A stretch of 64,000 bases of DNA from Halorhabdus rudnickae. GTDB lineage: Archaea > Halobacteriota > Halobacteria > Halobacteriales > Haloarculaceae. The notes below the pieces were generated by a model, which had not been told where the DNA came from, ran no database searches, and saw only the letters and a list, made by a program, of their open reading frames with translations. The position numbers and the translations under genes were made by a program. How positions within the stretch are numbered: position 1 is the first letter of the stretch; each line of letters starts with the position of its first letter. Positions 1 through 64,000 of this stretch are shown here, in pieces. The stretch lies in contig NZ_CAAHFB010000006.1 in the NCBI RefSeq assembly GCF_900880625.1, positions 186,001-250,000 on the forward strand, in the 5' to 3' direction.

Positions 1-830
1 AGGACGAACAGCAGGAGGTCAGACAGAAACAATCTCGTCGCGAGGAGGTCGAACGAAAGCTCGAAGGGATCGACGACGAGATCGACCAGCGCGAGCAGCG
101 GATCGACACGCTGAAAGAACAGCGCGAGGAGCTCACTGAAGAGGTAGAACGCTTAGAGGAGACGGTCGAGGAGTACGAGTCGGCGGACTTCGAGGAGATC
201 CTCACACTCCACCGGGAGGCCAACCAGCTGGAGTTCGAGCTCGATTCCCTGGAGTCAGACCTGGAGGACATGACCGAGGAGATCACAGAGGTCGAGTCCT
301 TAGTCGAGAAAGGCGAGGAACTGCGAGACCGACGGGAAGGGTTGCTCGAAGAGCTTGCAGACACCAGAACGAAGGTCGATCAGATCGAGAGTGAGGCGGT
401 CGAGGCGTTCAACGAACACATGGACGCGATCCTCGAGATCCTCAAGTACGACAACCTCGATCGGATCTGGATCGAGCGCCTCGAGGAGACGACCCGCGAG
501 GGCAGGGAGACAGTCAGACAGACGACCTTCGAGATGCACGTCGTCCGGACGACCGAAAACGGCGTGGCGTACGAGGACACCATCGACCACCTCAGCGAGA
601 GCGAACGGGAAGTAACCGGACTGGTCTTCGCACTTGCCGGCTACCTGGTCCACGACCTCTACGAGGAGGTTCCGTTCATGCTGTTGGACTCCCTGGAGGC
701 GATCGACTCCAGCCGTATCGCCCGACTCGTCGAGTACTTCGCCGAGTTCGCTACGTTCCTCGTGGTCGCGCTCCTCCCGGAAGACGCCCAGGCACTGGAC
801 GACGAGTACACACGGATCACCTCGATTTGA
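1..830 (+). CDS. Archaea-specific SMC-related protein, C-terminal part (5' end outside window)
   Basis: The reading frame is open from the window edge (first full codon at base 3) to the TGA at 828-830, so only the C-terminal 275 or so residues are seen. The first 130 residues are a charged coiled coil rich in E, R, Q and D heptads, as in SMC/Rad50-like arms. The C-terminal domain has a hydrophobic stretch (FALAGYLVHDLYEEVPFMLL) followed by DSLEAIDSSRIARL, which fits the D-loop/Walker-B half of an SMC-type ATPase head in the haloarchaeal SMC-related (Sph/ASRP) family. The gene lies 46 bp upstream of rdfA, the usual partner, and both are probably co-transcribed. The internal ATG at 270 is not the real start because the coiled coil runs through it. 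The family assignment is inferred from this context and the end sequence. Confidence 0.8.
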   Translation, partial: DEQQEVRQKQSRREEVERKLEGIDDEIDQREQRIDTLKEQREELTEEVERLEETVEEYESADFEEILTLHREANQLEFELDSLESDLEDMTEEITEVESLVEKGEELRDRREGLLEELADTRTKVDQIESEAVEAFNEHMDAILEILKYDNLDRIWIERLEETTREGRETVRQTTFEMHVVRTTENGVAYEDTIDHLSESEREVTGLVFALAGYLVHDLYEEVPFMLLDSLEAIDSSRIARLVEYFAEFATFLVVALLPEDAQALDDEYTRITSI

Positions 831-876
831 GCGACGAAACGAGGCCCGCGATCGATCGGAGTCACTGACCGACACA

Positions 877-1494
877 ATGTCTGAAACACCGACTAACCGA
901 CCGTCGAGTAAGGTCGCACGCGTGATCGAGGAGTACGGCCTCGACGGCATGGGTGCGCAACTGGAAGCACGCTGGACCGCCGAAGGCAACGACCGACTGA
1001 GCCTGCGTGATCTTGCCGACTTGTTGAACAGGCGCCTCCTCGAACAGGCGCTGTTGGAAGCGGGGATGAGCACACTCGAGAACGATATCGAGACGATCTA
1101 TCACAACCTGACCGACGACGCAGTGAGTACCGGCGTCGAGACTGATACGCGCAACCGGTTGCAACGAAACGGTGTCGACGTCGAATCCGTCGAGAAGGAC
1201 TTCGTCACCTACCAGGCCGTCCGCACGTATCTCAAAGAGTGGCGCGGCGCAGAATACGAGGGGATATCGGACACCGAGAAGATCGAGAAGGACGTCGAGG
1301 TCATCCAACGTCTCCAGACCCGGGCGCTCTCGATCGCAGAGACACGCGTCGAGAATCTCGACGAGACGGGACGGATCGACGTCGGTGACTTCGAGGTGTT
1401 TCTGGACATGCAGGTGCTCTGTTCGGAGTGCGGATCACAGTACGAGATCGCCGAATTCCTCGAACGCGGCGGGTGTGACTGTACGACCGACTAA
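877..1494 (+). CDS. rdfA: Rod-determining factor RdfA
   Basis: A 205-residue protein beginning MSETPTNRPSSKVARVIEEY, followed by GLDGMGAQLEARWT and SLRDLADLLN; this N-terminus is characteristic of the haloarchaeal RdfA family, needed for rod shape in Haloferax volcanii. The N-terminal 60 residues look helix-turn-helix-like. The C-terminus carries four cysteines (LCSECGSQ...GGCDC), a likely zinc site. ATG 877 is chosen because the open frame upstream of it overlaps the SMC gene and is not conserved-looking. It follows the SMC-related gene by 46 bp, the conserved pairing. Function is by family, not shown by the sequence itself. Confidence 0.85.
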   Translation: MSETPTNRPSSKVARVIEEYGLDGMGAQLEARWTAEGNDRLSLRDLADLLNRRLLEQALLEAGMSTLENDIETIYHNLTDDAVSTGVETDTRNRLQRNGVDVESVEKDFVTYQAVRTYLKEWRGAEYEGISDTEKIEKDVEVIQRLQTRALSIAETRVENLDETGRIDVGDFEVFLDMQVLCSECGSQYEIAEFLERGGCDCTTD

Positions 1495-1607
1495 GCAGGT
1501 AAACCGACCGACGCCCTCGGTTTCTCAACCGGGAGCGGTCCCGGGAAGATGGGGCGGCACGGGCGCGTTGGCACAACGTTGAACTTACCCAGTCATTGGG
1601 CCCCGAT

Positions 1608-2381
1608 ATGAGCAATGAACGGGGGCCGGTAGACTCCGACAATCGGGTCACTGCCGTGCACAATTCTCGAAAACCTCCGCGATTATTCATGTTGTACCGT
1701 AACGGAACTCGCCGAGCAGCTGGATATGTCGGCGAGTACCGTCACCGCCCATCTGCAGACGCTCAACGATCTCAGATCCGTGATCCGCGCCGACGATGGT
1801 ACGTACCGTCTCAGCCTCCGATTTCTCGAGTTCGGCGGACGGACCCGCACCGATCACGATATCTATCTGGCAGCTCACCCCCAGATCGATAAGCTGTCGC
1901 GGAAGAGCGAAGAAGTCGCGACGATGGGTCGAAGAGGGAGGCCGCCGCGTGCGCCTCTATCGGACCAACCCGTCGAGAGGATCTCGGACAACACACTGGT
2001 CAGTGAACACACCAAGCTGCACTGGACGGCCCTGGGGAAAGCGTTGCTCCCCCGGATGCCTGACGACGAGATCGTCTCGATCGGCGAACGACACGGACTC
2101 CCGGCGGCCACTGAGAACACGATCACCGACGTCGAGGCGCTGCTGGCTGAGACCAACACCGTTCGCGAGCGGGGCTATTCCATCGATGACGAGGAGTCGA
2201 GGGCATCCGGTCTGTCGCCGTCCCGATCCGGAATCTCGGACCCGAGAATAGACCCGCAGCGATCTCCGTCGCGGGACCGAAACACCGTTTCAGCGATGAG
2301 CGTATCGAGACGGATCTGGTGGACACGCCCCATGACATCGAGAACGTGATCGAACTGCAGTGCAACCACTACCGAGATTGA
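1608..2381 (+). pseudogene. IclR-family transcriptional regulator, frameshifted
   Basis: Joined across frames the product reads as an IclR regulator: an N-terminal winged HTH (TVTELAEQLDMSASTVTAHL), then the effector domain with HWTALGKALLPRMPDDEI, GYSIDDEE, EGIRSVAVPI and a C-terminus ending CNHYRD. The frame changes near 1660-1668 (before LENLRDY), there is an out-of-frame stretch at about 1924-1967 (WVEEGGRRVRLYRTN), and another shift near 2200. No single frame encodes the protein. IclR proteins commonly control sugar-acid and aromatic catabolism, which fits the decayed sugar genes just downstream. A 113-bp gap separates it from rdfA. Confidence 0.85.
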
Positions 2382-2679
2382 GCGCCGGTCCCGTGTCCGC
2401 GCTCGATTCGGTGATCCCACTCAAGAGTCATCCCCCAACGAGAGACGCCACACCGCAGGTCCCGCTCTGGTGCAAACACGGACTGTTCGTTCGTGGTAAG
2501 AGCGTAATAACAGAGGTACTGGCGTTATGTGATGGAGACCCAGACGTCATTGATCACCAGAGGGCGCCGCTATCGACCGTACAGCGAGGTTCACTGATGT
2601 CGAATCGCCGGACTACGACGCAATCTCTCGGTCACCCGTCAGATGAGGAGGTCCAGAAATTCCGGGCGAGGATGAAAAG

Positions 2680-2912
2680 AGCGTCATCAACCTCAACTTT
2701 CTCGGCACGCTGCTGGCCTCAGGCCGTCGGCGAGTACATGGCCAAACAGGGCGAGGGCCACATCCGGAACAACTCCTCGATGACCGCGTTCACGCCGCTG
2801 ACGAGTATTTGCGCCTACTCCGGCGGGAAGGCTGCCGTCTCGAAGTTCAGGGAGTTGCTGGCGCACACGGCCCACAGCCACTCGACGGACATCCGGGTCA
2901 ACGCCATCGGCC
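2680..2912 (+). pseudogene. SDR oxidoreductase fragment (D-mannonate oxidoreductase-like)
   Basis: Only the central part of a short-chain dehydrogenase survives. One frame gives VINLNFLGTLLAS, and after a shift near 2720 the next gives VGEYMAKQGEGHI, SSMTAFTPLT, AYSGGKAAVS and STDIRVNAIGP. The Ser in SSMTAF and the YxxxK-type motif (YSGGK) are the SDR catalytic elements. The wording is closest to fructuronate reductase/D-mannonate oxidoreductases of the SDR family. The N-terminal cofactor loop and the C-terminus are missing; at about 2912 the sequence changes abruptly to an antisense GH3 relic. Specific substrate is uncertain. Confidence 0.75.
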
Positions 2913-3190
2913 CGACGGATACGGCATCGATCGACAGATCGCCGTACCCGAAGGTTGTGTAGGAGAGACCGTAGCCGAACGGATACAACGGCTCGCTGTC
3001 GGTGTAGACGTGTTCCTCGCTGGCCGAGTTCGGCTTCCGACTGTAGTAGACCGGCAGTTGGCCGACGGGTTTCCGGATCGAGGCCGGCAGGTGCCCGCTC
3101 GGATTGTGCTCGCCGAACTCCAGGGGAGTGGTCGCCTCGACGTCCGTCTCCGCCTGATTGAAGTGGACAACATAGGCGTAATCGCCCTGA
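2913..3190 (-). pseudogene. Glycoside hydrolase family 3 beta-glucosidase, C-terminal fragment
   Basis: Reverse-strand translation gives about 90 residues of the GH3 C-terminal region: FGEHNPSGHLPASIRK, VGQLPVYYSRKP, then SEPLYPFGYGLSYTTFGYGD. NPSGxLP and the PLYPFGxGLSYTxF signature are highly diagnostic of bacterial/archaeal GH3 beta-glucosidases and xylosidases. Both catalytic domains are absent, and the fragment abuts the SDR relic on one side and a GH4 relic on the other, so it is a rearranged remnant and not a gene end. It indicates that an ancestor hydrolysed beta-linked oligosaccharides. Confidence 0.85.
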
Positions 3191-3216
3191 GCGTCGCGTT
3201 CAGGTCGGGATTTCGC

Positions 3217-3384
3217 CCTGCAGACCGGCTTCGATGGCGATCTCGTGTATCAGGCGTTTCTGAACGACCCGCTTGTAACGCTGCCGCCCGAGGGGCCCGG
3301 AACCGCTTTGCCGGCCTCGTCGACGCGGAGCGACCATATCTTACCGACTGGAGACTCGACGGAGCCGCCGTTCTCGACGCGTAA
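3217..3384 (+). pseudogene. Glycoside hydrolase family 4-like fragment, C-terminal end
   Basis: About 55 residues remain. The first frame reads LQTGFDGDLVYQAFLNDPLVTLP and, after a shift near 3295, the next reads RFAGLVDAERPYLTDWRLDG and ends at TAA 3382-3384. The block resembles the C-terminal helix region of NAD-dependent GH4 alpha-galactosidases/glucosidases (x-DRxLxYQAxLxDPL followed by a helix with an AER motif). The catalytic Rossmann part is gone. Assignment is by short motif only and so is moderate. Confidence 0.55.
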
Positions 3385-3395
3385 CTCCCCGCACA

Positions 3396-3412
3396 AAGGC
3401 GTATTTTGCCTT
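3396..3412. terminator. Short hairpin after the GH4 relic
   Basis: The sequence aaggc-gtatttt-gcctt forms a 5-bp stem with a T-rich loop 12 bp after the relic stop codon. It may be an old terminator; the stem is short. Confidence 0.3.
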
Positions 3413-4283
3413 CTTCGACGGCTGTCCAGGGAATGCCGACGACCGTCCCGAGACACCGTGATCGGAACTGCGACCGTCACGCTTCACGCCCGGAATATCG
3501 CGTTCCCCTATCTGCCGACAGCCGGTTCCGGGAGTGGTGGGATTCGTCGGCGATCAGTATGGCGGTAACACGGAGGGGCTGACGTGCGACGATCTCGTAA
3601 TGACATAAATTATATTATATAATAACTCAAAATAAATGCCGCCTAAATATACAGAAAAATTAGTATTATATTTCGGATCAGTCGGGGGCGTTCTACTCGG
3701 TCAGCCATACCGTCGAGTATCGGGGAACAGAACAGTCGAACCGACGGCTTCCCCTGACAACTGGCCGTTTTATCGGCTGTTGCTGCCGAAATTGCGATAG
3801 ATACGTCCCAAAACGGATGATCGACAGAGGAGAACCCGCGCGGAGAGCGGCCCGGACTGACAGCGGTGTTTCAGCTCAGCGAGGCAAACAGTATCGAAGT
3901 CGATTGCCGTCGAAATCCGGTCAGAGAGTGTTAAAAAGAGCCTCGTGGCCGCTTCCGCCGTGTTACCGGTACTCCCTGACCCAGCGCCCCGTTGCTACTC
4001 GGCATGAAAGAGTCTCCGACAGTTCTCTGACAATCTTCAATACTTCTAAGATATAGAGGTATATAGAATATAGTATCATACTGGAGGTAGTATTCTATAC
4101 CATGAGAATTCAGTCAATCAACTACCGGGAATGAGCAGCCCATTCGAAACAACGGTCGTGGAGTGGCCGGACGTCCCGCGGGGTCGAGCTCTCCTCAACC
4201 CAGCCGGCAGTGTCGAAGACCCGCGCTCGGACGGCGACAATGCTCCCAGAGCGTTCGGGACGCGGGGTTCACCCCGTCGACCG
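3413..4283. other. Gene-poor AT-rich gap
   Basis: No convincing coding sequence is seen on either strand. The stretch at 3600-3680 is very AT-rich, unlike the host, and so is 4035-4110. Bases 4063-4098 contain an imperfect palindrome (atagaata... tattctat). The gap separates the decayed sugar genes from the end of the antiporter gene and looks like further decayed DNA. Confidence 0.5.
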
Positions 4284-6146
4284 TCACGCTGTCTCGCAGT
4301 ACTCCAGGGCGGCGCGGACCGCATCGTGACGGCCCAGAAACGTGAGGTGGTCACCCCACTCGATTCGCTGGTCCGGGTCGGGGATGTAACTCTCGCCATC
4401 TCGCGTGATCATCGCCAGGTGAGCGCCCTCCGGAATGGCCCCAGAGAGGTTCGCGACGGATTCGCCAACGTGCTCTTCGGCGGTCACCTCGATCTCCTGG
4501 ACATCGCCGGTCTCGTCGAGTTCCGTCATCCAGCGGGCGATCGCCGGCCGTTCGACGAGGTTGTCCATCGACCACGCGATGGCCCGCCAGCTCGAAACCG
4601 TCTCGACGTCCAGGTCTTCGAAGGCGTCGACGTTATTCGGTTCGTTCACCCGAGAGATGACCGTCTCGACGTCGAAGGTGTTGTTCGCCAGCTGGGCGAC
4701 CAGCAGGTTGACATCGTCGTCGGCGGTCGCAAGCGCGACAACTCGCGCGTTGGCGATGCCCGCGCTCTCGATCACCCCCCGTTCGGTCGCATCACCCTCT
4801 CGAACAGTGTATCCATCTGCCCGCAACGATTCGATGACGCTCTCGTCTCGGTCGACGATCACGACCTCCTCGCCACGGTCTGCGAGACGGTCGGCTAGCG
4901 ACCGCCCGATCCGACCACCGCCGACGATGAGGACCCGTTTGGGGATCACGTGAAGCGCCTGTGCGATATGTCGCGCTCCACCCCCTTCAAACGTCACGGT
5001 CAGGAAGATGACGAGGAAGACAGTCCCAACCAACGTTGTTGCAGCCTCCGGGTTACGGGTTTGTAACTCGAGGGCAAACAACGTCGCGACGGAGGCCGGG
5101 ATGATCCCTCGCGGACCGACAAAGCTCATGAACGCCCGTTCGCCAAGTGTGAACGAGGTGCCGATCGTACAAAACCAGACTGCAAGCGGCCGGACCACGA
5201 GCGCAACGGCGACTGCGGTAAGCAAGCCAGCGACTCCGAGAAATCCCAGATCTCCGAGCGAGAACAGCGAGGCCAGCGTGATAAACACGAAGGAGTTGAC
5301 CAGCAGCGTGACGTCCCCTTTGAATCGCTCGATCGTCTCCCGATAGGGCAAATCGACGTTGCCGAGCACGAACCCGGCCGTCGCGACTGCGGCGATGCCC
5401 GCCTCCGGGAGAATCGATTCACCGACGCCGTAGGCGACCAGGGCGGCAACGAGGACGACCAGTCGTGCGTTCTGTGGTTCGTTTTCGCGTGACTCGATCC
5501 GAGTCAGGACCAGCCACACGAGTACGGCGACGCCGAGCCCGACAGCCACGCCCGCGCCGAGGCGATAGAGGAACTCCCGGAAGAACGTTCCCAGCCCACG
5601 CGTCTCGAGCACCACGTACTCGAAGGTCACGACCGCCAGGATCGCTGCTGTCACGTCGTTGACGACGCCTTCCGTCTCCAGCGTGGAAGCGACCTGTTCG
5701 CGAACCATGACGACATTCACGATGGGAGTGATGACCGTCGGACCCGTCGCGACCAACAACGACCCGATCAACAGAGCGAGCCCCCAGGACGTCCCGAGCA
5801 AGGTGTGGACAAAGACGGTGGTTCCAAACAGGGTGATCGCCGCGCCGAATGTGACCAGTCGAAACGTCGCCCGCGGCGCCTCCCGAAGACGCTCGGTTCG
5901 GAGTGAGAACGCCCCCTCGAAGACGATGATCGCGACGCTAAGTCCGACGATCGCCGGCAGCGCACCGTCGCTCCCGCCGAAGACAGCGGGGGTGACGACG
6001 CCGAGCCCCTCCGGTCCGACGAACACGCCGGCCAACAACAGGAAGACGACGCTAGGGACCTGTAGCCTGTCCGAGAATATCTGCGCGACGACGCCGAGAC
6101 CGGCGATCGTCACCACGACCTGGAGGATCTCGACGGTCCCGCTCAC
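4284..6146 (-). CDS. Cation:proton antiporter with RCK (TrkA-N/TrkA-C) domains
   Basis: A 620-residue integral membrane protein. The first 390 residues hold about 12 hydrophobic segments of the CPA Na+/H+ exchanger fold, with GPEGLG, ATGPTVITPIV and FVGPRGIIPASVA motifs. Around residue 400 a Rossmann nucleotide-binding RCK domain begins (VLIVGGGRIGRSLADRLADRG, then VIVDRD), followed by a TrkA-C-type domain ending near the C-terminus (EEHVGESVANLSGAIPEGAHLA). It probably exchanges Na+ or K+ for H+ at the cytoplasmic membrane under control of a nucleotide, which fits a salt-in halophile. Ion specificity cannot be read from the sequence. Monocistronic: neighbours are more than 120 bp away. Confidence 0.88.
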   Translation of the reverse strand: MSGTVEILQVVVTIAGLGVVAQIFSDRLQVPSVVFLLLAGVFVGPEGLGVVTPAVFGGSDGALPAIVGLSVAIIVFEGAFSLRTERLREAPRATFRLVTFGAAITLFGTTVFVHTLLGTSWGLALLIGSLLVATGPTVITPIVNVVMVREQVASTLETEGVVNDVTAAILAVVTFEYVVLETRGLGTFFREFLYRLGAGVAVGLGVAVLVWLVLTRIESRENEPQNARLVVLVAALVAYGVGESILPEAGIAAVATAGFVLGNVDLPYRETIERFKGDVTLLVNSFVFITLASLFSLGDLGFLGVAGLLTAVAVALVVRPLAVWFCTIGTSFTLGERAFMSFVGPRGIIPASVATLFALELQTRNPEAATTLVGTVFLVIFLTVTFEGGGARHIAQALHVIPKRVLIVGGGRIGRSLADRLADRGEEVVIVDRDESVIESLRADGYTVREGDATERGVIESAGIANARVVALATADDDVNLLVAQLANNTFDVETVISRVNEPNNVDAFEDLDVETVSSWRAIAWSMDNLVERPAIARWMTELDETGDVQEIEVTAEEHVGESVANLSGAIPEGAHLAMITRDGESYIPDPDQRIEWGDHLTFLGRHDAVRAALEYCETA

Positions 6147-6274
6147 AGCGTGCTTTCGACAGCGAGTGCAATGAAGATGGCGTTGCCTCCGCCGGCCGTT
6201 CTCACTGCAGTAGAGAATTGTCCGCCGTCCGTTCCCGAACGGAAGGTTCTGTGACCCTCGACGGACATGGACGA

Positions 6275-7027
6275 TTACCCGACGTACGTTGTAGAGAGAT
6301 ACTGTAGGATCTCATCGACCAGTTCGGGTTCGAACGTCCAGTAGCCGCGGTACTCGTCGGGGCCGATCTCTTCGGCGACCAGGGCAGCCTTGCGGTCGTC
6401 GTCACCGTCGCCGTCGTGGACGACGAACCACGCGTCTCGGAGCTCCGGCGTGTCGCCCGCATGGACGGTCAGTTGATCGGCGAACGCCGGCATGTCCCAG
6501 TCGTCGATCCCGTAAACGTGGGTCTCGACCCCGGAGTCGGCGAGTGCCTCGTATGCCCGTCCGGTCCCTCGTTCGTCGAGCAGTCGAGAGAGCCGCTGGA
6601 ACGACGAGTGCAGGACGCCCGAATCCGTCTCCAGCGCCAGTGACTCGATGTGTCGGGAAATGTGGATCAACAGGAACTTCTGTTTGTCCGCGACGGTGAA
6701 GGTCACGTCCGCGAGGTGGGCGACGACCTCCGGCGTCTGGACCTCCTCGACCGGGACTGTCCCGGTGACGTACAGGTCCGAGTTGACGAGCAGAAGCGTC
6801 TCGCTGACGGCGTCCATCCGCGAGACAGCGAGCGATCCCGTCGTCTCGTCCCTGAGGAGGACCACGTCGCCCGGGGCGTCGGGATCCGTGTCCTCCGAGA
6901 CGGCGACCGCGTTCGACTCGAACATGTCCTCGAGCATCCGGTAGAGGGGATCGACCGACTCGCGATTGAGGACTGTGACCGTCTTCTCCCGATCGTCGAC
7001 GGCGTCGATGAACTCCGTAATCCCCAT
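6275..7027 (-). CDS. DICT sensory domain protein
   Basis: A 250-residue soluble protein. The N-terminal 60 residues (MGITEFIDAVDDREKTVTVLNRES) are followed by a region with DVVLLRD and the HISRHIESLALETDSG motif, and the C-terminal part carries THVYGIDDWDMPAFADQL, AWFVVHDGDG and GYWTFEPELVDEILQYL. This pattern is the DICT domain found in haloarchaeal and cyanobacterial signalling proteins, often near diguanylate cyclase or histidine kinase genes. No output domain is present. It is divergent from the hydrolase gene at 7132 with 104 bp between them. The molecular role of DICT proteins is unknown. Confidence 0.7.
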   Translation of the reverse strand: MGITEFIDAVDDREKTVTVLNRESVDPLYRMLEDMFESNAVAVSEDTDPDAPGDVVLLRDETTGSLAVSRMDAVSETLLLVNSDLYVTGTVPVEEVQTPEVVAHLADVTFTVADKQKFLLIHISRHIESLALETDSGVLHSSFQRLSRLLDERGTGRAYEALADSGVETHVYGIDDWDMPAFADQLTVHAGDTPELRDAWFVVHDGDGDDDRKAALVAEEIGPDEYRGYWTFEPELVDEILQYLSTTYVG

Positions 7028-7131
7028 CGGAAAAAGGTTGGACGTCGGGACGTATAGATCCGGGGGTCCTCACAAGTACGACAACAGCCCCGATCGCCGG
7101 ACCTATTCTCGGGGCGCCCGTCCACTCGTCT

Positions 7132-7914
7132 ATGTCGACTGTCATCAACGACGGCGTTTCACTCCGGTACGTCGTCCGGGGCGAGGGCGACCCGGTCGTG
7201 TTCGTCAACGACGCCGGGTTCGGCGCGTGGCTGTGGGGATACCTGCAGCCGGCTGTCGCCGGCCCGTACCGAACGGTCGTCTGGGACCTCCGGGCGACCG
7301 GCGACTCGGACGCCCCCGACGGCCCGTATACACTCGAAACGCTCGTGGGCGACCTCGAAGCGATCGTCTCCGCGATCGACGGGCGTCGCGTCCATCTCGT
7401 GGGCGCGGGCCTTGGCGGGGCTATCGCCCTGGAGTACGCCCGCCGTCACGAACACGTCACGTCGTTGGTTCTGCTGGGAACGGCCGGGGGGAGTGCGGTC
7501 GACGCCGACGCGCTGGCGTCGCTTGCCACATCGCGTGACGACCGCGACGCACTCAAGCAGTCTCTCGAGGCGGCGTTTGCCCCGGGAGTCCTCGCGGAAC
7601 ATCCCGCGGAGATCGACCGGATCGTCGAGTGGCGGCGTCGCGACGACGCAGACCCCACGGGCTGGGCCGCTCAGCGGGCGGCCTGGCTCGACGCCGACCT
7701 CGATTCGCTCTACGAGATTACGACACCCGCGCTGGTGGTCGGCGCCGCGGCCGACCGGATCGTCGATCCCGAAGCGACCGCACGATTGGCCGAAGCGTTA
7801 CCCCGCGGCCGGCATCGCCGAGTCGAGGGTGGGCATCTACTCCCAGTCAGCGAGAGTGGGGTGGTCGCCGACGAACTACTGGCATGGCTGGACGAACGGC
7901 AGCACGAGACCTAG
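7132..7914 (+). CDS. Alpha/beta-hydrolase-fold protein lacking the nucleophile
   Basis: A 260-residue alpha/beta hydrolase: oxyanion region PVVFVNDAGFGAWLW, then WDLRATGDSD, the strand-5/helix-C elbow HLVGAGLGGAIALEYA, an acid in GAAADRIVDPEA (Asp208) and a base in EGGHLLP (His235). In active members the elbow is G-x-Ser-x-G; here it is G91-A-G93-L-G95, so Gly sits at the nucleophile position. The codon is unambiguous (ggc). Acid and base are kept. The protein may be non-hydrolytic (binding or cofactor-independent oxygenase-like chemistry) or may be degenerate. It resembles MenH/3-oxoadipate enol-lactonase-like esterases. Single gene, no operon. Confidence 0.85.
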   Translation: MSTVINDGVSLRYVVRGEGDPVVFVNDAGFGAWLWGYLQPAVAGPYRTVVWDLRATGDSDAPDGPYTLETLVGDLEAIVSAIDGRRVHLVGAGLGGAIALEYARRHEHVTSLVLLGTAGGSAVDADALASLATSRDDRDALKQSLEAAFAPGVLAEHPAEIDRIVEWRRRDDADPTGWAAQRAAWLDADLDSLYEITTPALVVGAAADRIVDPEATARLAEALPRGRHRRVEGGHLLPVSESGVVADELLAWLDERQHET

Positions 7915-7945
7915 CCCGTCAGGGGACGACCGACTCCCGAAAAGA

Positions 7946-8110
7946 TCACGACTCGCGGTCGATATCGAGGTCTTGCTCGACGCCCTCGACGAAGTCGCCG
8001 TCGGCCAGTTCGGACATCCGATCACGGAAGTGCTCCTCGCAGAGCCCGACCTTGAGGGCGTCTTTCTCGACCGCGACTTCGGCCTCGCGGTCACAGTAGT
8101 GACACTGCAT
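7946..8110 (-). CDS. Small CxxC zinc-binding protein (DUF6757-like)
   Basis: A 54-residue protein starting MQCHYCDREAEVAVEKDALKV and continuing GLCEEHFRDRMSELAD. The CHYC pair and the later C-x-x-H form a likely zinc site. I chose the ATG at 8110 because the eight residues upstream do not belong to the compact zinc fold and the conserved-looking protein begins MQCHYC. I recall this family as DUF6757 in haloarchaea. It is convergent with the hydrolase gene (32 bp apart). Function unknown. Confidence 0.75.
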   Translation of the reverse strand: MQCHYCDREAEVAVEKDALKVGLCEEHFRDRMSELADGDFVEGVEQDLDIDRES

Positions 8111-8190
8111 ACCTCTGGGTAACACGCCGGACACATTGAAGCCTCCGTTCGCGTCCGACGGACGGCAGACAGTTCTCGGTCACAGGGCAC

Positions 8191-8967
8191 TTATCCAGTC
8201 AGTCGATCGCGGACGCGCCCGTAGGCCGGTTGGTCGAGACCAGCAATCCCAACGTCTTGGCCGTGGGCGTCGCTCCCGCCAGTCGCAAGCAGATCGTTGT
8301 CCCCAATCGCAGCCTCGACAGGTGCGAGGTCAACTGCTCGACCGTAGGGATAGGCCAGTTCGACGGCGTCGAGTTCGGCAACGCGGGACAACGCCGCGCC
8401 GGGGTCGTCGTACCGGAGCGGGTGGGCGAGACTCACCAGATCACACGCCTCTGCCAGCAATTCGCGGCCGCGCTCGTAGGACGTGATATCGCGGGCGACA
8501 TAGCAGGGCCCGTCGTCGCCGATGAGGTGCTCGAACGCCTCGTCGTAGCCGTAGGACGCGGGACTCCGGGCGATCGCTCGCGCGACGTGGGGCCGACCCA
8601 CGCCCGGACCGAACGAGATGTCGAGGTCGACGTCGATGTGGTCCTCGACCCGCGAGACGATCGTCCGGGCGCGCTCGATCCGGTCGCGCTGCAGACGGTC
8701 GATCTCGGCGCGGATTGCGGGCGTCGGATCGATCCCGTATCCCAGCAGGTCGAGCGGTTCCTCGTCGGTCGTGACGCGGAGTTCGATGCCACCGATTACG
8801 GTGACGCCGTCTTGATCGGTCAGTGCCACCTCGTCCGGAGGGAGACGGTCGTGGTCAGTGATCGCGACCGCCTCGAGACCGGCTCGGCGGGCCGCATTCG
8901 CGACACGCTCGGGCGCGAGCGAACCGTCCGAACGCGTGGTGTGAACGTGTAGATCGGCGACGACCAT
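8191..8967 (-). CDS. PHP-domain metal-dependent phosphoesterase
   Basis: A 258-residue PHP protein. Metal-binding motifs are seen in order: ADLHVHTTRSDG (motif I), ITDHDRL (motif II), GGIEL (motif III), SLAHP (motif IV) and TGGSDAHG (final Asp/His pair). This is the TrpH/YciV-like arrangement of 3',5'-nucleotide or RNA/DNA oligonucleotide phosphatases. Start at ATG 8967 (MVVADLHVH) is preferred because the PHP core normally begins within a few residues of the N-terminus; a longer frame adds 10 unlikely residues. Exact substrate is not known from sequence. Confidence 0.87.
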   Translation of the reverse strand: MVVADLHVHTTRSDGSLAPERVANAARRAGLEAVAITDHDRLPPDEVALTDQDGVTVIGGIELRVTTDEEPLDLLGYGIDPTPAIRAEIDRLQRDRIERARTIVSRVEDHIDVDLDISFGPGVGRPHVARAIARSPASYGYDEAFEHLIGDDGPCYVARDITSYERGRELLAEACDLVSLAHPLRYDDPGAALSRVAELDAVELAYPYGRAVDLAPVEAAIGDNDLLATGGSDAHGQDVGIAGLDQPAYGRVRDRLTG

Positions 8968-9114
8968 GGACCGGATTGGCCGAGGGCCCCCTTCCACCTT
9001 GCGGTGGCCCCGGCGCGGTGACGACCGCGGCTGTTCTGCCCTGTGTGACTCAGTTTCATGATCTCAGATTATTAATTGTTAAGGTTTATTAGGGACCATG
9101 ATTTTTAGAGATGT

Positions 9115-9402
9115 ATGCGGACGATTCAAGACGCGACCGACCGACTCAGAATGCACCACTATCCGACCACGACCGCCGACCTGCTGGCCGCGTGCGGCGA
9201 CGTCGAGATAGAGTACTCGGACGGATCGGAGACACTCGCGGAAGTCTTCGGCCGCCTCGACGCAGAAACCTACGAAACACACGAAGAGGCTACAGCGGCG
9301 CTATACTCTGCCGTCAGCGCCGGCGCTATCGGCCGGAAGTTCTACAGCGATCGCGATCCGTTCAGCCCCGGTGCTGATGTCCGTACCCAGCGGTCGCTGT
9401 AG
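9115..9402 (+). CDS. Small haloarchaeal protein (DUF5789-like)
   Basis: A 95-residue acidic protein with RMHHYPTTTADLLAACGD, LAEVFGRLDAETYETHEEA and AIGRKFYSDRDPF motifs, which I associate with the haloarchaeal DUF5789 family; it looks like a small alpha/beta domain. The upstream region 9060-9114 is AT-rich with TATA-like stretches (ttaattgttaaggtttatta), giving an almost leaderless transcript. A second ATG at 9111 lies in another frame and is not used. Function unknown. Confidence 0.72.
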   Translation: MRTIQDATDRLRMHHYPTTTADLLAACGDVEIEYSDGSETLAEVFGRLDAETYETHEEATAALYSAVSAGAIGRKFYSDRDPFSPGADVRTQRSL

Positions 9403-9427
9403 GCGGCGTCTCGGACACCGAAGCAGG

Positions 9428-9835
9428 TCACTTCCTGAGGAATTCCGGGAGTCGTTCGGCCTCGAGTTCATCCTCGATCGGTCGATCGAGTAGATCCAGC
9501 GAATCCAGTGCGGCCGGGAGTCCGTCACGATCGCCGGTCGGCAGGGCGTCCTCGTCGACTGTGGTCTTCGGACCGTCGTCCTCGACGAGTGCGTCCCAGA
9601 CGTCCTCGTCCTCGTCGAACTCCCGGCGTTTCCCCGTTGCCTTTTGTTTGCCCTCCTGGTAGGCGAGTTCGACGATGCTACGGTCATAAGAGTTGACCGT
9701 CGTCTCGAGAACGCGGTCGTACTCCTCGGGATCGGGATCACCAAGGACCGAAGCCACACCCAGGGCAAACGCTCGCTCGGCGGCCTCGTTCTTGCCCAGT
9801 GTTTCCCACTCGGTACCGTAGGTGCGGTCGTACAT
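9428..9835 (-). CDS. Acidic haloarchaeal protein coupled to RAD55-like ATPase
   Basis: A 135-residue protein starting MYDRTYGTEWETLGKNEAAERAFALGVAS, with a helical N-terminal half and a very acidic C-terminal tail ending LPEFLRK. Start at 9835 is set by coupling: the upstream ATPase gene ends in TGA one base before this ATG on the minus strand, so the two are translated together. I recognise no enzyme domain. The pairing suggests it is a partner or regulator of the ATPase; that is inference. Confidence 0.75.
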   Translation of the reverse strand: MYDRTYGTEWETLGKNEAAERAFALGVASVLGDPDPEEYDRVLETTVNSYDRSIVELAYQEGKQKATGKRREFDEDEDVWDALVEDDGPKTTVDEDALPTGDRDGLPAALDSLDLLDRPIEDELEAERLPEFLRK

Positions 9836-9836
9836 A

Positions 9837-10523
9837 TCAGGCCTGGACCTTCCGGTCCGTGTGGACGCACAATCCCTCGTCAGAAAACTCGATCTCGCGG
9901 ATGTCACAGTCGATGGCAGTCCCGCGCATCTTGATCACCTGGATGCCCCGTTGCATCCCGCCGGACTCCAAGAAGTTGTGGAAGAAGATCACGCCGTGGG
10001 CCAGGTAGTGCTCGTCCGAGTAGGCACTCGGGTCGGTCATCTCCGAAATGAGGACGATCGTGGCGTCGGTCTGTTTCAGCGCCGAGAGAAAGCCCGTGAT
10101 CTCGTCGCTGACATCGTTGAAGAAGTGCTGAAGCAACATCGTCGAGTCGATCACGACGCGGTCGACATCGTTGGACTCGATGTAGGCTACGAGGCGGTTT
10201 GTCAGCCCACCCTCCTTGCCGAACTGCGAGATCGCGCGCTTGCCTGGTTCTGTCACGAGGTTGAGGAACTGGACGGCGTTTGACTGGATCGCCCGGTCGA
10301 ACCCGAACTCGAAGCCGGACATGTCCTCCTGCAGTTCCTTCTTGGTCTCGTGCATAGTCACATACAGACAGTTCTCGCCTTCCTTAGCACCCTGGGTGAT
10401 GAACATCGAGGAGAACGTCGTCTTCCCGCTACCTGGCGGGCCGCTGACGACGTAGAGGCGGTCCGACAGCAATCCACCGTCGACGAGGTCGTCGAACCCC
10501 GGCACACCACTGGCCACACGCAT
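9837..10523 (-). CDS. RAD55/KaiC-like RecA-superfamily ATPase
   Basis: A 228-residue protein with the KaiC/RAD55 start VASGVPGFDDLVDGGL, Walker A GPPGSGKT near residue 30, a Walker-B-like strand VDRVVIDSTMLL near 120 and VLISEMTD. It has one ATPase domain and no obvious output domain. Such single-domain RAD55-like ATPases are widespread in haloarchaea and are often called HTR-like because they lie near signalling genes. Catalytic Glu after the Walker A domain is not obvious, so it may act as a nucleotide-dependent switch. Followed at once by the gene ending at 9428. Confidence 0.82.
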   Translation of the reverse strand: MRVASGVPGFDDLVDGGLLSDRLYVVSGPPGSGKTTFSSMFITQGAKEGENCLYVTMHETKKELQEDMSGFEFGFDRAIQSNAVQFLNLVTEPGKRAISQFGKEGGLTNRLVAYIESNDVDRVVIDSTMLLQHFFNDVSDEITGFLSALKQTDATIVLISEMTDPSAYSDEHYLAHGVIFFHNFLESGGMQRGIQVIKMRGTAIDCDIREIEFSDEGLCVHTDRKVQA

Positions 10524-10591
10524 ATTTGAGCTATGACACCGTCGGCACTAAGGTGTTTCTTCAGTGTTCTCAGTGATGATACTCGAATGGC

Positions 10592-10867
10592 TCAGCGCAG
10601 TGCCCGAATACACTCCCGACAGTAGGTATAACTCGACTCGCACGCGTTGGACGCCCCACAGTGTGGACACCGAATCGATCCGTCGGCGACTGCCCCGTCG
10701 CGGTCCGGGCTATCTATCGCCGGATGCATCGCCAGGTCACCCTCGCCGTACCCCGGCGTCGGTTCCTCGATAGTGGTCCGATCACCCTGGAGGTACCAGT
10801 AGACGACCGCCTGAAACAGCAAGAATCCCAGGGCATACGCCAGGATCCAGCCCCAGACAGGAGCCAT
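10592..10867 (-). CDS. Membrane-anchored zinc-ribbon protein
   Basis: A 91-residue protein with one N-terminal transmembrane helix (VWGWILAYALGFLLFQAVVYWYL), an acidic linker and a C-terminal zinc ribbon (IRCPHCGASN...TYCREC). Its architecture matches a common small haloarchaeal family (DUF7577-like, from memory). The ribbon would face the cytoplasm or outside depending on topology, which cannot be told. It is 59 bp upstream-adjacent to the HalX regulator gene on the same strand. Confidence 0.7.
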   Translation of the reverse strand: MAPVWGWILAYALGFLLFQAVVYWYLQGDRTTIEEPTPGYGEGDLAMHPAIDSPDRDGAVADGSIRCPHCGASNACESSYTYCRECIRALR

Positions 10868-10925
10868 GTGCTAACGTATGTCTCGGTAGTACTTGGGTTT
10901 TCGGTTCAAGAAGAGTCCGGCCGCG

Positions 10926-11513
10926 CTATCGGTCCTCTTCGCTGTCTGTGTCGAGGTCTGTGAATACGGTAGAGAGATCGTCGTCGTCGAAAGTCGAGAG
11001 CGTGTCGTCGAGTTCCGCTCTGAGTTCGTCCCGTCGGTCCAGCAGTTGCTGGAACGCATCGTTGTGATTTAGCTCGGCTTCGCTCTTGTTGGCCCGGAGG
11101 GTGGCCAGTTTCGTCGTCAACCGGTAAAACTGCTGGAACTGCTCCTCGTAGGACTGAAAGGACAGGAGTCGCTCGATGGTGTCGAATAAGTCTTCGCGGG
11201 AGACTGGCTTGGTGATGTAGTCGTCGAACGGCATCTCGATGACGTCGAAGTCCGGGTCGACGGCCGTGACCATCGCGATCCGACAGTCCAGAGTGCGATC
11301 GCGAATCCTATCGAGGACCTCGTCGCCGGAGATCCCCGGCATCCGCCGATCCAGCAGGATGACGTCGATGGTCTCGTCGACGGTTTCGAGGGCTTCCTGG
11401 CCGCTGTAGGCCGTCAGAACCGTGTATCGGTCCTCGAGTTGGGCCGCGTAGGCGTCGGCGACATCTGACTCGTCGTCGACCACCAGCACGATAGGGGCGA
11501 CACTTGCGGACAT
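10926..11513 (-). CDS. HalX-domain response regulator
   Basis: A 195-residue protein: residues 5-120 are a receiver with VVDDESD, phosphoacceptor Asp55 in LLDRRMPG, the Thr in MVTAVDP and the Lys in ITKPVS. Residues 125-190 form the HalX domain, a helical coiled region (YEEQFQQFYRLTTKLATLRANKSEAEL) typical of haloarchaeal regulators. No DNA-binding domain is present, so output is probably by protein interaction. A partner kinase is not adjacent; the hybrid kinase at 16-19.3 kb is one candidate. Confidence 0.9.
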   Translation of the reverse strand: MSASVAPIVLVVDDESDVADAYAAQLEDRYTVLTAYSGQEALETVDETIDVILLDRRMPGISGDEVLDRIRDRTLDCRIAMVTAVDPDFDVIEMPFDDYITKPVSREDLFDTIERLLSFQSYEEQFQQFYRLTTKLATLRANKSEAELNHNDAFQQLLDRRDELRAELDDTLSTFDDDDLSTVFTDLDTDSEEDR

Positions 11514-11703
11514 CTAACGATCGATACTGGCGTGGCAGATGTGATAAGGTTTCTGGCGTTTGATCCACTGGAGTCCAACGCCCCCTATTGGATCCAGTCG
11601 ATCCGGGGTCGGACGATCCGAAGAAGGAAACGGGCGTCATCGACGCCGACGAAACCTCGCCGGTATCCGGTGGCTTAAGCACGATTCGGTGCCACGTCTG
11701 ATC

Positions 11704-12765
11704 ATGACTGACGACTCCACTGGGGAATGGCCTCTCCACAGACTGATGACCGATGTAGTCGGTTCGGGCCACAAGTCCGCCGACGACATGACGCGGTCGC
11801 AGGCCCGAGAAGCCATGAACCGGATCTTGGCTGGCGAGCCTGCCGAGACGACTCTGGGCGCGTTCTGGCTTGCCAACCGCTGGAAGCGCAACACCCCCGA
11901 AGAACTCGCCGCGTTCGTCGACGTCCTGCGTGAGGAGAGCGTGCGAACGGCGACACCGGAGGCTGACCCGGTCGACTGTGGGGCCAACTACGACGGCAAA
12001 GGCTCGACCGCGCTGCTCGGCGTCGCCGCCGGACTCGTCGCCGCGGCGGCCGGGACGCCAGTCGTCGTCCACAGCGGTGATCGCGTCCCGACACAGAAAC
12101 AGACCGCATACAGGCACGTCCTCGAAGCACTCGGCGTCCGGACGGACCTCGAACCGGACGAGAGCGCCGACATGGTCGACGACGTAGGCTTTGGGTTCTA
12201 CTACCAGCCCAACGTCGATCCCGGGACGACAGCGCTGTTGGACCGCCGCGACGAGATGGGCGTCCGGACGTTCCTCAACACTGTCGAGACGCTGATCGAC
12301 CCCGCAAACGCGACCGTTCACCTGGGTAGTTTCTATCATCTTGCGTTCGCGAAGAAACTTGCCGGCACGCTCGAAGCGTCCCGGGAACTCCCCTTCGAGC
12401 GCGCGCTGTTCGTCCAGGGTCTAGAGGGGTACGACGACGTCCGGCCCGGTTCGACGACGATCGCAGAGTGGGACGGCGGCGAGGGGATTGCGGACGCGAC
12501 GATCGAAACTGCCGAGTACGGGTTCGGCGCGAGCGAGGACGCCCTGGAAGTGGCTGACGTCGCCGCCGACTCCGCCACCATCACCGAGGACGTTCTGGCG
12601 GGCGAACGGACGGACGCGTTCGCCGATGCCGTGGCACTCAACGCCGCGTTGCGCATGTACGCACGCGAAGATGTCGCCGATATCAACACAGGTGTCGAGA
12701 CCGCCCGAGAGATACTCCAGAGCGGTGAGGCGTCAGCAAAACTGAACGCACTCCGGGCGTTCTGA
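11704..12765 (+). CDS. TrpD-like glycosyltransferase family 3 protein (YbiB/TrpD2 type)
   Basis: A 353-residue protein with the N-terminal helical domain of the anthranilate phosphoribosyltransferase family (MTRSQAREAMNRILAGE) and the alpha/beta domain (GVAAGLVAAAAGTPVVVHSGD, RTFLNTVETLIDPANA, VQGLEGYDDVRPGS). The diagnostic glycine-rich PRPP loop of true TrpD, usually GTGGDG, is here DCGANYDGKGST, so genuine TrpD activity is doubtful; it fits the TrpD2/YbiB branch, some of which bind nucleic acid. The ATG at 11704 is used because the longer frame adds an arginine-rich, non-acidic 48 residues. It stands alone, far from tryptophan genes. Confidence 0.75.
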   Translation: MTDDSTGEWPLHRLMTDVVGSGHKSADDMTRSQAREAMNRILAGEPAETTLGAFWLANRWKRNTPEELAAFVDVLREESVRTATPEADPVDCGANYDGKGSTALLGVAAGLVAAAAGTPVVVHSGDRVPTQKQTAYRHVLEALGVRTDLEPDESADMVDDVGFGFYYQPNVDPGTTALLDRRDEMGVRTFLNTVETLIDPANATVHLGSFYHLAFAKKLAGTLEASRELPFERALFVQGLEGYDDVRPGSTTIAEWDGGEGIADATIETAEYGFGASEDALEVADVAADSATITEDVLAGERTDAFADAVALNAALRMYAREDVADINTGVETAREILQSGEASAKLNALRAF

Positions 12766-12816
12766 GCCGGTGACCGGAGTCCCCGGAGCTATAGTTCTAC
12801 GGGCCCTTGGCCCGGT

Positions 12817-13149
12817 ATGGTCGAAGTCTCCTACTACTGCCCGTACTGCGGCGCGGTCACGAGCGTCGATCGCGCCCCGGAGTTACGGGACCGATCAGTG
12901 CAGGCCCAGCCGGATCCCGAACGGGAGTATGCAGCCACGACGGGCGACCTCGATGCCGCAGACGGTATCGAGCTCGTCTGTCTAGGTGACGTAGACGTAC
13001 CCGATCGAGGACCGAGCCGGCCCGCGACGGACAACGCACCACCAAGGACCGACCGACAGGACGGCCCGATACCCGGCAAGGACGGCTGTGGTCGGACGTT
13101 CTACCTGAACTACTACCAGTCGCCGACGTGGGTCGAGCCACGAACCTGA
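12817..13149 (+). CDS. Zinc-binding small hypothetical protein
   Basis: A 110-residue acidic protein with an N-terminal CPYCG zinc knuckle (SYYCPYCGAV) and further Cys at LVCLG and KDGCGRTFYLNYY, which together could make one zinc ribbon split by a 70-residue disordered insert. No known family recalled. It is 51 bp after the TrpD-like gene and 30 bp before the next membrane gene, so it may be in an operon with them. Confidence 0.65.
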   Translation: MVEVSYYCPYCGAVTSVDRAPELRDRSVQAQPDPEREYAATTGDLDAADGIELVCLGDVDVPDRGPSRPATDNAPPRTDRQDGPIPGKDGCGRTFYLNYYQSPTWVEPRT

Positions 13150-13179
13150 TCGGTGGGACCCGTTCCCGACTCTCCCCCG

Positions 13180-13566
13180 ATGGACCTCAGAACCCTTCCC
13201 GAGCGAGTCGTGCCCGCCTGGTTCGAGGCGGGCCTGTTCGCCCTCGAAGACGTCCTCGAGCCACAGCCACTACCCGAAGCCGACGCCGTTCTCTGGGCGG
13301 TCGTCATTGTGGGATCTGCCCTGGATGTCGTGACCACTATCGTCGGTGTCGGGTCGGGCCTCTCTGAAGGGAACGCAGTCGCACGCGCGTTCATGGCTAC
13401 CTACGGGACGCCGGGGATCGGCGCGCTCAAACTCCTGGCCCTGCTCGCGCTGGTGGGTGCCTGGGGATACCTGAAAGGCGAGTCCTCGCGACTCGTCCTC
13501 ATGGGATTTGCACTGGTGACGCTGCTGGTGAGCGCCCTCAACACACTCACGCTCGCGGGACTGTGA
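13180..13566 (+). CDS. DUF5658-like integral membrane protein 1
   Basis: A 128-residue protein with three transmembrane helices after a 40-residue soluble N-terminus: ADAVLWAVVIVGSALDVVTTIVGV, GIGALKLLALLALVGAWGYL and LVLMGFALVTLLVSALNTLTL. The first helix ends in LDVVTT and is followed by LSEGNAVARAF, the mark of the DUF5658 family. It is paralogous to the next gene. ATG 13180 is preferred to GTG 13153 because it begins the conserved-looking region. Function unknown. Confidence 0.75.
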   Translation: MDLRTLPERVVPAWFEAGLFALEDVLEPQPLPEADAVLWAVVIVGSALDVVTTIVGVGSGLSEGNAVARAFMATYGTPGIGALKLLALLALVGAWGYLKGESSRLVLMGFALVTLLVSALNTLTLAGL

Positions 13567-13777
13567 GCGGTTCGACGCTCGGTGTTCCACTGACACACCG
13601 TCGACGGACATACACTGTTGAAGCGCACCCACCGACGACTGACCTGGACGACACTCATCGTCGCCACCCCTTACCCGAGATGAAATTCAGGATCGAAAAA
13701 ATAAATAAGCCGGTCGTTGACACGGCAGGTAGTCGGGCGACGGACGGGGGATCCGTCGTCCACGGAAAGTGGGATGG

Positions 13778-14161
13778 ATGGGAGACCAGCAGACAGCTAC
13801 CGACCGGACAGTATCGACGCGAGAGAGTATCGACGCGACAACCAACATCGAGCGAGGGATCTCGCTTTCGACACTCACGGTCGCGCTCTGGACGGCAGTG
13901 CTCGCGGCGTCGGCCCTCGACATCCTGACGACGACACTGGGTCTTGGGCGTGGGCTCTCGGAGGGGAACGCGCTGACCCGATGGCTCCTCGAGACAGTCG
14001 GTGTCCCCGGACTCGCAGGACTGAAAGTCGCCGCTTTGGCCGTTCTCGCCGTGACCTGGTACCTCGTCGACGAACAACAGGGACAGGCCGCCCTCGCGGG
14101 GTTCGGTGGCGTCACCGCGGTCGTGGTCGCGCTCAACGTCGTCACGATCGCCACCGCGTGA
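13778..14161 (+). CDS. DUF5658-like integral membrane protein 2
   Basis: A 127-residue paralogue of the preceding gene: ALDILTTTLGLGRGLSEGNALTRWLLETVGVPGLAGLKV matches the first copy block by block, followed by two further helices. The N-terminal 30 residues differ and are polar. ATG 13778 (MGDQQTATD) is chosen over the GTG at 13769. The 210-bp gap between the copies holds no gene. Tandem duplication of this family suggests hetero-oligomers or dosage, but no role is known. A short stem (cgcg-ccaaag-cgcg) follows the stop and could end transcription. Confidence 0.75.
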   Translation: MGDQQTATDRTVSTRESIDATTNIERGISLSTLTVALWTAVLAASALDILTTTLGLGRGLSEGNALTRWLLETVGVPGLAGLKVAALAVLAVTWYLVDEQQGQAALAGFGGVTAVVVALNVVTIATA

Positions 14162-14266
14162 TATCCTCCCCGCGCCAAAGCGCGAGGCTCTCACCTCGAA
14201 CTTTCCGTAACTCCCGCCCGGGATCGCGGCCGCCGATTTAAGGCCGTCCCGCCCCAGAAACGGGGC

Positions 14267-15307
14267 ATGCGCGCAGCCGTCTACCACGGCCCAGGCGAAA
14301 TCGCGATCGAAGAAGTTCCCAACCCCGAGATCGAATCACCGACGGACGCGATCGTCCGCGTGACCCATACTGCCATCTGCGGGTCGGACCTCTGGCCGTA
14401 CCGCGGAGAATCCGATCGGGACGTACCGTCCCGTATCGGTCACGAGCCGATGGGCATCGTCGAGGAGACGGGCGACGACGTGCGCTCGGTCGAGCCCGGG
14501 GATCGCGTGTTCGCCCCCTTCGTCATCAGCTGTGGCGAGTGTGAGTTCTGCCGAAAGGGACTCCACACGTCCTGTGTGAACGGCGACTCCTGGGGCGGCG
14601 AGAACGGCGGCGCCCAGGGCGAGTACGTCCGGGCGCGTCACGCGGATGGAACGCTCGTGCGCGTTCCCGACCGCCACGCCGACGACGAGGACACACTCCG
14701 TGCGATCCTCCCACTGACAGACGTTATGGGAACCGGCCACCACGCCGCCGTCAGTGCGGGTGTGGCGGCGGGCGCGACCTGCGTGGTCGTTGGCGACGGC
14801 GCGGTCGGACTGTGTGGCGTCCTCGCCGCGCGACGACTCGGCGCCGAACGGATCGTCGCGATGGGCCACCACGAGGACCGCCTGGAACTCGCCGAACAGT
14901 TCGGCGCCACCGAAACCATCGCTGCCCGTGGCGACGATGCGATCGAACGCGCACTGGAGGTTACGCACGGCGGCGCGAATCACGTCATGGAATGTGTCGG
15001 GGCCGCCAGCGCGATGGACACCGCGATCGCCGTCGCCCGACCCGGTGGAACCGTCGGGTACGTCGGTGTCCCACACGGGACCGACGAGGAAGGACTCGAC
15101 GTGTTCGGGCTGTTCGGTGACAACGTCACGCTCCGGGGTGGCGTCGCGCCAGTGCGGGCCTACGCCGAGGAGCTGCTCGCAGACGTGATCGGTGGAACTC
15201 TGGACCCTTCACCGATCTTCACGAAAACGGTCGACCTGGATGGGGTACCTGACGGGTACCAAGCGATGGACGAGCGTGAAGCGATCAAGGTGCTGGTCAA
15301 GACGTGA
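14267..15307 (+). CDS. Zinc-dependent alcohol dehydrogenase (MDR superfamily)
   Basis: A 346-residue medium-chain dehydrogenase. Catalytic zinc ligands are in ICGSDLW (Cys near 38) and GHEPMG (His-Glu near 63); the structural zinc lobe has CGECEFCRKGLHTSC near residues 89-103; the cofactor fold has VVGDGAVGLCGV near 170. This layout is that of NAD(P)-dependent alcohol, sorbitol or threonine dehydrogenases. Substrate cannot be deduced. It stands alone, convergent with the membrane gene ending at 15328. ATG 14267 directly precedes the conserved RAAVYHGPGEI start. Confidence 0.88.
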   Translation: MRAAVYHGPGEIAIEEVPNPEIESPTDAIVRVTHTAICGSDLWPYRGESDRDVPSRIGHEPMGIVEETGDDVRSVEPGDRVFAPFVISCGECEFCRKGLHTSCVNGDSWGGENGGAQGEYVRARHADGTLVRVPDRHADDEDTLRAILPLTDVMGTGHHAAVSAGVAAGATCVVVGDGAVGLCGVLAARRLGAERIVAMGHHEDRLELAEQFGATETIAARGDDAIERALEVTHGGANHVMECVGAASAMDTAIAVARPGGTVGYVGVPHGTDEEGLDVFGLFGDNVTLRGGVAPVRAYAEELLADVIGGTLDPSPIFTKTVDLDGVPDGYQAMDEREAIKVLVKT

Positions 15308-15327
15308 TGGCTGCCGGTGAGCCGAAC

Positions 15328-15864
15328 TCAATTCGACTGCTGTGGTGCCCGGCCGAGAATCCGATCCGCGAGACTCCCGAGGGCCTTCAGCGCGACATTG
15401 ACGTAGAGGCCAACGAGAAAGGACACGCCGGCGGTGAAGCGCGCGCCCTCGACGCCCTCGACGCCGCCGAAGTTTCCGACGAAGAGGTAGACGCCGGCCG
15501 CGAGGATACACGCGGCCGGGATCCGCATCGCCATCTCCACTAAGTGCTCCCAGCGGTTCCACTCCGTGTACTGGTCGAGTTTGTGCATCAGACGGGTGAA
15601 GATGTACCCGAGCGTCCCGAGCGCGGCGTAGAGATACACGTACACGGGAATCGTCACCGGATTCGTTTCGGATCCTTCGGGGATGGCGACGACCCACTCG
15701 AAGAGACCGGTTGACAGTGCGATCCCGACTGCCGTCAGGGCTCCGAACACCGCAATCACGATCCAGTTCAACAACGACCAGTCGCCCCCGTCGCCGACCG
15801 TCTCGGTCGCCCCCGTCGCCTCGGAGGGTGTCCCCGTTTCCCCCTGCAGTCCGTCCGGCACCAT
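15328..15864 (-). CDS. Four-helix membrane protein, unknown function
   Basis: A 178-residue protein with a short acidic N-terminus and about four hydrophobic segments: LLNWIVIAVFGALTAVGIALSTG, IPVYVYLYAALGTLGYIFTRL, IPAACILAAGVYLFVG and FTAGVSFLVGLYVNVALKAL. Between helices 2 and 3 lies the conserved-looking LMHKLDQYTEWNRWEHLVEMAMR. It resembles small haloarchaeal membrane proteins without assigned role. Single gene, divergent from nothing close. Confidence 0.7.
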   Translation of the reverse strand: MVPDGLQGETGTPSEATGATETVGDGGDWSLLNWIVIAVFGALTAVGIALSTGLFEWVVAIPEGSETNPVTIPVYVYLYAALGTLGYIFTRLMHKLDQYTEWNRWEHLVEMAMRIPAACILAAGVYLFVGNFGGVEGVEGARFTAGVSFLVGLYVNVALKALGSLADRILGRAPQQSN

Positions 15865-16008
15865 GAACGACGTATTGGATTAGCAATAGTAAAAGCCACC
15901 GTCGTCTGCGTCCGGACAGAAAACGGACTCACCGACGATGCGACACACGATCCCGCGGCCGACGCCGACCCGGTGAACCCTAGGCGCGTCTGGGCAACCT
16001 CACAGCGA

Positions 16009-19000
16009 CTACTCGACGGCGACGCCGGTAATCTCGAAGCGAGCGCCGCCGTCGTGACTTTCGGTGATAGCGATCTCCCAGCCGTGGACATCGACAGCCC
16101 GTTCGACGATGGCGAGCCCGTATCCCGTCCCGTCGTCAGTCGAATAACCGACGTCGAAGACGGTCGACCGCTCGTCAGCAGAGATTCCGGGTCCATCGTC
16201 AGCGACGTAAAAGCCGTCCTCGAGATCGCCGACCGTTACGGTCACGGCCCCACCCCCGTGTTCGACGGCGTCCTGACGAACTTGTGAGTCAGGGCTCGTG
16301 GAGCCATGCTCCACGGCGTTCCCGAACAGGTTCTGGAGAACGTGTTGTAACTGGCTTCGATCGGCCCGAACTGCCTGTTCGGTTTCGAGTACGAGCGTGG
16401 CGTCGGCCGTCGCGACCGTCTCCCAGCAGCGCTCAGCCAGTTCCCCCAGGTCGAGTGTCTCGATGTCGATGCCCCTGTCGCGCTCCAGCGTGAGTCCGAG
16501 CAGGTCGTCGATCAGCGTCTCCATGCGCTCGTGGGCGTCCATCACGGTATCGAGTGCCCCGGCGTCGTACTCCTGGGCGAGGAGTTCGACGTTGCCGCGA
16601 GCGACCGACAGCGGGTTTCGGAGATCGTGGCTCACGATGCTTGCAAACTCCGCTAACCGCTCGTTGTGGCGTTCGAGGCGGCGTTCGTGTTCGAGTCGGT
16701 CGAGCGCACTCTCGGCGTGGCTCACCAGGAGTTCCGCCAGTTCGAGGTCGGATTCGTCGAATGCACCCGGTTGCTCGGCTACGGCCTGGAACACGCCGTG
16801 CTCCCCGATCGGGACGCTGATCCGCGATCGAAACGGACCCTGTGAGTGAGCCGCCGGGTGGGTCTGAACGTCGTCGACCAACAGCGACTCGCCCGTTCGA
16901 TACGTTTCTGTGACGACCCCGTCCCCAACCGACAGCTCCGCTGTCGCGTTCTCGGGGGCGTCCGCCGAGAGAGCGACAGTCCGGAGCGTCCCGTCTGCCT
17001 CGATGTCGATGGCACTGAGGTCGAACTCGAGGATCTCCTCGCTGGCTTCGATCGTCCGGTCGTAGACGTACTCGGCGGACTCACATGCCTGGAGAGCTGT
17101 CGCGACGTCGTGTAAGGCCTCGAGTTTCTGTTCACGACGTTCGCGGTCCGTGACGTCGATGGCCGTCAGGTACACGCGAGAATAGTCGTCAGCGTTCGCG
17201 TCCGGAACCCGGACGTCGAGGATCTCATCCATCCGGTCACCGTCGAAGGTCTGTGCGACAGTCTGGACCCGAAAGTGAGTCTCACCGTCGGCGAGTCGAC
17301 GCCAGAGCTCGGCGTTGGCCGCGTAAGCCTCCGGGGTAAAGAGCTCATCCACGTTCGCCATCAGAGCCTCCTTCGACGGCGCACCGTACCGGTCTACCGC
17401 CTCCGCTGAGACGTCCAGAATCTCGACGAGTTCCAGAATCGTGTGGACCTCCGCGGGGTTCGCTTCGATATACGCTTGCACGTCATCAACCTCGCCCCGC
17501 AACGACTCGACGTACTCTCTCACGGCCGAGAAATCTTCTACCCAGACGACGGCTGGGTTCGACTCGAACAGCGATCGATAGCGGCATTCGCTCTCGGCGA
17601 GGGCCTGTTCGCGTTGCTTGCGCTCGTCGATGTCGAGGTTGATCCCGACCGCCCGGATCGGATCGCCCTGTTCGTCCCGGTCGACGAGCCGCCCGACACA
17701 ACGGATCCACAGCCAGGAGTCGTCGTCGGTTCGCACCCGGAGTTCGTCATCGAAATCCGCTGTCTCGCCGGAGAGATGGGCCTGGAATTTCTCCCGGGCC
17801 GCCGGCAAGTCGTCGGGATGGACGCGCGCCTCCCAGGCGTCGATATGGGAGTCGATGTCCGCCGGCGAGGACTCGAGCATCGTCGCCCACTGGTCGTTGA
17901 ACTGGACGGTGTCGGTCCGAACGTCCCAGTCCCAGATGCCGATCCCGGCCGCATCGACAGCCAGGTCGAGTCGCTCTTTGAGTCGGCGCAGTTCCCGCTC
18001 GCGTTCGGTCCGTTTGGTGATATCACGCATCGAACCGACGACCCCGATGATCGTCCCATCGTCGTCACGCAGCGGGTAGTCCCGTACGGAGAACGTCCGG
18101 GGCTCGCCGTCAGGCCCGGCCCGTTCGATCTCGTAGCTGAGAACGTTCCCGTTCAGGACAGCTTCTTCGCGTTGCTCGATGGCCGCGTCCCACTGGTCAC
18201 CGAGAACGTCCGGCAGCGGCAGGTCGCCGACGTCGTCGGCCCCGATCCCGTGGAACTCTCGATAGCGCTCGTTGGCGAAGATCAACGTATACTCCCTGTC
18301 GATGCCTGCCAGAAGATCACTCGAGGACTCGACTACGTGCTCGTAGAGCCGAAGATCTGCCCGCTGTTCGCGCAGTTCCCGTTCGCTCTCGACGCGATGG
18401 ATCGCGTGGGCGACGTCCTGGCCCAACTCGACCAGTAGGTCCCGTTCCCGGTCGTCGATGAATTCCGCACACCCGCTATAGACAGTCAACACCCCGTACA
18501 GCGTGTCTTCGTACAGCAGCGGGATCGCCGCGACGCCGCGAATGTCGTACTCACGAGCCAGCGTCTGCCAGGTATCCGCAGATGGATCCACGGGAATCGA
18601 CTGGGTAGTCGCCAGTTCCCGATCGCGGAACGCGCGTCGGACCGGTGCGGTGGTCGCGTCAGTCGCTTCGATGACCGACGGAACCGCCTCGAGGTAGCCG
18701 GTAGCATCGCCGGCGCTGGCACGGAAATGGATCTGCTGGCCCGAATCGCCCTCGTCGACGCCGATCCAGGCCAGCCGGTAGGGATCGACCTGGCTGATCG
18801 TCCGACAGACCGCCGACTCGATCGCCTCGCGGCTTCGAGCACGGACGAGGTCCTGATTGATCTCCCGGAGAATCTCTCGGATCCGGGACACCGCCTCCGC
18901 CCGTTCCCGGCTGCGAGTCGTGTCGACGGCGTTGACGATCTTGTTGGCGAGGAGAACATACTGACTGGTGCCACCCTGTTTTTGCAGGTAGTCAGTGATA

Positions 19001-19305
19001 CCGGCCGAGATCGCTCGGCTCGCAACGGCTTCGCTGCCTTTCCCGGTGAAGAGAATGAAGGGGACCTCAGAGTGGTCCTCGCGGACAGCCTCGAAGAACT
19101 CGATGCCGTCACGTCCCGGCATGTCGTATTCGCTGACGATACAGTCGACATCGATTTCCGACAGCCGCGCCAGCCCATCCACCGCGCTCGTCGCGGTTTC
19201 GACGACGATCCGGTCGTCCTCTCGCTGTAAGTACGTCGCGGTGAGTTCGGCGAAGTCCGGATCATCGTCGACGTGCAACACGGCGATGTCGGTCCCCTGC
19301 GCCAT
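16009..19305 (-). CDS. Hybrid multi-sensor histidine kinase (REC-GAF-PAS3-GAF-HisKA-HATPase)
   Basis: A 1098-residue soluble kinase. Order: receiver (1-125), GAF (about 140-310), PAS (about 325-440), PAS_3 (about 445-570), PAS (about 575-710), GAF (about 725-870), HisKA with H893 in SIVSHDLRNPL, and HATPase_c (about 960-1098) with NAVEHG, DDGPGIS and TGYGLAIV. No transmembrane helix, so it senses cytoplasmic signals. The receiver keeps the acidic pocket (13-15), T87 and K109 but has Glu59 where the phosphoacceptor Asp is expected (CIVSEYDMPG). A cognate regulator is not adjacent. It is divergent from the cyclophilin gene, 231 bp away. Confidence 0.9.
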   Translation of the reverse strand: MAQGTDIAVLHVDDDPDFAELTATYLQREDDRIVVETATSAVDGLARLSEIDVDCIVSEYDMPGRDGIEFFEAVREDHSEVPFILFTGKGSEAVASRAISAGITDYLQKQGGTSQYVLLANKIVNAVDTTRSRERAEAVSRIREILREINQDLVRARSREAIESAVCRTISQVDPYRLAWIGVDEGDSGQQIHFRASAGDATGYLEAVPSVIEATDATTAPVRRAFRDRELATTQSIPVDPSADTWQTLAREYDIRGVAAIPLLYEDTLYGVLTVYSGCAEFIDDRERDLLVELGQDVAHAIHRVESERELREQRADLRLYEHVVESSSDLLAGIDREYTLIFANERYREFHGIGADDVGDLPLPDVLGDQWDAAIEQREEAVLNGNVLSYEIERAGPDGEPRTFSVRDYPLRDDDGTIIGVVGSMRDITKRTERERELRRLKERLDLAVDAAGIGIWDWDVRTDTVQFNDQWATMLESSPADIDSHIDAWEARVHPDDLPAAREKFQAHLSGETADFDDELRVRTDDDSWLWIRCVGRLVDRDEQGDPIRAVGINLDIDERKQREQALAESECRYRSLFESNPAVVWVEDFSAVREYVESLRGEVDDVQAYIEANPAEVHTILELVEILDVSAEAVDRYGAPSKEALMANVDELFTPEAYAANAELWRRLADGETHFRVQTVAQTFDGDRMDEILDVRVPDANADDYSRVYLTAIDVTDRERREQKLEALHDVATALQACESAEYVYDRTIEASEEILEFDLSAIDIEADGTLRTVALSADAPENATAELSVGDGVVTETYRTGESLLVDDVQTHPAAHSQGPFRSRISVPIGEHGVFQAVAEQPGAFDESDLELAELLVSHAESALDRLEHERRLERHNERLAEFASIVSHDLRNPLSVARGNVELLAQEYDAGALDTVMDAHERMETLIDDLLGLTLERDRGIDIETLDLGELAERCWETVATADATLVLETEQAVRADRSQLQHVLQNLFGNAVEHGSTSPDSQVRQDAVEHGGGAVTVTVGDLEDGFYVADDGPGISADERSTVFDVGYSTDDGTGYGLAIVERAVDVHGWEIAITESHDGGARFEITGVAVE

Positions 19306-19536
19306 CGTCTGATCGATACCTTCTCGGCGGCAGTAAATAAAGAGTCGGTGCGATTACCCCCGTTTCGGTCGGCGTGATGGGTGCTGGCTGTGCGGGCGAG
19401 ACAGCTGTAGCGTGGATCAAGGAGGCAATGACGCGATCGAAGAGGGACACGAGACCGTCGAACCCGTACGGGCGATACCCGGGAACGCGCCACCACAACC
19501 ACCACGGTTATCCATCCGCCACTCCTCGGCAGTTCT

Positions 19537-20082
19537 ATGAGCGATCTGACAGCGACCTTGGAGACGACCCACGGCGACATCGAAGTCGAACTGTACGACG
19601 AGCGAGTGCCGACGACCGTCGAGAACTTCGTCAACCTAGCAGCACACGACCCCGCAGCCGACGCCGAACCGGCCCCAGAGACACCGACCTGGGAGGATCC
19701 CGAGACGAGTGAGATCCGCGGTGACGCCTTCTACGAGGACATCCCGATCCACCGCATCATCGACGGATTCATGGTACAGATGGGCGATCCGACGGGGACC
19801 GGTCGCGGCGGGCCGGGCTACACCTTCGACGACGAGTTCCACGACGAGCTGGGCCACGACGGCCCGGGTGTCCTCTCGATGGCCAACAGCGGCCCGAACA
19901 CCAACGGCTCACAGTTCTTCATTACGCTGGACGCCCAGCCCCACCTCGACGGCGACCACGCCGTCTTCGGTGAGGTCATCGACGGCATGGACGCCCTCGA
20001 GGAACTCGGCAATGTCGAGACCGGTCCGCGGGACGAGCCGGTCGAGGACGTTCGTCTCAAATCCGTCGAGATACACGAGTAA
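19537..20082 (+). CDS. Cyclophilin-type peptidyl-prolyl isomerase
   Basis: A 181-residue cyclophilin. It shows TTHGDIEVELYDERVPTTVENF, the active-site FYEDIPIHRIIDGFMVQMGDP (with the catalytic Arg in HRII), GPGVLSMANSGPNTNGSQFFIT and HLDGDHAVFGEVIDG. An acidic insert of about 30 residues (AAHDPAADAEPAPETPTW) is typical of the haloarchaeal form. It speeds proline isomerisation during folding in the cytoplasm. The following ferredoxin gene begins 101 bp later on the same strand. Confidence 0.93.
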   Translation: MSDLTATLETTHGDIEVELYDERVPTTVENFVNLAAHDPAADAEPAPETPTWEDPETSEIRGDAFYEDIPIHRIIDGFMVQMGDPTGTGRGGPGYTFDDEFHDELGHDGPGVLSMANSGPNTNGSQFFITLDAQPHLDGDHAVFGEVIDGMDALEELGNVETGPRDEPVEDVRLKSVEIHE

Positions 20083-20183
20083 TCTCCCCGACGAGCCAGC
20101 CAACGCGATCGATCGCGTCCGCGATCCGGGCGGCTTTTGCAGCCATCGGCACCGGCTTGCCGTCGGAACGCCCCAGCCCTACC

Positions 20184-20537
20184 ATGAGTGATACCGAAGG
20201 GCAAGACAACGACGCTATCGACCCAGCAGAGATCGGCGAGCGCGACGCCCCGCCGATCGACGAAAAGCCCTACAAGGTGGTCTTCGAGGCCAACAAGTGT
20301 ATCGGGGCCGGGAAGTGTTCCCAGGTCGCCGACAACTGGGAACTAGACCTCGAGACGGGGATCGCCCGTCCGAAGCGATACTTCATCGACGAGGGCGAAC
20401 TCGATGCGAACGTCGAGGCCGCTAAGGTCTGTCCAGCCAAGAAGGATCGAGGGGTCATCCACGTTATCGACCGCCGGACAAACGAGGAACTCGCACCCGA
20501 TCCCCAGGGTGACGGAACGATCTCCGTCGACTGGTGA
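20184..20537 (+). CDS. [3Fe-4S]-type ferredoxin
   Basis: A 117-residue acidic protein. The cluster-binding cysteines are NKCIGAGKCSQVAD and AAKVCPAKK: a C-x5-C pair followed by a distant CP, only three cysteines in all. This is the pattern of single-cluster ferredoxins that serve cytochrome P450 or similar oxygenases and carry [3Fe-4S]. ATG 20184 is chosen because the longer frame adds nine residues without acidic bias. No oxygenase gene is nearby, so the partner is unknown. Convergent with the acetyltransferase gene (15 bp apart). Confidence 0.8.
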   Translation: MSDTEGQDNDAIDPAEIGERDAPPIDEKPYKVVFEANKCIGAGKCSQVADNWELDLETGIARPKRYFIDEGELDANVEAAKVCPAKKDRGVIHVIDRRTNEELAPDPQGDGTISVDW

Positions 20538-20552
20538 CGCGTTTCGGCGTTT

Positions 20553-21092
20553 TTATTCTCTATCGAGATCGAACTCCTCGGCCAGCACGCCGTACCAGTG
20601 GACGTCACGGAACTGGCCGTCAGAAAAAGTCGCCTCGCGGTGGATGCCCTCGTGGGTGAATCCGAGTTTTTCGAGGACGCGACGGGAGGCGTCGTTGCCG
20701 TCGAAAACCTTCGCCTCGACGCGGTGGAGGCCGAGGTCACGGAACGCGTAGGCGACGATTGTCCCGATAGCGTCAGTGGCGTAGCCGTTGCCATGGTGGT
20801 CGGCCGCCACCCAGTACCCCAGTTCGCCCCGCCGGTCCTTCTCCGAGAGATCGTGAAAACTCACCATACCGACCGGCTCTTCGTCGACGGTAATCAGGAG
20901 ATGAATGGTCTCCTCGTCGGAGATCGTCTCCTCGTAGAACGCCTCGACCTGCTCGCGGTTCGAGGGGACGGGCCATCCCAACGTACGCCAGACGCGTTCG
21001 TCCGATCGCTCACGCTGCACGAACGCGAGATCTTCCTCCTCGATCGGCCGGAGGGCCACGGTTTCGCCTTCGAGAAACACTGGACCAGGCAT
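20553..21092 (-). CDS. GNAT-family acetyltransferase (RimJ/RimL type)
   Basis: A 179-residue N-acetyltransferase. It has VALRPIEEEDLAFVQ at the N-terminus, GELGYWVAADHHGNGYATDAI (the acetyl-CoA-binding Q/RxxGxG/A region) near residue 95 and GLHRVEAKVFDGNDASRRVLEKLGFTHEG. The last block is typical of RimJ/RimL-like enzymes that acetylate protein N-termini or small amines. Substrate unknown. It is divergent from the MFS gene with a 100-bp AT-containing region between them. Confidence 0.87.
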   Translation of the reverse strand: MPGPVFLEGETVALRPIEEEDLAFVQRERSDERVWRTLGWPVPSNREQVEAFYEETISDEETIHLLITVDEEPVGMVSFHDLSEKDRRGELGYWVAADHHGNGYATDAIGTIVAYAFRDLGLHRVEAKVFDGNDASRRVLEKLGFTHEGIHREATFSDGQFRDVHWYGVLAEEFDLDRE

Positions 21093-21192
21093 GGCGCGTG
21101 GCTTTGTCCAGTTCTATCTTAACGGTGCCGACCGTCCATGTGACGGTTACCCATTACACCCTGTGGATACATATGAAGGCTTATTTCATCAT

Positions 21193-22401
21193 ATGTGGAA
21201 AGATGTGAAAGATGCGAGCCGATGGGACAGGCAGGGATGGACTGTGCTGAGCGACGAGCGGCGGTACCAGTTGCTGTATCTCGTCCTGTATGCGGCAGCG
21301 AACGGTATTTCGGGATACCGGAACGTCTTCTTCGAGGACATCGGTCTCTCGGAGGCCCAGATGGGGGTAATCGGCGCGGTACTGGTCGGGGCCGGGATCC
21401 TCGTCCAGCCGATCTGGGGGGTGCTGGCCGACGCCTACGGTCGGACAAAACTCGCGATGGCCGTCGGTGCGCTCGTCTCGATCGTTGGCGGCCTGCTGTT
21501 TCCGCTGGGGTTGATCGTCGAGTCGCCGTTTCTGTTGATGCTGCTGGCGGCGGTCATCTACTCGGCGTTCCGCTCGCCCATCATCCCGCTTGCAAACTCC
21601 ATGGTGATGGGTTCCGGGATCAACTTCGGGAACGTGCGGGCGTTCGGGAGCGTCGCTTTCGGCGTCGGCATCCTCGCGATGGGGCCGCTGGTCGACGCGT
21701 TCGGGACGGCCACGATCTTCGTGGTTTACGCCGTCGGGATGGTCATCTTTGTCGTCTCGTTGCGCGAACTCCCGAAACCACCAGCCACCGATCTCACGCC
21801 GGAGTTCCGTGCGGACAGTCTTCGCTTGGTCACTGATCGACGGTTCGTCCTGTTGTTGCTGGTCGCGGTCTTGATCGGGGCGGCAACGACAACCGGAGGC
21901 GCCTTTTTCTCGGTGTACATCCGAGCAATCGACGCGGGCGATTCGATGACCGGCGCGGCCTGGTTCGTCCGGACTCTCGCTGAGGCGGCCGTCTTCGTCG
22001 GGGCGGCCCGCCTCGGGTGGCGCCACCGCTCGCAGTTGCTCCTCGGGACAGTGATCCTTGCACTTTCCTTTGTCCTGTACGTGACGCCCGGGACACTCCC
22101 GGCAGTTTTCCTGGCACAAGTGCCCCAGGGGGCCGGGTTCGCCTTCTTCACGTTGGCGTCGGTCTCGCTGGCACACGAGTACGCTCCCGAGGCGTTGAGT
22201 GCCTCTGCCCAGGCGGCGCTGGCGGCGATCGGACTCGGGACCGGCCGAGTTGCGGGCCAGGTCGTCGGTGGCTGGATCGCGACCGTCGTCGGTGTCGAGG
22301 GGATGTACGTCTACGTCGTCTTGGCCGCCGGGATCGCCGGATTGCTGAGTTTGGGATTTTTCGTCTCGCCAAGCTCGGATCGATCTGTCACCGTCGGGTG
22401 A
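21193..22401 (+). CDS. MFS transporter (LacY/PPP-like)
   Basis: A 402-residue membrane protein with 12 hydrophobic segments. The loop 2-3 motif is GVLADAYGRTKLAM, and VFFEDIGLSEAQMGVIGAVL, NSMVMGSGINFGNVRAFGSVAFG and a second-half AFFTLASVSLAHEYAPEALSA fit the MFS_1-like family that includes nucleoside and phenylpropionate carriers. ATG 21193 (MWKDVKDASRW) is preferred; the longer frame passes through the promoter region shared with the acetyltransferase. Substrate and direction of transport cannot be inferred. Confidence 0.85.
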   Translation: MWKDVKDASRWDRQGWTVLSDERRYQLLYLVLYAAANGISGYRNVFFEDIGLSEAQMGVIGAVLVGAGILVQPIWGVLADAYGRTKLAMAVGALVSIVGGLLFPLGLIVESPFLLMLLAAVIYSAFRSPIIPLANSMVMGSGINFGNVRAFGSVAFGVGILAMGPLVDAFGTATIFVVYAVGMVIFVVSLRELPKPPATDLTPEFRADSLRLVTDRRFVLLLLVAVLIGAATTTGGAFFSVYIRAIDAGDSMTGAAWFVRTLAEAAVFVGAARLGWRHRSQLLLGTVILALSFVLYVTPGTLPAVFLAQVPQGAGFAFFTLASVSLAHEYAPEALSASAQAALAAIGLGTGRVAGQVVGGWIATVVGVEGMYVYVVLAAGIAGLLSLGFFVSPSSDRSVTVG

Positions 22402-22581
22402 CTGACTGGTCGCCCGTTCCTCGTCGTGGTTCTCGGGGATCACTATCGTCTGGCGCGGCGTTCGGGGTCTGTGGCGGTGACAGGGCCGATCGCGCGCCGA
22501 CCGGGACTTCCTCACGGGGTTAGCTCCGTTTCGAAACCTTCAATTGTGCCTGCAAACTACGAAGGGATACGAAGGTCGATC

Positions 22582-22656
22582 GGGTTGGTGGTCTAGGTTG
22601 GTTATGACACCTCCTTGACATGGAGGAGGTCGGCGGTTCAAATCCGCCCCAACCCA
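22582..22656 (+). tRNA. tRNA-Val (GAC)
   Basis: A full cloverleaf: 7-bp acceptor stem GGGTTGG/CCAACCC, 5-bp anticodon stem CCTCC/GGAGG around the loop TTGACAT (anticodon GAC, valine), and 5-bp T stem GGCGG/CCGCC around TTCAAAT, with discriminator A at 22656. CCA is not encoded. The 3' half is repeated near the integrase gene, showing that this tRNA is the integration target of the element now at 33.9-43.0 kb. Confidence 0.95.
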
Positions 22657-22658
22657 CT
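22623..22658 (+). repeat. attL: tRNA-Val 3' end used as integration site
   Basis: These 36 bases, from the 3' side of the anticodon stem to two bases past the discriminator, are repeated without mismatch but inverted at 33898-33933, 109 bp before the integrase gene. The inversion described under findings explains the orientation. An integrated element restores the tRNA, as seen here. Confidence 0.85.
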
Positions 22659-22884
22659 TGCGCGACGCGCATTCCTCAAGGAAACAATCCCCGAGCAGTA
22701 CTGGGGTTTTGTTCCTTTCACCGTTCTCAATTAAACTGCGGAGCAGCTTCTCTTGAGTCACCACAGGGCCGTAAAGCGATTCACTTTCAAGGAGACGCGT
22801 CAGCATCAATAAGCTACCGGTAGCTGTGTATTGAAATGGAATTATGACACACCACAGATTGGGCGAATTACACTGGGATAATCC
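22659..22884. other. Element-end remnant between tRNA-Val and IS copy 1
   Basis: No gene is seen. This is the left end of the integrative element that stayed beside the tRNA when the rest was inverted away. Besides the stem-loop at 22678-22717 it contains a perfect 14-bp palindrome agctaccggtagct at 22812-22825. The last 8 bases, gataatcc, are the target-site sequence of IS copy 1. Confidence 0.6.
22678..22717 (+). terminator. Stem-loop after tRNA-Val
   Basis: aaggaaacaatcccc and ggggttttgttcctt pair at 13 of 15 positions around a 10-base loop, 21 bp after the tRNA. It could end tRNA transcription or be an element-end structure, since it lies on the element side of the attachment site. Confidence 0.5.
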
Positions 22885-23581
22885 GGTAGTGTTCAGATAA
22901 GCTGGTTCCATGCAAATGCGAAAGATCTGAGCCAGTCGTCAGCTGTTTCCGCAGCGGCGTGACTGAAACAGTTTGAAAACGAAGATGTTCTACGTTTTAC
23001 CTCACGAAAGACACGTTCGACGCTGTTCCGATTTCCAGCGCGTTCGTATCTGAAATCGAGGCCGTGTCGGTTGCAAGCGTCTTTCAAGGAGTGCGACCCA
23101 TCGATGAGAAACATCGCGTCGTCAAGATCGTGTTTCTCGCGGAGTTCGCGAAAGAACGCGTGAGCAAGAGCTGAATTTGTAGTTGGTTCAAGCGTTGTAT
23201 GGAGCAATTCGTTTGTATCGGGATCGACGGCAGCGTACAGCCAGTATCGCTCGTTGTCGAGTCGGATCACGGTTTCGTCAACCGCAACGTGATCCGGGCT
23301 CCGTCCAGTTTCGGGCTGTAGATCGGCCTTGTGAACCCAGTTGTGGACGGTTGAACGAGCGCGTTGGACACCGAATACCTCAAGAATTGAAACAGTATTC
23401 GAAAGCGATAGTCCAGCAAGATGCAACTGAATACTGAGCTTCATCAAAAATCGCGGTGTCGCTTCTCGCTCCACAAACTCTAAGTCGATCTGGTCGATAC
23501 TACCGCTGAGGCGTGCGTTTTCGGGCATAGACACTTTGAAAACGCCACGCCTCATCCTTCAATCCTTATCTGAACACTACC
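22885..23581 (-). mobile_element. IS6-family insertion sequence, copy 1
   Basis: A 697-bp IS with perfect 17-bp terminal inverted repeats (ggtagtgttcagataag at each end) and one transposase gene. Flanks are gataatcc on the left and gactccac on the right, which are not a direct duplication. They are the reverse complements of the left and right flanks of copy 2. The copy has the same length and the same encoded protein as copy 2 at 43035-43731 but the opposite orientation. Confidence 0.92.
22893..23555 (-). CDS. IS6-family transposase, copy 1
   Basis: A 220-residue DDE transposase of the short haloarchaeal IS6 type. The N-terminal part has an HTH region (STVHNWVHKADLQPE), then DHVAVDETVIRLDNERYWLYAAVD (first Asp, D93), LIDGSHSLKDA (D152) and RNSVERVFREVKRRT with the Glu (E180) and K/R signature. 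The product is residue-for-residue the same as copy 2, so the copies are recent. It may start at the internal MPENARL nine residues in. IS6 elements transpose replicatively and make 8-bp target duplications. Confidence 0.9.
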   Translation of the reverse strand: MRRGVFKVSMPENARLSGSIDQIDLEFVEREATPRFLMKLSIQLHLAGLSLSNTVSILEVFGVQRARSTVHNWVHKADLQPETGRSPDHVAVDETVIRLDNERYWLYAAVDPDTNELLHTTLEPTTNSALAHAFFRELREKHDLDDAMFLIDGSHSLKDACNRHGLDFRYERAGNRNSVERVFREVKRRTSSFSNCFSHAAAETADDWLRSFAFAWNQLI

Positions 23582-23623
23582 GACTCCACGGCGTAAAGTC
23601 CGGTCGTCTGTCGCCTCGGCGGC

Positions 23624-23899
23624 TCAGACGCCGCCATGACGGACCCCGAATTGGCTGTAGCCGCCGTGTGAGAGTTCAAGCGCCCCGAGCCACCAGTTCC
23701 AGCGCTCGACGAGGTCCCACTCGTCGGGGGCGTCGGCGAGGTTGGCGACGACGATCTCGACGGTCAGCGGAGCGTCGAAGTCCCGTTCGTAGCGGCCCGC
23801 GTCGTCGAGATCGGTCGCCTGCCGGGCCACCACTCTCGCGGCCCGTGGGACCGCGTCGAAGCGCTCGACCAGCCGCGTCTCCAGTCGATCCCTGTCCAC
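23624..23899 (-). CDS. Small haloarchaeal protein, unknown
   Basis: A 91-residue acidic protein. The N-terminus DRDRLETRLVERFDAVPRAARVVARQATDL is helical; the C-terminus has the distinctive EWDLVERWNWWLGALELSHGGYSQFGVRH. I recognise the type from haloarchaeal genomes but recall no assigned function. It is on the chromosomal side of the inversion, only 43 bp inside IS copy 1, and before the inversion would have faced the NatAB-like genes. Confidence 0.65.
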   Translation of the reverse strand: MDRDRLETRLVERFDAVPRAARVVARQATDLDDAGRYERDFDAPLTVEIVVANLADAPDEWDLVERWNWWLGALELSHGGYSQFGVRHGGV

Positions 23900-23968
23900 G
23901 ACGGCCGTTGGTCCGGCAGACGCTTCAACGCGGCGGGTCGGCGCCGACCGCGGGCTGTCGGTCGACCG

Positions 23969-24943
23969 TCACTCGTGGCCGACGATCGGCTGGGGCTCGT
24001 AGGGGTCCTCCAGATACTCGACATCCGACTCGCTGAGGTCGATCTCCATCGCCTCGACGGCCTCCTCTAAGTGCTTGACGCTGGTCGTCCCGACGATCGG
24101 CGCGGTGACGTACTCGTTTTGATATTGCCAGGCCAGCGCGATCTGGGCCATCGTCACGCCGTACTCTTTGGCGAGCTCCTCGACCCGTTCGTTGATCTCT
24201 CGGCCGCCGCCGCGGGTGTACTCGTCGGTAGGGTTGTGGAAGTTCTCCGGGTCGCCCCGGTCGGTGGCTTCGAGTTCGTCGAACGGGCGCGTCAGGAAGC
24301 CCTGCCCGAGTGGCCCCCACGGGATGACCCCCATGTTCTCTTTCTCGGTGAGCGGGAGCATCTCGCGTTCCTCCTCGCGGTAGGCCAGGTGGTAGTGGTT
24401 TTGCATCGTCTCGTAGCTCACGAGGTCCTCGCGTTCGCTCACTCGGAGGCGCTCGGAAAGCTGGTGGGCCCACATCGAAGAGGTCCCGACGTGGCGAACC
24501 GTTCCCTGCTGGACGGCGTCGTCGAGCGCCCGGAGGGTTGTTTCCAAGGGGGTGTTGGGATCGACGCGGTGGGTCTGATAGAGGTCGATCGTGTCCATGC
24601 CCAACCGATCGAGGCTGTTGTCGAGTTCCTGCTGGACGGTCTTCCGTGAAAGTCCCGACGCGTTGGGCGAGTCCTCGCCGACGGGGAAGCGGACCTTCGT
24701 CGCGACGACCTGCTCGTCGCGGTCGTGTTCGGCCAGGACGTCACCGAGGATCGCCTCGCTTTCGCCGTCGGAGTAGGCGTTTGCGGTGTCGAAGAAGTTC
24801 ACGCCCAACTCGATCGCCCGTTCGATGATCTCGCGGGACTCCTCCACGTCGAGCATCCAGGGCTCCTCGCTGCCGAAGCTCATCGCCCCGAGACACAGCT
24901 GGCTGACCTCCATACCGGTCGAACCGAGTGTGGTATACTCCAT
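23969..24943 (-). CDS. Aldo/keto reductase
   Basis: A 324-residue TIM-barrel oxidoreductase. The catalytic tetrad is seen as Asp in NFFDTANAYSDG with its Tyr, Lys in VATKVRF and His in YQTHRVDPNTPLE. The C-terminal part has GVIPWGPLGQGFLT and VTAPIVGTTSVKHLEEAVEA, the NADPH-phosphate-binding region of the AKR11-13-like group. It reduces aldehydes or ketones with NADPH; substrate unknown. Start at 24943 (MEYTTLGSTGMEVS) matches the family; another ATG is two codons upstream. Confidence 0.9.
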   Translation of the reverse strand: MEYTTLGSTGMEVSQLCLGAMSFGSEEPWMLDVEESREIIERAIELGVNFFDTANAYSDGESEAILGDVLAEHDRDEQVVATKVRFPVGEDSPNASGLSRKTVQQELDNSLDRLGMDTIDLYQTHRVDPNTPLETTLRALDDAVQQGTVRHVGTSSMWAHQLSERLRVSEREDLVSYETMQNHYHLAYREEEREMLPLTEKENMGVIPWGPLGQGFLTRPFDELEATDRGDPENFHNPTDEYTRGGGREINERVEELAKEYGVTMAQIALAWQYQNEYVTAPIVGTTSVKHLEEAVEAMEIDLSESDVEYLEDPYEPQPIVGHE

Positions 24944-25065
24944 ACCCACACGCTTCGTCAGCAGCCCCTATACCGTTGTATATAGGAACGTATTTCTTCA
25001 CATATTCTCACCGTTCCCGTGCCGCGAGCGTCTGTCGCCAGCGCTCAGCGAGCGTCGATGTCGAA

Positions 25066-25590
25066 CTACTTCGAGTTGGGGAAAAACTGCTCGGCGTCGT
25101 CGTGTTCGATCGTTTCCAGCAGCGTCCCGTCGAGTTTTTTGAGATGGGTGTACATCTCCTCGCGTTCGAGAGCAGCCTCGACCAGCACCGACGCGTTTTG
25201 CTTTCTGTAGGTCCCCGCCACGAACAGGGCGCGGTCCCGTTCCGTGTCGAGACACTCGGTGACGACGAATACGTGGCCGGCACTACTCGCCTGGTAGACG
25301 ACGGTCTCGTCGAAATCGGTCTCCTTGGAAAACGCCAGCAACTCCTCGGCTTGGTTGCTCGCTACGATGTACACGAGTCCCCATTCGTCCGCCTCACCGG
25401 ATCCGGGCGGTTTCGGCGTGGTGTCGTCGGACGTGAGAATCAGCGTCTCGAACCCGGAGCTGGCACGGTCTCTCGCCATCGCCGCTACGTCTTCGAGCGT
25501 CTGTTCCCAGCCACTGCGGGCCGCCTCACTGGTTGCGAGCAACTGCTCGCCGTCGTCGAGAGTCACGTCGTCCGGGCCGAGTCTGACCAT
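25066..25590 (-). CDS. Haloarchaeal soluble protein, unknown (DUF7529-like)
   Basis: A 174-residue acidic protein with an alpha/beta look: SGFETLILTSDDTTP, WGLVYIVASNQAEELLAFSKETDFDETVVYQ, HVFVVTECLDTERDRALFVAGTY and a helical C-terminus REEMYTHLKKLDGTLLETIEHDD. I associate it, without certainty, with a haloarchaeal domain of unknown function. It is 45 bp downstream of the small membrane gene and could be the last gene of the ABC transporter transcript. Confidence 0.65.
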   Translation of the reverse strand: MVRLGPDDVTLDDGEQLLATSEAARSGWEQTLEDVAAMARDRASSGFETLILTSDDTTPKPPGSGEADEWGLVYIVASNQAEELLAFSKETDFDETVVYQASSAGHVFVVTECLDTERDRALFVAGTYRKQNASVLVEAALEREEMYTHLKKLDGTLLETIEHDDAEQFFPNSK

Positions 25591-25635
25591 GTTCTTCGTT
25601 ACAGGTTCAGGCCATTAAAGGGTGGTAGGTGGCCG

Positions 25636-26043
25636 TCACCCGACTGTGACGCCGAGCCAAACTTCGAGGACGGCCGAGATTGCCAGGAGGACGAGACTCG
25701 TGACGAACAGCTTCACGTTCCGGTTCACCCTGTACTCGATCGGGAGGTGTGATCCTTCGAGTGGCGGCAGCTCCTGTAATCGTTGCTCGAACCCGAATGC
25801 CGAGTCTCCGGCGACGCTGAAGGAGAATAGCCGCGTGATCGGCCCGCGACCCCGCGGCGACGGCTGGATGGCGAAACTCCCGACGCCGAAGAGGATAAAT
25901 CCGACGACGAACAGCGCGTACTTCAGCGAGAGGAGCCCGTCCCCGACGAGAAACGCCGGGACCGCTAACACAAGGAGGACGCTTCCCGAGACGACGCCGA
26001 CCCAGTAGAAGAACTCGACGTACCGGAGCGCGTTACGTGTCAC
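25636..26043 (-). CDS. Membrane protein at the end of the ABC operon (DUF7555-like)
   Basis: A 135-residue protein with three or four hydrophobic segments: YWVGVVSGSVLLVLAVPAFLV, YALFVVGFILFGVGSFAI and LFVTSLVLLAISAVLEVWLGV. A central polar part carries FSFSVAGDSAFGFEQRLQELPPLEGSH. Its start overlaps the last 11 bases of the preceding ATPase gene, so it is in the same transcript. Role unknown; the family is widespread in haloarchaea. Confidence 0.7.
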   Translation of the reverse strand: MTRNALRYVEFFYWVGVVSGSVLLVLAVPAFLVGDGLLSLKYALFVVGFILFGVGSFAIQPSPRGRGPITRLFSFSVAGDSAFGFEQRLQELPPLEGSHLPIEYRVNRNVKLFVTSLVLLAISAVLEVWLGVTVG

Positions 26044-27370
26044 GAGTACGTCGGGTGATGACGGGCTCGGCGTCCTCGTACTCGTCGGTGTGTCGGTGAC
26101 AGTAGCTCATGTGGCCCTCGTCCCCGACCGAGTGGAGTTCCGGACGCCGCAGGTCACACTCGCCGTTGAACTCGTCGGTGAGGTGACGACGCGCGTCCTC
26201 CGGCCGTCCGTCTTTGACCAGTTCCGCGGCAGTCTCGACGTGTTCACGGACGTCCGCGGGAACGTCCAGATCGCCAAAGAGATCCACGATCGTTTCGTCG
26301 ATGTCGTCGTACGCCGAGAAGCGGCCGACCTGACGCTTGAGGCGGTCGATTGTCCCCAGATCCATCCGCGATCGTTCGCGGACGACCTCCCGGTAGCGTT
26401 CGATCCCATCCCAGACGTCGTCCTCGACGTGTTCGTACGCTTCCGGCCGTATCTTGGCTGGACACCGCGTCGAGAACTGACACCCCGTCGGCGGATCCCG
26501 TGGGCTCGGCGGCGTCCCGGGCAGGGTGATCCGGTGGGACGACGACGACGGATCCGGATGGGGAATGGCCGACAACAGCGATCGCGTATAGGGGTTCTGG
26601 GCGTTCTCGTAGAGTTCCTCGGTTTGGCCGATCTCCATTATTTTTCCGAGGTACATGACTGCGACGCGATCACAGATGTGGCGGACGACAGAGAGATCGT
26701 GGGCGATGAACAGGTACGTGAGATCGAACTCGACCTGTAACTCTTCGAGCAGCGTGATGATCTTCGCCTGGACGCTTACGTCGAGTGCGGAGACTGGTTC
26801 GTCGAGTACGATGAACTCCGGTTCTAGGGCAAGTGCCCGGGCGATCCCGACCCGCTGTCGCTGCCCGCCCGAGAACTGATGGGGGTACCGGTAGTAGTGC
26901 TCCTCGCGCAGCCCCACAGAAGTCAGCAGGTCCAGCGCCCGCTCCTGTCGATCCTGTTTGGTCTTCCAGTCGTGGGCGTCCAGGGGCTCCCGGATGATTT
27001 CGCCGACGGTCATCCGATCGTTGAGACTGGATTCGGGATCCTGAAAGACCATCTGGGCGTTGCGACGCCAGTCTTTCAAATCCTCGCCCGACAGGGTTGT
27101 GATGTCCGTCCCGTCGAAGGAAATCGTCCCGTCGGTGGCTTCCTCCAGTCGAACGAGCGTCCGGCCCAGCGTACTCTTCCCGCAACCGGATTCGCCGACG
27201 AGACCGAGCGTTTCGCCACGCTTGATCGAGAAACTCACCCCGTCGACGGCCTTGACTGATGGCTGGGCGAAGAACCCGCCACCCCCGTAGTATTTCTTCA
27301 GATTGTCGACCTCGATCAACGTCTCACCGGCCTGTGCCATTCGTTCAGTCCGTCCTGACACTTTGCTCAT
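26033..27370 (-). CDS. Dipeptide/oligopeptide-type ABC transporter ATPase (DppF/OppF)
   Basis: A 445-residue ATP-binding protein: Walker [11 protein letters not shown]-loop [11 protein letters not shown], signature SGGQRQR, Walker [13 protein letters not shown] and the OppF C-terminal motif with CxxxxRCP ([11 protein letters not shown]). Beyond residue 320 it has a 120-residue acidic, helical extension ending in a Cys/His region ([17 protein letters not shown]) not found in bacterial OppF. It energises import with the DppD-like subunit. Start overlaps the upstream gene by 4 bp (ATGA). Substrate peptides or sugars cannot be told apart. Confidence 0.92.
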
Positions 27371-28491
27371 GTCTCATCACCCTCCGTGTCGGCTTCTGTC
27401 TCGTCGCCCTCTGTGTCGGCTTCTGGGATGTTCGCACGCGCCCGGTGGTGTGCGACCCGGTCCGACTCCGCCATCTCCTCGGGATACAGCAGACACGCGG
27501 CAGTGTGCTCTATCGTCTCACCGACATCGATGTGGACTGGCGGGACTTTCTCACACGCCCCGAAGGCTTTGGGACATCGCGGGGCGAACCGACAGTGGTC
27601 TGCAGGCGCGTTCGGCGTCGGCACCTCGCCTTCGATCGTGTTGAGCCCCTCCTTGCGGGAGTGCTCTCCCGGGATCGATTCGATGAGGGACCGCGTATAG
27701 GGGTGTTTCGACCGCTCGAAGAGATTCTCGACCGACGCTTTCTCGACGATCTGCCCGGCGTACATCACGTTCACACGATCGGAGATGTCGGCGATGACGC
27801 CCATGTCGTGGGTGATGAACAGGATCGCGAGGTCGCGCTCCTCCTGCAGGTCCTTCAGAAGATCGAGGATCTGTGCCTGGATGGTCACGTCCAGTGCGGT
27901 GGTCGGCTCGTCGGCGATGAGCAGATCGGGTTCGCAGGCGAGCATCATCGCAATGACGGCACGCTGACGCATCCCGCCCGAGAACTCGTGGGGGTACTCG
28001 TCGAGCCGGCGTTTCGCGTCCGGGATGCCGACGGACTCGAGGAGGTCCGTCGCCTTCTCGACAGCTTCCTGACCGGTGATGTCGCGGTTTATCCGCAACG
28101 CCTCTCGGATCTGGTTGCCGATCGTATAAACCGGGTTGAGCGACTGTTGGGGATCCTGGAACACCATTCCGATGCCGCTGCCGCGGACTTCACGGTACTC
28201 AGCGTCGGAGTATTCAGTCAGCTCCTGGCCCTTGAACCGGATGGACGAGTCCGGGAGTACCTGTCCCGGGGACTCGATCAATCCCATGATCGACCGAGCG
28301 GTGACGCTCTTGCCGGAGCCGGACTCGCCGACGATGCCGACCGTCTCGCCGCTATAGACGTCGAAGCTCACGTCGTCGACTGCACGGATCGTTTCCCTGT
28401 CCGTGTGGAAGACGGTCTGGAGGTTCCTGACGGACAGAATTGGCTGCTCGTCGCGTCGCGAGAAGTCGGGCTCGAATTGCTCGCTCGACAT
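27367..28491 (-). CDS. Dipeptide/oligopeptide-type ABC transporter ATPase (DppD/OppD)
   Basis: A 374-residue ATPase: Walker A GESGSGKSV, MVFQDPQQSLNPVYTIG, signature SGGMRQR, Walker B LLIADEPTTALD, and the C-terminal CRFAPRCPKAFGAC motif typical of OppD. The C-terminus ends in two tandem copies of EADTEGDET, a 27-bp DNA duplication (about 27370-27423). Start and stop overlap the neighbouring genes, so translation is coupled through the operon. Confidence 0.92.
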   Translation of the reverse strand: MSSEQFEPDFSRRDEQPILSVRNLQTVFHTDRETIRAVDDVSFDVYSGETVGIVGESGSGKSVTARSIMGLIESPGQVLPDSSIRFKGQELTEYSDAEYREVRGSGIGMVFQDPQQSLNPVYTIGNQIREALRINRDITGQEAVEKATDLLESVGIPDAKRRLDEYPHEFSGGMRQRAVIAMMLACEPDLLIADEPTTALDVTIQAQILDLLKDLQEERDLAILFITHDMGVIADISDRVNVMYAGQIVEKASVENLFERSKHPYTRSLIESIPGEHSRKEGLNTIEGEVPTPNAPADHCRFAPRCPKAFGACEKVPPVHIDVGETIEHTAACLLYPEEMAESDRVAHHRARANIPEADTEGDETEADTEGDET

Positions 28492-30059
28492 CAGGCCCCA
28501 CCTCCCACGGCGGCTTCATCGCCTACGCTCTCGGCGGATTCCTCGCCCTCGGCGGTTTCCGTCTCCGGATCGATCGCGTCACGGATGCCGTCGCCGAACG
28601 CATTGAGACCGGTGACCAGCACGACGATCATCAGCCCCGAGATCAGCGAAATGTGCCAGGACGCCGTCGACACGTAGTCTTGTCCGAGGGAAACGGCACG
28701 TCCCCAGGCCGGCGTCGGCGGGTTGATACCCAGCCCGTTGCCGAGGAACGACAGCGCCGACAGCCCGATGATGATCCCGCCAGTCGACATCGAAGCGTAG
28801 ACAAGCAGGTACCCGACAATGTACGGGAGCATGTGCTTGCGCATGATGGTCCGGGGCCGCTGGCCGAAACTCCGCGCCGCGTCGACCCACTCCTCCTGGG
28901 CGACCTGGAGTGCCGGCCCACGCACCGCTCGCCAGAGGAACGGCCACGTGGTGAACGCGAACACGAGCGCGAGGATGAACCCACCATCGAGGATCCCCCC
29001 GAGCCAGTGGTTCGCGAAGACGGCACTTACCATGATCAACAGGAGCAACCGGGGAACCGAGACCACCCCGTCCGCGGCCGTGAGGATCGTGAGATCGATC
29101 GTGCCGGCGTAATACGCCGAGACCATCGACAGCATGGCCGCGATCAACGTCGCGAGCCCGATCGCGAGCCCGGAGACGATCATCGTGATCCGTGCCCCAC
29201 CCATGAGGAATGTGAACAGATCACGTCCGTTGTTCAGCGTCCCGAACGGGTGGAACCGTCCGTAGTCGTCGTAAGTCATCGGGCCGACGTTCTCAGCACT
29301 GCCCTTGGACTTGGAGTTGAAGTTGGCGTCGCCGACCGGAATCGACTCGACCTCACCCGCTTCCGCGTCGAAGTACTTGACCTCGTAGCTGTAGGAACTT
29401 TGGATGTTTTGTTCGACAGTCGTGGGACCCATCGCCGGTCCGAACACGGCCATCGTCAGGTATAACAGGAGAATGAGGATGCCAAACTGCCCCCATCGAT
29501 GGACCCGAAGCCGTCGGAACATGTCGTCCGTCGGCGTCCAGTCGGCCTGGCGGTAGTGCTCGCGGTAGACTTTCCAGCCCCGGAACAGCCAGTAACTGAA
29601 AAACAGCGTGTATGCGACGATAAGGGTGAACCGGATCCCCCACGCGACGGCTGGCTCTAGCCCCAGGAACGTCCCTTCCCAGGGTCCGTTCGGGCCGAGC
29701 CTGTGTCCCTGGTTGGGGATTACCGCCCGGCTGAAAAGCGTCGGAATGGCCGCTGCAGCGTCACCGATGCCGATGAGAAACTGGGAAACTCCCGTCTGGA
29801 AATTGACGATCGCGTTCGCCGCGCCGTTGGAGACGAATCCGAGGGCGACGTCGAAAACCGCCGTCACGCCGACGAACGTTCGCTCGACTGTCGCGACCGT
29901 CAGCGAGGCGTACGTGCCGAACTCGACGGCGGTCAGCATCGCCAGGACTGACACCCACTTCAGGAACGGTCGCGGGGATTCCGCGATCCGTGTCCGGAGG
30001 GGGACGTTCTCGTGCCCGGTCAACTCTTCGCGCGTCGCGGTTGGATCAGTGTCCGACAT
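28491..30059 (-). CDS. ABC transporter permease (DppC-like), large haloarchaeal form
   Basis: A 522-residue permease. The binding-protein-dependent transport domain is in the C-terminal 300 residues, with TMs and the EAA loop EEWVDAARSFGQRPRTIMRKHMLP. The N-terminal 200 residues contain additional TMs (SVLAMLTAVEFGTYASLTV, FTLIVAYTLFFSYWLF, GQFGILILLLYLTMAVFGPAMG), longer than bacterial DppC. A loop with YSYEVKYFDAEAGEV is probably outside. ATG 30059 is chosen; a GTG at 30068 overlapping the dppB stop is also possible. Confidence 0.87.
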   Translation of the reverse strand: MSDTDPTATREELTGHENVPLRTRIAESPRPFLKWVSVLAMLTAVEFGTYASLTVATVERTFVGVTAVFDVALGFVSNGAANAIVNFQTGVSQFLIGIGDAAAAIPTLFSRAVIPNQGHRLGPNGPWEGTFLGLEPAVAWGIRFTLIVAYTLFFSYWLFRGWKVYREHYRQADWTPTDDMFRRLRVHRWGQFGILILLLYLTMAVFGPAMGPTTVEQNIQSSYSYEVKYFDAEAGEVESIPVGDANFNSKSKGSAENVGPMTYDDYGRFHPFGTLNNGRDLFTFLMGGARITMIVSGLAIGLATLIAAMLSMVSAYYAGTIDLTILTAADGVVSVPRLLLLIMVSAVFANHWLGGILDGGFILALVFAFTTWPFLWRAVRGPALQVAQEEWVDAARSFGQRPRTIMRKHMLPYIVGYLLVYASMSTGGIIIGLSALSFLGNGLGINPPTPAWGRAVSLGQDYVSTASWHISLISGLMIVVLVTGLNAFGDGIRDAIDPETETAEGEESAESVGDEAAVGGGA

Positions 30060-30064
30060 CGATG

Positions 30065-31156
30065 TCACCTCTCAGTGTCCTCCAGCGTGATTCGCGGATC
30101 GATGAACGTATACAGGATGTCCTGGGTGATGTTGACCGTGACCTGGACGACGATGAACAGGAACACAAGCCCCATCACGAGCGGGATGTCCGGACCGAGT
30201 ACGCCACGGAAGAACATGTTCCCCAGTCCGCGGATCGAGAAGACCTTCTCGACGAGGACGGACCCGCCGATGAGCAGATAGAACTCACCCATGATCACGG
30301 GCAACAGTGGGATGAGTGCGTTGCGTCCGACGTGTTTGGTGATGATCCGCCGACCGGACACGCCCTTCGCTTTCGCGGTTTCGACGTACTTCGAGTTGAT
30401 GCTTTCGAGTACCGCGGTCCGACCGATACGGATCTCGTTACCCATCGACGCCGATCCGAGTACCAGGGCCGCGGGCAGGATCCACTTGATAGAAATCGCC
30501 AAATTCTCCCAGTTCGGGACTGGTACCCGGATGGCCTCGAGCAACGGTATCCCGGCGAAGATGTCGATACTGCCGAACATGCTCGATAACGCGCCTGGAG
30601 TCCCGATCACATCCGTCGGGATGAAGAGGCCCTTATAGAAGGAGAGTGCCCCGCCGGCCGAGAGCAGGCCGGAGAGCATCACTGCGAGCCAGAAGTTCGG
30701 CATCGCTCGCCAGATGATGCCGCCCCCCGACGCGATGTAATCACGCCAAGTGTTTGCTCGGAGGCCGGCGTACAGTCCCCCCGGAACCCCGAACGCGAGC
30801 GCGATGACGACCGACCAGAATCCGAGCCATAGCGTCGCAGGCATTCGATTGAGGATAAGATCCGACACCGGGGTCCCGCGCTGGATGATCCAGGACTGCC
30901 CGAAGTCCAACGTCACCAGATCGGTGACGACCTTGAAGTACTGTGACCAAAGGGGGACGGGCGTCCCGTCGGGATAGATGATCCCGAGGGCAATTCTCAG
31001 CTGGCGGACGTCTTCCGGCGTCGCATCTCGCCCGAGAATGGACAAGACGGGATCGATCGGCCCCTTGTACAGGACCAGGAAACTCATCGTGATACCGAAC
31101 AGGAACACTGGTACCGCCAGTAACAGTCGCTTGAAGAGATAGAGGAACCGATTCAT
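30065..31156 (-). CDS. ABC transporter permease (DppB-like)
   Basis: A 363-residue permease starting MNRFLYLFKRLLLAVPVFLFGITMSFLVL with about six TM segments and the EAA loop in ESINSKYVETAKAKGVSGRRIITKHVGRNALIP. A long extracytoplasmic loop between TM1 and TM2 is typical of DppB. The ATG at 31156 is chosen over the longer frame because the extra 33 residues lack hydrophobic or acidic character. It pairs with the DppC-like protein to form the channel. Confidence 0.88.
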   Translation of the reverse strand: MNRFLYLFKRLLLAVPVFLFGITMSFLVLYKGPIDPVLSILGRDATPEDVRQLRIALGIIYPDGTPVPLWSQYFKVVTDLVTLDFGQSWIIQRGTPVSDLILNRMPATLWLGFWSVVIALAFGVPGGLYAGLRANTWRDYIASGGGIIWRAMPNFWLAVMLSGLLSAGGALSFYKGLFIPTDVIGTPGALSSMFGSIDIFAGIPLLEAIRVPVPNWENLAISIKWILPAALVLGSASMGNEIRIGRTAVLESINSKYVETAKAKGVSGRRIITKHVGRNALIPLLPVIMGEFYLLIGGSVLVEKVFSIRGLGNMFFRGVLGPDIPLVMGLVFLFIVVQVTVNITQDILYTFIDPRITLEDTER

Positions 31157-31430
31157 CGATCGCCTCCCTCGACCGGCGTTCGGAACCGGTGTCCTGTCCT
31201 GTCTGGTCCGGGCGCGCTCGTCTCCGGCCCCGCCGTTGTGTCCGGCGTCGGCCACGATCCGGATAGCACCACGTTATACTCTCGTCTTCCGGGAAACAGC
31301 ACCGCCGGTCGCGACGATGACTCCATCCTCGAGGGCATACTGGGTTGTCCGATTTTGGTATCGGCTATATTGATTTAACAATATCGGTTGTCGTTCGGAA
31401 CCGGTACTTCGGCCGAGGGTTCGTCCCGGC

Positions 31431-33314
31431 CTATCCCTGGTAGTTCGAGTCGTATCCCTCCGCGCCGCCCGGGAAGACCTGCTTGGGCGTGAGGTGATAG
31501 GCTGCTTCACCCCGCCCTTTGAAGACGCTCTCGACGAAGTCCTCGCGGGTGAGGACGTAGGCCATCGCCTGACGGACCGGTTTGGGCACTTTCTCCATGT
31601 GGAACGCGACGTAGTACGTGTTGATTGCCGGGGTCGTCGACATGTTCACGGTCTTGCCGCCTTCCAACGGGCCGTAGGTGCCAAGCGTTTGGCCCCGGTC
31701 GTTGGTCGTCTCCTCGGTCACGAGTTCCGGATCGTACTGTGGCGTCGGGATCTCGCTGACGTCGGCGTTCTCGTTCAGGAAGTAATTGTACTTGGCACTG
31801 TCCTCGGTAATGATCGCTTCGTGGGTCTCCCCAAACGAAGGGGCCCCGCCGTGGTAATCCTCGAACGCGGAGGCGCGGAACTGGCCACCGTTGCCTTCTT
31901 GCCATTCCTCGAAGACGAACGGGCCACAGCCAACCGGGCTCGTCGAGAACTCTTCCCAGGCCATCTCGCCGTCGTACCCTTCGATGTCGCCGACGATGCC
32001 TTCGGGAACGACGGAGAACGCGGAGTACGCAAACACCTCCAGCGCGTACCCGAATGGGCTGTTGAGCGAAATCGTGAACGTATACTCGCCCGTCGCTTCG
32101 ACTCCGGTCGAGCCCGAGACGACGTTCCCCTCGTCGTCGGTTTCGTGTTCCATATCGAGCACCGATAGCGGGAAATACGTGTTCGTGGAGTTGTCCGACT
32201 CGACGAGCCGTCGGAACGAGTAGACGACGTCGGACGCGGTGACCTCGCCGTAGTCCCCGTGGAACTGGATGCCTTCCTTGAGCGTGAACTCGTACTCGGT
32301 GAGGTCGTCGCTGACAGTGTAGTCCTCGACGATGAGGGGTTCGGTCTCGACCGTCCCGTTGACGTAGTTCAACGGCGCGTCGAACATATCCATGACCTTG
32401 TTGCCACTCTCTGTGTTCCCCGAGGCGATCGGATCCAGGGAACTGAACGTGCCCGAGATGTCGTTGACGGTGTCATCTCCCTCCAGACCGCTGACGGACA
32501 TGTTCGTCTTTGCTCGCGACGGTCCCATCCCACCCGGCGGATTGTAATCGACGTGATCGTACCAGAACAACTGGTCGACCTCGTGGTAGACTGGGAGTAG
32601 TGCGGCCGAATCCCAGAGGGCCCGTTCCATCTTCTCGGTGGCGTCGTCGCGCGTGGACTGGGCCTCGTCGGTCAGTTCCGGATTGTTCTGAATCCGATCG
32701 AATTGTTCGGTGATATACTGGCGAATCTCTTCGTCTCCCTTGACGTCCTCGGACCAGAACATCCGCGCGCCGTTGGGCGTGTACCCCTCGGCGTCGTAGA
32801 CCGTGTTCTTCGGATCGACGAGTTGGAGAAAATTCTGGGCGGCCGGATAGTCGGCGACCCATCCAAGGGTGAACGCCTCGTGGTTGCCGTTCTCCGTGGT
32901 TTCGAGCAGGCTCCCGAAGTCTGCCTGGTTGATATTCATATCGATATAGGCAGAATCGAGACGTGCCCGGATCGTGTTCGCCATCTCCTGCCAGGCACCG
33001 CTCTTGTACTGCAACCAGTCGAGCTCGAACCGGTTGTCCGGTCCGTATCCCGCCTCTTTCATCACCCGCTGAGCCTCGCCGACCTGCGTCTCGTTGATCC
33101 CGTACGGGTAATTACTCGGAGGCTGGTACTCGCCACCCTCGTCAGACATCCCATCGCCATCGCCCGTGTCGGTCCCGCTTTCCATCTCCCCTGGCTCCTC
33201 GGTGTTGGCTTCGGTATCTCCGCCACCACTACAACCGGCCAATCCAACGCCTACCGTCGCTGCCCCGGTAGCCTTGAGGAATCGCCGTCGATTCATGCTA
33301 TTGTCGTCGGACAT
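31431..33314 (-). CDS. ABC transporter substrate-binding lipoprotein (SBP family 5), apparently circularly permuted
   Basis: A 627-residue protein with a Tat signal (MNRRRFLKATGAATVGVGLAGC) and lipobox Cys28, then an acidic linker. Residues 62-272 carry features normally in the C-terminal half of the family: NYPYGINETQVGEAQRVMKEA, HEAFTLGWVADYPAAQNFL and LLPVYHEVDQLFWY. Residues 280-627 carry the normal N-terminal half: GTFSSLDPIASGNTESGNKV, YEFTLKEGIQFHG, TASDVVYSFRRL and later YVLTREDFVESVFKGRG, ending PGGAEGYDSNYQG at the stop. The order is therefore reversed relative to the family while length, frame and signal are intact. First gene of the transporter operon. ATG 33314 puts the twin Arg at positions 9-10. 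Confidence 0.85.
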   Translation of the reverse strand: MSDDNSMNRRRFLKATGAATVGVGLAGCSGGGDTEANTEEPGEMESGTDTGDGDGMSDEGGEYQPPSNYPYGINETQVGEAQRVMKEAGYGPDNRFELDWLQYKSGAWQEMANTIRARLDSAYIDMNINQADFGSLLETTENGNHEAFTLGWVADYPAAQNFLQLVDPKNTVYDAEGYTPNGARMFWSEDVKGDEEIRQYITEQFDRIQNNPELTDEAQSTRDDATEKMERALWDSAALLPVYHEVDQLFWYDHVDYNPPGGMGPSRAKTNMSVSGLEGDDTVNDISGTFSSLDPIASGNTESGNKVMDMFDAPLNYVNGTVETEPLIVEDYTVSDDLTEYEFTLKEGIQFHGDYGEVTASDVVYSFRRLVESDNSTNTYFPLSVLDMEHETDDEGNVVSGSTGVEATGEYTFTISLNSPFGYALEVFAYSAFSVVPEGIVGDIEGYDGEMAWEEFSTSPVGCGPFVFEEWQEGNGGQFRASAFEDYHGGAPSFGETHEAIITEDSAKYNYFLNENADVSEIPTPQYDPELVTEETTNDRGQTLGTYGPLEGGKTVNMSTTPAINTYYVAFHMEKVPKPVRQAMAYVLTREDFVESVFKGRGEAAYHLTPKQVFPGGAEGYDSNYQG

Positions 33315-33668
33315 GATGCGACCATGTAACAAAGTAGAGCGTTTAAATGTACTGGTCCTGGCCACATTATCATCTGATATCTATATGTCTAATCAAAATA
33401 CTGAGTAATTGGCCACGGGAATGTTGAAGATTGTCCGGTATTATCCTCACGTACAACATCGCTGGGTAAATCTGGATCGGCACTCAGTCCTGTCAGCTGT
33501 CGTTTGTTTCAACCTCGTCTCATACAGGCAGTGCTCAGAAGTGAGCGGCCAGACAACGCAGGGGTTGAGCCGTCCTCGTGAGCGAAGCGAACGAGAGTTC
33601 GGAAGCGTTTGTTCTTCTGGCCTCGTGTTGAACGTGACGCACGGCTTGAGAGACAGAGCTCTCTGAGC
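33315..33668. other. Promoter region of the ABC operon and gene-free spacer
   Basis: Bases 33330-33410 are AT-rich (taaatgtactgg, tatctatatgtctaatc) and probably carry the promoter for the minus-strand transporter operon. No gene is supported in 33411-33668; it contains low-complexity gagcgaagcgaacgaga-type sequence common in haloarchaeal non-coding DNA. Confidence 0.5.
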
Positions 33669-33921
33669 GGATTTGAACCCCGTCCAGATCTACTCGCTTC
33701 CCTGCGCGTGTCTGCCCTGGTTCAAATCTCCTTAACCGCATTTGCCGCTCACGGATTGTTCGCACCAAAAGTGGGTTGGGGCGGATTTGAACCGCGGTCG
33801 TTCCCGTTCGCTCGCTTCACTCGCTCACCTCTCACTCCCTGTTTCAAATCGCCCCAAAGACAGATTTACGCCCCACGGTATTGTTCGGCGCAAAATCAGT
33901 GGGTTGGGGCGGATTTGAACC
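33669..33921. repeat. Array of tRNA T-arm-like fragments in alternating orientation
   Basis: Five T-arm-like cores occur at 33669-33679 (minus), 33719-33728 (plus), 33783-33793 (minus), 33841-33850 (plus) and 33911-33921 (minus), spaced 50-70 bp. The third belongs to a 25-base match to the tRNA-Val 3' end (33771-33795), and the fifth is the full attachment repeat. They look like scars of repeated integration and decay at a tRNA-Val-type site. Confidence 0.7.
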
Positions 33922-33933
33922 GCCGACCTCCTC
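33898..33933 (-). repeat. attR: 36-bp copy of the tRNA-Val 3' end
   Basis: Exact reverse complement of 22623-22658 in tRNA-Val, beside the integrase gene. Sequence composition changes here: GC-rich host to the left and lower-GC element to the right. Confidence 0.85.
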
Positions 33934-34041
33934 AGCGCCTCTCGCGTCTGCCTGCGGCAGATTCGGCGCTTCCGCGAAGTCAAGTCCGGATGAGAACCAC
34001 CACGGAATCACCATCCAGGGTCGAGCGATTCGGAAATTCCG

Positions 34042-35043
34042 ATGACTCGACAAATCACAACCGAACGCGCAGTCGAACGGTATCTGAACGAACGGCGAGC
34101 AGACATATCCGAGTCTACCTACTACAACCACTCGTCCCTGCTATCACAATTCATCGAGTGGTGTGAGAGCGAAGGTCTGGACACTGTCAACGAACTCGAT
34201 GGCTTCCACATCTCCGACTTCAAGCTCTACCGACGAGACGAGGACAATATCAACAGCGTCACGCTGTACAACCAGATGACCGTCCTTCGGGTATTCCTTC
34301 GATGGTGTGAATCCCGAGATCTGGTCGAAGGGCTTGCTGAGAACATCTTGATGCCCGTTCCCGAGGATGACTCTCGGAACACGATGATTGATTCGGAAAC
34401 GGCGGCACAGATCCTTCAGTTCCTCCAGAAGTACGAATACGGAACGCTGAAGCACGTCGTTTTCTCCCTCTTGTGGGACACCGGATTCCGCATCGGATCG
34501 CTTCGAGCAATAGACCTCGGCGACTACAACCCAGAGGAACAGTACATTGAGGTGCGCCATCGTCCAGAATCAGAAACACCGCTCAAGAACAAATACGGAG
34601 CAGAGCGTGAGATCAACCTCCACGAGTGGGTGTGCAACGTGCTTGACGACTACATTGGGATGCATAGACATGATGTGACTGACGACCACGGACGAGAACC
34701 GTTGATAACAACGAAGCAGGGCCGTCCGGTTCACTCGAATATCCGCGGCCATATTAACTCAGTAACCCGTCCGTGCGTGTACGTGGATCAGTGCCCTCAC
34801 GATAGAAGTCCAGACAGTTGCGAAGCGGCCCAACGACGTGACACCGCTCAACGATGCCCTGACTCAGTCCCACCTCACGCGATCCGGAGATCTGCGATTA
34901 CGGCGTGGCTCAACGACGGCCACACGAAGGAACTCCTCTCCGACAGGATGAACGTCTCCGTGAAGACACTGGAGAAGCACTACGACGCCCGGACGGAGAG
35001 TGAGAAGCGGGAACTACGGCGTGAGGAGTTCGGTATGGAATAG
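34042..35043 (+). CDS. Tyrosine recombinase / integrase of the element
   Basis: A 333-residue phage-type integrase. N-terminal SAM-like core-binding domain (residues 5-105, ERYLNERRADISESTYYNH), catalytic domain with Arg150 in WDTGFRIGSLRAIDL, H279-x-x-R282 in PPHAIRRSAITAWLND and the nucleophile Tyr314 in LEKHYDART. A Cys-rich insert (CVYVDQCPHDRSPDSCEAAQRR) precedes the HxxR motif, as in other haloarchaeal integrases. It lies 109 bp from attR and presumably cuts within the tRNA-Val 3' end. It is the first gene of the element when read from attR. Confidence 0.93.
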   Translation: MTRQITTERAVERYLNERRADISESTYYNHSSLLSQFIEWCESEGLDTVNELDGFHISDFKLYRRDEDNINSVTLYNQMTVLRVFLRWCESRDLVEGLAENILMPVPEDDSRNTMIDSETAAQILQFLQKYEYGTLKHVVFSLLWDTGFRIGSLRAIDLGDYNPEEQYIEVRHRPESETPLKNKYGAEREINLHEWVCNVLDDYIGMHRHDVTDDHGREPLITTKQGRPVHSNIRGHINSVTRPCVYVDQCPHDRSPDSCEAAQRRDTAQRCPDSVPPHAIRRSAITAWLNDGHTKELLSDRMNVSVKTLEKHYDARTESEKRELRREEFGME

Positions 35044-35093
35044 AAAACCTCTACAGGCATCCTTATCCGTTCTTGATTTGATTTCCCTCACGG

Positions 35094-35354
35094 ATGGTAG
35101 AAGCTCTTACAAAAGAGTGCGAACGTTGCGAGACTGAATTTGATATTGATGAGCAATATCGGGAAGTGATTGTTGTTGATCACCCCCACCCTGAGGATGC
35201 AAAAGTTGGAATGGTCCATGATGACTTGGAATACGTTCTCTGTGCCCCTTGTGCGATGGATCTCAAGGACTGGTTCCAAGCTGACGATCCAGAGGCGATC
35301 AGAGAACGTCACGCGGCATTCCCTGAAGAGGAAGTCAACTTGTTTGATCAATAG
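35094..35354 (+). CDS. Small CxxC protein of the element
   Basis: An 86-residue acidic protein with two Cys pairs, CERCETEF and LCAPCAMDL, that could bind one zinc. The rest is VIVVDHPHPEDAKVG and a Trp-containing helix KDWFQADDPEAIRERH. No family recognised. It lies 50 bp after the integrase gene in the lower-GC region. It could be a DNA-binding accessory or regulator, but nothing proves that. Confidence 0.65.
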   Translation: MVEALTKECERCETEFDIDEQYREVIVVDHPHPEDAKVGMVHDDLEYVLCAPCAMDLKDWFQADDPEAIRERHAAFPEEEVNLFDQ

Positions 35355-35534
35355 CTACCTCAACGCTGTCGGGCGGATTCCGGTATCTATTTCCGTCTGG
35401 ATGTTGTCTATACAGTGAAGGCAGATTCTCGCGGTTAGTTCTCCCGTCCAGTCGCAACTGTCGGATCCTACGAAGTTAATGCGCATTGATGGGCGTCTAC
35501 CTCACCGTCAAGAGACTTCTGCCAACATTCCACT

Positions 35535-37457
35535 ATGACTACAGATTCAATCTCCCATAGCGATGCCTACGACGAATCGACAGCTTCTCCGCACAGAGTC
35601 ACTACCAGCGAAGCCCGTGATCGACTCGAAGACACGCTCCATTCGGCACTTCGTGCAGCGGAGAATACGCTCATAGACGCGCCCACTTCACTCGGCAAGA
35701 GCCACCTTATGGCAACGACTCGTTGGAGAGACTATCCTGAAATCACCGGTGGCAATCCGGTCATCCATGTCCATCAGACCAAAGAAGCACGGAAGGATGC
35801 CGTCCAGAAAAGCCGAGATACATTTGGAGTAGAATATCACGTACTCCGAGGTCGAACTGACGCTTGTCCAGTAGCTGCCGGTGACTATGACGATGAGTTG
35901 ACCGCACCAAATGGTCGAACACCTTCCGAATGGTTCGACTGGATGTGCAACGTGCGGAATATCCCGTTCCAGAAAGCTCATCGGCGACTGAATCAACAGT
36001 ACGATCTACCCTGTGGAGAGCATTGCGACGCTGTCACCCAATGGTGGGATGTTCAGAGTGACAGTGAGGAGCTTGAGTACGACGTACTTCACGTCACAGC
36101 CAATTTCGCGAAGGTTGACGAACTCATTGATGGAGCTAACGTCATTTTTGACGAGCGTCCGGAATACAAACTGACGTTCAATGACCCTGAGCGCATGCAG
36201 TTCACTCGGGCGACAACAAACCTACTCAAACACCGGTCAGATGGCGAGTTTACGGAGGTTGATTTCAAAAAAGCCGCAATTCGTGATCAGACAGAGGAAA
36301 AAGAGAAGATTGAACAACACTTTCAGGACGAAGTCACGCAGGAATGGCTGTTCCAACGAGAAGAAACCCATCGACTCACGCCAGTTATCGGACGTGCGGT
36401 TCTTGACGCGGAAGAAATCCTTGAAGGTCGCTATCGCGGACAAGATAGCGGTATCGAGGTCGTGATAACTGACGGCGGAGAAATCCGACATGTCCAGAAT
36501 ACTCCCGATCTATCCGAAGCCCGCTGTGTGATCGGACTCGATGCGTTCCCCTCAGAACTCCGATGGAGTGTCAATACGGTGGACAACCTTACGAAGAGAG
36601 ACGTGTTGTCGCCATCTGAGCGAACCTGGTGGCGACGAAACGAACGGGGATTGATCATCAAGCAGGTTGGCACGGCAACTCGATCCTATACGTCAAGGTG
36701 GAAAGGTGCCGGCGAAAAGCGAGCGAAAGCGATCATCCAGAAGATTCGGGAGTTGCATGGGGATGACTTCCAATCCTGTGTTACATCTGACCACGTCGAA
36801 GACAATATTCGGCAGATGATGACTGCCGCGGGAATCGAGGATCCAATGACAATGCACTACGGCGAGCAAAAAAGCCGGAATGACTACTCAGACGAATCGA
36901 GTGGGGCTATCCTCGCGTCCATCGATCCCGGTGACGAGAATATCCTCGATTATCTCGCGCTCTGTGACGCTATCGCGAAGCCGAAACGAATGGTAACTGA
37001 AGGAGGAGAGATCAGTCGAGAAGTGGGACGGGAATTCGTCGGGCCTGATGCTGATATTGCGAGAGAGCTTTTGGTCTCCGTACGTGAGAGCAATTTGGCA
37101 CAAGCCGTAGGACGATATGCACGCGATCCTGACGATCCCGATTCTGGAGCAATCGTGTACGTCTGGTCAGGTGCAATTCCATCCATACTGGTTGATGAAC
37201 GGATCGAAACGACGTACCACTCGATGACGAAGAAGCGAAAACAATTCTTGAAGGTTCTAAAACAATTCCCAAAGGGGTGTTCCGCCAAAACAATCGCAGA
37301 TGAAACAGGCAGCTATAAATCAAGTGTAATCGACTGGCTCAAAGAAATGAAGAAGAGAGATAACGTACTAAAATCCGAGGGTTCGGGGTATCAGGGTGCC
37401 GACGAATGGCAGTGGTGCGGTAGTGTAACTGAAAACTATGTTGAATTCGACCAATGA
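35535..37457 (+). CDS. SF2-like helicase with possible Fe-S cysteines and C-terminal HTH
   Basis: A 640-residue protein. Walker A is DAPTSLGKSH (residues 48-57), a DEAD-like box is ANVIFDERPE (about 205), and motif VI is QAVGRYARDPDD (about 525). Between motifs I and II lie four cysteines, C111, C138, C160 and C164, a layout resembling XPD/DinG-type [4Fe-4S] helicases, followed by a stretch like VLHVTANFAKVDELI. Residues 570-610 (GCSAKTIADETGSYKSSVIDWL) form a helix-turn-helix. It is probably the replication or maintenance helicase of the element. The iteron-like repeats just downstream support this. Function is inferred. Confidence 0.72.
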   Translation: MTTDSISHSDAYDESTASPHRVTTSEARDRLEDTLHSALRAAENTLIDAPTSLGKSHLMATTRWRDYPEITGGNPVIHVHQTKEARKDAVQKSRDTFGVEYHVLRGRTDACPVAAGDYDDELTAPNGRTPSEWFDWMCNVRNIPFQKAHRRLNQQYDLPCGEHCDAVTQWWDVQSDSEELEYDVLHVTANFAKVDELIDGANVIFDERPEYKLTFNDPERMQFTRATTNLLKHRSDGEFTEVDFKKAAIRDQTEEKEKIEQHFQDEVTQEWLFQREETHRLTPVIGRAVLDAEEILEGRYRGQDSGIEVVITDGGEIRHVQNTPDLSEARCVIGLDAFPSELRWSVNTVDNLTKRDVLSPSERTWWRRNERGLIIKQVGTATRSYTSRWKGAGEKRAKAIIQKIRELHGDDFQSCVTSDHVEDNIRQMMTAAGIEDPMTMHYGEQKSRNDYSDESSGAILASIDPGDENILDYLALCDAIAKPKRMVTEGGEISREVGREFVGPDADIARELLVSVRESNLAQAVGRYARDPDDPDSGAIVYVWSGAIPSILVDERIETTYHSMTKKRKQFLKVLKQFPKGCSAKTIADETGSYKSSVIDWLKEMKKRDNVLKSEGSGYQGADEWQWCGSVTENYVEFDQ

Positions 37458-37532
37458 GGTCATTGGGTTACTCACATGATAAACTTTTATGTGGACAACC
37501 CTATGACCTACAGAGTATGAGATTGTTCTATT

Positions 37533-37565
37533 TAGGGTTTAAAACCTCAGAGGAGAGGTAAACTT
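37533..37565 (+). repeat. 33-bp direct repeat, copy 1
   Basis: Identical to 37625-37657. Each copy contains the palindrome ggtttaaaacc and is followed three bases later by gcagtat. The repeat pitch is 92 bp. Confidence 0.85.
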
Positions 37566-37624
37566 TCTGCAGTATTTTTTAAAGAGTTTAAATACTACAG
37601 CAATTTTGCGGCAGGTTTTAACTG

Positions 37625-37657
37625 TAGGGTTTAAAACCTCAGAGGAGAGGTAAACTT
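37625..37657 (+). repeat. 33-bp direct repeat, copy 2
   Basis: Second copy of the repeat at 37533-37565. Two copies with a palindromic core next to a helicase gene are suggestive of Rep-binding iterons or a regulator site. Confidence 0.85.
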
Positions 37658-38026
37658 CCCGCAGTATCTTAACTTAAGTAAGGAATAGAATAGGACGAAA
37701 ATCCAACCATCAAACGCACATATTGAGGGAACACGAGAGTCTTCAAAACCCTCTGTGCGCTGGAGTCTCCTGAGCCAATTATGGATCGTAGCTCTGACCG
37801 AATCCCCCATACACCCGCATTTAGGACACTCAAAACCCGTGAATTTCGACAGTAAAGGCAAGAAGTGGAAAACACCTGAGATTTACCGACTCGGAAATAC
37901 CTGACTCTCAGTCGGAAATTGTTCTGAGAGAGTTACCTACATTCGTAGATCGCGCGCCGACTAATGTTCCAACCGGCGGTTTCCCTTTATTGAGGACGGC
38001 GAATCTTATCCCGACTCGGAGGGTTG

Positions 38027-38248
38027 TTATGTCGAATCGTTCTCCTCTGTGCTGTTACACACGGTGTCTTGAAGCTCTGCGTAGAGATCGGGATGGTTGG
38101 CCCGGAGTATCTCAACGTCGGTCGTCAGTTCGTCCTTGATCTTACGACGGACCCGTGAGATAGCTTGATAGCGCAGATCTTCATCGACTCTTTCCTCTCC
38201 CTCGATGAGTTCTCGTTCTCGATCAGTCAACAGTGCGCGGCGTGCCAT
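38027..38248 (-). CDS. Small haloarchaeal element protein (MARRALLT family)
   Basis: A 73-residue charged helical protein starting MARRALLTDRERELIEGEERVDED, then ISRVRRKIKDELTTDVEILRANHPDLYAEL. Proteins with this start are frequent in haloarchaeal proviruses and plasmids but have no known function; they look like small DNA-binding or structural regulators. ATG 38248 is chosen over one four codons upstream because it begins the family motif. It is divergent from the SWIM gene, with a near-palindrome between them. Confidence 0.75.
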   Translation of the reverse strand: MARRALLTDRERELIEGEERVDEDLRYQAISRVRRKIKDELTTDVEILRANHPDLYAELQDTVCNSTEENDST

Positions 38249-38268
38249 GTGATTGCCCACGTACGCGG

Positions 38269-38282
38269 GTGACTTAATTCAC
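38269..38282. promoter_or_regulatory. Near-palindrome in shared divergent promoter
   Basis: gtgacttaattcac is palindromic at 12 of 14 positions and sits between the divergent genes at 38248 and 38417. Its AT core may also be the TATA element for one of them. Either gene product could bind here. Confidence 0.4.
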
Positions 38283-38332
38283 CGCATTTGGCAACGTTCC
38301 CGCATATGGGAAGTACTAAGTGGGTAGGGTCC

Positions 38333-38402
38333 GTACTGTTGAGTACGAAGCGCGGTGTCGCCATTCAGGAAATGGCCGGTGCGCCAACACCGACCGCGCT
38401 TC
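38333..38402 (+). ncRNA. Compact structured leader: hairpin plus three-way junction
   Basis: Perfectly paired elements abut each other. Hairpin gtact/agtac (38333-38346) is followed by a closing 10-bp stem gaagcgcggt/accgcgcttc (38347-38356 with 38393-38402). Inside it are hairpin gccatt/aatggc (38360-38376) and hairpin cggtg/caccg (38377-38392). Only a GTC linker and the loops are unpaired. It ends 14 bases before the SWIM start, so it would lie in that mRNA leader, but it could act as DNA or as RNA from either strand. Confidence 0.55.
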
Positions 38403-38416
38403 TGGGCTACAGAAGC

Positions 38417-38911
38417 ATGACCGAATACACTCTGACGGGTGAAAACCCCACCGACCTACCGAAGCGTGCCGTTCGCGCATTAACCGAGAAAATGACCGTC
38501 CTGCCCAACACGGGGTGGGTCAAAGACGCGGATGGCCGGTACCTCGTTATCTCGGAAAGCGGCTCTGAGTACCTTGTGGACATCCGAGAAAGCCGCTGTG
38601 ACTGTCCCGACGCTCACCACAACCTCGATGCAGAGGAACAATGCAAGCACGAACGCCGAGTCAACTACGCGACCGGCGAAACCTCCATCCCAGAATGGGC
38701 TGATCCCAGTGCGATAGACGATCAGCTCGGGACCCACACCGATTCGGACCCGGTCCGCGCGGCAACAGATGGAGGTATCACCGGAGAATCTACCGACGAC
38801 TCTCCCCCGCTCAATGCACCGGAACACTCCGACTGTGATTGCGACGATCTCCACGGAGACTTTCCTTGCGCTGACTGCTACATCGAGGGACGAAAAGAGA
38901 TGCCCGAATGA
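38417..38911 (+). CDS. SWIM zinc-finger protein
   Basis: A 164-residue protein. Residues 52-80 are a SWIM finger: YLVDIRESRCDCPDA, then EEQCKHERRV, giving C61-x-C63-x12-C76-x-H78. The C-terminus has a second cysteine cluster (SDCDCDDLHGDFPCADCYIEG). SWIM fingers bind DNA or proteins and are common in haloarchaeal mobile elements. ATG 38417 is used because the longer frame runs through the structured leader and lacks acidic bias. Confidence 0.8.
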   Translation: MTEYTLTGENPTDLPKRAVRALTEKMTVLPNTGWVKDADGRYLVISESGSEYLVDIRESRCDCPDAHHNLDAEEQCKHERRVNYATGETSIPEWADPSAIDDQLGTHTDSDPVRAATDGGITGESTDDSPPLNAPEHSDCDCDDLHGDFPCADCYIEGRKEMPE

Positions 38912-38942
38912 ATATACTATTTGAAATATGAATATGTGATCA

Positions 38943-39899
38943 TCAAGATATTCTTTGCTGTGGCTTCAAATCCTCAAGCCGGTCTTTGGCCATCTCTAAG
39001 TACTCCTCATCAACTTCCAAACTTATTGAATCTCGTCCATTTCTTGATGCCGCAATTGTGGTTGTCCCAATACCAGCAAAGGGGTCCATCACAGTATCGC
39101 CAACAAAGGAATACATTCTAATTAGACGCTCTGCTAGTTCTTCCGGATATGGGGCAGGATGATTTCCTGATTTCTCCCCTTGAATATCCGTCCATATCTG
39201 TCGAAAGAACTGATTGTGGTCATCGACCTGAATTGTGGAGAGAACTCGTTCGGCGGTAGATGGTGAACGGTATTTTCCCGGCTTACGGAATAACAGAATA
39301 TACTCTATATCATTTTTTATTACTGCTCCTGGTTCGTAGGGCTTTCCTAGGAATCTGGCATTCCCTCCTGCTTCTAATGCCGCATTCCCGATTTTTGCCC
39401 AAATTATTGGCGCTAGGTTGTCAAATCCGACACTTTTGCATTGTTCCTGAATTGAGGAATGCAACGGTAGTGCTCTGTGACGGCCTGCTTCCCGTCGTGA
39501 CTGGAGTACATCTCCCACGACTACGCACATTCTACCTCCAGGAATTAACTTATCATAACACTCTTCCCAGACATCCTCAAGCTCATCGATGAATGTTTCA
39601 TATTCATCGATCAACCCCAACTGCCCATTTTCATCATTATAGTTTTTAATATTGAAATAAGGCGGGCTTGTGACAACTAGATCTACAGAACCATCTTCGA
39701 TATCATTTAACTCTCTCGAATCTGAATTAATGAATGAATGATTTGTCGGCAGTCTATAGATGGTATTTTCTATTTCTATCATTTTCTCCCAATCTCTAGC
39801 CAATTCAGGAATCTCTGTCCTCAATTCTTGGTTATTTTTGTCCAAAAGATGACTACAAGAGTCTGGGATAAAATCCACTAACTCATCTTTTTCGACCAT
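38943..39899 (-). CDS. Beta-class DNA methyltransferase, probably m4C
   Basis: A 318-residue methyltransferase with catalytic motif IV TSPPY (residues 77-81) before the SAM-binding motif I DPFAGIGTT (about residue 270), the beta-class order. TSPPY favours N4-cytosine methylation but N6-adenine cannot be excluded. Target-recognition sequence lies between (about residues 100-250). No restriction endonuclease gene is next to it, so it appears solitary. Its GC content is low, as in the following genes. It is divergent from the small gene at 39978. Confidence 0.88.
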   Translation of the reverse strand: MVEKDELVDFIPDSCSHLLDKNNQELRTEIPELARDWEKMIEIENTIYRLPTNHSFINSDSRELNDIEDGSVDLVVTSPPYFNIKNYNDENGQLGLIDEYETFIDELEDVWEECYDKLIPGGRMCVVVGDVLQSRREAGRHRALPLHSSIQEQCKSVGFDNLAPIIWAKIGNAALEAGGNARFLGKPYEPGAVIKNDIEYILLFRKPGKYRSPSTAERVLSTIQVDDHNQFFRQIWTDIQGEKSGNHPAPYPEELAERLIRMYSFVGDTVMDPFAGIGTTTIAASRNGRDSISLEVDEEYLEMAKDRLEDLKPQQRIS

Positions 39900-39977
39900 A
39901 TTAGAAACCTATTGGCTCGAGCAAAATGCTTTTCCCTTCTCTACGTGATGGGGTCCAATGAAGGGTAATTAACACAA

Positions 39978-40202
39978 ATGATGGATGTCAACGATGATAC
40001 GTTCTTTATGGTCCAACTCCCCGAAGGTAAGACCCTCCACCAAACAAAAGAAGAAGCTATCTCACAACTCCAACAGCAGGCTGATGGATTGGAAGCAGAA
40101 TCCAGCGACGTGAATATTATTAAAGTGTCTGTTGAAGATGATGATTGGACAATAGCTGAGATGTCGTGGCAGACAATTGCTCTCCAATTGATGGGGGAAT
40201 AA
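39978..40202 (+). CDS. Small acidic protein heading the ParB-like operon
   Basis: A 74-residue acidic protein, MMDVNDDTFFMVQLPEGKTL then HQTKEEAISQLQQQADGLEAE and DDDWTIAEMSWQTIALQLMGE. It could start one codon later. The predicted alpha/beta pattern is common in small halophilic proteins and I recognise no family. It ends 3 bp before the first ParB-like gene, so it is probably co-translated. Confidence 0.6.
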   Translation: MMDVNDDTFFMVQLPEGKTLHQTKEEAISQLQQQADGLEAESSDVNIIKVSVEDDDWTIAEMSWQTIALQLMGE

Positions 40203-40205
40203 TCT

Positions 40206-41060
40206 ATGGAAGTACAGCAAATTGATCCAAATGAATTAGAGATCGATCCTGTAAACGAAAGGAAGGAAAATATCGGGCCCGATAAAGATGATAATTCACT
40301 GGAAGAAAGCATTCGAGAGCAAGGCGTAATCCAGCCCCCTGTTGCACGTCTGGAAGGTGAAAATTATAAAATCGTAGTTGGTCAACGACGAACACTTGCC
40401 GCACAGAATGTCGGTGTGGAATCGATTCCAGTGATCATTATGGACTGGGATGATTCGGACGCTCTCGCGGCAAGTGTAACAGAGAACGTTGACGCTTTCC
40501 GAAAATCTGTATCGAGGACAGACCGTGCTGCGGCAGTCCAAAGATTGATGGAAGTGAACGATTGGAATGCAAATGACGTTGCTGAGGAATTAGGAGTTAA
40601 TCCTAGCACCGTACGGGAATGGCTGGAACGCACAAACCCTGAGTGGGAAGACACTGTTGTCCATGTTAATGGAGCAGATGAAGCTCCAGACGAAATTCGC
40701 GAATCAGTCGATGAGGTCGATGACAAACAGTTAGCGAGTATTCGCGCAAATACTGAGTCAAAAGAAGAGCGAGAAGAGATTGTTAAAACGCTGTCGCAAT
40801 CTGACCTTAGTCAGCGTGATGTGCTTGAGGCAACAAAGCAGGCACGTCGTGATGAGGAGACGGATTTGAAAGAAGTCATCAAGGAGATGAATAGTCAGAA
40901 ATCGGACAGTGAGGGTGAAATTAGGGTCCGCACAAGGGTCACGTTTACTGGAAATCAAGCTGACGGACTGAAAGACGCTGCGAAGGATCTAGGAACATCT
41001 GAAGAGGAGGTAGTTCGAAACGCCATTCAAGAATATCTTAAGTCGAATGGATACGTGTAG
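40206..41060 (+). CDS. ParB-like protein 1 with C-terminal ribbon-helix-helix-like domain
   Basis: A 284-residue protein. Residues 5-95 are a ParB N-terminal (CTP-switch) domain with SIREQGVIQPPVAR and VVGQRRTLAAQNVG, where GQRR (59-62) matches the GxRR box. Residues 110-140 are a helix-turn-helix (NDVAEELGVNPSTVREWLERT). Residues 240-284 (VTFTGNQADGLKDAAKDLGTSEEEVVRNAIQEYL) resemble a ribbon-helix-helix DNA-binding domain. No ParA ATPase gene is present nearby. It probably binds element DNA for partition or regulation. Confidence 0.8.
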   Translation: MEVQQIDPNELEIDPVNERKENIGPDKDDNSLEESIREQGVIQPPVARLEGENYKIVVGQRRTLAAQNVGVESIPVIIMDWDDSDALAASVTENVDAFRKSVSRTDRAAAVQRLMEVNDWNANDVAEELGVNPSTVREWLERTNPEWEDTVVHVNGADEAPDEIRESVDEVDDKQLASIRANTESKEEREEIVKTLSQSDLSQRDVLEATKQARRDEETDLKEVIKEMNSQKSDSEGEIRVRTRVTFTGNQADGLKDAAKDLGTSEEEVVRNAIQEYLKSNGYV

Positions 41061-41128
41061 TTTTACTAACTTACCCGAAATTTAAATTATCTTCGCGTTA
41101 TACTCTCTTCTGGAGTGAATAATAACTT

Positions 41129-42031
41129 ATGAGCTCAACTTCATTTGACATTGCGAACATAGTTCGCCAAAATTTCATCGATGAGCAGGGTCCACAGGCA
41201 AGTCGAAAATTCGTAGCATACTCTTCAACTTATGGTCTGAGGGTTGCTATGGGCTGGATTGATAAGCCAGATAATATTCAAGAACTCAATGCAGAACGCC
41301 GGGAGATAAACGATGAAACAGATGTCTCTTCTGTAGCTCAATCTCCTGCTTCAGATGTTATGGAGGCGGTCAAGCTTGAGGGAGTTCGTGTGTCTGTCAA
41401 ATATGACCGTGCAGAGCAACAAGGAGATCCGCTACCCTGGTCCGATATTCGACCGTTACTCGATCAACCTGAGACTGTTTATGATCTTCCTATCCAGAGA
41501 ATTGTAGTTAGATTTGAAGATGAAGAGTTCAAGCAAATGTGGATCGACAAGCTCGATGATGCTATAGATGATCCCAACTTCCCAACTAGTTGGGTTGAGC
41601 CTCCTTTTTACGCTGTTTTAGAAACTGGCATTCCTGACAATGATGCCCGTCAAAAAGTAAAGAATGACCATGAAAATCGGTATTTCATGCCCAAATCCAA
41701 TACAACATCTAATGGGAAGCCAGGTCTGGGATGGTCGCCTAGGATTCTCGATCTTGATAGTATTTGGTCACACCGGGGCTGGACGGAAAGATCCGATCCT
41801 CAGTTAGAGGCTTGGTCTGACCGACAAAGTGGGGGGAACTGGACCCCACACAGGCTTGAACAGCGTCTTATGAATTTCTTCGAACCGGAAGAACAGTATA
41901 CTGGCATGATACGAGATAGCGCCCTCATGAACCGGTGGAGAGACGTTATGACTAACAGCCAGAACCACGATTATACCTCGTTTAAAACATTTGAATGGGA
42001 CGACGAAGAGGAGTGGATGCTGCAGAATTAA
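41129..42031 (+). CDS. Unknown 300-residue protein between two ParB-like genes
   Basis: A 300-residue soluble acidic protein with many Trp (WIDKPDNIQEL, SWVEPPFYAVLETGIPD, GWSPRILDLDSIWSHRGWTE, FEWDDEEEWML). There are no Walker, zinc or nuclease motifs I can name and no membrane segments. It is preceded by an AT-rich gap that may hold a promoter (41061-41128) and followed, 6 bp later, by the second ParB-like gene. Being enclosed by two ParB-like genes, it may be their partner, but this is inference. Confidence 0.75.
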   Translation: MSSTSFDIANIVRQNFIDEQGPQASRKFVAYSSTYGLRVAMGWIDKPDNIQELNAERREINDETDVSSVAQSPASDVMEAVKLEGVRVSVKYDRAEQQGDPLPWSDIRPLLDQPETVYDLPIQRIVVRFEDEEFKQMWIDKLDDAIDDPNFPTSWVEPPFYAVLETGIPDNDARQKVKNDHENRYFMPKSNTTSNGKPGLGWSPRILDLDSIWSHRGWTERSDPQLEAWSDRQSGGNWTPHRLEQRLMNFFEPEEQYTGMIRDSALMNRWRDVMTNSQNHDYTSFKTFEWDDEEEWMLQN

Positions 42032-42037
42032 TTTCGT

Positions 42038-43015
42038 ATGAACGATTTAGGTAGCAAAAAATTCGATCCAGATGAACTGGTTATTGATCCAGTAAATGAA
42101 CGGGTATCAAATACAGGCTTTCATTCAGAACAAGATGAAGCTTTTCTGAAAAGCATAAGGGAGAATGGAGTACTTAATCCTATTGTAGTTCGTGAAGTTG
42201 ATGGAGAATATCGGGTAGTAGCCGGACAAAGACGAACGTTAGCGGCACAACAGGTAGGTCTCGATGAAATAAGAGCAAATATTCGAGATCTGGATGATAA
42301 AGAAGCTAGGCTTTTGTCAATTACAGAAAATGCGGACGAATATCAAAAGGATGTGCCACCTGGTGATCGGGCTAAAACCATTAAAAAACTTATAGATGAT
42401 GGGGTCGATATCTCTCAAATAGCTCGTCAAATGGGTTGCTCTCAGCCAACAGTCGAAAGATGGCTCGAACCTGCTCGCGACTATTGGGAAGATACAGAGT
42501 TCGAACCGGACCCAGATCAGGAGGAGGAGGAGGAGGAGGAGTCTCTACTTGACGAGCTTTCTTTAACTTCAATGCGGTTGATCAGGGAAGCAACTGATGG
42601 TAGCGATCAAGCCGAGAAAATTGCAAAGAAGATTATCAAAAACAATGTAAAAGTAGAGTTAGTGAGAGAAGCACATTCTGTTGCAGACACCCCTATTGAA
42701 TTTGGAGAAGAAATATCAAAAATAATTGAAAAACTAAATTCAAATGTCCAAACAATCAACGAGAAGATTACTTTTTCGGGCGATGAGGCTGAGAAGCTTG
42801 ATGAGGTCATGAAAGACAGAGGTGTGCACGAAAGAGAAGCTATCAAAATGTTGGTCAGAGAACGATTGAAAAAAATCTCAAGCTCCAAAGATGGCGAACT
42901 CATCGAATTCCATTTACCGAAGGGACCCTCCGAAAAGGCCAAAGAGTTGACTTCTGGGAGCGATGTCTCAGTAAATGTTCTATGCCGGAAGATTGTTGAA
43001 GATCGGCTAAATTAA
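42038..43015 (+). CDS. ParB-like protein 2 with two ribbon-helix-helix-like domains
   Basis: A 325-residue paralogue of the first ParB-like protein: FDPDELVIDPVNERVSNTG, then SIRENGVLNPIVVRE and VVAGQRRTLAAQQVG (GQRR at 63-66), HTH ISQIARQMGCSQPTVERWL, and an acidic run of glutamates (gag repeat at about 42520-42541). The C-terminus has two RHH-like segments, ITFSGDEAEKLDEVMKDRGV and IEFHLPKGPSEKAKELTSG. It is more diverged and lower in GC than host genes. It ends 19 bp before IS copy 2, whose insertion did not cut it. Confidence 0.8.
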   Translation: MNDLGSKKFDPDELVIDPVNERVSNTGFHSEQDEAFLKSIRENGVLNPIVVREVDGEYRVVAGQRRTLAAQQVGLDEIRANIRDLDDKEARLLSITENADEYQKDVPPGDRAKTIKKLIDDGVDISQIARQMGCSQPTVERWLEPARDYWEDTEFEPDPDQEEEEEEESLLDELSLTSMRLIREATDGSDQAEKIAKKIIKNNVKVELVREAHSVADTPIEFGEEISKIIEKLNSNVQTINEKITFSGDEAEKLDEVMKDRGVHEREAIKMLVRERLKKISSSKDGELIEFHLPKGPSEKAKELTSGSDVSVNVLCRKIVEDRLN

Positions 43016-43034
43016 GTTTGCTCTCTGGATTATC

Positions 43035-43731
43035 GGTAGTGTTCAGATAAGGATTGAAGGATGAGGCGTGGCGTTTTCAAAGTGTCTATGCCCGAAAACG
43101 CACGCCTCAGCGGTAGTATCGACCAGATCGACTTAGAGTTTGTGGAGCGAGAAGCGACACCGCGATTTTTGATGAAGCTCAGTATTCAGTTGCATCTTGC
43201 TGGACTATCGCTTTCGAATACTGTTTCAATTCTTGAGGTATTCGGTGTCCAACGCGCTCGTTCAACCGTCCACAACTGGGTTCACAAGGCCGATCTACAG
43301 CCCGAAACTGGACGGAGCCCGGATCACGTTGCGGTTGACGAAACCGTGATCCGACTCGACAACGAGCGATACTGGCTGTACGCTGCCGTCGATCCCGATA
43401 CAAACGAATTGCTCCATACAACGCTTGAACCAACTACAAATTCAGCTCTTGCTCACGCGTTCTTTCGCGAACTCCGCGAGAAACACGATCTTGACGACGC
43501 GATGTTTCTCATCGATGGGTCGCACTCCTTGAAAGACGCTTGCAACCGACACGGCCTCGATTTCAGATACGAACGCGCTGGAAATCGGAACAGCGTCGAA
43601 CGTGTCTTTCGTGAGGTAAAACGTAGAACATCTTCGTTTTCAAACTGTTTCAGTCACGCCGCTGCGGAAACAGCTGACGACTGGCTCAGATCTTTCGCAT
43701 TTGCATGGAACCAGCTTATCTGAACACTACC
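43035..43731 (+). mobile_element. IS6-family insertion sequence, copy 2
   Basis: A 697-bp copy with the same 17-bp terminal repeats and transposase as copy 1, opposite orientation. Flanks are ggattatc (left) and gtggagtc (right). They are the reverse complements of the left and right flanks of copy 1. Confidence 0.92.
43061..43723 (+). CDS. IS6-family transposase, copy 2
   Basis: Encodes the same 220-residue DDE transposase as copy 1 (D93, D152, E180 positions), on the opposite strand. Its ATG is 26 bp inside the left terminal repeat start. Both copies are intact, so both could still be active. Confidence 0.9.
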   Translation: MRRGVFKVSMPENARLSGSIDQIDLEFVEREATPRFLMKLSIQLHLAGLSLSNTVSILEVFGVQRARSTVHNWVHKADLQPETGRSPDHVAVDETVIRLDNERYWLYAAVDPDTNELLHTTLEPTTNSALAHAFFRELREKHDLDDAMFLIDGSHSLKDACNRHGLDFRYERAGNRNSVERVFREVKRRTSSFSNCFSHAAAETADDWLRSFAFAWNQLI

Positions 43732-43784
43732 GTGGAGTCGGACCAAAACAATGACTAGGTCCGACCCGAACGTCCCGCTGAAAC

Positions 43785-44501
43785 ATGGGTGGACCAGTGG
43801 TGCAGGTCGCCGACCTGAGAAAGGGATACGGTGACGTACAGGCCCTCCGCGGCGTGTCGTTCACGGTCGAGCCGGGAGAGATATACGGACTCGTCGGCCC
43901 GAACGGCGCGGGCAAGACCACGACCCTCCGGACGCTGTCGACACTGTTGACCGTCGGTAGTGGCGACGTGAGTGTCTTCGGTGCCGACGTCGAGAGCGAG
44001 CCCAACGCGGTGCGCAAACGCATCCGCTATCTCCCCGAAGACGCCGGTGCGTACGACAATCTCACCGGCCGGCAGTACCTGGCGTTCATCGCAGACTTCT
44101 ACGGCGACGATCCCGACGCACTCGTCGAACGCGGGATCGAGATCGCCGATCTGGACGAGCGCATCGACAGCAAGACCAGCGAGTACTCCAAGGGGATGAC
44201 CCGGAAGCTCCTGCTTGCGAGTACGATCATGACCGAACCCGATCTGGCGATTTTAGACGAGCCGACCTCCGGACTGGACGTCGAGAACGCCCGAGCGATC
44301 CGGGAGATCGTCAAGGAGTTCCCCGGGACTGACCGGGGCGTGTTGCTGTCCAGCCACAACATGCTCGAAGTCGAGTATCTCTGCGACCGGATCGGGTTGC
44401 TCAACGAGGGGGAGATCGTCGCCGAGGGGGCGCCCGGCGAACTGGTCGAGCGGTACGGCGTCGAGAACCTCGAAGAGGCATTTCTGGAGGCGGTCGCATG
44501 A
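43785..44501 (+). CDS. ABC transporter ATPase (NatA-like exporter)
   Basis: A 238-residue ATPase: Walker A GPNGAGKTT, signature-like YSKGMTRK, Walker B LAILDEPTSGLD and H-loop SSHNMLEVE. This is the DrrA/CcmA/NatA exporter type with KGM in place of the usual GGQ in the signature, common in NatA-like ATPases. Its stop overlaps the next start by 4 bp, so it works with the permease at 44498. Substrate not known: sodium, drugs or lipids are possible. It starts 54 bp after IS copy 2; the IS separates it from its native promoter region. Confidence 0.88.
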   Translation: MGGPVVQVADLRKGYGDVQALRGVSFTVEPGEIYGLVGPNGAGKTTTLRTLSTLLTVGSGDVSVFGADVESEPNAVRKRIRYLPEDAGAYDNLTGRQYLAFIADFYGDDPDALVERGIEIADLDERIDSKTSEYSKGMTRKLLLASTIMTEPDLAILDEPTSGLDVENARAIREIVKEFPGTDRGVLLSSHNMLEVEYLCDRIGLLNEGEIVAEGAPGELVERYGVENLEEAFLEAVA

Positions 44502-45742
44502 ATCACTTCTGGCGACTGGTCTGGAAGGAGACCCGCGAGTTACTCCGCCCGCGGTATCTCCTGCCGATCCTGATGATCCCGATCATCTTCCTCGCACTGG
44601 GACAGGGGATGGGCGGTATCGACGACGCGACCGACGGCCAACCGACGATCGGGATCATCAACCAGGACGACGGCGAGTACGGCGAGTTGGTCAACAATAC
44701 CCTCACACGGAACGCGTCGGTCGTCTACTACGCCGAGTCCGGCGACCCCGCGAGTGCCGTCGAGACGGTTTCCGACCGCGGGGGAGAGGCCCTGATCGTC
44801 ATCCCCGACGGCTTCACCGAACGCATCCGCGATCGGACGGCCGGCAGCGTCGGCGTCCACTCGGTCGTGCGCTCGCTCAGCCTCTCGGGGATCACCTCCT
44901 CGGCACAGATCGATAGCCGGATCCAGCGGGCGGGCACCGTCCTCACGCTGAACGTCACAGGGACGACGCCGGCGATGCTCGAACCGATCCGGCCGGAATA
45001 CACTACCTACCTCGAAGAGCGGACTGTCGAGACCTCGCCCGGTGCCCTCTCGGGATCGTTCGCCACGCAGTTCATCTTCATTCCCGTGGTGATCATGTTC
45101 GTCATCATCTTCTCCGGACAGATGGTCATCAACTCGATGGGCGCCGAAAAAGAGAACAAGACCCTCGAAACCTTGCTGACGATGCCCGTCCGGCGGTCGA
45201 CGATCGTCGCTGCCAAACTGATCGGCAGTGCCTCGATCGGACTGCTCGGCGCGGCACTGTACACCGTCTCGATCTACTATTACCAGTCGTCGTTCACCAA
45301 CGGCGCGGCGAGTGCAGCGTTGAGTCTGGGACTCGTCGATTACGCTATCGTCGGCGTCTCGCTGTTCCTCTCGCTGGTCGGTGTCCTCGCGCTGGCACTC
45401 ATCCTCGGCATTTTCGCCAGCGATCGCCAGGGTGCCCAGATGTTGCTGTTCCCGATCTCTATTCTGGCAGTCGTCCCGATGTTCGCGACGATGTTCACCG
45501 ACGTCGCCCAGTTGTCCCTGCCGATCCGGGTGATTCTGCTTGCAATCCCCTTTACGCACCCCGCGATTGCGCCCAAACGACTCCTGCTCGATGACACCAC
45601 GATGGTCTTTGGCGGGATCGTCTACGAGGCGATCTTCGCCGCAGGGATGATCTGGCTGGCGATACGCGTCTTCAACTCTGACCGACTCATCACGGGCAGT
45701 TCCGGCCGGCTTGGTCGGCTACTGGGCCGCCTGCAGAGCTGA
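44498..45742 (+). CDS. ABC-2 type permease (NatB-like)
   Basis: A 414-residue permease. One N-terminal TM (YLLPILMIPIIFLALGQGM) is followed by a large extracytoplasmic domain to about residue 185, then five TMs. The cytoplasmic loop has SMGAEKENKTLETLLTMPVRR, the characteristic coupling motif of NatB/ABC-2 permeases. The extracytoplasmic domain (ALIVIPDGFTERI) matches NatB and resembles bacterial exporters. Overlaps the ATPase gene (ATGA). Confidence 0.88.
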   Translation: MNHFWRLVWKETRELLRPRYLLPILMIPIIFLALGQGMGGIDDATDGQPTIGIINQDDGEYGELVNNTLTRNASVVYYAESGDPASAVETVSDRGGEALIVIPDGFTERIRDRTAGSVGVHSVVRSLSLSGITSSAQIDSRIQRAGTVLTLNVTGTTPAMLEPIRPEYTTYLEERTVETSPGALSGSFATQFIFIPVVIMFVIIFSGQMVINSMGAEKENKTLETLLTMPVRRSTIVAAKLIGSASIGLLGAALYTVSIYYYQSSFTNGAASAALSLGLVDYAIVGVSLFLSLVGVLALALILGIFASDRQGAQMLLFPISILAVVPMFATMFTDVAQLSLPIRVILLAIPFTHPAIAPKRLLLDDTTMVFGGIVYEAIFAAGMIWLAIRVFNSDRLITGSSGRLGRLLGRLQS

Positions 45743-45829
45743 GCGGCCGATCGGATCGGTCCACACCCCCATTCGGTTTTGCCCATCTCACGCAATACTG
45801 TTATGTGTCCGGACACCCTACGGTCGACG

Positions 45830-46390
45830 ATGACTGACGAAAAATACGTCGAACAGATTCGAGAGCAGCGCGAAGAGAAGGAGACGTACTTCGCCGAACA
45901 TCCGCAGTCGCCGATCCCCGGGCACGCCGACTTCGCGGGGTTGGACTACTACGAGGTCGATCCCGCCTACCGGTACGAACTCCCGCTGTCCGAATACGAC
46001 GAGAAAGAACGGATCACGGTCGAGACGACCGCCGAGGGGTCCCAGGAGTACATCCGCCGGGGCGAGTTCACCTTCGAGATCGACGGTGAGAATGTGACCC
46101 TGCAGGCCTACAAGCCGGCATCGGGTGAGGATCGGTTCTGGGTTCCGTTCCGGGACGAGACCAACGGCGAAGAGACCTACGGGGCCGGTCGATACGTCGA
46201 TCTAGAACCCGACCACCACCGGACGGACGACGGAACGTGGATTCTCGATCTCAACCTGGCGTACAACCCGACGTGTGCGTACAATGGAGCCTACGAGTGC
46301 CCGCTGATCCCGACAGAGAACTGGCTGAACGTGGCCGTCGAGGCCGGCGAGAAGGAGTATCCGGGCGAACCGATCGGTCACGAGCACTGA
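45830..46390 (+). CDS. DUF1684 family protein
   Basis: A 186-residue soluble protein. The C-terminal motif NLAYNPTCAYNGAYECPLIPTENWLNVAVEAGEK is diagnostic of DUF1684, and the N-terminal helix (YVEQIREQREEKETYFAEH) plus FRDETNGEETYGAGRYVDL also fit. The family's function is unknown; the CAY...CP pair suggests metal or disulfide. ATG 45830 begins the acidic protein; the longer frame adds 17 unlike residues. Confidence 0.88.
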   Translation: MTDEKYVEQIREQREEKETYFAEHPQSPIPGHADFAGLDYYEVDPAYRYELPLSEYDEKERITVETTAEGSQEYIRRGEFTFEIDGENVTLQAYKPASGEDRFWVPFRDETNGEETYGAGRYVDLEPDHHRTDDGTWILDLNLAYNPTCAYNGAYECPLIPTENWLNVAVEAGEKEYPGEPIGHEH

Positions 46391-46474
46391 TTTGTCCCCG
46401 GCGTCTCCGAGGTGTTTGAGTTCGGATGGGATGAGTACCAATAGTTCCTTTGAGCGTGGGCCCCCTGGTCGTGC

Positions 46475-46798
46475 ATGGACATCGGACGTGCCGATATTGC
46501 AATGTTCGTCTACAACACTGCGACTGTGATGTCGGGCGCGTACGTGGCGATCACGATCGGTATCGAAGACACGATGGTCATGCTCCCGGTCGCAATCGGC
46601 CTCGGATTCGCCTGGACGGTCTACTACCACGTGAGTATGGCGTCGTTGCTTGAGGACATCCGGACGGGTGATCTTATCCCGGACGACAAGTCCGAGGCAA
46701 ATACAGACTCGAACATGGGCGACACCGAAAGCGAGACGGAACCACTCGAAGACGATGGCGAATACCGCGGTGCCAAGCCCCCCTGGAGCCAGGAGTGA
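46475..46798 (+). CDS. Two-helix membrane protein
   Basis: A 107-residue protein with two hydrophobic segments, MFVYNTATVMSGAYVAITIGI and TMVMLPVAIGLGFAWTVYYH, and an acidic C-terminal tail to WSQE. No family recognised. It has no obvious partner; a 63-bp gap precedes the repeat-protein gene on the same strand. Confidence 0.6.
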   Translation: MDIGRADIAMFVYNTATVMSGAYVAITIGIEDTMVMLPVAIGLGFAWTVYYHVSMASLLEDIRTGDLIPDDKSEANTDSNMGDTESETEPLEDDGEYRGAKPPWSQE

Positions 46799-46861
46799 CA
46801 GACGATGCGACGGGGCTCAGCCGTCAGAACGCTTAAGTCCCGACTCGCCAGATGTGAACAC

Positions 46862-47365
46862 ATGACGTCGGGTGTTCCTGGGAGCGAGACCGAGACGGAC
46901 GTCAGCGTCAGGGCAGAGATCATCGACGATCGAACGGTGATCGTCGTCGACGGCACAACAGACGTCGCGGTCGTCGTCAACTCGGCGTCGGGCGAGCGCG
47001 TCTACCTGCCGCCCGAGAAAGCGGTGAGTGACACTGATTCGCGATCGGACGAACGAGAGGACAGTCCTTACGAGGGAGTCCCCAGCGACAGTCCCTACGA
47101 GGGCCTTCAGGACGACAGTCCCTACGAAGGGATACCGGGCGACAGCCCCTACGAAGGGATACCGAGCGACAGCCCCTACGAAGGAGTTCCCAGCGACAGC
47201 CCCTACGAGGGGAATCAGGGAGACAGTCCCTACGAAGGTGTTCCGAGCGACAGCCCCTACGAGTCGGGCCACACGCCGGAGACCACCTTCGGCGTCGTCC
47301 CGACCGAAGACGGTTTCCGGATCGTCCACCCCGAACCGGCGAGTGACGTCCGATTCCTGCGTTGA
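46862..47365 (+). CDS. Repeat protein with DSPYEG units
   Basis: A 167-residue protein. The N-terminal 50 residues form strands (VRAEIIDDRTVIVVDGTTDVAVVVNSASGERVYLPP); residues 67-135 consist of seven 9-residue units DSPYEG(V/L/I/N)(P/Q)(S/D/G) and a partial eighth; the tail has GVVPTEDGFRIVHPEP. The Tyr-rich acidic repeats suggest a multivalent binding or interaction surface. ATG 46862 is chosen as the start with acidic bias. I recall similar DSPY repeats in a haloarchaeal DUF without known role. Confidence 0.75.
   Translation: MTSGVPGSETETDVSVRAEIIDDRTVIVVDGTTDVAVVVNSASGERVYLPPEKAVSDTDSRSDEREDSPYEGVPSDSPYEGLQDDSPYEGIPGDSPYEGIPSDSPYEGVPSDSPYEGNQGDSPYEGVPSDSPYESGHTPETTFGVVPTEDGFRIVHPEPASDVRFLR
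47060..47263 (+). repeat. 27-bp coding tandem repeat
   Basis: Seven complete 27-bp units and a part unit, encoding DSPYEG-x-x-x. Codons differ between units (agt/agc, cct/ccc), so the array is not brand new. Confidence 0.9.
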
Positions 47366-47468
47366 GTCAGACCCCGGGGATGTTTCGAGCAGAAGCCGCT
47401 CCTGTTCGTCAGCAGGCGACGGCACAAATCGACCGTCCCCGTCGAGTAGCTCCCGACAGGAGTTGGCT

Positions 47469-48518
47469 TCACCCGTCGAGAATCTCTCGATAGAACTCGA
47501 CGTGTTCGTCGGCGACTGTCTCCCAAGATCGATGCTCGTAGTCGGGGAGTGGGCCGGCGTCGAGCGCACGTCCGATCCCGGTCGCGATCGAACGGGAGTT
47601 CGGTTCGACTTCGACGATACAGCCCTCCGGCAGGACCTCGGCCGCGCCGGATTCGCAGGCGACGACCCGCGTGCCGGCGGACAGTGACTCGACGATCGTG
47701 ATGCCAAAGGGTTCGGCCAGCGACGGCGAGACGAACACGTCGGCGCTTTCGTAATAGTCACCCAGTTCCGACTCCGGGACGTAGCCGACGAACTCGACCA
47801 TGTCTTCGACGCCCAGTATCTCGACGAAGCGCTTCAGCCGCCCGGTCAGATGGCCAGTCCCGCCGACCACGAGCGTCACTTCCTCGCGATCGAGGCGATC
47901 CATGGCATAGACGAGGTGGTCGATCCCCTTCTGGTGGGTGTGTCGACCGACAAAAAACAGCATCTCGCCGCCGATACCCAGTTCCGCGGCGACGTCCCGT
48001 CCCGTCGTCTGCACCGAGGAAAACCCGTTGTAGATCACTTGCGCGTCGCCATCGTAGTGCTCGCGGACGGCCCGACGAGTGACCTCGCTTACCGCAATCA
48101 GGTGATCTGTCTGGTCGACAACCTGCTGTTCGGTCCGGATCTCTCGATCCGGCGGGTACCGATTGCGGTCACTCGTCAGCGAGTGAAACGTCGTTACCCA
48201 CTCGAGATCGTGGGCGGCCTGGGCCTGCGAACCGGGCCCGTAGCCGAACCAGTCGTGGGAGTGGACGATGTCGGCGTCGGCGGCGTACTCGACGAACTCC
48301 CCGGATAGCCGATCGATCCGGTCGGCGACACTCCCCTCGCCGGTCGGAACGCCGTGGATCCCCTCGCGATCCGGCGCGTACTCGGCGGGCAATACCAGTT
48401 CGATCTCAACGTCCGCCCGAGCGTCGAACTGTTCGAACAACTCGCCGACGGCCGTATCGAGGCCGCCGCTCACGTTCGGCGGAAACCCCCAGCCGAGCAT
48501 CAGCACCTTCGGAACCAT
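47469..48518 (-). CDS. GT4 glycosyltransferase (GT-B fold)
   Basis: A 349-residue transferase: MLGWGFPPNVSGGLDTAVGEL at the N-terminus, DIVHSHDWFGYGPG, VIYNGFSS, FFVGRHTHQKGIDHL and the GT4 EX7E region PSLAEPFGITIVESLSAG. It resembles starch synthase-like and glycogen synthase-type GT4 enzymes. The glucose-1-phosphate nucleotidyltransferase upstream on the same strand probably supplies the nucleotide sugar. ATG 48518 is chosen; the longer frame overruns the repeat and the upstream gene. Confidence 0.87.
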   Translation of the reverse strand: MVPKVLMLGWGFPPNVSGGLDTAVGELFEQFDARADVEIELVLPAEYAPDREGIHGVPTGEGSVADRIDRLSGEFVEYAADADIVHSHDWFGYGPGSQAQAAHDLEWVTTFHSLTSDRNRYPPDREIRTEQQVVDQTDHLIAVSEVTRRAVREHYDGDAQVIYNGFSSVQTTGRDVAAELGIGGEMLFFVGRHTHQKGIDHLVYAMDRLDREEVTLVVGGTGHLTGRLKRFVEILGVEDMVEFVGYVPESELGDYYESADVFVSPSLAEPFGITIVESLSAGTRVVACESGAAEVLPEGCIVEVEPNSRSIATGIGRALDAGPLPDYEHRSWETVADEHVEFYREILDG

Positions 48519-48563
48519 GCGTTGTCGGTGATTGCGGCGGATCGTACTTGACTGTTCGCTCCG

Positions 48564-48632
48564 GGAAACGACGTCGATACCACCTCGGAAACGACGTCGA
48601 TACCACCTCGGAAACGACGTCGACACCACCTC
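48564..48632. repeat. Three tandem 23-bp repeats between two sugar genes
   Basis: Three 23-bp copies, each containing cgacgtcg, lie between the nucleotidyltransferase stop and the glycosyltransferase start. The third differs by one base (gac for gat). They may be operator sites or a replication-slippage duplication. Confidence 0.85.
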
Positions 48633-48648
48633 GAAGACGACTGGTCGC

Positions 48649-49656
48649 CTACTCGGAGTCGCGGTACTGATCCCACACCCACGGGTCCGGTGGCGTCTGT
48701 GTGAGCGAGGTGTGGGCCCCGATCTGGGCGTTCGAGATGCTGACATCCTCTAGTTCGGTCTCCTCGTCGACGAGCGAGGAAAAGATCCGACAACTCTCCA
48801 GTCTCGCGTCCGGGAAGACGACCGACCGTTCGAGTTTCGAATCGACGACTGTCGCGCCCTCCATGACGTGGACGTTTTCGCCGAGGTCCGACTCCTCGAC
48901 CGTTGCCTCGGGATGAACGAGTGTCCCGCCGTCGAGGTACCACGAGACGGCATCGAGGTATCCGTCGGGCGTGCCGATGTCGAACCAGGCACCCTCGAAG
49001 GGGAAGGCGTACACCGGCTCGCGATCGATAAGCCACTGGATGAACCAGCCGGGTTCGTCCGGGTTGTTCTCTCCCGAAAGGTACGTCTCGAAGAGGCCGA
49101 CCGTCTCCGCGGGGAACGCATAACACGCGATCGAGACGAGCGTGCTCGGCGGCTCGTCGGGCTTCTCCTGGAACTCAATGACTCGATCGTCTTCGACGTC
49201 GATTACACCGTACTGCGTGGCACTCTCCAGATCGCCGACGTCATAGGCGGCCAGTGTCGGTCCGTCGTTGGTCTCGAAGGCGTCGATGAACGCCGAGATG
49301 TCGAAGCTGATCAGATTGTCCCCGGCGATCACCAGCGTGTCACTGTCGATGCCCTCCCGCTCGACGAGTTCGCCAAGCGCACCAACGACGCCGAACTTCT
49401 CGTCCTCCGCGCGGGTTTCCTCGACCGACACAGTCGGCTTCTCGAAGGGCGAGTCCGCGAGATGGCTGCGGAACTCCCCGGCGAACTCCTGGTTCGTCGA
49501 GACGTGGACGTTCTCGACCCTGTCGTCATCCTCGAGTTCGCGAAAGATCCGGTCAATCACGGTCGTGTCGCCGATCGGCAGGAACATTTTCGGCCGATTC
49601 CGCGTGATTGGCCACAGGCGCGTCGCGAACCCACCAGCGAGGACAATCGCGTCCAT
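48649..49656 (-). CDS. Sugar-1-phosphate nucleotidyltransferase
   Basis: A 335-residue enzyme starting MDAIVLAGGFATRLWPITRN, the nucleotide-binding loop with GGxxxRL, then MFLPIGDT, DTLVIAGDNLIS, FQEKPDEPPS and FDIGTPDGYLDAV. A C-terminal left-handed beta-helix (TVEESDLGENVHVMEGATV) is present. It makes NDP-sugars from a sugar-1-phosphate and NTP. ATG 49656 is chosen because it opens the family motif. It is followed by the repeat and the GT4 gene, consistent with a two-gene pathway for storage or compatible-solute polysaccharide. Confidence 0.88.
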   Translation of the reverse strand: MDAIVLAGGFATRLWPITRNRPKMFLPIGDTTVIDRIFRELEDDDRVENVHVSTNQEFAGEFRSHLADSPFEKPTVSVEETRAEDEKFGVVGALGELVEREGIDSDTLVIAGDNLISFDISAFIDAFETNDGPTLAAYDVGDLESATQYGVIDVEDDRVIEFQEKPDEPPSTLVSIACYAFPAETVGLFETYLSGENNPDEPGWFIQWLIDREPVYAFPFEGAWFDIGTPDGYLDAVSWYLDGGTLVHPEATVEESDLGENVHVMEGATVVDSKLERSVVFPDARLESCRIFSSLVDEETELEDVSISNAQIGAHTSLTQTPPDPWVWDQYRDSE

Positions 49657-50095
49657 GCGGAGAGGTAGCACACCAATCCTCTTTGATGTGTCGATCGGGT
49701 CAAAATGGATCAGTCCGGGATACAGAGTGTACACAGCCCCGACTCAGCCGGGTCACCGCGGTTCGTCGTGTCTAAAAGGTCGTCACGTAACTCGTATTGC
49801 TACACACATTACCGGTTGTGAACTCCACCCACGAAGAAACTGGCCCTTATTTCTAGTTCTTTGGACATATTATAAATTAGTCATTTGATTCGCGTGGTAC
49901 TACTTCCCGTGAAGAGGCAGACTATTGGTACAATCACAGACCTGTCTTGGCTCTTCTGGAGTCGATCAGTCGAGACCCGTCCGGAAATCTGTTCGTCAGA
50001 TATTCTTCCCGGATGTTCACTCCCGTTTCCAGCGTGTGGGAACGCCCGCTCAAACTAAACTGGCGGGCGATGAATGTGGAAACGGAAGTAAAACG
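49657..50095. other. Intergenic region with ferredoxin leader
   Basis: No gene is supported. AT-rich sequence at 49845-49885 (catattataaattag) looks like a promoter and the 3' part holds the structured leader at 50023-50085. A short upstream frame starts at ATG 50070 and ends at 50100-50102, overlapping the ferredoxin start. Confidence 0.5.
50023..50085 (+). promoter_or_regulatory. Stem-loop leader before the ferredoxin gene
   Basis: Nested perfect inverted repeats: ccgtttcca/tggaaacgg (50023-50031 with 50077-50085) and cgcccgc/gcgggcg (50043-50049 with 50063-50069). The 3' end is 10 bases before the ATG, so it could affect ribosome access. Confidence 0.5.
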
Positions 50096-50263
50096 ATGGT
50101 AGAAGTAGACCAAAACCTCTGTACGGGCTGTGAGATCTGCGCGAGCGTCGCGCCGGAAACGTTCGAGATGGACGGCGGCACGGCCGTCGCCATCAGCGAT
50201 GAAGTGACGCCGGAAGCCGAACAGGCCGAACAGCAGTGCCCCGTCGACGCAATTTCGCTGTAG
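50096..50263 (+). CDS. [4Fe-4S] ferredoxin, short single-cluster
   Basis: A 55-residue protein: CTGCEIC and CPVDAI provide the C-x2-C-x2-C...CP ligands of one [4Fe-4S] cluster. ATG 50096 is preferred over the upstream long frame because the acidic protein begins MVEVDQNLCTG. It is a small electron carrier of the cytoplasm. It is preceded by a structured leader. The flavin enzyme downstream could be a partner. Confidence 0.87.
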   Translation: MVEVDQNLCTGCEICASVAPETFEMDGGTAVAISDEVTPEAEQAEQQCPVDAISL

Positions 50264-50442
50264 CCCGTCCGGTTTTCAACGGAATTTTTCGTGGATCGAG
50301 ATGTAGCGACATAACCGCCTATTGAATACGCTACCCGTATTTCTCTGGCGACCATCACCGGCCGGAGTGCGGTCGCTGACTCGGCGATTGAGATTGTTAT
50401 ATCCCCACAATACTTTAGCAATGCAGCGACGAAGTCTCCCCC

Positions 50443-51792
50443 ATGACAGAGACGTTTCTGATCGTCGGTGGCGACGCCGCCGGAATGAGTGCGGCGAGCA
50501 AGGCCAAACGGGACGATCCCGATCGGGAAGTCGTCGTGCTGGAACGCGGTGAATGGGTCTCCTACGGGGCCTGTGGACTCCCTTACTACGTCAAGGGCGA
50601 GATCGACGACCTTGAGGACCTCGTCGCGATCCCGGCCGAGCGCTTTCAGGAGGAACGTGACATCGACCTCCGGACAGGCCACGAAGCGGCCGCGATCGAC
50701 CCCGAAGACCAGACGGTGACCGTCGAAACGGACGAGCGGACATACACCCAATCCTACGACGAACTGTTGGTCGCCACGGGTGCACGCGCCATCGCCCCGC
50801 CGATCGACGGCCTAGACCGTGACGGTGTGTTTACGCTCCAGACGATGGAGGCGGGACGGGAGTTAAAAGAGTACGTCGACGCCCAAGCGGGGGATACCGT
50901 CGGGATCATCGGCGGTGGCTACATCGGTATCGAACTGGCAGAGGCTTTCCGGGGCCAGAACCTCGACGTGGAACTGTTCGAGATGCGTTCACACGTTTTG
51001 GAGCCGTTCGGATCGGAGGTCGCCAAGACGGTCGAAAGCGAACTCCGAGACAACGACGTCGCCGTCCACACCGATACCCGGGTCGACCGCGTCGCCGGTG
51101 ACGATCGCGTCAGGACCGTGATCACGCCGGACGGCAAGTTCCCGGTCGACGCCGTCCTCGTGGCGGCCGGCGTCCAGCCGCGGGTCGAACTCGCCGAGTC
51201 GGCCGGGATCGACGTCGGCCCGACGGGAGCGCTTGCCACCGACCAGTACGGGCGGACGAACGTCGAGAGCGTCTACGCCGCGGGTGACTGCGCGGAGATA
51301 ATCCACGCGGTCACCGGCGATCCGGCCCACGTTCCGCTCGCGTTGACAGCCAACCGTGCCGGACGCGCCGTCGGCGCCACGGTCGCGGGCGAGCCCACAC
51401 CGGTCGGCGAGATCGCCGGCACGGCCGTCCTGAAGGCCTTCGATCTCGAAGTCGCCCGGACCGGGCTACTCGAAGACGAACGACTACGCGAGGCCGGGTT
51501 CGATCCCGTCTCGGTGTCGATCACTGCGGCCTCGCGGGCCCACTACTATCCGGGCGGCTCGGAAGTCGAGATCACGCTCGTCGGGGACGCCGACTCGGGG
51601 GCCGTCCTCGGCGCGAGCATGGTCGGTAAAGAGGGTGTCGCAAAGCGGATCGACACGGTCGCAGCTGCCATCCAGGGGGATATGAGCGTCACTGACCTGG
51701 CGTATCTAGATCTCTCGTATGCCCCGCCGTTCGGGCCGACGTGGGACCCCGTGCTCACGGCGGCGAAAGTTCTCGGCGGCAAGCTGTCGTGA
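50443..51792 (+). CDS. CoA-disulfide reductase/NADH oxidase-like flavoprotein
   Basis: A 449-residue flavoprotein of the peroxide/CoADR/NADH oxidase group: FAD-binding FLIVGGDAAGMSAAS, redox Cys44 in SYGACGLPYYVKG, NAD(P)-binding VGIIGGGYIGIELAEAF, FAD site YAAGDCAEI and the C-terminal dimerisation domain ending PFGPTWDPVLTAA. It reduces CoA disulfide, sulfur or oxygen with NAD(P)H. The redox Cys in a single copy, not paired, separates it from glutathione reductases. A TATA-like sequence (ttgttatatcc) lies at about 50394, upstream of the start. Confidence 0.9.
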   Translation: MTETFLIVGGDAAGMSAASKAKRDDPDREVVVLERGEWVSYGACGLPYYVKGEIDDLEDLVAIPAERFQEERDIDLRTGHEAAAIDPEDQTVTVETDERTYTQSYDELLVATGARAIAPPIDGLDRDGVFTLQTMEAGRELKEYVDAQAGDTVGIIGGGYIGIELAEAFRGQNLDVELFEMRSHVLEPFGSEVAKTVESELRDNDVAVHTDTRVDRVAGDDRVRTVITPDGKFPVDAVLVAAGVQPRVELAESAGIDVGPTGALATDQYGRTNVESVYAAGDCAEIIHAVTGDPAHVPLALTANRAGRAVGATVAGEPTPVGEIAGTAVLKAFDLEVARTGLLEDERLREAGFDPVSVSITAASRAHYYPGGSEVEITLVGDADSGAVLGASMVGKEGVAKRIDTVAAAIQGDMSVTDLAYLDLSYAPPFGPTWDPVLTAAKVLGGKLS

Positions 51793-51906
51793 TCGGTCGA
51801 GAGCGATCGCGACCGTCCGGGAGCCCCGAGCATAACAGTATCCCGGTATCTTCGAACACCACGAGGAGCCCGGTAACACCGGGCTCGACGGCCCCGACAG
51901 GGCAAG

Positions 51907-52749
51907 TTAGCGCTCGCGCGCGACGACGAACTTCGCGAGGTCCTGGAGGTATTCCCGTGCCCGATCGTTCTCGGCGGAAAGGGCTCGGAGTCGATCGAGT
52001 GCCCGCTCGGACTCCTCGTGGGCCCGCTCGTCGGCCTCCGCCGGCGAGAGGTCGGTGACCTGGACGATCGAAGGGCGTTCCATCTGGCGATCGTGCCCCG
52101 CGGGCTTGCCGAGTTGTTCGGCGTCGCTCGTTGCATCGAGCACGTCGTCGCGCATCTGGAAGGCGATCCCGACACGCTCGGCGTATTCCCCGTAGGCTTC
52201 GATAATGTGGGCGTCGGCGTCGGCCGCGATCGCGCCGAGTTCCGCCGCCGCCCGGAACAGCGCACCGGTCTTGCGACGGGCGAGCCCGCGATACTCCCTC
52301 TCGTTTTCGGGGCTAGCGACCAGTTCCGTCGCCTCACCCTCGCCGAGATCGACCATCGCTTCCGAGACGGCCCGCATCGCCCGTTCGTCACTCGAAAACA
52401 GGGCGAACGCCTCCCCGAGCAGCCCGTCGCTGGCGACGATCGCCGGTCCGTGACCGAACGCCGACCACGCGCTGGGCGACCCGCGGCGGAGTTCCGACTC
52501 GTCGATGATGTCGTCGACGACCAGCGAGGCGTTGTGTACGAGTTCGACCCCGACTGCGAAGTCGACAGCGTCCTCCGGATCACCACCGGCCGCTTCACAG
52601 ACGAGCAGCGTCACCGTCGGTCGCACTCGTTTGCCCCCGGCAAGGACAACATCCTCGAGTTCGCGTTCGAGTTCCCCGGGTTCGACCGACGAGAGGAGAT
52701 CCTCGAGTCGCTCCTCGACGAGATCCCGCCGTCGCTCCAGGTAATCCAT
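51907..52749 (-). CDS. idsA: Geranylgeranyl/polyprenyl diphosphate synthase
   Basis: A 280-residue prenyltransferase with the first Asp-rich motif VVDDIIDES (D79-D83) and the second FQMRDDVLDAT (about 210), plus GGKRVRP near 38. It condenses IPP with allylic diphosphates to supply geranylgeranyl chains for archaeal ether lipids. ATG 52749 (MDYLERRRDLVEERL) is chosen; the longer frame adds non-acidic residues. Chain length is not certain from this read. Confidence 0.87.
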   Translation of the reverse strand: MDYLERRRDLVEERLEDLLSSVEPGELERELEDVVLAGGKRVRPTVTLLVCEAAGGDPEDAVDFAVGVELVHNASLVVDDIIDESELRRGSPSAWSAFGHGPAIVASDGLLGEAFALFSSDERAMRAVSEAMVDLGEGEATELVASPENEREYRGLARRKTGALFRAAAELGAIAADADAHIIEAYGEYAERVGIAFQMRDDVLDATSDAEQLGKPAGHDRQMERPSIVQVTDLSPAEADERAHEESERALDRLRALSAENDRAREYLQDLAKFVVARER

Positions 52750-52843
52750 CGTGCGTTCTAGGGGCCCGGACGGACAAGTACGTGACGAAGGGGTCACCGG
52801 GACCCGAATACCGATTCGACGTTCGTGGGGACGCCGATCCCGC

Positions 52844-54001
52844 TCAGAGTTCCTGGTCGTCCTCGTCCGGGAAGGAGATCAGGTTTTCTCGACCGATCCG
52901 GAGTTTCTCTATGTGTCCGTCATCGGCCATCGACGAGAGCAACTGAGAGACCTTCGCGTTCGACCAGCCGGTCTCCTCGACGATAGCGGCCTGTTTCATC
53001 CGCCCGCCGTTGTGCTCGATCAACGCCTCGACGTATTCCTCGTCGCTCAGGAGTTCCCGATCGATTGCCGGCGAGTCGTCGTCGGTTTCGGAGACCGCCC
53101 CGCCTGCCGGAACGGCATCCGCGCCAACGGACTCGTTTCCGGCCTCCGGACGGTCCGGCTCGGATCCGGTGTCGTCGATTTCATCGGACGAGTCGGGCAC
53201 GGACGCCGAACGCGCATCGTCGACGTCGGTCGGCGACCGCTGTCGGAACAGGTATATACCGACGACAGCCCCGACGGCCATCACCACGAGCGCCATCGCC
53301 TGCAAAGAGAACCCACCGCCGGATCCCGACGGCGTCGTCTCGAGTCGGTACGTGATCGAGAGAGCGGACGGATCCAGCGACGTCGGCCCGGTCCAGAAGA
53401 TCGTCCGGTTCGAGAACTCCTTGGGCGCGCTCGTGATCTCGGAAGACGGAGGCGACTGGATCACCAGGCGCTGAGTCGCCGTCAATCCGTCCAGCCAGGT
53501 CCCACTGGGCGAGGCGAACGCGTCGCCGACCGCCAGGGATGATCCATCACGAGAGGAGAAATTCCCCCACGTGAACCCGAGTTCGAGACGGCCCGTCTCG
53601 TTGCTGACGGTCGCGTTACGCGTGACGTCCCGGAGCGTCATCTCGCGCCCGGTGGCCTGGCTGGCGAGGTCGGCGAACCGTCGGAACGTCTCGATCGAGA
53701 GGGCATCGCTCTCGCCGGCCTCGAAGGTGTCACCCGTTGATCGGAACGCTTCGACATCCGTCTCGTCGTCAAGGGGAACAGTCATCGAAACCGTCCACCG
53801 TGCGTCACCGGTGGCCTCAAGTGCGATGGCTATCGTGGTGTTAGTCGTCGGTTCTTCTCCGGAGACCTGCTGAGGGCTGGTCGTCGGTGCGTCACCCGTC
53901 ATCTGCTGGGGAGAGGCACCGCCGACCACGAGTCCGGCGCTGAGGAGGACGAGGAGGGCAGCGCCGAGCGCCAGGGCGGCGACGCGCGACAGCGGGGGCA
54001 T
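52844..54001 (-). CDS. Membrane protein with C-terminal winged HTH
   Basis: A 385-residue protein: N-terminal signal/TM (VAALALGAALLVLLSAGLVVGG), an outside domain of beta type to about residue 240 (WTVSMTVPLDDETDVEAF, GFTWGNFSSRDG), a TM (LQAMALVVMAVGAVVGIYLF), an acidic disordered linker, and a C-terminal wHTH (LIEHNGGRMKQAAIVEETGWSNAKVSQLLSSM). The architecture is a transmembrane transcription regulator like the DUF7345/DUF7343 proteins of haloarchaea. ATG 54001 starts the signal region. Target genes unknown. Confidence 0.75.
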   Translation of the reverse strand: MPPLSRVAALALGAALLVLLSAGLVVGGASPQQMTGDAPTTSPQQVSGEEPTTNTTIAIALEATGDARWTVSMTVPLDDETDVEAFRSTGDTFEAGESDALSIETFRRFADLASQATGREMTLRDVTRNATVSNETGRLELGFTWGNFSSRDGSSLAVGDAFASPSGTWLDGLTATQRLVIQSPPSSEITSAPKEFSNRTIFWTGPTSLDPSALSITYRLETTPSGSGGGFSLQAMALVVMAVGAVVGIYLFRQRSPTDVDDARSASVPDSSDEIDDTGSEPDRPEAGNESVGADAVPAGGAVSETDDDSPAIDRELLSDEEYVEALIEHNGGRMKQAAIVEETGWSNAKVSQLLSSMADDGHIEKLRIGRENLISFPDEDDQEL

Positions 54002-54281
54002 GTCGTGGAAATGTCCACGGGCAGGATGAAAAACCCTTTCCATCCACAGAAGTTGTCAACTCCGAGGTTCGAGGAGGGACCGATAGACGAGTGTACACAC
54101 CGAACTGTTTCCGCGAACGGCCGGCCTGCCTCGCTGCCGGACGCCGCGGTCGACGACGCGAGCGACGATACCGAGACGAGTCACTGACGGGGCAGCGATC
54201 TGACCGCGGCGGGAAGGGCACTCGTGTCGGACTATCGACTTGTCGCTGGGTTTTTTACCAACCCTGTCTAACTGCCAGCAG

Positions 54282-55487
54282 ATGCAACGTCGCGTGGCCG
54301 CCCTCGTCGCCCTCCTGGTCCTCGGCTCGGTCACCGCCGGCACAGTCGCGACCGGCGGGCCCTCGACGGCTGCCCTCTCAGTCGAACCGCGAAATGGAAC
54401 CGTCAGTCAACTCGATCTGCCCGACGGGAACGTCTCCACCGAACAGCAAACACTGGTCGACGGTGACCTCTCGAGTACGCTCGCGACCGACCGTGAGCGA
54501 CTCCTGATGTCAATCGACGCTGGTGGTTTCGAGCGAGCCTTCCAAGCGAGCCCCAATCGATCGAGTCGGATCGAGACCGTCCAGCGAACGCTCGATGCAG
54601 TCGAAATCGAGAGTCGGGAGTTACGCGAGCGCCGGAGTGAGGCGATCCGGGCGTACACCCAGGGTGAGTACAGTACCACGGAACTGTTCCGGAAACTCGC
54701 ACGAATCAGCGCATCGGCTAGCGGCATCCGGGAGCGGGTGACGGCCATCGAGGCGACAGTGGATCGCAGCGAATTCTCGATGCCGCCTGACGTCGCCGCC
54801 CGCCTCTCCAGTGTCGAGGCGGAAGTGGTCTCCCTCGACGGGCCGCTGATCGAACGCGTCGTACAGACGACCCGTGCTGACCGTGCCCCGGGGCGGTTCT
54901 CCCTGCAAACCAGTGCGGACGGGATCGTCATGGGGACGGTCGACGGCGAGACCTACCTCCGGGAGGCGACCGACTGGAGTGCCAGAGCCGAGATGGGCGG
55001 CAATGAATTCGGGACCGACGGAACGCTGGTCGCCGTTCACGAGCGGGCACAGTCCGTTTATCCATGGGCGTTCCAGAATCTCGTATCAAATCCGAGTATC
55101 AGCGGATTCGGCGACTCGCCGATCTACCCGGTTCGTCTGAATCACGCCCACGGTGAACTCGAGACGTACTTCGACGGACGGACGACGGATGTCTTCTTCG
55201 AGGTCCAGCGTCTCAGCCTGTCGTCGCTCCCGACCACAACGGTAGCGAGCGAGCGAAACGGATCGCTATCGATCGAACTCACCGAGACGACCAAACGGGG
55301 ACTGGTAGCCGTCGACATCGTCGACGTGGACACCGACGATCCGGTCTCGGCGACCGTCACCGTCGGCAACGAGACGATCGGGACGACCGGGGCTAACGGC
55401 CGCCTGTGGATGCTCCCGGTAGCGGACTCGACGACGATCACTGCGAGTGCCGGTGCGGAGAACGTCTCGGTCACGGCGTCCGGCTGA
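54282..55487 (+). CDS. Secreted/membrane-attached protein, DUF7094/7096-like
   Basis: A 401-residue protein with an N-terminal signal (MQRRVAALVALLVLGSVTAGTVATGG), a helical middle (residues 60-180, RERLLMSIDAGGFERAFQASP, IETVQRTLDAVEIESRELRERRSEAI), a beta-rich part with VYPWAFQNLVSNPSI and a C-terminal Ig-like domain (TVTVGNETIGTTGANGRLWMLP). The family occurs in haloarchaea next to pilin-type genes, as here, with 155 bp to the pilin. Role unknown; probably cell-surface. Confidence 0.7.
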   Translation: MQRRVAALVALLVLGSVTAGTVATGGPSTAALSVEPRNGTVSQLDLPDGNVSTEQQTLVDGDLSSTLATDRERLLMSIDAGGFERAFQASPNRSSRIETVQRTLDAVEIESRELRERRSEAIRAYTQGEYSTTELFRKLARISASASGIRERVTAIEATVDRSEFSMPPDVAARLSSVEAEVVSLDGPLIERVVQTTRADRAPGRFSLQTSADGIVMGTVDGETYLREATDWSARAEMGGNEFGTDGTLVAVHERAQSVYPWAFQNLVSNPSISGFGDSPIYPVRLNHAHGELETYFDGRTTDVFFEVQRLSLSSLPTTTVASERNGSLSIELTETTKRGLVAVDIVDVDTDDPVSATVTVGNETIGTTGANGRLWMLPVADSTTITASAGAENVSVTASG

Positions 55488-55642
55488 TCGGTCAGCCTTC
55501 GCGTGTCGTATCGACTAGCCGGGAATTCGAGCAACGTCGGAAGCCTCTCGGTCGCGCTGGTCTCGAAGGGCCGGACGGGCTCGCGATGGGGTGCCTCCGA
55601 GACGCCGGTAGTTGAAGTAGGGGAGCGTCGCCACGACCGGCA

Positions 55643-56107
55643 ATGGATCGACGTGGGATCTCGCCCGTCCTCGGCACGTGTCTGCTCGTCGTACTGACGG
55701 TCCTTCTCGTGGCCAGTATGGGGACCGTCATGCTCGGCTCCGACATCCGTTCGGAACCGACAACGCTCCGGGTGAGTGCCAGTGCCGACGCGACGGCCGA
55801 CCGCATCACGCTCACGCACGAGGGCGGTGACGCGATAGATCCGAAAACGCTCGAACTCCGGGTGACGATCGATGGTACGGCGCTCGAGTACCAGCCGCCC
55901 GTTCCCTTTTTCGCCGCGAAGGGGTTCCGTAGCGGCCCGACCGGTCCGTTCAACGCGGCGACGGGCAGCGAGTGGACAGCCGGCGAAACCGGCTCGATTC
56001 AGCTCGCGAGTACGAACGCACCGGCCCTGCGTGCCGACGACCGCGTCGAGATCACCCTACTGGAGGGCAAGGACGGACTCGTCACCGTCGAGACGACAGC
56101 AGAATGA
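55643..56107 (+). CDS. Type IV pilin-like protein
   Basis: A 154-residue protein starting MDRRGISPVLGTCLLVVLTVLLVASMGTV, the archaeal type III signal/DUF1628 pilin N-terminus: short basic leader, then G-ISPV and a hydrophobic helix. The rest is a beta-rich head (TTLRVSASADATADRITLTHEGGDAIDPKTLEL). It would be processed by PibD and assembled in a pilus or act as a minor pilin. No assembly ATPase is nearby. Confidence 0.8.
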   Translation: MDRRGISPVLGTCLLVVLTVLLVASMGTVMLGSDIRSEPTTLRVSASADATADRITLTHEGGDAIDPKTLELRVTIDGTALEYQPPVPFFAAKGFRSGPTGPFNAATGSEWTAGETGSIQLASTNAPALRADDRVEITLLEGKDGLVTVETTAE

Positions 56108-56124
56108 GCGATCAGAAGCCGAGA

Positions 56125-56745
56125 TCAGCGCGGGACGGTGGCGACGGTCGTGATGGCGACCTCGGGGTTGTACGACGGCCCCATCGTGACGTGTTCGATC
56201 GATTCGAAGCCCGCAGCCTCGAACATCCGGTCGGCCTCCTCGGCGTCGTAGAACAGCATGATCGCGTCAGCGAGTTTCTGGAAGATGGTCGAGGAGGGAT
56301 AGTTCGGACCGACGACGAGCACCTGCCCGCCCGGACGAGCGACGCGGCGACACTCCTCTAGAGCCGCGACGGGGTTGGGCCAGTATTCGATCGATCCCGA
56401 CGACCAGACGACGTCGAACGCGTCGTCCTCGAAGGGGAGACGTTCGGCGTCACCCAGACAGAACTGTACCGGGCCACGAGTGCCGAACTTCTCGAAAGCC
56501 TGTTCGAGCTGGTGAGGGCTTTGATCGAGGCCGTAGACGTTCTCAGTGTGTTCGAGGATTCCCTCGGTCCCGAAGCCGGTCCCACAGCCGACGTCGAGTA
56601 CCCGATCGCTTTCCTCGATATCGAGCAACTCCAGGGCTTGGCCACGCATCTCCTCGTTCCAGATGAACGGATTGATTCGGTCGTAGACTGTCGAGAGGTA
56701 CTTGTAGAACAGCCGCGCACGCGACTTGTCTTCCAGAACACCCAT
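56125..56745 (-). CDS. SAM-dependent methyltransferase (UbiE/MPBQ-like)
   Basis: A 206-residue methyltransferase with VLDVGCGTGFGTEGI (motif I), YGLDQSPHQL, CLGDAERLPFEDDAFDVVWSSGSIEYWP and ARPGGQVLVVGP. The N-terminus RLFYKYLSTVYDRINPFIWNEEMR is that of menaquinone/tocopherol-type methyltransferases. The C-terminus ends AITTVATVPR. It probably methylates a quinone. ATG 56745 (MGVLEDKSRARL) is used, not the long upstream frame that overlaps atpH. Confidence 0.85.
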   Translation of the reverse strand: MGVLEDKSRARLFYKYLSTVYDRINPFIWNEEMRGQALELLDIEESDRVLDVGCGTGFGTEGILEHTENVYGLDQSPHQLEQAFEKFGTRGPVQFCLGDAERLPFEDDAFDVVWSSGSIEYWPNPVAALEECRRVARPGGQVLVVGPNYPSSTIFQKLADAIMLFYDAEEADRMFEAAGFESIEHVTMGPSYNPEVAITTVATVPR

Positions 56746-56914
56746 CGTGGCCTCGTTGGGCCTTCGGGGGCATAATTCCATGGATCGGTTGGATATCTCC
56801 TGACTCGTGTTGAGAGTTCGGCCGGATCGGGCAACGGTTGCCGGAGCAGAGGGTTCGAGGGCACGAACACTTCGCAACGCCCAAATAGGCGCTCTGACAA
56901 CCGACGTGTGATAG

Positions 56915-57247
56915 ATGCCCAGGCCCGAGGTTCTCGACCGTGTCAAGGAGGCCGAGCGGGAGGCGGCGGAGATCGTCGCTGACGCCGAGGAGGAACGCGA
57001 CCGGCGCCTCAAGGAGGCCCGTGAAGAGGCCGAAACGATCCGCGAGCGGGCACACGAGGAAGCCGAGGAGACGGCACAGGAGCGTCTCGAAGCGGCTCGC
57101 GAGGAGATCAAATCTGAACGAGAGGAGATCCTGGCTGAAGGCCGCGAGACGCGCGATCGCCTAGAATCGCAGGCCGAGGAACGCGTCGACGAGGTAGTCG
57201 AATACGTCGTCGATGCCTTCGAGGAGGCGGTACATGCTCAGACCTGA
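56915..57247 (+). CDS. atpH: A-type ATP synthase subunit H
   Basis: A 110-residue, almost wholly alpha-helical coiled coil of E, R and A (VKEAEREAAEIVADAEEERDRRLKEAREEAETIRE), the peripheral-stalk subunit H (AhaH) of archaeal ATP synthases. It pairs with subunit E to form the stator. Its 3' end overlaps the start of atpI by 14 bp. First gene of the operon. Confidence 0.9.
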   Translation: MPRPEVLDRVKEAEREAAEIVADAEEERDRRLKEAREEAETIRERAHEEAEETAQERLEAAREEIKSEREEILAEGRETRDRLESQAEERVDEVVEYVVDAFEEAVHAQT

Positions 57248-59408
57248 GCGGATGAGCCGGGTCTCGGTGACCGGCTCGAAGGCCGTCATGGCCGACGTGA
57301 TCGAGACCGTCCACGATATGGACCTGTTTCACATCACCGAGTACGATGGCACTTTCGATGGGTTTGATCCAGGCGACCCGACGGAAGGGGCCGACGAAGC
57401 GTCGGACAAACTAGTGACTGTACGGGCCCTGGAGTCTACGCTTGGGGTCGAACCCGAAGACGCCGGTCCAACGCGACTGGTGACTGACGACGCCCTAGAG
57501 GACGAACTCGAGGAGATTCGTCAGGACGTCAACGAACTCGACGACCGACGCGACGAACTGCAACAAGAGCTTCAGGAGGTCGAGGACGGGATCGAGCGCA
57601 TGGAATTTTTCGTCCGGCTCGGAATCGACCTCGACCTGCTGTCGGGCTATGACTCCCTGTCGGTGGCCGTCGGGGAGGGAGACGCGGACGCGATACGGGA
57701 CACACTCGCCGACGCCGACGGGATCGAAAACTTCGAGGTGTTCGCCGAGGGGGCCGCGCTGGCTGCCTTCGCCCATCCCGCCGACGACCAGGCGCTCGAC
57801 GACGCCATGGTCGGGGTGGAGTTCGCGGCCGTCGAGTTGCCCGACGGCGAGGGCGACCCCGAGACGTACCTCGAAGAACTCCGACACCGCCGCCAGCGGC
57901 TCCAGTCCCAGCTCACGACAGTCGAGGACGAACTCGAAGAGGTGAAACTCGACGTCGCCGGGTTCCTGCTGGCGGCCGAGGAGAAACTCACCATCGAGGT
58001 TCAAAAGCGAGAGGCCCCGCTGTCGTTTGCGACGAGTGAGAACGCGTTCGTCGCCGAAGGGTGGATTCCGACCGACGAGGTCGATACATTCGAGGACGGC
58101 CTCCGAAGCGCCGTCGACGACCACGTCGAGGTCGACGAACTCGAACGAGCCGACTACGACGGGGACGGGTACCCGACCGAGCGTGAATCGGTCGCGGAGG
58201 CGACCGGCGACGCGAACGAGGGGGCTGGCGAGGTGGCCACCGACGGGGGCACGAGCGGGATCCTGCCGATGAGTACGGGGATGCCGCCCGTGGTTCAGGA
58301 GAACCCCGGGCCGTCTCGTCCTTTCGAATCGCTGGTCAAAGTCATCAACCTCCCGAAGTACACGGAACTGGACCCGACGGTCGCGCTGTTCCTGACGTTC
58401 CCGCTGTTCTTCGGGTTCATGATCGGGGATCTGGGCTACGGAACCCTGTACTTCCTCATTGGGTACGTGATGTACACCCGGATGGAGAGCGATATTTTCC
58501 GGAGTCTCGGCGGCGTCGGCATGTGGGCCGGCGGTTTCACTGCCGTCTTCGGCGTCCTCTACGGGGAGTTCTTCGGACTCCACCAGCTCGGCGAGATCGT
58601 CTGGAACGGCCATCCGCCGATTCACAAGGGACTGCAGCCGCACTACCTCACGTTCGCCCAGGCGTGGCTACTGGGTAGCGTCGTCGCCGGGACGGCGCAT
58701 CTGGTCTGGGGACGAGCCATGGATTTCGCAAACAACCTCGATCACGGGATCGGCGAGGCGTTCGTCGAGAGCGGTTCGTGGATCATGCTGACCGTCGGAC
58801 TGTGGCTGTGGGTGTTCAGCACGCAGGCCCGTGGGCCCAAGCCCGAGTTCATGTACACCGTCTTCAGCTCCGGCGAGGGCGCCGCGATCCCACTCGGGTT
58901 TACGGGCTTTTCGCCAACAGTTGGGACGGTTGGACTTGCCCTGGCAGCCGTTGGTCTCGTGTTGGCAATCTATGCCGAAGGTGCTATCGCGCTGGTCGAG
59001 AGTATCACGCAGGCGTTCGGTCACGTCCTCTCGTACAGCCGGCTGGCCGCAGTCCTGCTGGCGAAGGCCGGCATGGCCCTGGCGGTGAACCTGCTGGTGT
59101 TTGGCGCCTACGCCCACGACGGTGAGTTCCACCTCATCTTCTTCAATGGCTTCCCCGAACACAGCGAGAGCGTCATTTTTGCCGGCGTGGTCAACGGGAG
59201 CGAGCCGGTGGTACTGGCGCTCGGGTGGCTCGCCGGGATCGTGATCCTCCTGCTGGGACACCTGCTCGTGCTAGTGCTCGGGGTCACATCCGCCGGCCTG
59301 CAAGCGATCCGTTTGGAATACGTCGAGTTCTTCGGCAAGTTCTACGAGGGTGGCGGCAAACCCTACGACCCATTCGGCCACGTTCGCGAATACACAGCCG
59401 AGGGGTAA
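57234..59408 (+). CDS. atpI: A-type ATP synthase subunit I (a-type membrane subunit)
   Basis: A 724-residue protein: a cytoplasmic N-terminal half with coiled coil (LEEIRQDVNELDDRRDELQQELQEVEDGIE) and, from about residue 370, seven or eight TM segments (FFGFMIGDLGYGTLYFL, GHVLSYSRLAAVLLAKAGMALAVNL). The TM part contains the functional Arg in SYSRLA. It conducts H+ or Na+ with the K ring. ATG 57234 (MLRPERMSRVSVTGSKA) is the family start. Overlaps atpH. Confidence 0.92.
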   Translation: MLRPERMSRVSVTGSKAVMADVIETVHDMDLFHITEYDGTFDGFDPGDPTEGADEASDKLVTVRALESTLGVEPEDAGPTRLVTDDALEDELEEIRQDVNELDDRRDELQQELQEVEDGIERMEFFVRLGIDLDLLSGYDSLSVAVGEGDADAIRDTLADADGIENFEVFAEGAALAAFAHPADDQALDDAMVGVEFAAVELPDGEGDPETYLEELRHRRQRLQSQLTTVEDELEEVKLDVAGFLLAAEEKLTIEVQKREAPLSFATSENAFVAEGWIPTDEVDTFEDGLRSAVDDHVEVDELERADYDGDGYPTERESVAEATGDANEGAGEVATDGGTSGILPMSTGMPPVVQENPGPSRPFESLVKVINLPKYTELDPTVALFLTFPLFFGFMIGDLGYGTLYFLIGYVMYTRMESDIFRSLGGVGMWAGGFTAVFGVLYGEFFGLHQLGEIVWNGHPPIHKGLQPHYLTFAQAWLLGSVVAGTAHLVWGRAMDFANNLDHGIGEAFVESGSWIMLTVGLWLWVFSTQARGPKPEFMYTVFSSGEGAAIPLGFTGFSPTVGTVGLALAAVGLVLAIYAEGAIALVESITQAFGHVLSYSRLAAVLLAKAGMALAVNLLVFGAYAHDGEFHLIFFNGFPEHSESVIFAGVVNGSEPVVLALGWLAGIVILLLGHLLVLVLGVTSAGLQAIRLEYVEFFGKFYEGGGKPYDPFGHVREYTAEG

Positions 59409-59627
59409 CGTTCCCTCTCGAAGACGTGGACTGCCCTTGACGCATTGCAGGCCGCGTGACGACGCGCTGCCAATCGTCCGTCTCGTTCTCGCAGAAGACG
59501 ACCGGAAAATGATCAGAATGGCAGGTAACGGGCTGAAAACCGGCAAAATCCGAGAGGTCGGTGGGTTTGGGAAGTTTTATGAACATCGTAGGGTGAAGCT
59601 ATTACTGTTCAGACAACCCACGCAACC
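59409..59627. promoter_or_regulatory. Internal promoter region before atpK
   Basis: A 219-bp gap in the operon with an AT-rich ttttatga element at 59575-59582, about 45 bp before the atpK start. It could let the ring subunit and the downstream genes be transcribed apart from atpH-I. Confidence 0.45.
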
Positions 59628-59882
59628 ATGAGTGTACTACAAGCCCTTACCAACGTTGTACTCCAGACGGAACCAGCATACGCAATTCCCCCGCTTGCCG
59701 GCGCTGCCATAGCAGTCGGCCTGGCGGCGTTCGGTGCAGGGTATGCAGAGCGCGGTATCGGTTCCGCGGCGGTCGGTGCCATGGCCGAGGACGAAAGCCT
59801 GTTCGGTCGCGGCCTCATCATGACGGTCATTCCGGAAACGTTGGTCATCCTTGCACTGGTCGTCGTCTTCTTGACGCTATAA
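59628..59882 (+). CDS. atpK: A-type ATP synthase subunit K (proteolipid ring)
   Basis: An 84-residue proteolipid with two TM helices (AIAVGLAAFGAGYAERGIG and TLVILALVVVFLTL) after a short N-terminus. The ion-binding Glu is in MTVIPETLVIL. Many copies form the rotating membrane ring. The gap before it has its own promoter-like region. Confidence 0.93.
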   Translation: MSVLQALTNVVLQTEPAYAIPPLAGAAIAVGLAAFGAGYAERGIGSAAVGAMAEDESLFGRGLIMTVIPETLVILALVVVFLTL

Positions 59883-59899
59883 GCGAGGTTCTCTCAGGT

Positions 59900-60496
59900 A
59901 TGAGCCTCGAAACGGTCGTCGAAGACATCCGAGAGGAAGCACGCACGCGCGCGGAAGAAATCCGCGCTGAGGCCGAGGAGGAGGCCGAAGAGATCCTTGG
60001 CGACGCCGAAAGCGACGCCGAGGAGATCCGCGACGAGCGTGAGCAGGAGGTACAGCGCCAGATCGAACAGGAGCGCGAACAGCGCCTCTCCAGCGCGACC
60101 CTCCAGGCCAAACAGGAGCGCCTGAAAGCGCGACGAACCGCGCTCGAATCGGTTCGAGAACGTGTCGAAGAGCGTCTCGCGACCCTCGAGGACGATCGCC
60201 GGGAGACACTCACACGCGAGTTGTTGGATGCGGCCCTCGAAGAGCTCGACAGCAGCAACGTTGACGTGTACTGTCGACCCGAGGACGAGGCGTTACTCGA
60301 AACGATCCTCGAAGAGTACGACGCGTCGCTTGCGGGACAGCGAGACTGTCTCGGCGGTGTCGTCGTCGAGAGTTCGTCTTCACGGGTCCGTGTGAACAAT
60401 ACCTTCGATGCGCTCGTCGAAGACGTCTGGGAGGACGAGGTTCGCGAGATCAGTGATCACCTGTTCGACGAGGCCGAAAACGAACGCGAGCAATGA
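59900..60496 (+). CDS. atpE: A-type ATP synthase subunit E
   Basis: A 198-residue stalk protein: a long N-terminal coiled coil (VVEDIREEARTRAEEIRAEAEEEAEEILGDAESD) and a globular C-terminal domain (DVYCRPEDEALLETILEEYD, GGVVVESSSSRVRVNNTFD). With H it makes the peripheral stalk. It starts 17 bp after atpK, and its end overlaps the atpC start by 4 bp. Confidence 0.92.
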   Translation: MSLETVVEDIREEARTRAEEIRAEAEEEAEEILGDAESDAEEIRDEREQEVQRQIEQEREQRLSSATLQAKQERLKARRTALESVRERVEERLATLEDDRRETLTRELLDAALEELDSSNVDVYCRPEDEALLETILEEYDASLAGQRDCLGGVVVESSSSRVRVNNTFDALVEDVWEDEVREISDHLFDEAENEREQ

Positions 60497-61566
60497 GTCC
60501 GAGTATCACCAGCACGGACGATTCAAGCAACTACGAGTACGTAGTCGCGCGAGTCCGGGCCCGTCGGGCCGCGCTGTTCGATGAAGACGACTACCGCAAG
60601 TTAGTCCGGATGGGACCCGGCGAGATCGCCCGGTTCATGGAGGAGACCGAGTACGAACGGGAGATGAATGCACTCGGTGCCCGCTACTCGGGCGTCGACC
60701 TGATCGAGTACGCTCTCACTCGGAACATGGCAAAGCACTTCGAGGACATGCTCCGGTGGGCCGAAGGCGAGCTATACGAAAATATCGCCCGGTACCTCCG
60801 ACGGTTCGACGCCTGGAACGTCAAGACGGTACTACGCGGGATCTACTCGGGTGCCGACGCCGAAGCCATCGAGTCCGACCTGATCCAGGCTGGTGAACTC
60901 ACCGAGGGAACGCTGGATCGGCTGGCGGCCGCCGAGTCGATCGATGGCGTCATCGAGGGGCTTGAAGGGACGATCTTCTACGAGCCGCTGCTCGGTGCCT
61001 TCGATGACTTCGAGGCCGAGGAGTTGCTCGTCCCTCTCGAGAACGCGGTCGACCGGACGTTCTACGAGAACCTGATCGAGGGGGTGCCCGAAGAGCAGTC
61101 CGCCGACCGGGCGACCCAGCTGTATCTGGAGTTCCTCCGGGCGGAGATCGACTTCCGAAACCTCCGGAACGCGCTACGGATCGCACGCAGTGGTGCCGAC
61201 ATCGACCCCTCGGAGTACTACATCGAGGGCGGTAATCTCTTCGATGCCGAGGAAGTCCGACGACTGGCCGGCGACAAGGACCAGCTCGTCGAACACGTCC
61301 GGGAGAGCGAGTACGGTGAGAATCTCGAGGCTGCCCTCGAGGAACTAGAGACGGCCGAGGACCTGATCGGCTTCGAACACGCACTGGACGCGGCGCTGCT
61401 CGAATATGCCGATACGCTGTCCTACCGGTATCCCGTGTCGATCACGGCCGTCCTGTCGTACATTCTGGCGAAGGAACGTGAGATCGACAACATTCGCGCA
61501 ATCGCTCGCGGCCGCGAGAGCGGCCTCGAACCGGATGAGATCGAACGGGACCTGGTGATGCTATGA
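60493..61566 (+). CDS. atpC: A-type ATP synthase subunit C
   Basis: A 357-residue helical protein (YVVARVRARRAALFDEDDYRKLVRMGPGEIARFMEETEY, later FLRAEIDFRNLRNALRIARSGAD, YILAKEREIDNIRAIARG), the family of the V/A-type d/C subunit that links the central stalk to the ring. Overlaps atpE and atpF by 4 bp on each side, so translation is coupled. Confidence 0.92.
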   Translation: MSPSITSTDDSSNYEYVVARVRARRAALFDEDDYRKLVRMGPGEIARFMEETEYEREMNALGARYSGVDLIEYALTRNMAKHFEDMLRWAEGELYENIARYLRRFDAWNVKTVLRGIYSGADAEAIESDLIQAGELTEGTLDRLAAAESIDGVIEGLEGTIFYEPLLGAFDDFEAEELLVPLENAVDRTFYENLIEGVPEEQSADRATQLYLEFLRAEIDFRNLRNALRIARSGADIDPSEYYIEGGNLFDAEEVRRLAGDKDQLVEHVRESEYGENLEAALEELETAEDLIGFEHALDAALLEYADTLSYRYPVSITAVLSYILAKEREIDNIRAIARGRESGLEPDEIERDLVML

Positions 61567-61886
61567 GCAAGGAGATTGCGGTTATCGGCAGTGGGGACTT
61601 CACGACCGGGTTTCGGCTGGCCGGCGTTCGAAAGTTCGCCAACGTCTCGGCCGATCCGGATCAAGTCGAGATGGACGAGGCTGTGACTGAGTTGCTCGAG
61701 GACGACGACGTCGGAATCGTCGTCATGCACGAGCCGGACCTCGACCACCTCTCGCGTGAGGTCCGCGAGCGCGTCGAGACGAGCGTCGATCCCGTCTTGG
61801 TGACACTGGGTGGCGGCGCCGGCAGCGGCGGGCTACGCGAGCAGATCAAACGCGCCATCGGCATCGACCTGATGGAGGAAGAGTAA
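61563..61886 (+). CDS. atpF: A-type ATP synthase subunit F
   Basis: A 107-residue protein: [21 protein letters not shown], then [15 protein letters not shown] and [26 protein letters not shown], the Rossmann-like subunit F of the central stalk. It starts within the last codons of atpC. Confidence 0.92.
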
Positions 61887-61888
61887 TT

Positions 61889-63652
61889 ATGAGTCAAGCA
61901 ACGAGTACAGACGTCCGTGAAGACGGCGTCATCGAGAGCGTGAGCGGTCCCGTCGTCACGGCGACGGGCCTGCAGGCCCGGATGAACGACGTGGTCTACG
62001 TCGGCGAAGAGGGCCTGATGGGCGAGATCATCGAGATCGAGGGCGACCTGACGACGATCCAGGTCTACGAGGAGACCTCAGGCGTCGCGCCGGGCGGTCC
62101 CGTCGAGAGTACAGGTGCACCACTCAGCGTCGACCTCGGCCCGGGGATCCTGGACAACATCTACGACGGCGTCCAGCGTCCCCTCGAAGGCCTCGAAGAC
62201 AAGATGGACTCGGCGTTCCTGGATCGCGGGGTCGACGCCCCCGGGATCGACGTCGAGAAGACCTGGGAGTTCACGCCCACCGTCGAGGAAGGCGACGAAG
62301 TTGTCCCGGGCGACATCGTCGGGACCGTTCCCGAGACCGAGAGTATCGAACACAAAGTGATGGTGCCGCCCGACTTCGAGGGCGGCGAGGTCGTCGGGAC
62401 GGAGACGGGTAACTTCACGGTCGACGAGACGGTGGTCGAACTCGACACGGGCGAAGAGATCACCATGCACCAGGAGTGGCCGGTCCGTCAGGCCCGGCCC
62501 GCCGGTGACAAGGAGACGCCGACGGATCCGCTGGTGACCGGCCAACGGATCCTCGACGGCCTGTTCCCGGTCGCGAAAGGCGGGACGGCCGCAATTCCGG
62601 GACCCTTTGGCTCCGGAAAGACGGTGACCCAGCACCAGCTCGCGAAGTGGGCCGACGCGGACATCGTCGTCTACGTCGGCTGTGGCGAACGGGGCAACGA
62701 GATGACGGAAGTCATCGAGGACTTCCCCGAGCTGGAGGATCCAAAGACCGGCAAACCCCTCATGTCCCGGACGAGCCTCATCGCCAACACGTCGAACATG
62801 CCCGTCGCGGCGCGTGAGTCGTCGGTCTACACCGGCATCACGATCGCCGAGTACTACCGTGACATGGGCTACGACGTTGCGCTGATGGCCGATTCGACCT
62901 CTCGGTGGGCCGAGGCCCTGCGCGAGATCTCCTCGCGACTGGAGGAGATGCCCGGCGAGGAGGGGTATCCCGCGTATCTCGGCGCGCGTCTGAGCGAGTT
63001 CTACGAGCGGGCTGGCTACTACCAGAACCACAACGGCACCGAGGGGTCAGTCACAGTAGTCGGCGCAGTGTCACCGCCTGGCGGTGACTTCTCGGAGCCC
63101 GTCACGCAGAACACCCTGCGGATCGTCAAAACGTTCTGGGCGCTGGACGCCGACCTCGCCGAGCGTCGGCACTTCCCGGCGATCAACTGGGACGAGTCCT
63201 ACTCGCTGTACCGCGACCAGCTTGACCCGTGGTTCCAGGCCGAGGTCGCCGACGACTGGCCGACGATCCGCCAGTGGGTCATCGACACGTTAGACGAGGA
63301 GAGCGAACTCCAAGAGATCGTCCAACTGGTCGGCCAGGACGCGTTGCCGGCCGACCAGCAGCTAACCCTTGAGGTCGCCCGGTACATCCGGGAGGCTTAC
63401 CTCCAGCAAAACGCCCTCCACGACGTCGACACCTACTGTGGGCCCGAGAAGACCTACCGGATGATGGAAGCGATCAAGACGTTCAACGACGAGGCCTTCG
63501 ACGCGCTGGATGCCGGCGTGCCGGTTGATGAGATTACCGACGTCGAGGCTGCACCGAGACTCAACCGGATCGGGACGACCGAGGACTACGAGGAGTTCAT
63601 CGGGGAGATCGAGGACGATCTCGCCGAGCAACTACGGGGGATGTACCAATGA
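61889..63652 (+). CDS. atpA: A-type ATP synthase catalytic subunit A
   Basis: A 587-residue catalytic subunit: P-loop [35 protein letters not shown] and the non-homologous insert of A/V-type subunits (about residues 120-190, [21 protein letters not shown]). No intein interrupts the P-loop, unlike some haloarchaea. It hydrolyses or makes ATP in alternation with subunit B. Starts 2 bp after atpF; its end overlaps atpB by 4 bp. Confidence 0.95.
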
Positions 63653-64000
63653 AAGAGTATCAGACGATCACCGAGATCAGCGGTCCGCTGGTGTTCGTCG
63701 AGACGGACGAGCCGGTCGGGTACGACGAGATCGTCGAGATCGAGACCGGCGACGGCGAGACCCGCCGCGGCCAGGTGCTGGAGTCGACCAGCGACCACGT
63801 CGCGGTCCAGGTCTTCGAGAGTACCCAGGGGATCGATCGGGAGTGCTCGGTCCGGTTCCTCGGTGAGACGATGAAGATGCCCGTCACAGAGGAACTGCTC
63901 GGACGGGTGCTCGATGGCACTGGTCGGCCGATCGACGGCGGGCCGGACATCGTCCCCGACGAACGCCAGGACATCGTCGGGAAGGCGATCAATCCAGTCT
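63649..64000 (+). CDS. atpB: A-type ATP synthase subunit B (3' end outside window)
   Basis: The first 117 residues of the regulatory B subunit: [20 protein letters not shown], then [19 protein letters not shown] and [20 protein letters not shown]. The frame is open to the window edge. It forms the A3B3 head with subunit A. Confidence 0.93.

Follow-up and report, generated by a model that had tools for sequence, protein, structure and literature searches.

A circularly permuted Dpp/Opp-type binding protein of Halorhabdus rudnickae and the repeated re-cutting of its haloarchaeal family

Two main models account for circular permutation: duplication and fission-fusion (PMC3320104). Duplication-type permutations have been described in DNA methyltransferases and in saposin/swaposin (reviewed in PMC3320104). 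For ABC binding proteins, a natural circular permutant is TpMglB-2 (Tp0684) of Treponema pallidum and relatives, which defines 'cluster Bc' and whose topology, its authors suggested, could reflect adaptation to tethering (PMC4990184). As a rule, a natural circular permutation is viewed as one ancient event whose course is difficult to follow. In the open-access literature we found no report of permuted peptide-type cluster C binding proteins or of recurrence within one family, and open-access papers offered nothing relevant on permuted peptide-binding proteins or on haloarchaea.

The H. rudnickae protein described here resembles TpMglB-2 in being a natural permutation of a tethered, bilobed ABC binding protein that is common to many species. 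In contrast, TpMglB-2 is a sugar-binding protein of cluster B with one topology and a moved part of poor similarity, whereas the haloarchaeal family is of the peptide-type cluster C, has been cut at three sites in at least five separate origins, and has moved blocks that are 40–70% identical to those of normal relatives. The protein is not a member of cluster B: in a Pfam scan it matched SBP_bac_5 and no sugar-binding family. With OppA and DppA of family 5 (cluster C, SBP_bac_5) it shares the profile, operon, signal, length and amine-docking Asp, but in the solved OppA, DppA and MppA chains the early block takes up the low residue numbers and the late block the high ones, which is the opposite of the Halorhabdus gene. 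The likeness to the DNA methyltransferases and saposin/swaposin lies in cyclic reordering within a family and in a duplication-and-trimming model (PMC3320104). Here, however, the signal and linker remain in front, and one permutation affects a gene that was already permuted. A sequence-only reading of the gene had proposed that permutation would be new for this fold. This stands for cluster C, as far as the open-access literature goes, but not for binding proteins of the other cluster, where TpMglB-2 is the precedent (PMC4990184).

To describe the order of the chain, the protein was cut into four blocks (A1, A2, B1 and B2) and the blocks were mapped in homologs. The ordinary order, N, is A1-A2-B1-B2; the H. 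rudnickae gene has the order B1-B2-A1-A2, called P1. Two further orders were found: P2 (B2-A1-A2-B1) and P3 (A2-B1-B2-A1). The gene lies on the reverse strand of the window, which is the whole stretch of 64,000 nucleotides that was analysed, and an open-frame check upheld the frame, start and length given in the sequence-only reading. An extension of 17 residues from a GTG start is possible but not needed. Its features, in window positions, are as follows:

31431..33314, (-) strand: permuted family-5 solute-binding lipoprotein gene, 627 aa, in the order signal-linker-B1-B2-A (open frame and Pfam)
33231..33314, (-) strand: Tat-type signal and lipobox, residues 1–28 (RRRFLKATG ... LAGC) (sequence)
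33123..33230, (-) strand: acidic low-complexity linker, residues 29–64, after which comes the new N-terminus of the folded domain (sequence and model)
32745..33122, (-) strand: block B1, residues 65–190, the domain III part with GWVADYP (homolog alignment)
32850–32852, (-) strand: D155, within B1, aligned to OppA D419 (alignment)
32499..32744, (-) strand: block B2, residues 191–272, with the native C-terminal helix, strand and tail, LPVYH ... MGPSRAK (alignment)
32457..32498, (-) strand: fused junction, residues 273–286, old C-terminal tail and old N-terminus (alignment and junction profile A4)
32136..32456, (-) strand: block A1, residues 287–393, with SSLDP and TASDVVYSFRRL (alignment)
31434..32135, (-) strand: block A2, residues 394–627 (alignment)

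As had been read from the letters, the signal, lipobox and acidic linker are intact in front, the late block (residues 65–272) is next and the early block (residues 287–627) is last; about residues 273–286 form the fused C-to-N junction. The new C-terminus, PGGAEGYDSNYQG, corresponds to the loop just ahead of NYPYG in proteins of normal order. The features for export and tethering, the RR-motif and the lipobox LAGC (with Cys 28), are present in the sequence, and R9, R10, G27 and C28 are invariant in 20 P1 proteins. The TAT_signal Pfam score of 21.1 bits is just below the cut-off of 22.7. Against PF00496 (SBP_bac_5, cut-off 32.4) the whole protein scores 183 bits in two stretches. When these were scanned apart, residues 60–280 matched profile positions 257–361 and residues 279–627 matched positions 2–262. 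These are the two partial matches in reversed model order that a permutation predicts, and the collinear full-length match that would have refuted it was not obtained. Likewise, normal-order relatives align as two blocks with their order swapped. Each block is thus retained once, the cyclic order is altered and the native termini are joined, which meets the criterion for a circular permutant.

In 26 of 391 Halobacteria genomes, one stop-free match covers the full length of the protein in the permuted order, at identities from 100% down to 58%, and a further P1 homolog, 47–49% identical, is present in G015 (L009/L069). Carriers include Halorhabdus amylolytica, Halorhabdus salina, Halorubrum distributum, Haloquadratum walsbyi, Halobacterium salinarum DSM 3754, Halosimplex species, Halapricum hydrolyticum, Halolamina salifodinae, Halonotius pteroides and Halosegnis rubeus. 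Within the genus, dN/dS over the gene is 0.12–0.26 and is low in both blocks; judged by these ratios, the gene is under purifying selection.

Once identical sequences had been removed, the first set comprised 84 N, 36 P1, 22 P2 and 3 P3 proteins, and 20 additional loci beyond it were P2. Order was also determined using a query in which the mature domain occurs twice in tandem, where the start of the single continuous match reveals the order. A junction profile (A4), built on the fused old C-to-N termini, separates permuted proteins from normal ones: 73 proteins in 72 of the 391 genomes span the junction at 193 bits or more. The next best match reaches 160 bits, on the early side of the junction alone, leaving a clear gap in score. 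By block mapping or hit range, the 73 proteins are 26 P1, 45 P2 and 2 P3, with five matches (in G056, G114, G154, G170 and G210) assigned to P2 by hit range only. The loci L211–L230, suspected from junction matches of having new cut sites, all turned out to be P2, and a match with stops in G239 is the normal-order gene L202, where the match extends a few codons upstream. In P2, the last ~80 C-terminal residues alone have moved to the front. Such proteins (e.g. L073 and L074) give one collinear, full-length SBP_bac_5 match, because the model omits the C-terminal part that moved, and this is a warning that domain annotation misses permutations of this kind. Unnoticed P2 cases are probably many in databases. 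As a control, the tandem-query method was applied to a sister family-5 group of the same class, and 48 of 48 proteins had the normal order; therefore, permuted orders are not a product of the method, nor are they a general trait of family 5 in these organisms. Several orders can occur within a single genus: Halobacterium (group g39) contains P1 (G046, G051 and G250), P3 (G093) and N (G065, G117 and G332). The N relatives of permuted proteins are up to about 60% identical to them.

For tree building, all sequences were rotated to the ordinary order. The trees require six changes of order. One is from N to P1, with a support of 100 for the P1 clade. Two are from N to P2: a large clade whose sister group consists of N proteins from Natrialba and its allies and, separately, L073, which adjoins the N protein L104 (59% identity). 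P2 as a single clade was rejected (log-likelihood difference 254, p 1.9e-86), and with it a single origin of all permuted orders. In the best tree P3 appears three times: L135, of Haloglomus irregulare, is nested in the P1 clade, where no other P3 was found, and L193 and L201 lie among N proteins. Since a single origin for the latter two was not rejected (p 0.10) and they may be one event, at least five origins are claimed, with six as the best count. On the strength of these trees, then, the family has been permuted independently at least five times, with the cuts in three loops, and the H. rudnickae gene is one of several such permutations, which goes beyond what its sequence alone could reveal. 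With its four cyclic orders, its five or more origins, close N relatives, a nested permutation with a linker scar and archaea that are partly tractable, the family makes two questions testable: the stepwise origin of permutations and the effect of moving the tether on a binding protein.

The structure of the H. rudnickae protein was predicted with AlphaFold from 142 rows, consisting of P1 proteins and of homologs in the normal order, the latter divided into their A and B parts. The resulting model is confident, with a mean pLDDT of 89.5 and a pTM of 0.86; an earlier model from 20 sequences was poor (pLDDT 60.7). Only residues 1–58, nearly all with a pLDDT <50, are disordered, and the fold begins at ~60–65. 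A sequential Foldseek search of the PDB matched OppA, DppA, MppA and GbpA-type proteins over about 240–290 columns, with query-normalised TM values of 0.30–0.35 among the matches listed (50). This partial overlap is expected, as a sequential aligner meets chains that have been reordered. The three-domain architecture of cluster C and Venus-flytrap binding should be kept, although this is a prediction for which there are no structural or binding data.

The permuted gene heads an intact operon of the Dpp/Opp type, which encodes a pair of permeases and a pair of oligo_HPY ATPases:

30065..31255, (-) strand: permease of the DppB/OppB type (PF00528, 2e-29), 61–88% identical to those beside other P1 genes
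28491..30068, (-) strand: permease of the DppC/OppC type (PF00528, OppC_N)
27367..28491, (-) strand: ATPase of the DppD/OppD type (PF00005, oligo_HPY)
26033..27370, (-) strand: ATPase of the DppF/OppF type (PF00005, oligo_HPY)

Such an operon is present at 19 of 20 P1, 19 of 19 P2 and 2 of 2 P3 loci tested, and the same layout is found at 22 of 37 N loci. About ten N relatives (L094, L095, L096, L112, L194, L197, L198, L200, L207 and L209) lack importer genes downstream, within the stretch of DNA examined, and these may be orphan binding proteins or have their operon elsewhere. D155, which is invariant in P1, aligns with OppA D419, the residue that we take to dock the peptide amine. In BbOppA4, the peptide N-terminus (amine) is docked by Asp431 (PMC5736914). 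We infer a working importer of the peptide type with unchanged transport function; both substrate and uptake are inferred from similarity alone.

The oddity of the gene is all that would favour a mis-joined contig, which could make an ordinary gene appear permuted and which had been named as grounds for refutation. As the swapped order occurs at full length and without stops in 26 of 391 genomes, neither chance nor misassembly explains it; moreover, independent assemblies from many species agree in order at 47–87% identity, with the same breakpoints and operon. Misassembly is accordingly rejected and has next to no standing. The permutation could instead be a chimera of two paralogs, with gene fission followed by fusion in the other order, rather than the permutation of one gene. 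Several N paralogs are present per genome, with two close together in G274 (L199), and no duplicated intermediate was seen among the matches listed. Against this, the block A and block B trees place P1, P2 and P3 alike, with six changes each, L073 has L104 as its nearest N protein in both blocks, and little sequence has been added where the native tails meet. A paralog chimera is disfavoured by the agreement of the trees and we consider it improbable. That agreement on one parent, together with the reversed Pfam blocks, the order kept across genera, the dN/dS and the confident single-fold model, bears out the earlier description of a clean permutation and not a decayed gene. In the duplication-and-trimming route that we infer instead, the mature domain would be duplicated in tandem and in frame behind one signal and linker; next, the front part of the first copy and the back part of the second would be lost, so that in the folded product the lipid anchor would enter via domain III and not the hinge domain I. 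For L135, a P1 gene including its linker would have been duplicated and then trimmed, leaving a linker remnant as a scar. This route is favoured because the signal and linker never move and stay in front in permuted proteins, because the blocks share one parent and because L135 keeps a Gly/Asp linker remnant, GYDGGDTGGSGFDG, between A2 and B1, at the expected site of a second linker. Fission-fusion or cut-and-paste is not excluded, since a duplicated A-B-A-B intermediate was not found among the matches listed for the tandem-query search of Halobacteria genomes. A 975-aa frame in G183 was considered as such an intermediate and rejected, as it is a kinase-like fusion. In G274, two N copies lie ~2 kb apart in the same orientation (L199:7183-13118), an arrangement from which permutations could start. 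Overall, we hold with considerable confidence that the protein is a tethered, Dpp/Opp-type binding protein with an inherited permutation, likely reached by duplication and trimming, in a family re-cut on five or more occasions, in three loops.

What the re-cutting does to the tether is less certain. In all permuted proteins examined, the native C-terminal tail (e.g. NTVSL in normal proteins) runs almost straight into the native N-terminal strand, and the three new termini sit in loops whose length differs from one normal protein to another. Weak alignments place the P1 cut at OppA ~328–340 and the P2 cut at OppA ~430–441, both in domain III, and the P3 cut, in the loop after block A1, at DppA ~115–121, in domain II. 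The domain limits were borrowed from BbOppA4 (I: 30–62, 187–285 and 504–530; II: 63–186; III: 286–503; PMC5736914). Because of where the cuts map, the lipid anchor is inferred to shift from the hinge domain I to domain III (P1 and P2) or domain II (P3). It is possible, although we think it rather unlikely, that haloarchaea repeatedly and adaptively re-cut a tethered peptide-binding family so that the anchor enters via III or II and not I. If true, tether position would be a selected property of ABC importers, which would support the untested idea raised for TpMglB-2. The permutation could also be real but neutral: the fold would tolerate cuts in variable loops and duplicates would arise often, and recurrence would then require no advantage. 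The placement of all three cut sites in such loops fits this, as do the unchanged signal, operon and length. Yet mutation supply alone does not explain the bias towards this family, since all 48 proteins of the sister family-5 group have the normal order, unless the sister family differs in its tolerance of cuts. We regard the neutral account as evenly poised between true and false; whether selection or neutrality underlies the tether shift is undecided, and any advantage is only inferred. A further proposal, that permuted proteins serve as sensors or adhesins and no longer feed an importer, could draw on the fusion of one P2 protein (L226) to a kinase-like domain, but with nearly all permuted genes tested heading a complete importer operon, and with the amine-docking Asp retained, it has very little to recommend it.

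The fusion itself (L226:2864-5788 in G183) is a 965–975 aa frame made up of a kinase-like N-terminal domain, a hydrophobic segment and a P2 binding domain. The kinase-like domain scores 24.6 bits against PF00069, below the cut-off of 31.7, and the protein is possibly a sensor kinase of the membrane that incorporates a permuted binding protein. In the window, the region directly upstream of the operon (34042–39899) encodes a phage-type integrase (PF00589), an N4/N6 DNA methylase (PF01555), and frames of 640 and 207 aa, both without a Pfam match. This is likely an integrated element that adjoins the importer operon.

What the first reader, a model, noticed from the sequence alone, without database searches (positions are those of the whole stretch)
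39978..43015. Operon of two ParB-like proteins around an unknown protein, without ParA
The genes are: small acidic protein, ParB-like 1, an unknown 300-residue Trp-rich protein, ParB-like 2. Both ParB-like proteins keep the GQRR motif of the CTP-switch domain and an HTH, but end in one or two ribbon-helix-helix-like domains in place of the usual ParB dimer domain. No ParA ATPase is in the element. Two CTP-switch clamps plus a common unknown partner could be a novel partition, silencing or defence system. A DNA methyltransferase gene lies next door, divergently.
Basis: partly seen in the sequence, partly recalled or inferred. Interest (0 to 1): 0.65.

Follow-up and report, generated by a model that had tools for sequence, protein, structure and literature searches.

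The report
Mobile archaeal ParB-clamp operon beside restriction genes
In salt-loving archaea, a rare mobile operon joins two ParB-like DNA-clamp proteins to a protein of unknown kind, carries no ParA motor, and nearly always sits next to DNA-cutting or DNA-methylating genes, so it looks more like a weapon or control unit of mobile DNA than a partition system.

Summary
The four genes are real, at the stated coordinates, under strong purifying selection. Both ParB-like proteins carry a ParB N-domain (GQRR), an HTH and a C-terminal ribbon-helix-helix. The 300-aa protein (here U300) matches no family in five libraries. U300 was found in 8 genomes of a 392-genome order sample; ParB1 (E<=1e-25) in the same 8 of 384. 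Eight of nine loci (8 genomes plus a plasmid) keep the four-gene order; a provirus lacks ParB2. No ParA gene or ParA-binding motif was found beside any of them. Homes: tRNA-integrated ~9-kb elements, a plasmid, chromosomal cassettes, a provirus. In 8 of 9 loci the adjoining gene is a methyltransferase or a known or motif-inferred nuclease; in two the operon lies between the two genes of a type II restriction-modification pair. The linked methyltransferases are not one clade (AU p 8e-6), so the pairing arose repeatedly or was renewed by recombination. Best reading, inferred: a ParA-free, KorB-like nucleotide-gated clamp module serving restriction and conflict functions of mobile DNA. Motorless partition and transcriptional control remain open; U300's fold and the nucleotide bound are unknown.

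The parts
39978..40202 (+). small acidic protein, 74 aa, first gene of the operon
   Evidence: homologue in all 9 loci (48-96% identity); no significant Pfam or PDB match
40206..41060 (+). ParB1: ParB_N + HTH + C-terminal RHH
41129..42031 (+). U300: 300-aa protein of unknown family
42038..43015 (+). ParB2: ParB_N + HTH + RHH-like + second C-terminal segment
38943..39899 (-). DNA methyltransferase (N6_N4_Mtase), divergent; same family as type II RM methyltransferases elsewhere
38288..38911 (+). 207-aa accessory protein of the element (possible SWIM zinc finger, weak)
   Evidence: E 0.075; phrog_17897 2.5e-34
38027..38260 (-). 77-aa element protein (phrog_26393)
35535..37457 (+). 640-aa protein, presumably replication/helicase-like (phrog_27506; weak DinG-type hit)
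34042..35043 (+). tyrosine integrase of the element
   Evidence: Phage_integrase 6.3e-7; 98% identity to the one in the G071 element
33898..33933 (-). 36-bp att copy (tRNA-Val 3' end), integrase-side end of the element
22582..22657 (+). tRNA-Val, intact att site; original insertion site
22658..22884 (+). other end of the element, separated from the rest by an IS6-mediated inversion
   Evidence: 22527-22840 matches L013 8175-8490 at 92%
22885..23581 (-). IS6-family insertion sequence, copy 1 (inverted relative to copy 2)
43035..43731 (+). IS6-family insertion sequence, copy 2; transposase 43061-43723

Best explanation
A mobile, ParA-free ParB-clamp module that serves the restriction and conflict functions of the DNA carrying it. 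Proposed mechanism: ParB1 and ParB2 dimerise through their RHH C-domains, the HTH binds a specific site, nucleotide binding at the GQRR pocket closes the N-domains round DNA, and the clamp slides. U300, with the small protein, is the dedicated partner that locks or uses the clamps (as KorA locks KorB), silencing or exposing the coated DNA while an interchangeable neighbouring nuclease or methyltransferase supplies cutting or self-marking. Shown: gene content, conserved order, obligate pairing of U300 with ParB1, ParB fold, absence of ParA, mobile contexts, recurrent pairing with RM or nuclease genes. Inferred: nucleotide binding, sliding, any U300-clamp contact, and the link to restriction in action.
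For: Same 8 genomes carry U300 and ParB1. Same gene order in 8 of 9 loci. Adjoining gene is a methyltransferase or a known or motif-inferred nuclease in 8 of 9 loci. In XH8 and G188 the operon sits between REase and MTase genes; the ends of ParB2 and MTase are 1 bp apart or overlap 17 bp. In G001 a PDC-M57B protein (PADLOC, 2.8e-70) starts 15 bp after parB2 on the same strand. MTase present in 4 of 8 U300 genomes against 16 of 376 others, Fisher p 3.3e-4, adjoining in all 4. Operon-linked MTases are not one clade: AU p 8.4e-6 for five, 2.5e-6 for XH8+G188, whose operons are sisters. ParB1 core matches ParB, Noc and KorB structures. In G001/G022 no integrase or replication gene was recognised within the 20 kb read (partly annotated), hard to square with a partition role.
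Against: The link to nucleases is by neighbourhood only. 16 of 20 MTase genomes have no U300, and homologues of the G001 and G261 nucleases occur in plasmids without the operon (7 of the 20 records were read), so the neighbours may be independent defence cargo. The provirus has no adjoining nuclease. U300 and the small protein have no defence-family hit. Three nuclease assignments (G261, G216, XH8/G188) rest on motifs read by eye, without a Pfam or PADLOC hit. Recombination of whole RM genes could mimic repeated pairing.
Confidence: 0.4

Rival explanations
1. Motorless partition or maintenance: the ParB pair tethers the excised, replicating element to host DNA, with U300 as bridge and the RHH as second DNA-binding domain, without its own ParA (compare StbA of plasmid R388, PMC3098194, start of abstract seen in the listing; that it works without a motor is recalled).
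For: ParB fold and HTH; carried by integrative elements, a plasmid and a provirus; at the element end away from the integrase gene in G071 and G216.
Against: No ParA-binding motif in 9 ParB1 + 8 ParB2; no repeated parS-like palindrome found in a crude scan; G001/G022 copies with no recognised replication or integrase gene within 20 kb; recurrent nuclease/MTase neighbours unexplained.
Confidence: 0.25
2. Transcription control: the ParBs are KorB-like repressors or VirB-like activators of element and RM genes, with U300 as co-regulator.
For: Shares a divergent intergenic region with the MTase in the window and G071 (78 bp) and with the REase in XH8 (153 bp) and G188 (about 144 bp if the REase starts where its homologues do); KorB-KorA complex among the top fold matches; ParB-type CTP-switch regulators are known (PMC11790492 abstract; PMC10770331 start of abstract).
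Against: In G216 the MTase lies at the other, convergent end and the operon start faces the tRNA; G261, G022, G001 have no RM gene divergent from the operon; four conserved genes are many for one control circuit.
Confidence: 0.22
3. Bystander: the operon has an unrelated function and lies beside RM genes only because both are cargo of the same mobile elements.
For: The neighbours also live alone; RM and nuclease genes are common mobile cargo (general knowledge).
Against: Adjoining position in 8 of 9 loci, place exactly between R and M genes twice, and at least 4 state changes on the MTase tree.
Confidence: 0.13

Closest known systems
KorB-KorA of plasmid RK2 (PMC11790492, abstract and outline read)
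   Same: ParB-family clamp acting with a separate partner protein in gene silencing on mobile DNA; KorB chains among the best fold matches
   Different: Two ParB paralogues; C-terminal RHH; partner U300 has no detected relation to KorA; archaeal; beside RM genes
Orphan ParB-CTPase-fold proteins on mobile elements (PMC12704722; abstract, outline and search passages read)
   Same: ParB fold outside parAB operons, on mobile DNA, in archaea rarely near ParA
   Different: The survey's main text holds no 'ribbon-helix-helix' or 'RHH'; no operon of two ParBs round a shared unknown protein was seen in the passages read
Type II restriction-modification pairs of haloarchaea
   Same: Neighbour MTase belongs to a family that, in 16 genomes without the operon, has one REase family adjoining in 9 and an XhoI-like protein in 2 (by eye)
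   Different: No REase recognised in the window element; the ParB operon is not part of ordinary RM pairs (no parB, U300 or small-protein match in L067-L082)
Archaeal SegAB (SegB RHH; recalled) and pNOB8 ParB (5k5a/5k5d)
   Same: RHH or ParB-N domain in archaeal segregation proteins
   Different: No SegA/ParA partner here; RHH is fused to a ParB_N-HTH protein

Membership tests
ParABS partition system | ParB_N CTPase-type domain plus HTH | tested here: met
ParABS partition system | parA in the operon or nearby | tested here: not met
   no ParA-type Walker motif in the window or in nine loci of about 20 kb; in none of 8 genomes is an AAA_31 match listed within 13 kb of the operon (nearest 13.6 kb, G261; about 28-29 kb in G022 and G000)
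ParABS partition system | ParA-binding motif in ParB | tested here: not met
   0 of 17 proteins with [LFI]G[KR]G[LFI] (motif from PMC12704722)
ParABS partition system | parS-like repeated palindromes | tested here: inconclusive
   no shared repeated palindrome within 1 kb of the operons; scan too crude to exclude
ParABS partition system | canonical ParB C-terminal dimerisation domain (PF23552) | tested here: not met
   not among the ParB1 or ParB2 Pfam hits at E<=1 (best 25 of 26 shown for ParB1, 24 of 24 for ParB2); RHH there instead
KorB-KorA-type clamp and lock | ParB-type clamp fold resembling KorB | tested here: met
   8qa9_A Z 11.8, 190 aligned, rmsd 6.6
KorB-KorA-type clamp and lock | separate clamp-locking repressor | tested here: inconclusive
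   U300 model too poor; no sequence relative
Type II RM system | cognate REase with MTase | tested here: inconclusive
   MTase only in the window; REase in XH8 and G188; whether U300 cuts DNA is unknown
Known anti-phage defence system (PADLOC) | core proteins match PADLOC models | tested here: not met
   U300 and small protein no significant hit; ParBs only weak hits over ParB or HTH regions
CTP switch | CTP binding and hydrolysis | not testable with these tools
   GQRR and EN invariant; specificity not predictable from sequence (PMC12704722, section title)

The most novel reading that the evidence does not exclude
A new archaeal conflict system in which paired ParB-RHH nucleotide-switch clamps and a new protein family (U300) patrol DNA and recruit or license interchangeable nucleases and methyltransferases: a restriction machine driven by sliding clamps.
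Probability: 0.25. Interest if true: 0.85.

Novelty: new variant of a known kind. Interest (0 to 1): 0.55.

Why it matters
It gives a tractable case of ParB-fold clamps without ParA in archaea, where the fold's role is largely open, with a constant unknown partner and recurrent restriction partners. If the clamps work with restriction enzymes, nucleotide-gated sliding clamps would enter the list of mechanisms by which cells or mobile elements police DNA.

Tried and rejected
U300 fold: the AF2 model (5 sequences) has mean pLDDT 42.8 and PDB search gave nothing better than E 3.4; no fold is claimed. U300 against ParB1 profiles: no relation. Weak profile hits of U300 to PDB chains (E 0.13 and worse) and of its homologues to Pfam/PHROG (E 0.02 and worse) were taken as chance. 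The G408 match (L020) scores 10.4 bits against a best of 9.3 in 2000 shuffles; not counted as a homologue. Viral contigs gave one relative, the G149 provirus itself; phage records none. CTCGAG near the window promoter is kept in G071 but not in other loci. A palindrome inside parB1 follows from conserved amino acids; its codons are not conserved. PDB hits of the RHH segment include unrelated annexins, so the RHH claim rests on Pfam, the model and the pattern. The VIA-align rows barely test residues past 234, so the RHH was not tested there. The clade test was named after the tree was seen. Paper searches that listed no description of this operon: (open-access PMC only; listings, with two papers opened in part). 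A search for the name PDC-M57 found no paper.

Full report
Check of the observation. The four ORFs are where the finding puts them, co-directional with gaps of 3, 68 and 6 bp; the methyltransferase is divergent, 78 bp from the small gene. Both ParB-like proteins have ParB_N (5e-16, 3.3e-17) and HTH domains, TIGR00180 hits over the cut-off and solved relatives (ParB, Noc, Spo0J). The ParB1 model (pLDDT 75.9) aligns best with ParB chains bound to CTPgammaS or CDP, Noc and KorB (Z 13.8 to 11). Its C-terminus is RHH: Pfam RHH_1 in 6 of 9 ParB1 C-termini, best 7.5e-6, the window's at 0.0081. ParB2 has an extra C-terminal segment in 4 of 8 loci. The four genes evolve under constraint: dN/dS between the window and G071 is 0.054, 0.058, 0.088 and 0.134.

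U300 and its obligate partners. U300 has no significant family, PDB or fold match. In the order, 9 of 392 genomes matched at E<=1e-3; one (G408) is near shuffle level, leaving 8. A second sample by profile over the class gave 7 of 391, all among those 8; G261 was not listed there. ParB1 at E<=1e-25 was found in 8 of 384, the same 8. A ninth locus lies on the 337-kb plasmid of Haloferacaceae archaeon XH8. All 9 loci have small-ParB1-U300; 8 have ParB2 next; the provirus of G149 (57.8-kb IMG/VR contig; L019 = L024) lacks it. In 6 of 8 genomes the two operon proteins are the only ParB_N matches (G022 and G149 have others). No ParA-type Walker motif lies in the window or the nine loci read and no ParB carries the ParA-binding motif (0 of 17). 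AAA_31 proteins exist elsewhere in all 8 genomes; none is listed within 13 kb of an operon (nearest G261, 13.6 kb; G000, about 29 kb). G149 has a separate ParA-like gene close to another ParB_N gene on another contig.

The carrier. In G071 the element is inserted in tRNA-Val, with a 36-bp stretch at the tRNA end and a second, imperfect copy 9.3 kb away; in G216 likewise in a tRNA-Val (37-bp repeat, 95%, 9.6 kb). The operon is at one end and the integrase at the other. In the window the element is cut in two: the att copy and body run from 33898 to 43034, while the other end is still joined to tRNA-Val at 22582-22884. Two IS6 copies in opposite orientation flank the inverted 20 kb, with target duplications in inverted order: an IS6-mediated inversion. 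The integrase is 98% identical between the two elements but the long replication-type protein differs (640 against 557 aa), so the parts recombine. In G001 and G022 the operon sits in a chromosomal setting near an IF-2-like gene, with no integrase or replication gene recognised in 20 kb (annotation there was partial), and is more alike (89%) than its shared flank (81%).

The neighbours. Adjoining the operon are: the MTase (window, G071, G216, G188, XH8); a REase-type gene divergently upstream (XH8, G188); a 262-aa protein with a PD-(D/E)XK-like EVDVK motif (G261); a PDC-M57B protein 15 bp downstream (G001; broken into frames in G022). That is 8 of 9 loci; the provirus is the exception. The motifs were read by eye; Pfam and PADLOC did not recognise the three PD-(D/E)XK-like families. 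The MTase was found in 20 of 384 genomes at E<=1e-50: 4 with U300, adjoining in all 4; 16 without, of which 9 have the same REase family adjoining and 2 an XhoI-like protein (by eye). So this MTase comes from ordinary type II RM pairs. In XH8 and G188 the ParB operon lies exactly between the REase and the MTase, antiparallel to both. Fisher's test gives p 3.3e-4 for MTase with U300. On the tree of 21 MTases (all 20 genomes plus XH8) the operon-linked ones fall in four places (4 changes), and holding them together is rejected (AU 8.4e-6), as it is for XH8 with G188 (2.5e-6), although their U300 genes are sisters at 100/100. The operon was therefore joined to members of this RM family repeatedly, or the RM genes beside it were replaced by recombination; either way the pairing was kept. 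The test was chosen after seeing the tree. Against a fixed partnership: the nuclease families of G001 and G261 have plasmid homologues (9 and 11 records), and in the seven of these records that I read no ParB-type gene is annotated in the stretch shown.

How it may work. ParB-family clamps without ParA are known to act as regulators: KorB slides and is locked by KorA to silence promoters (PMC11790492, abstract), and VirB uses a CTP switch to activate genes (PMC10770331, start of abstract in the listing). A 2025 survey (PMC12704722; abstract, outline, passages) reports many orphan ParB-fold proteins on mobile DNA, archaeal cases rarely near ParA, and binding of CTP, ATP or GTP. By analogy I propose that ParB1 and ParB2 are nucleotide-gated clamps and that U300 plus the small protein is their lock or effector, acting together with interchangeable DNA-cutting or methylating partners in conflict between mobile elements and viruses (0.40). 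Motorless maintenance (0.25), transcription control (0.22) and a bystander role (0.13) remain. No experiment or structure shows contact between U300 and the ParBs, nucleotide binding, or an effect on restriction.

Novelty. Orphan ParB-like genes on mobile DNA are a known kind. The combination of two ParB-RHH proteins, a small acidic protein and U300 was not seen in the papers searched (open-access PMC only). I rate it a new variant of a known kind, with a bolder reading open.

Noticed in passing
window 22582-43731: An integrated element split by an IS6-mediated 20-kb inversion: inverted IS6 copies at 22885-23581 and 43035-43731 with 8-bp target duplications in inverted order.
   Followed up: yes
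L068 4192-4968, L075 6049-6828: The same MTase family is paired with a different, XhoI-like REase (by eye) in two genomes, so one MTase family serves at least two REase families.
   Followed up: partly
L071, L077: In two genomes read the MTase stands without a recognised REase next to what look like succinyl-CoA ligase genes (by eye); they group with two more genomes on the tree.
   Followed up: no
window 46805-47365: 186-aa ORF with several tandem copies of a DSPYEG-type repeat.
   Followed up: no
L020 5675-16183 (G408): A cluster of HATPase, McrB-like AAA, a 479-aa protein with a PD-(D/E)XK-like motif (by eye), ResIII helicase and SMC-like protein; the 479-aa protein has a borderline 46-residue match to U300.
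   Followed up: partly
window 35535-37457 against L013 14130-15803: Two elements with 98% identical integrases and a 90% identical MTase-operon region carry different long replication-type proteins (640 and 557 aa).
   Followed up: no
L014 5240-6028: A homologue (80%) of the PD-(D/E)XK-like 262-aa protein of G261 lies near the operon in G188 too, beyond the MTase and integrase.
   Followed up: no
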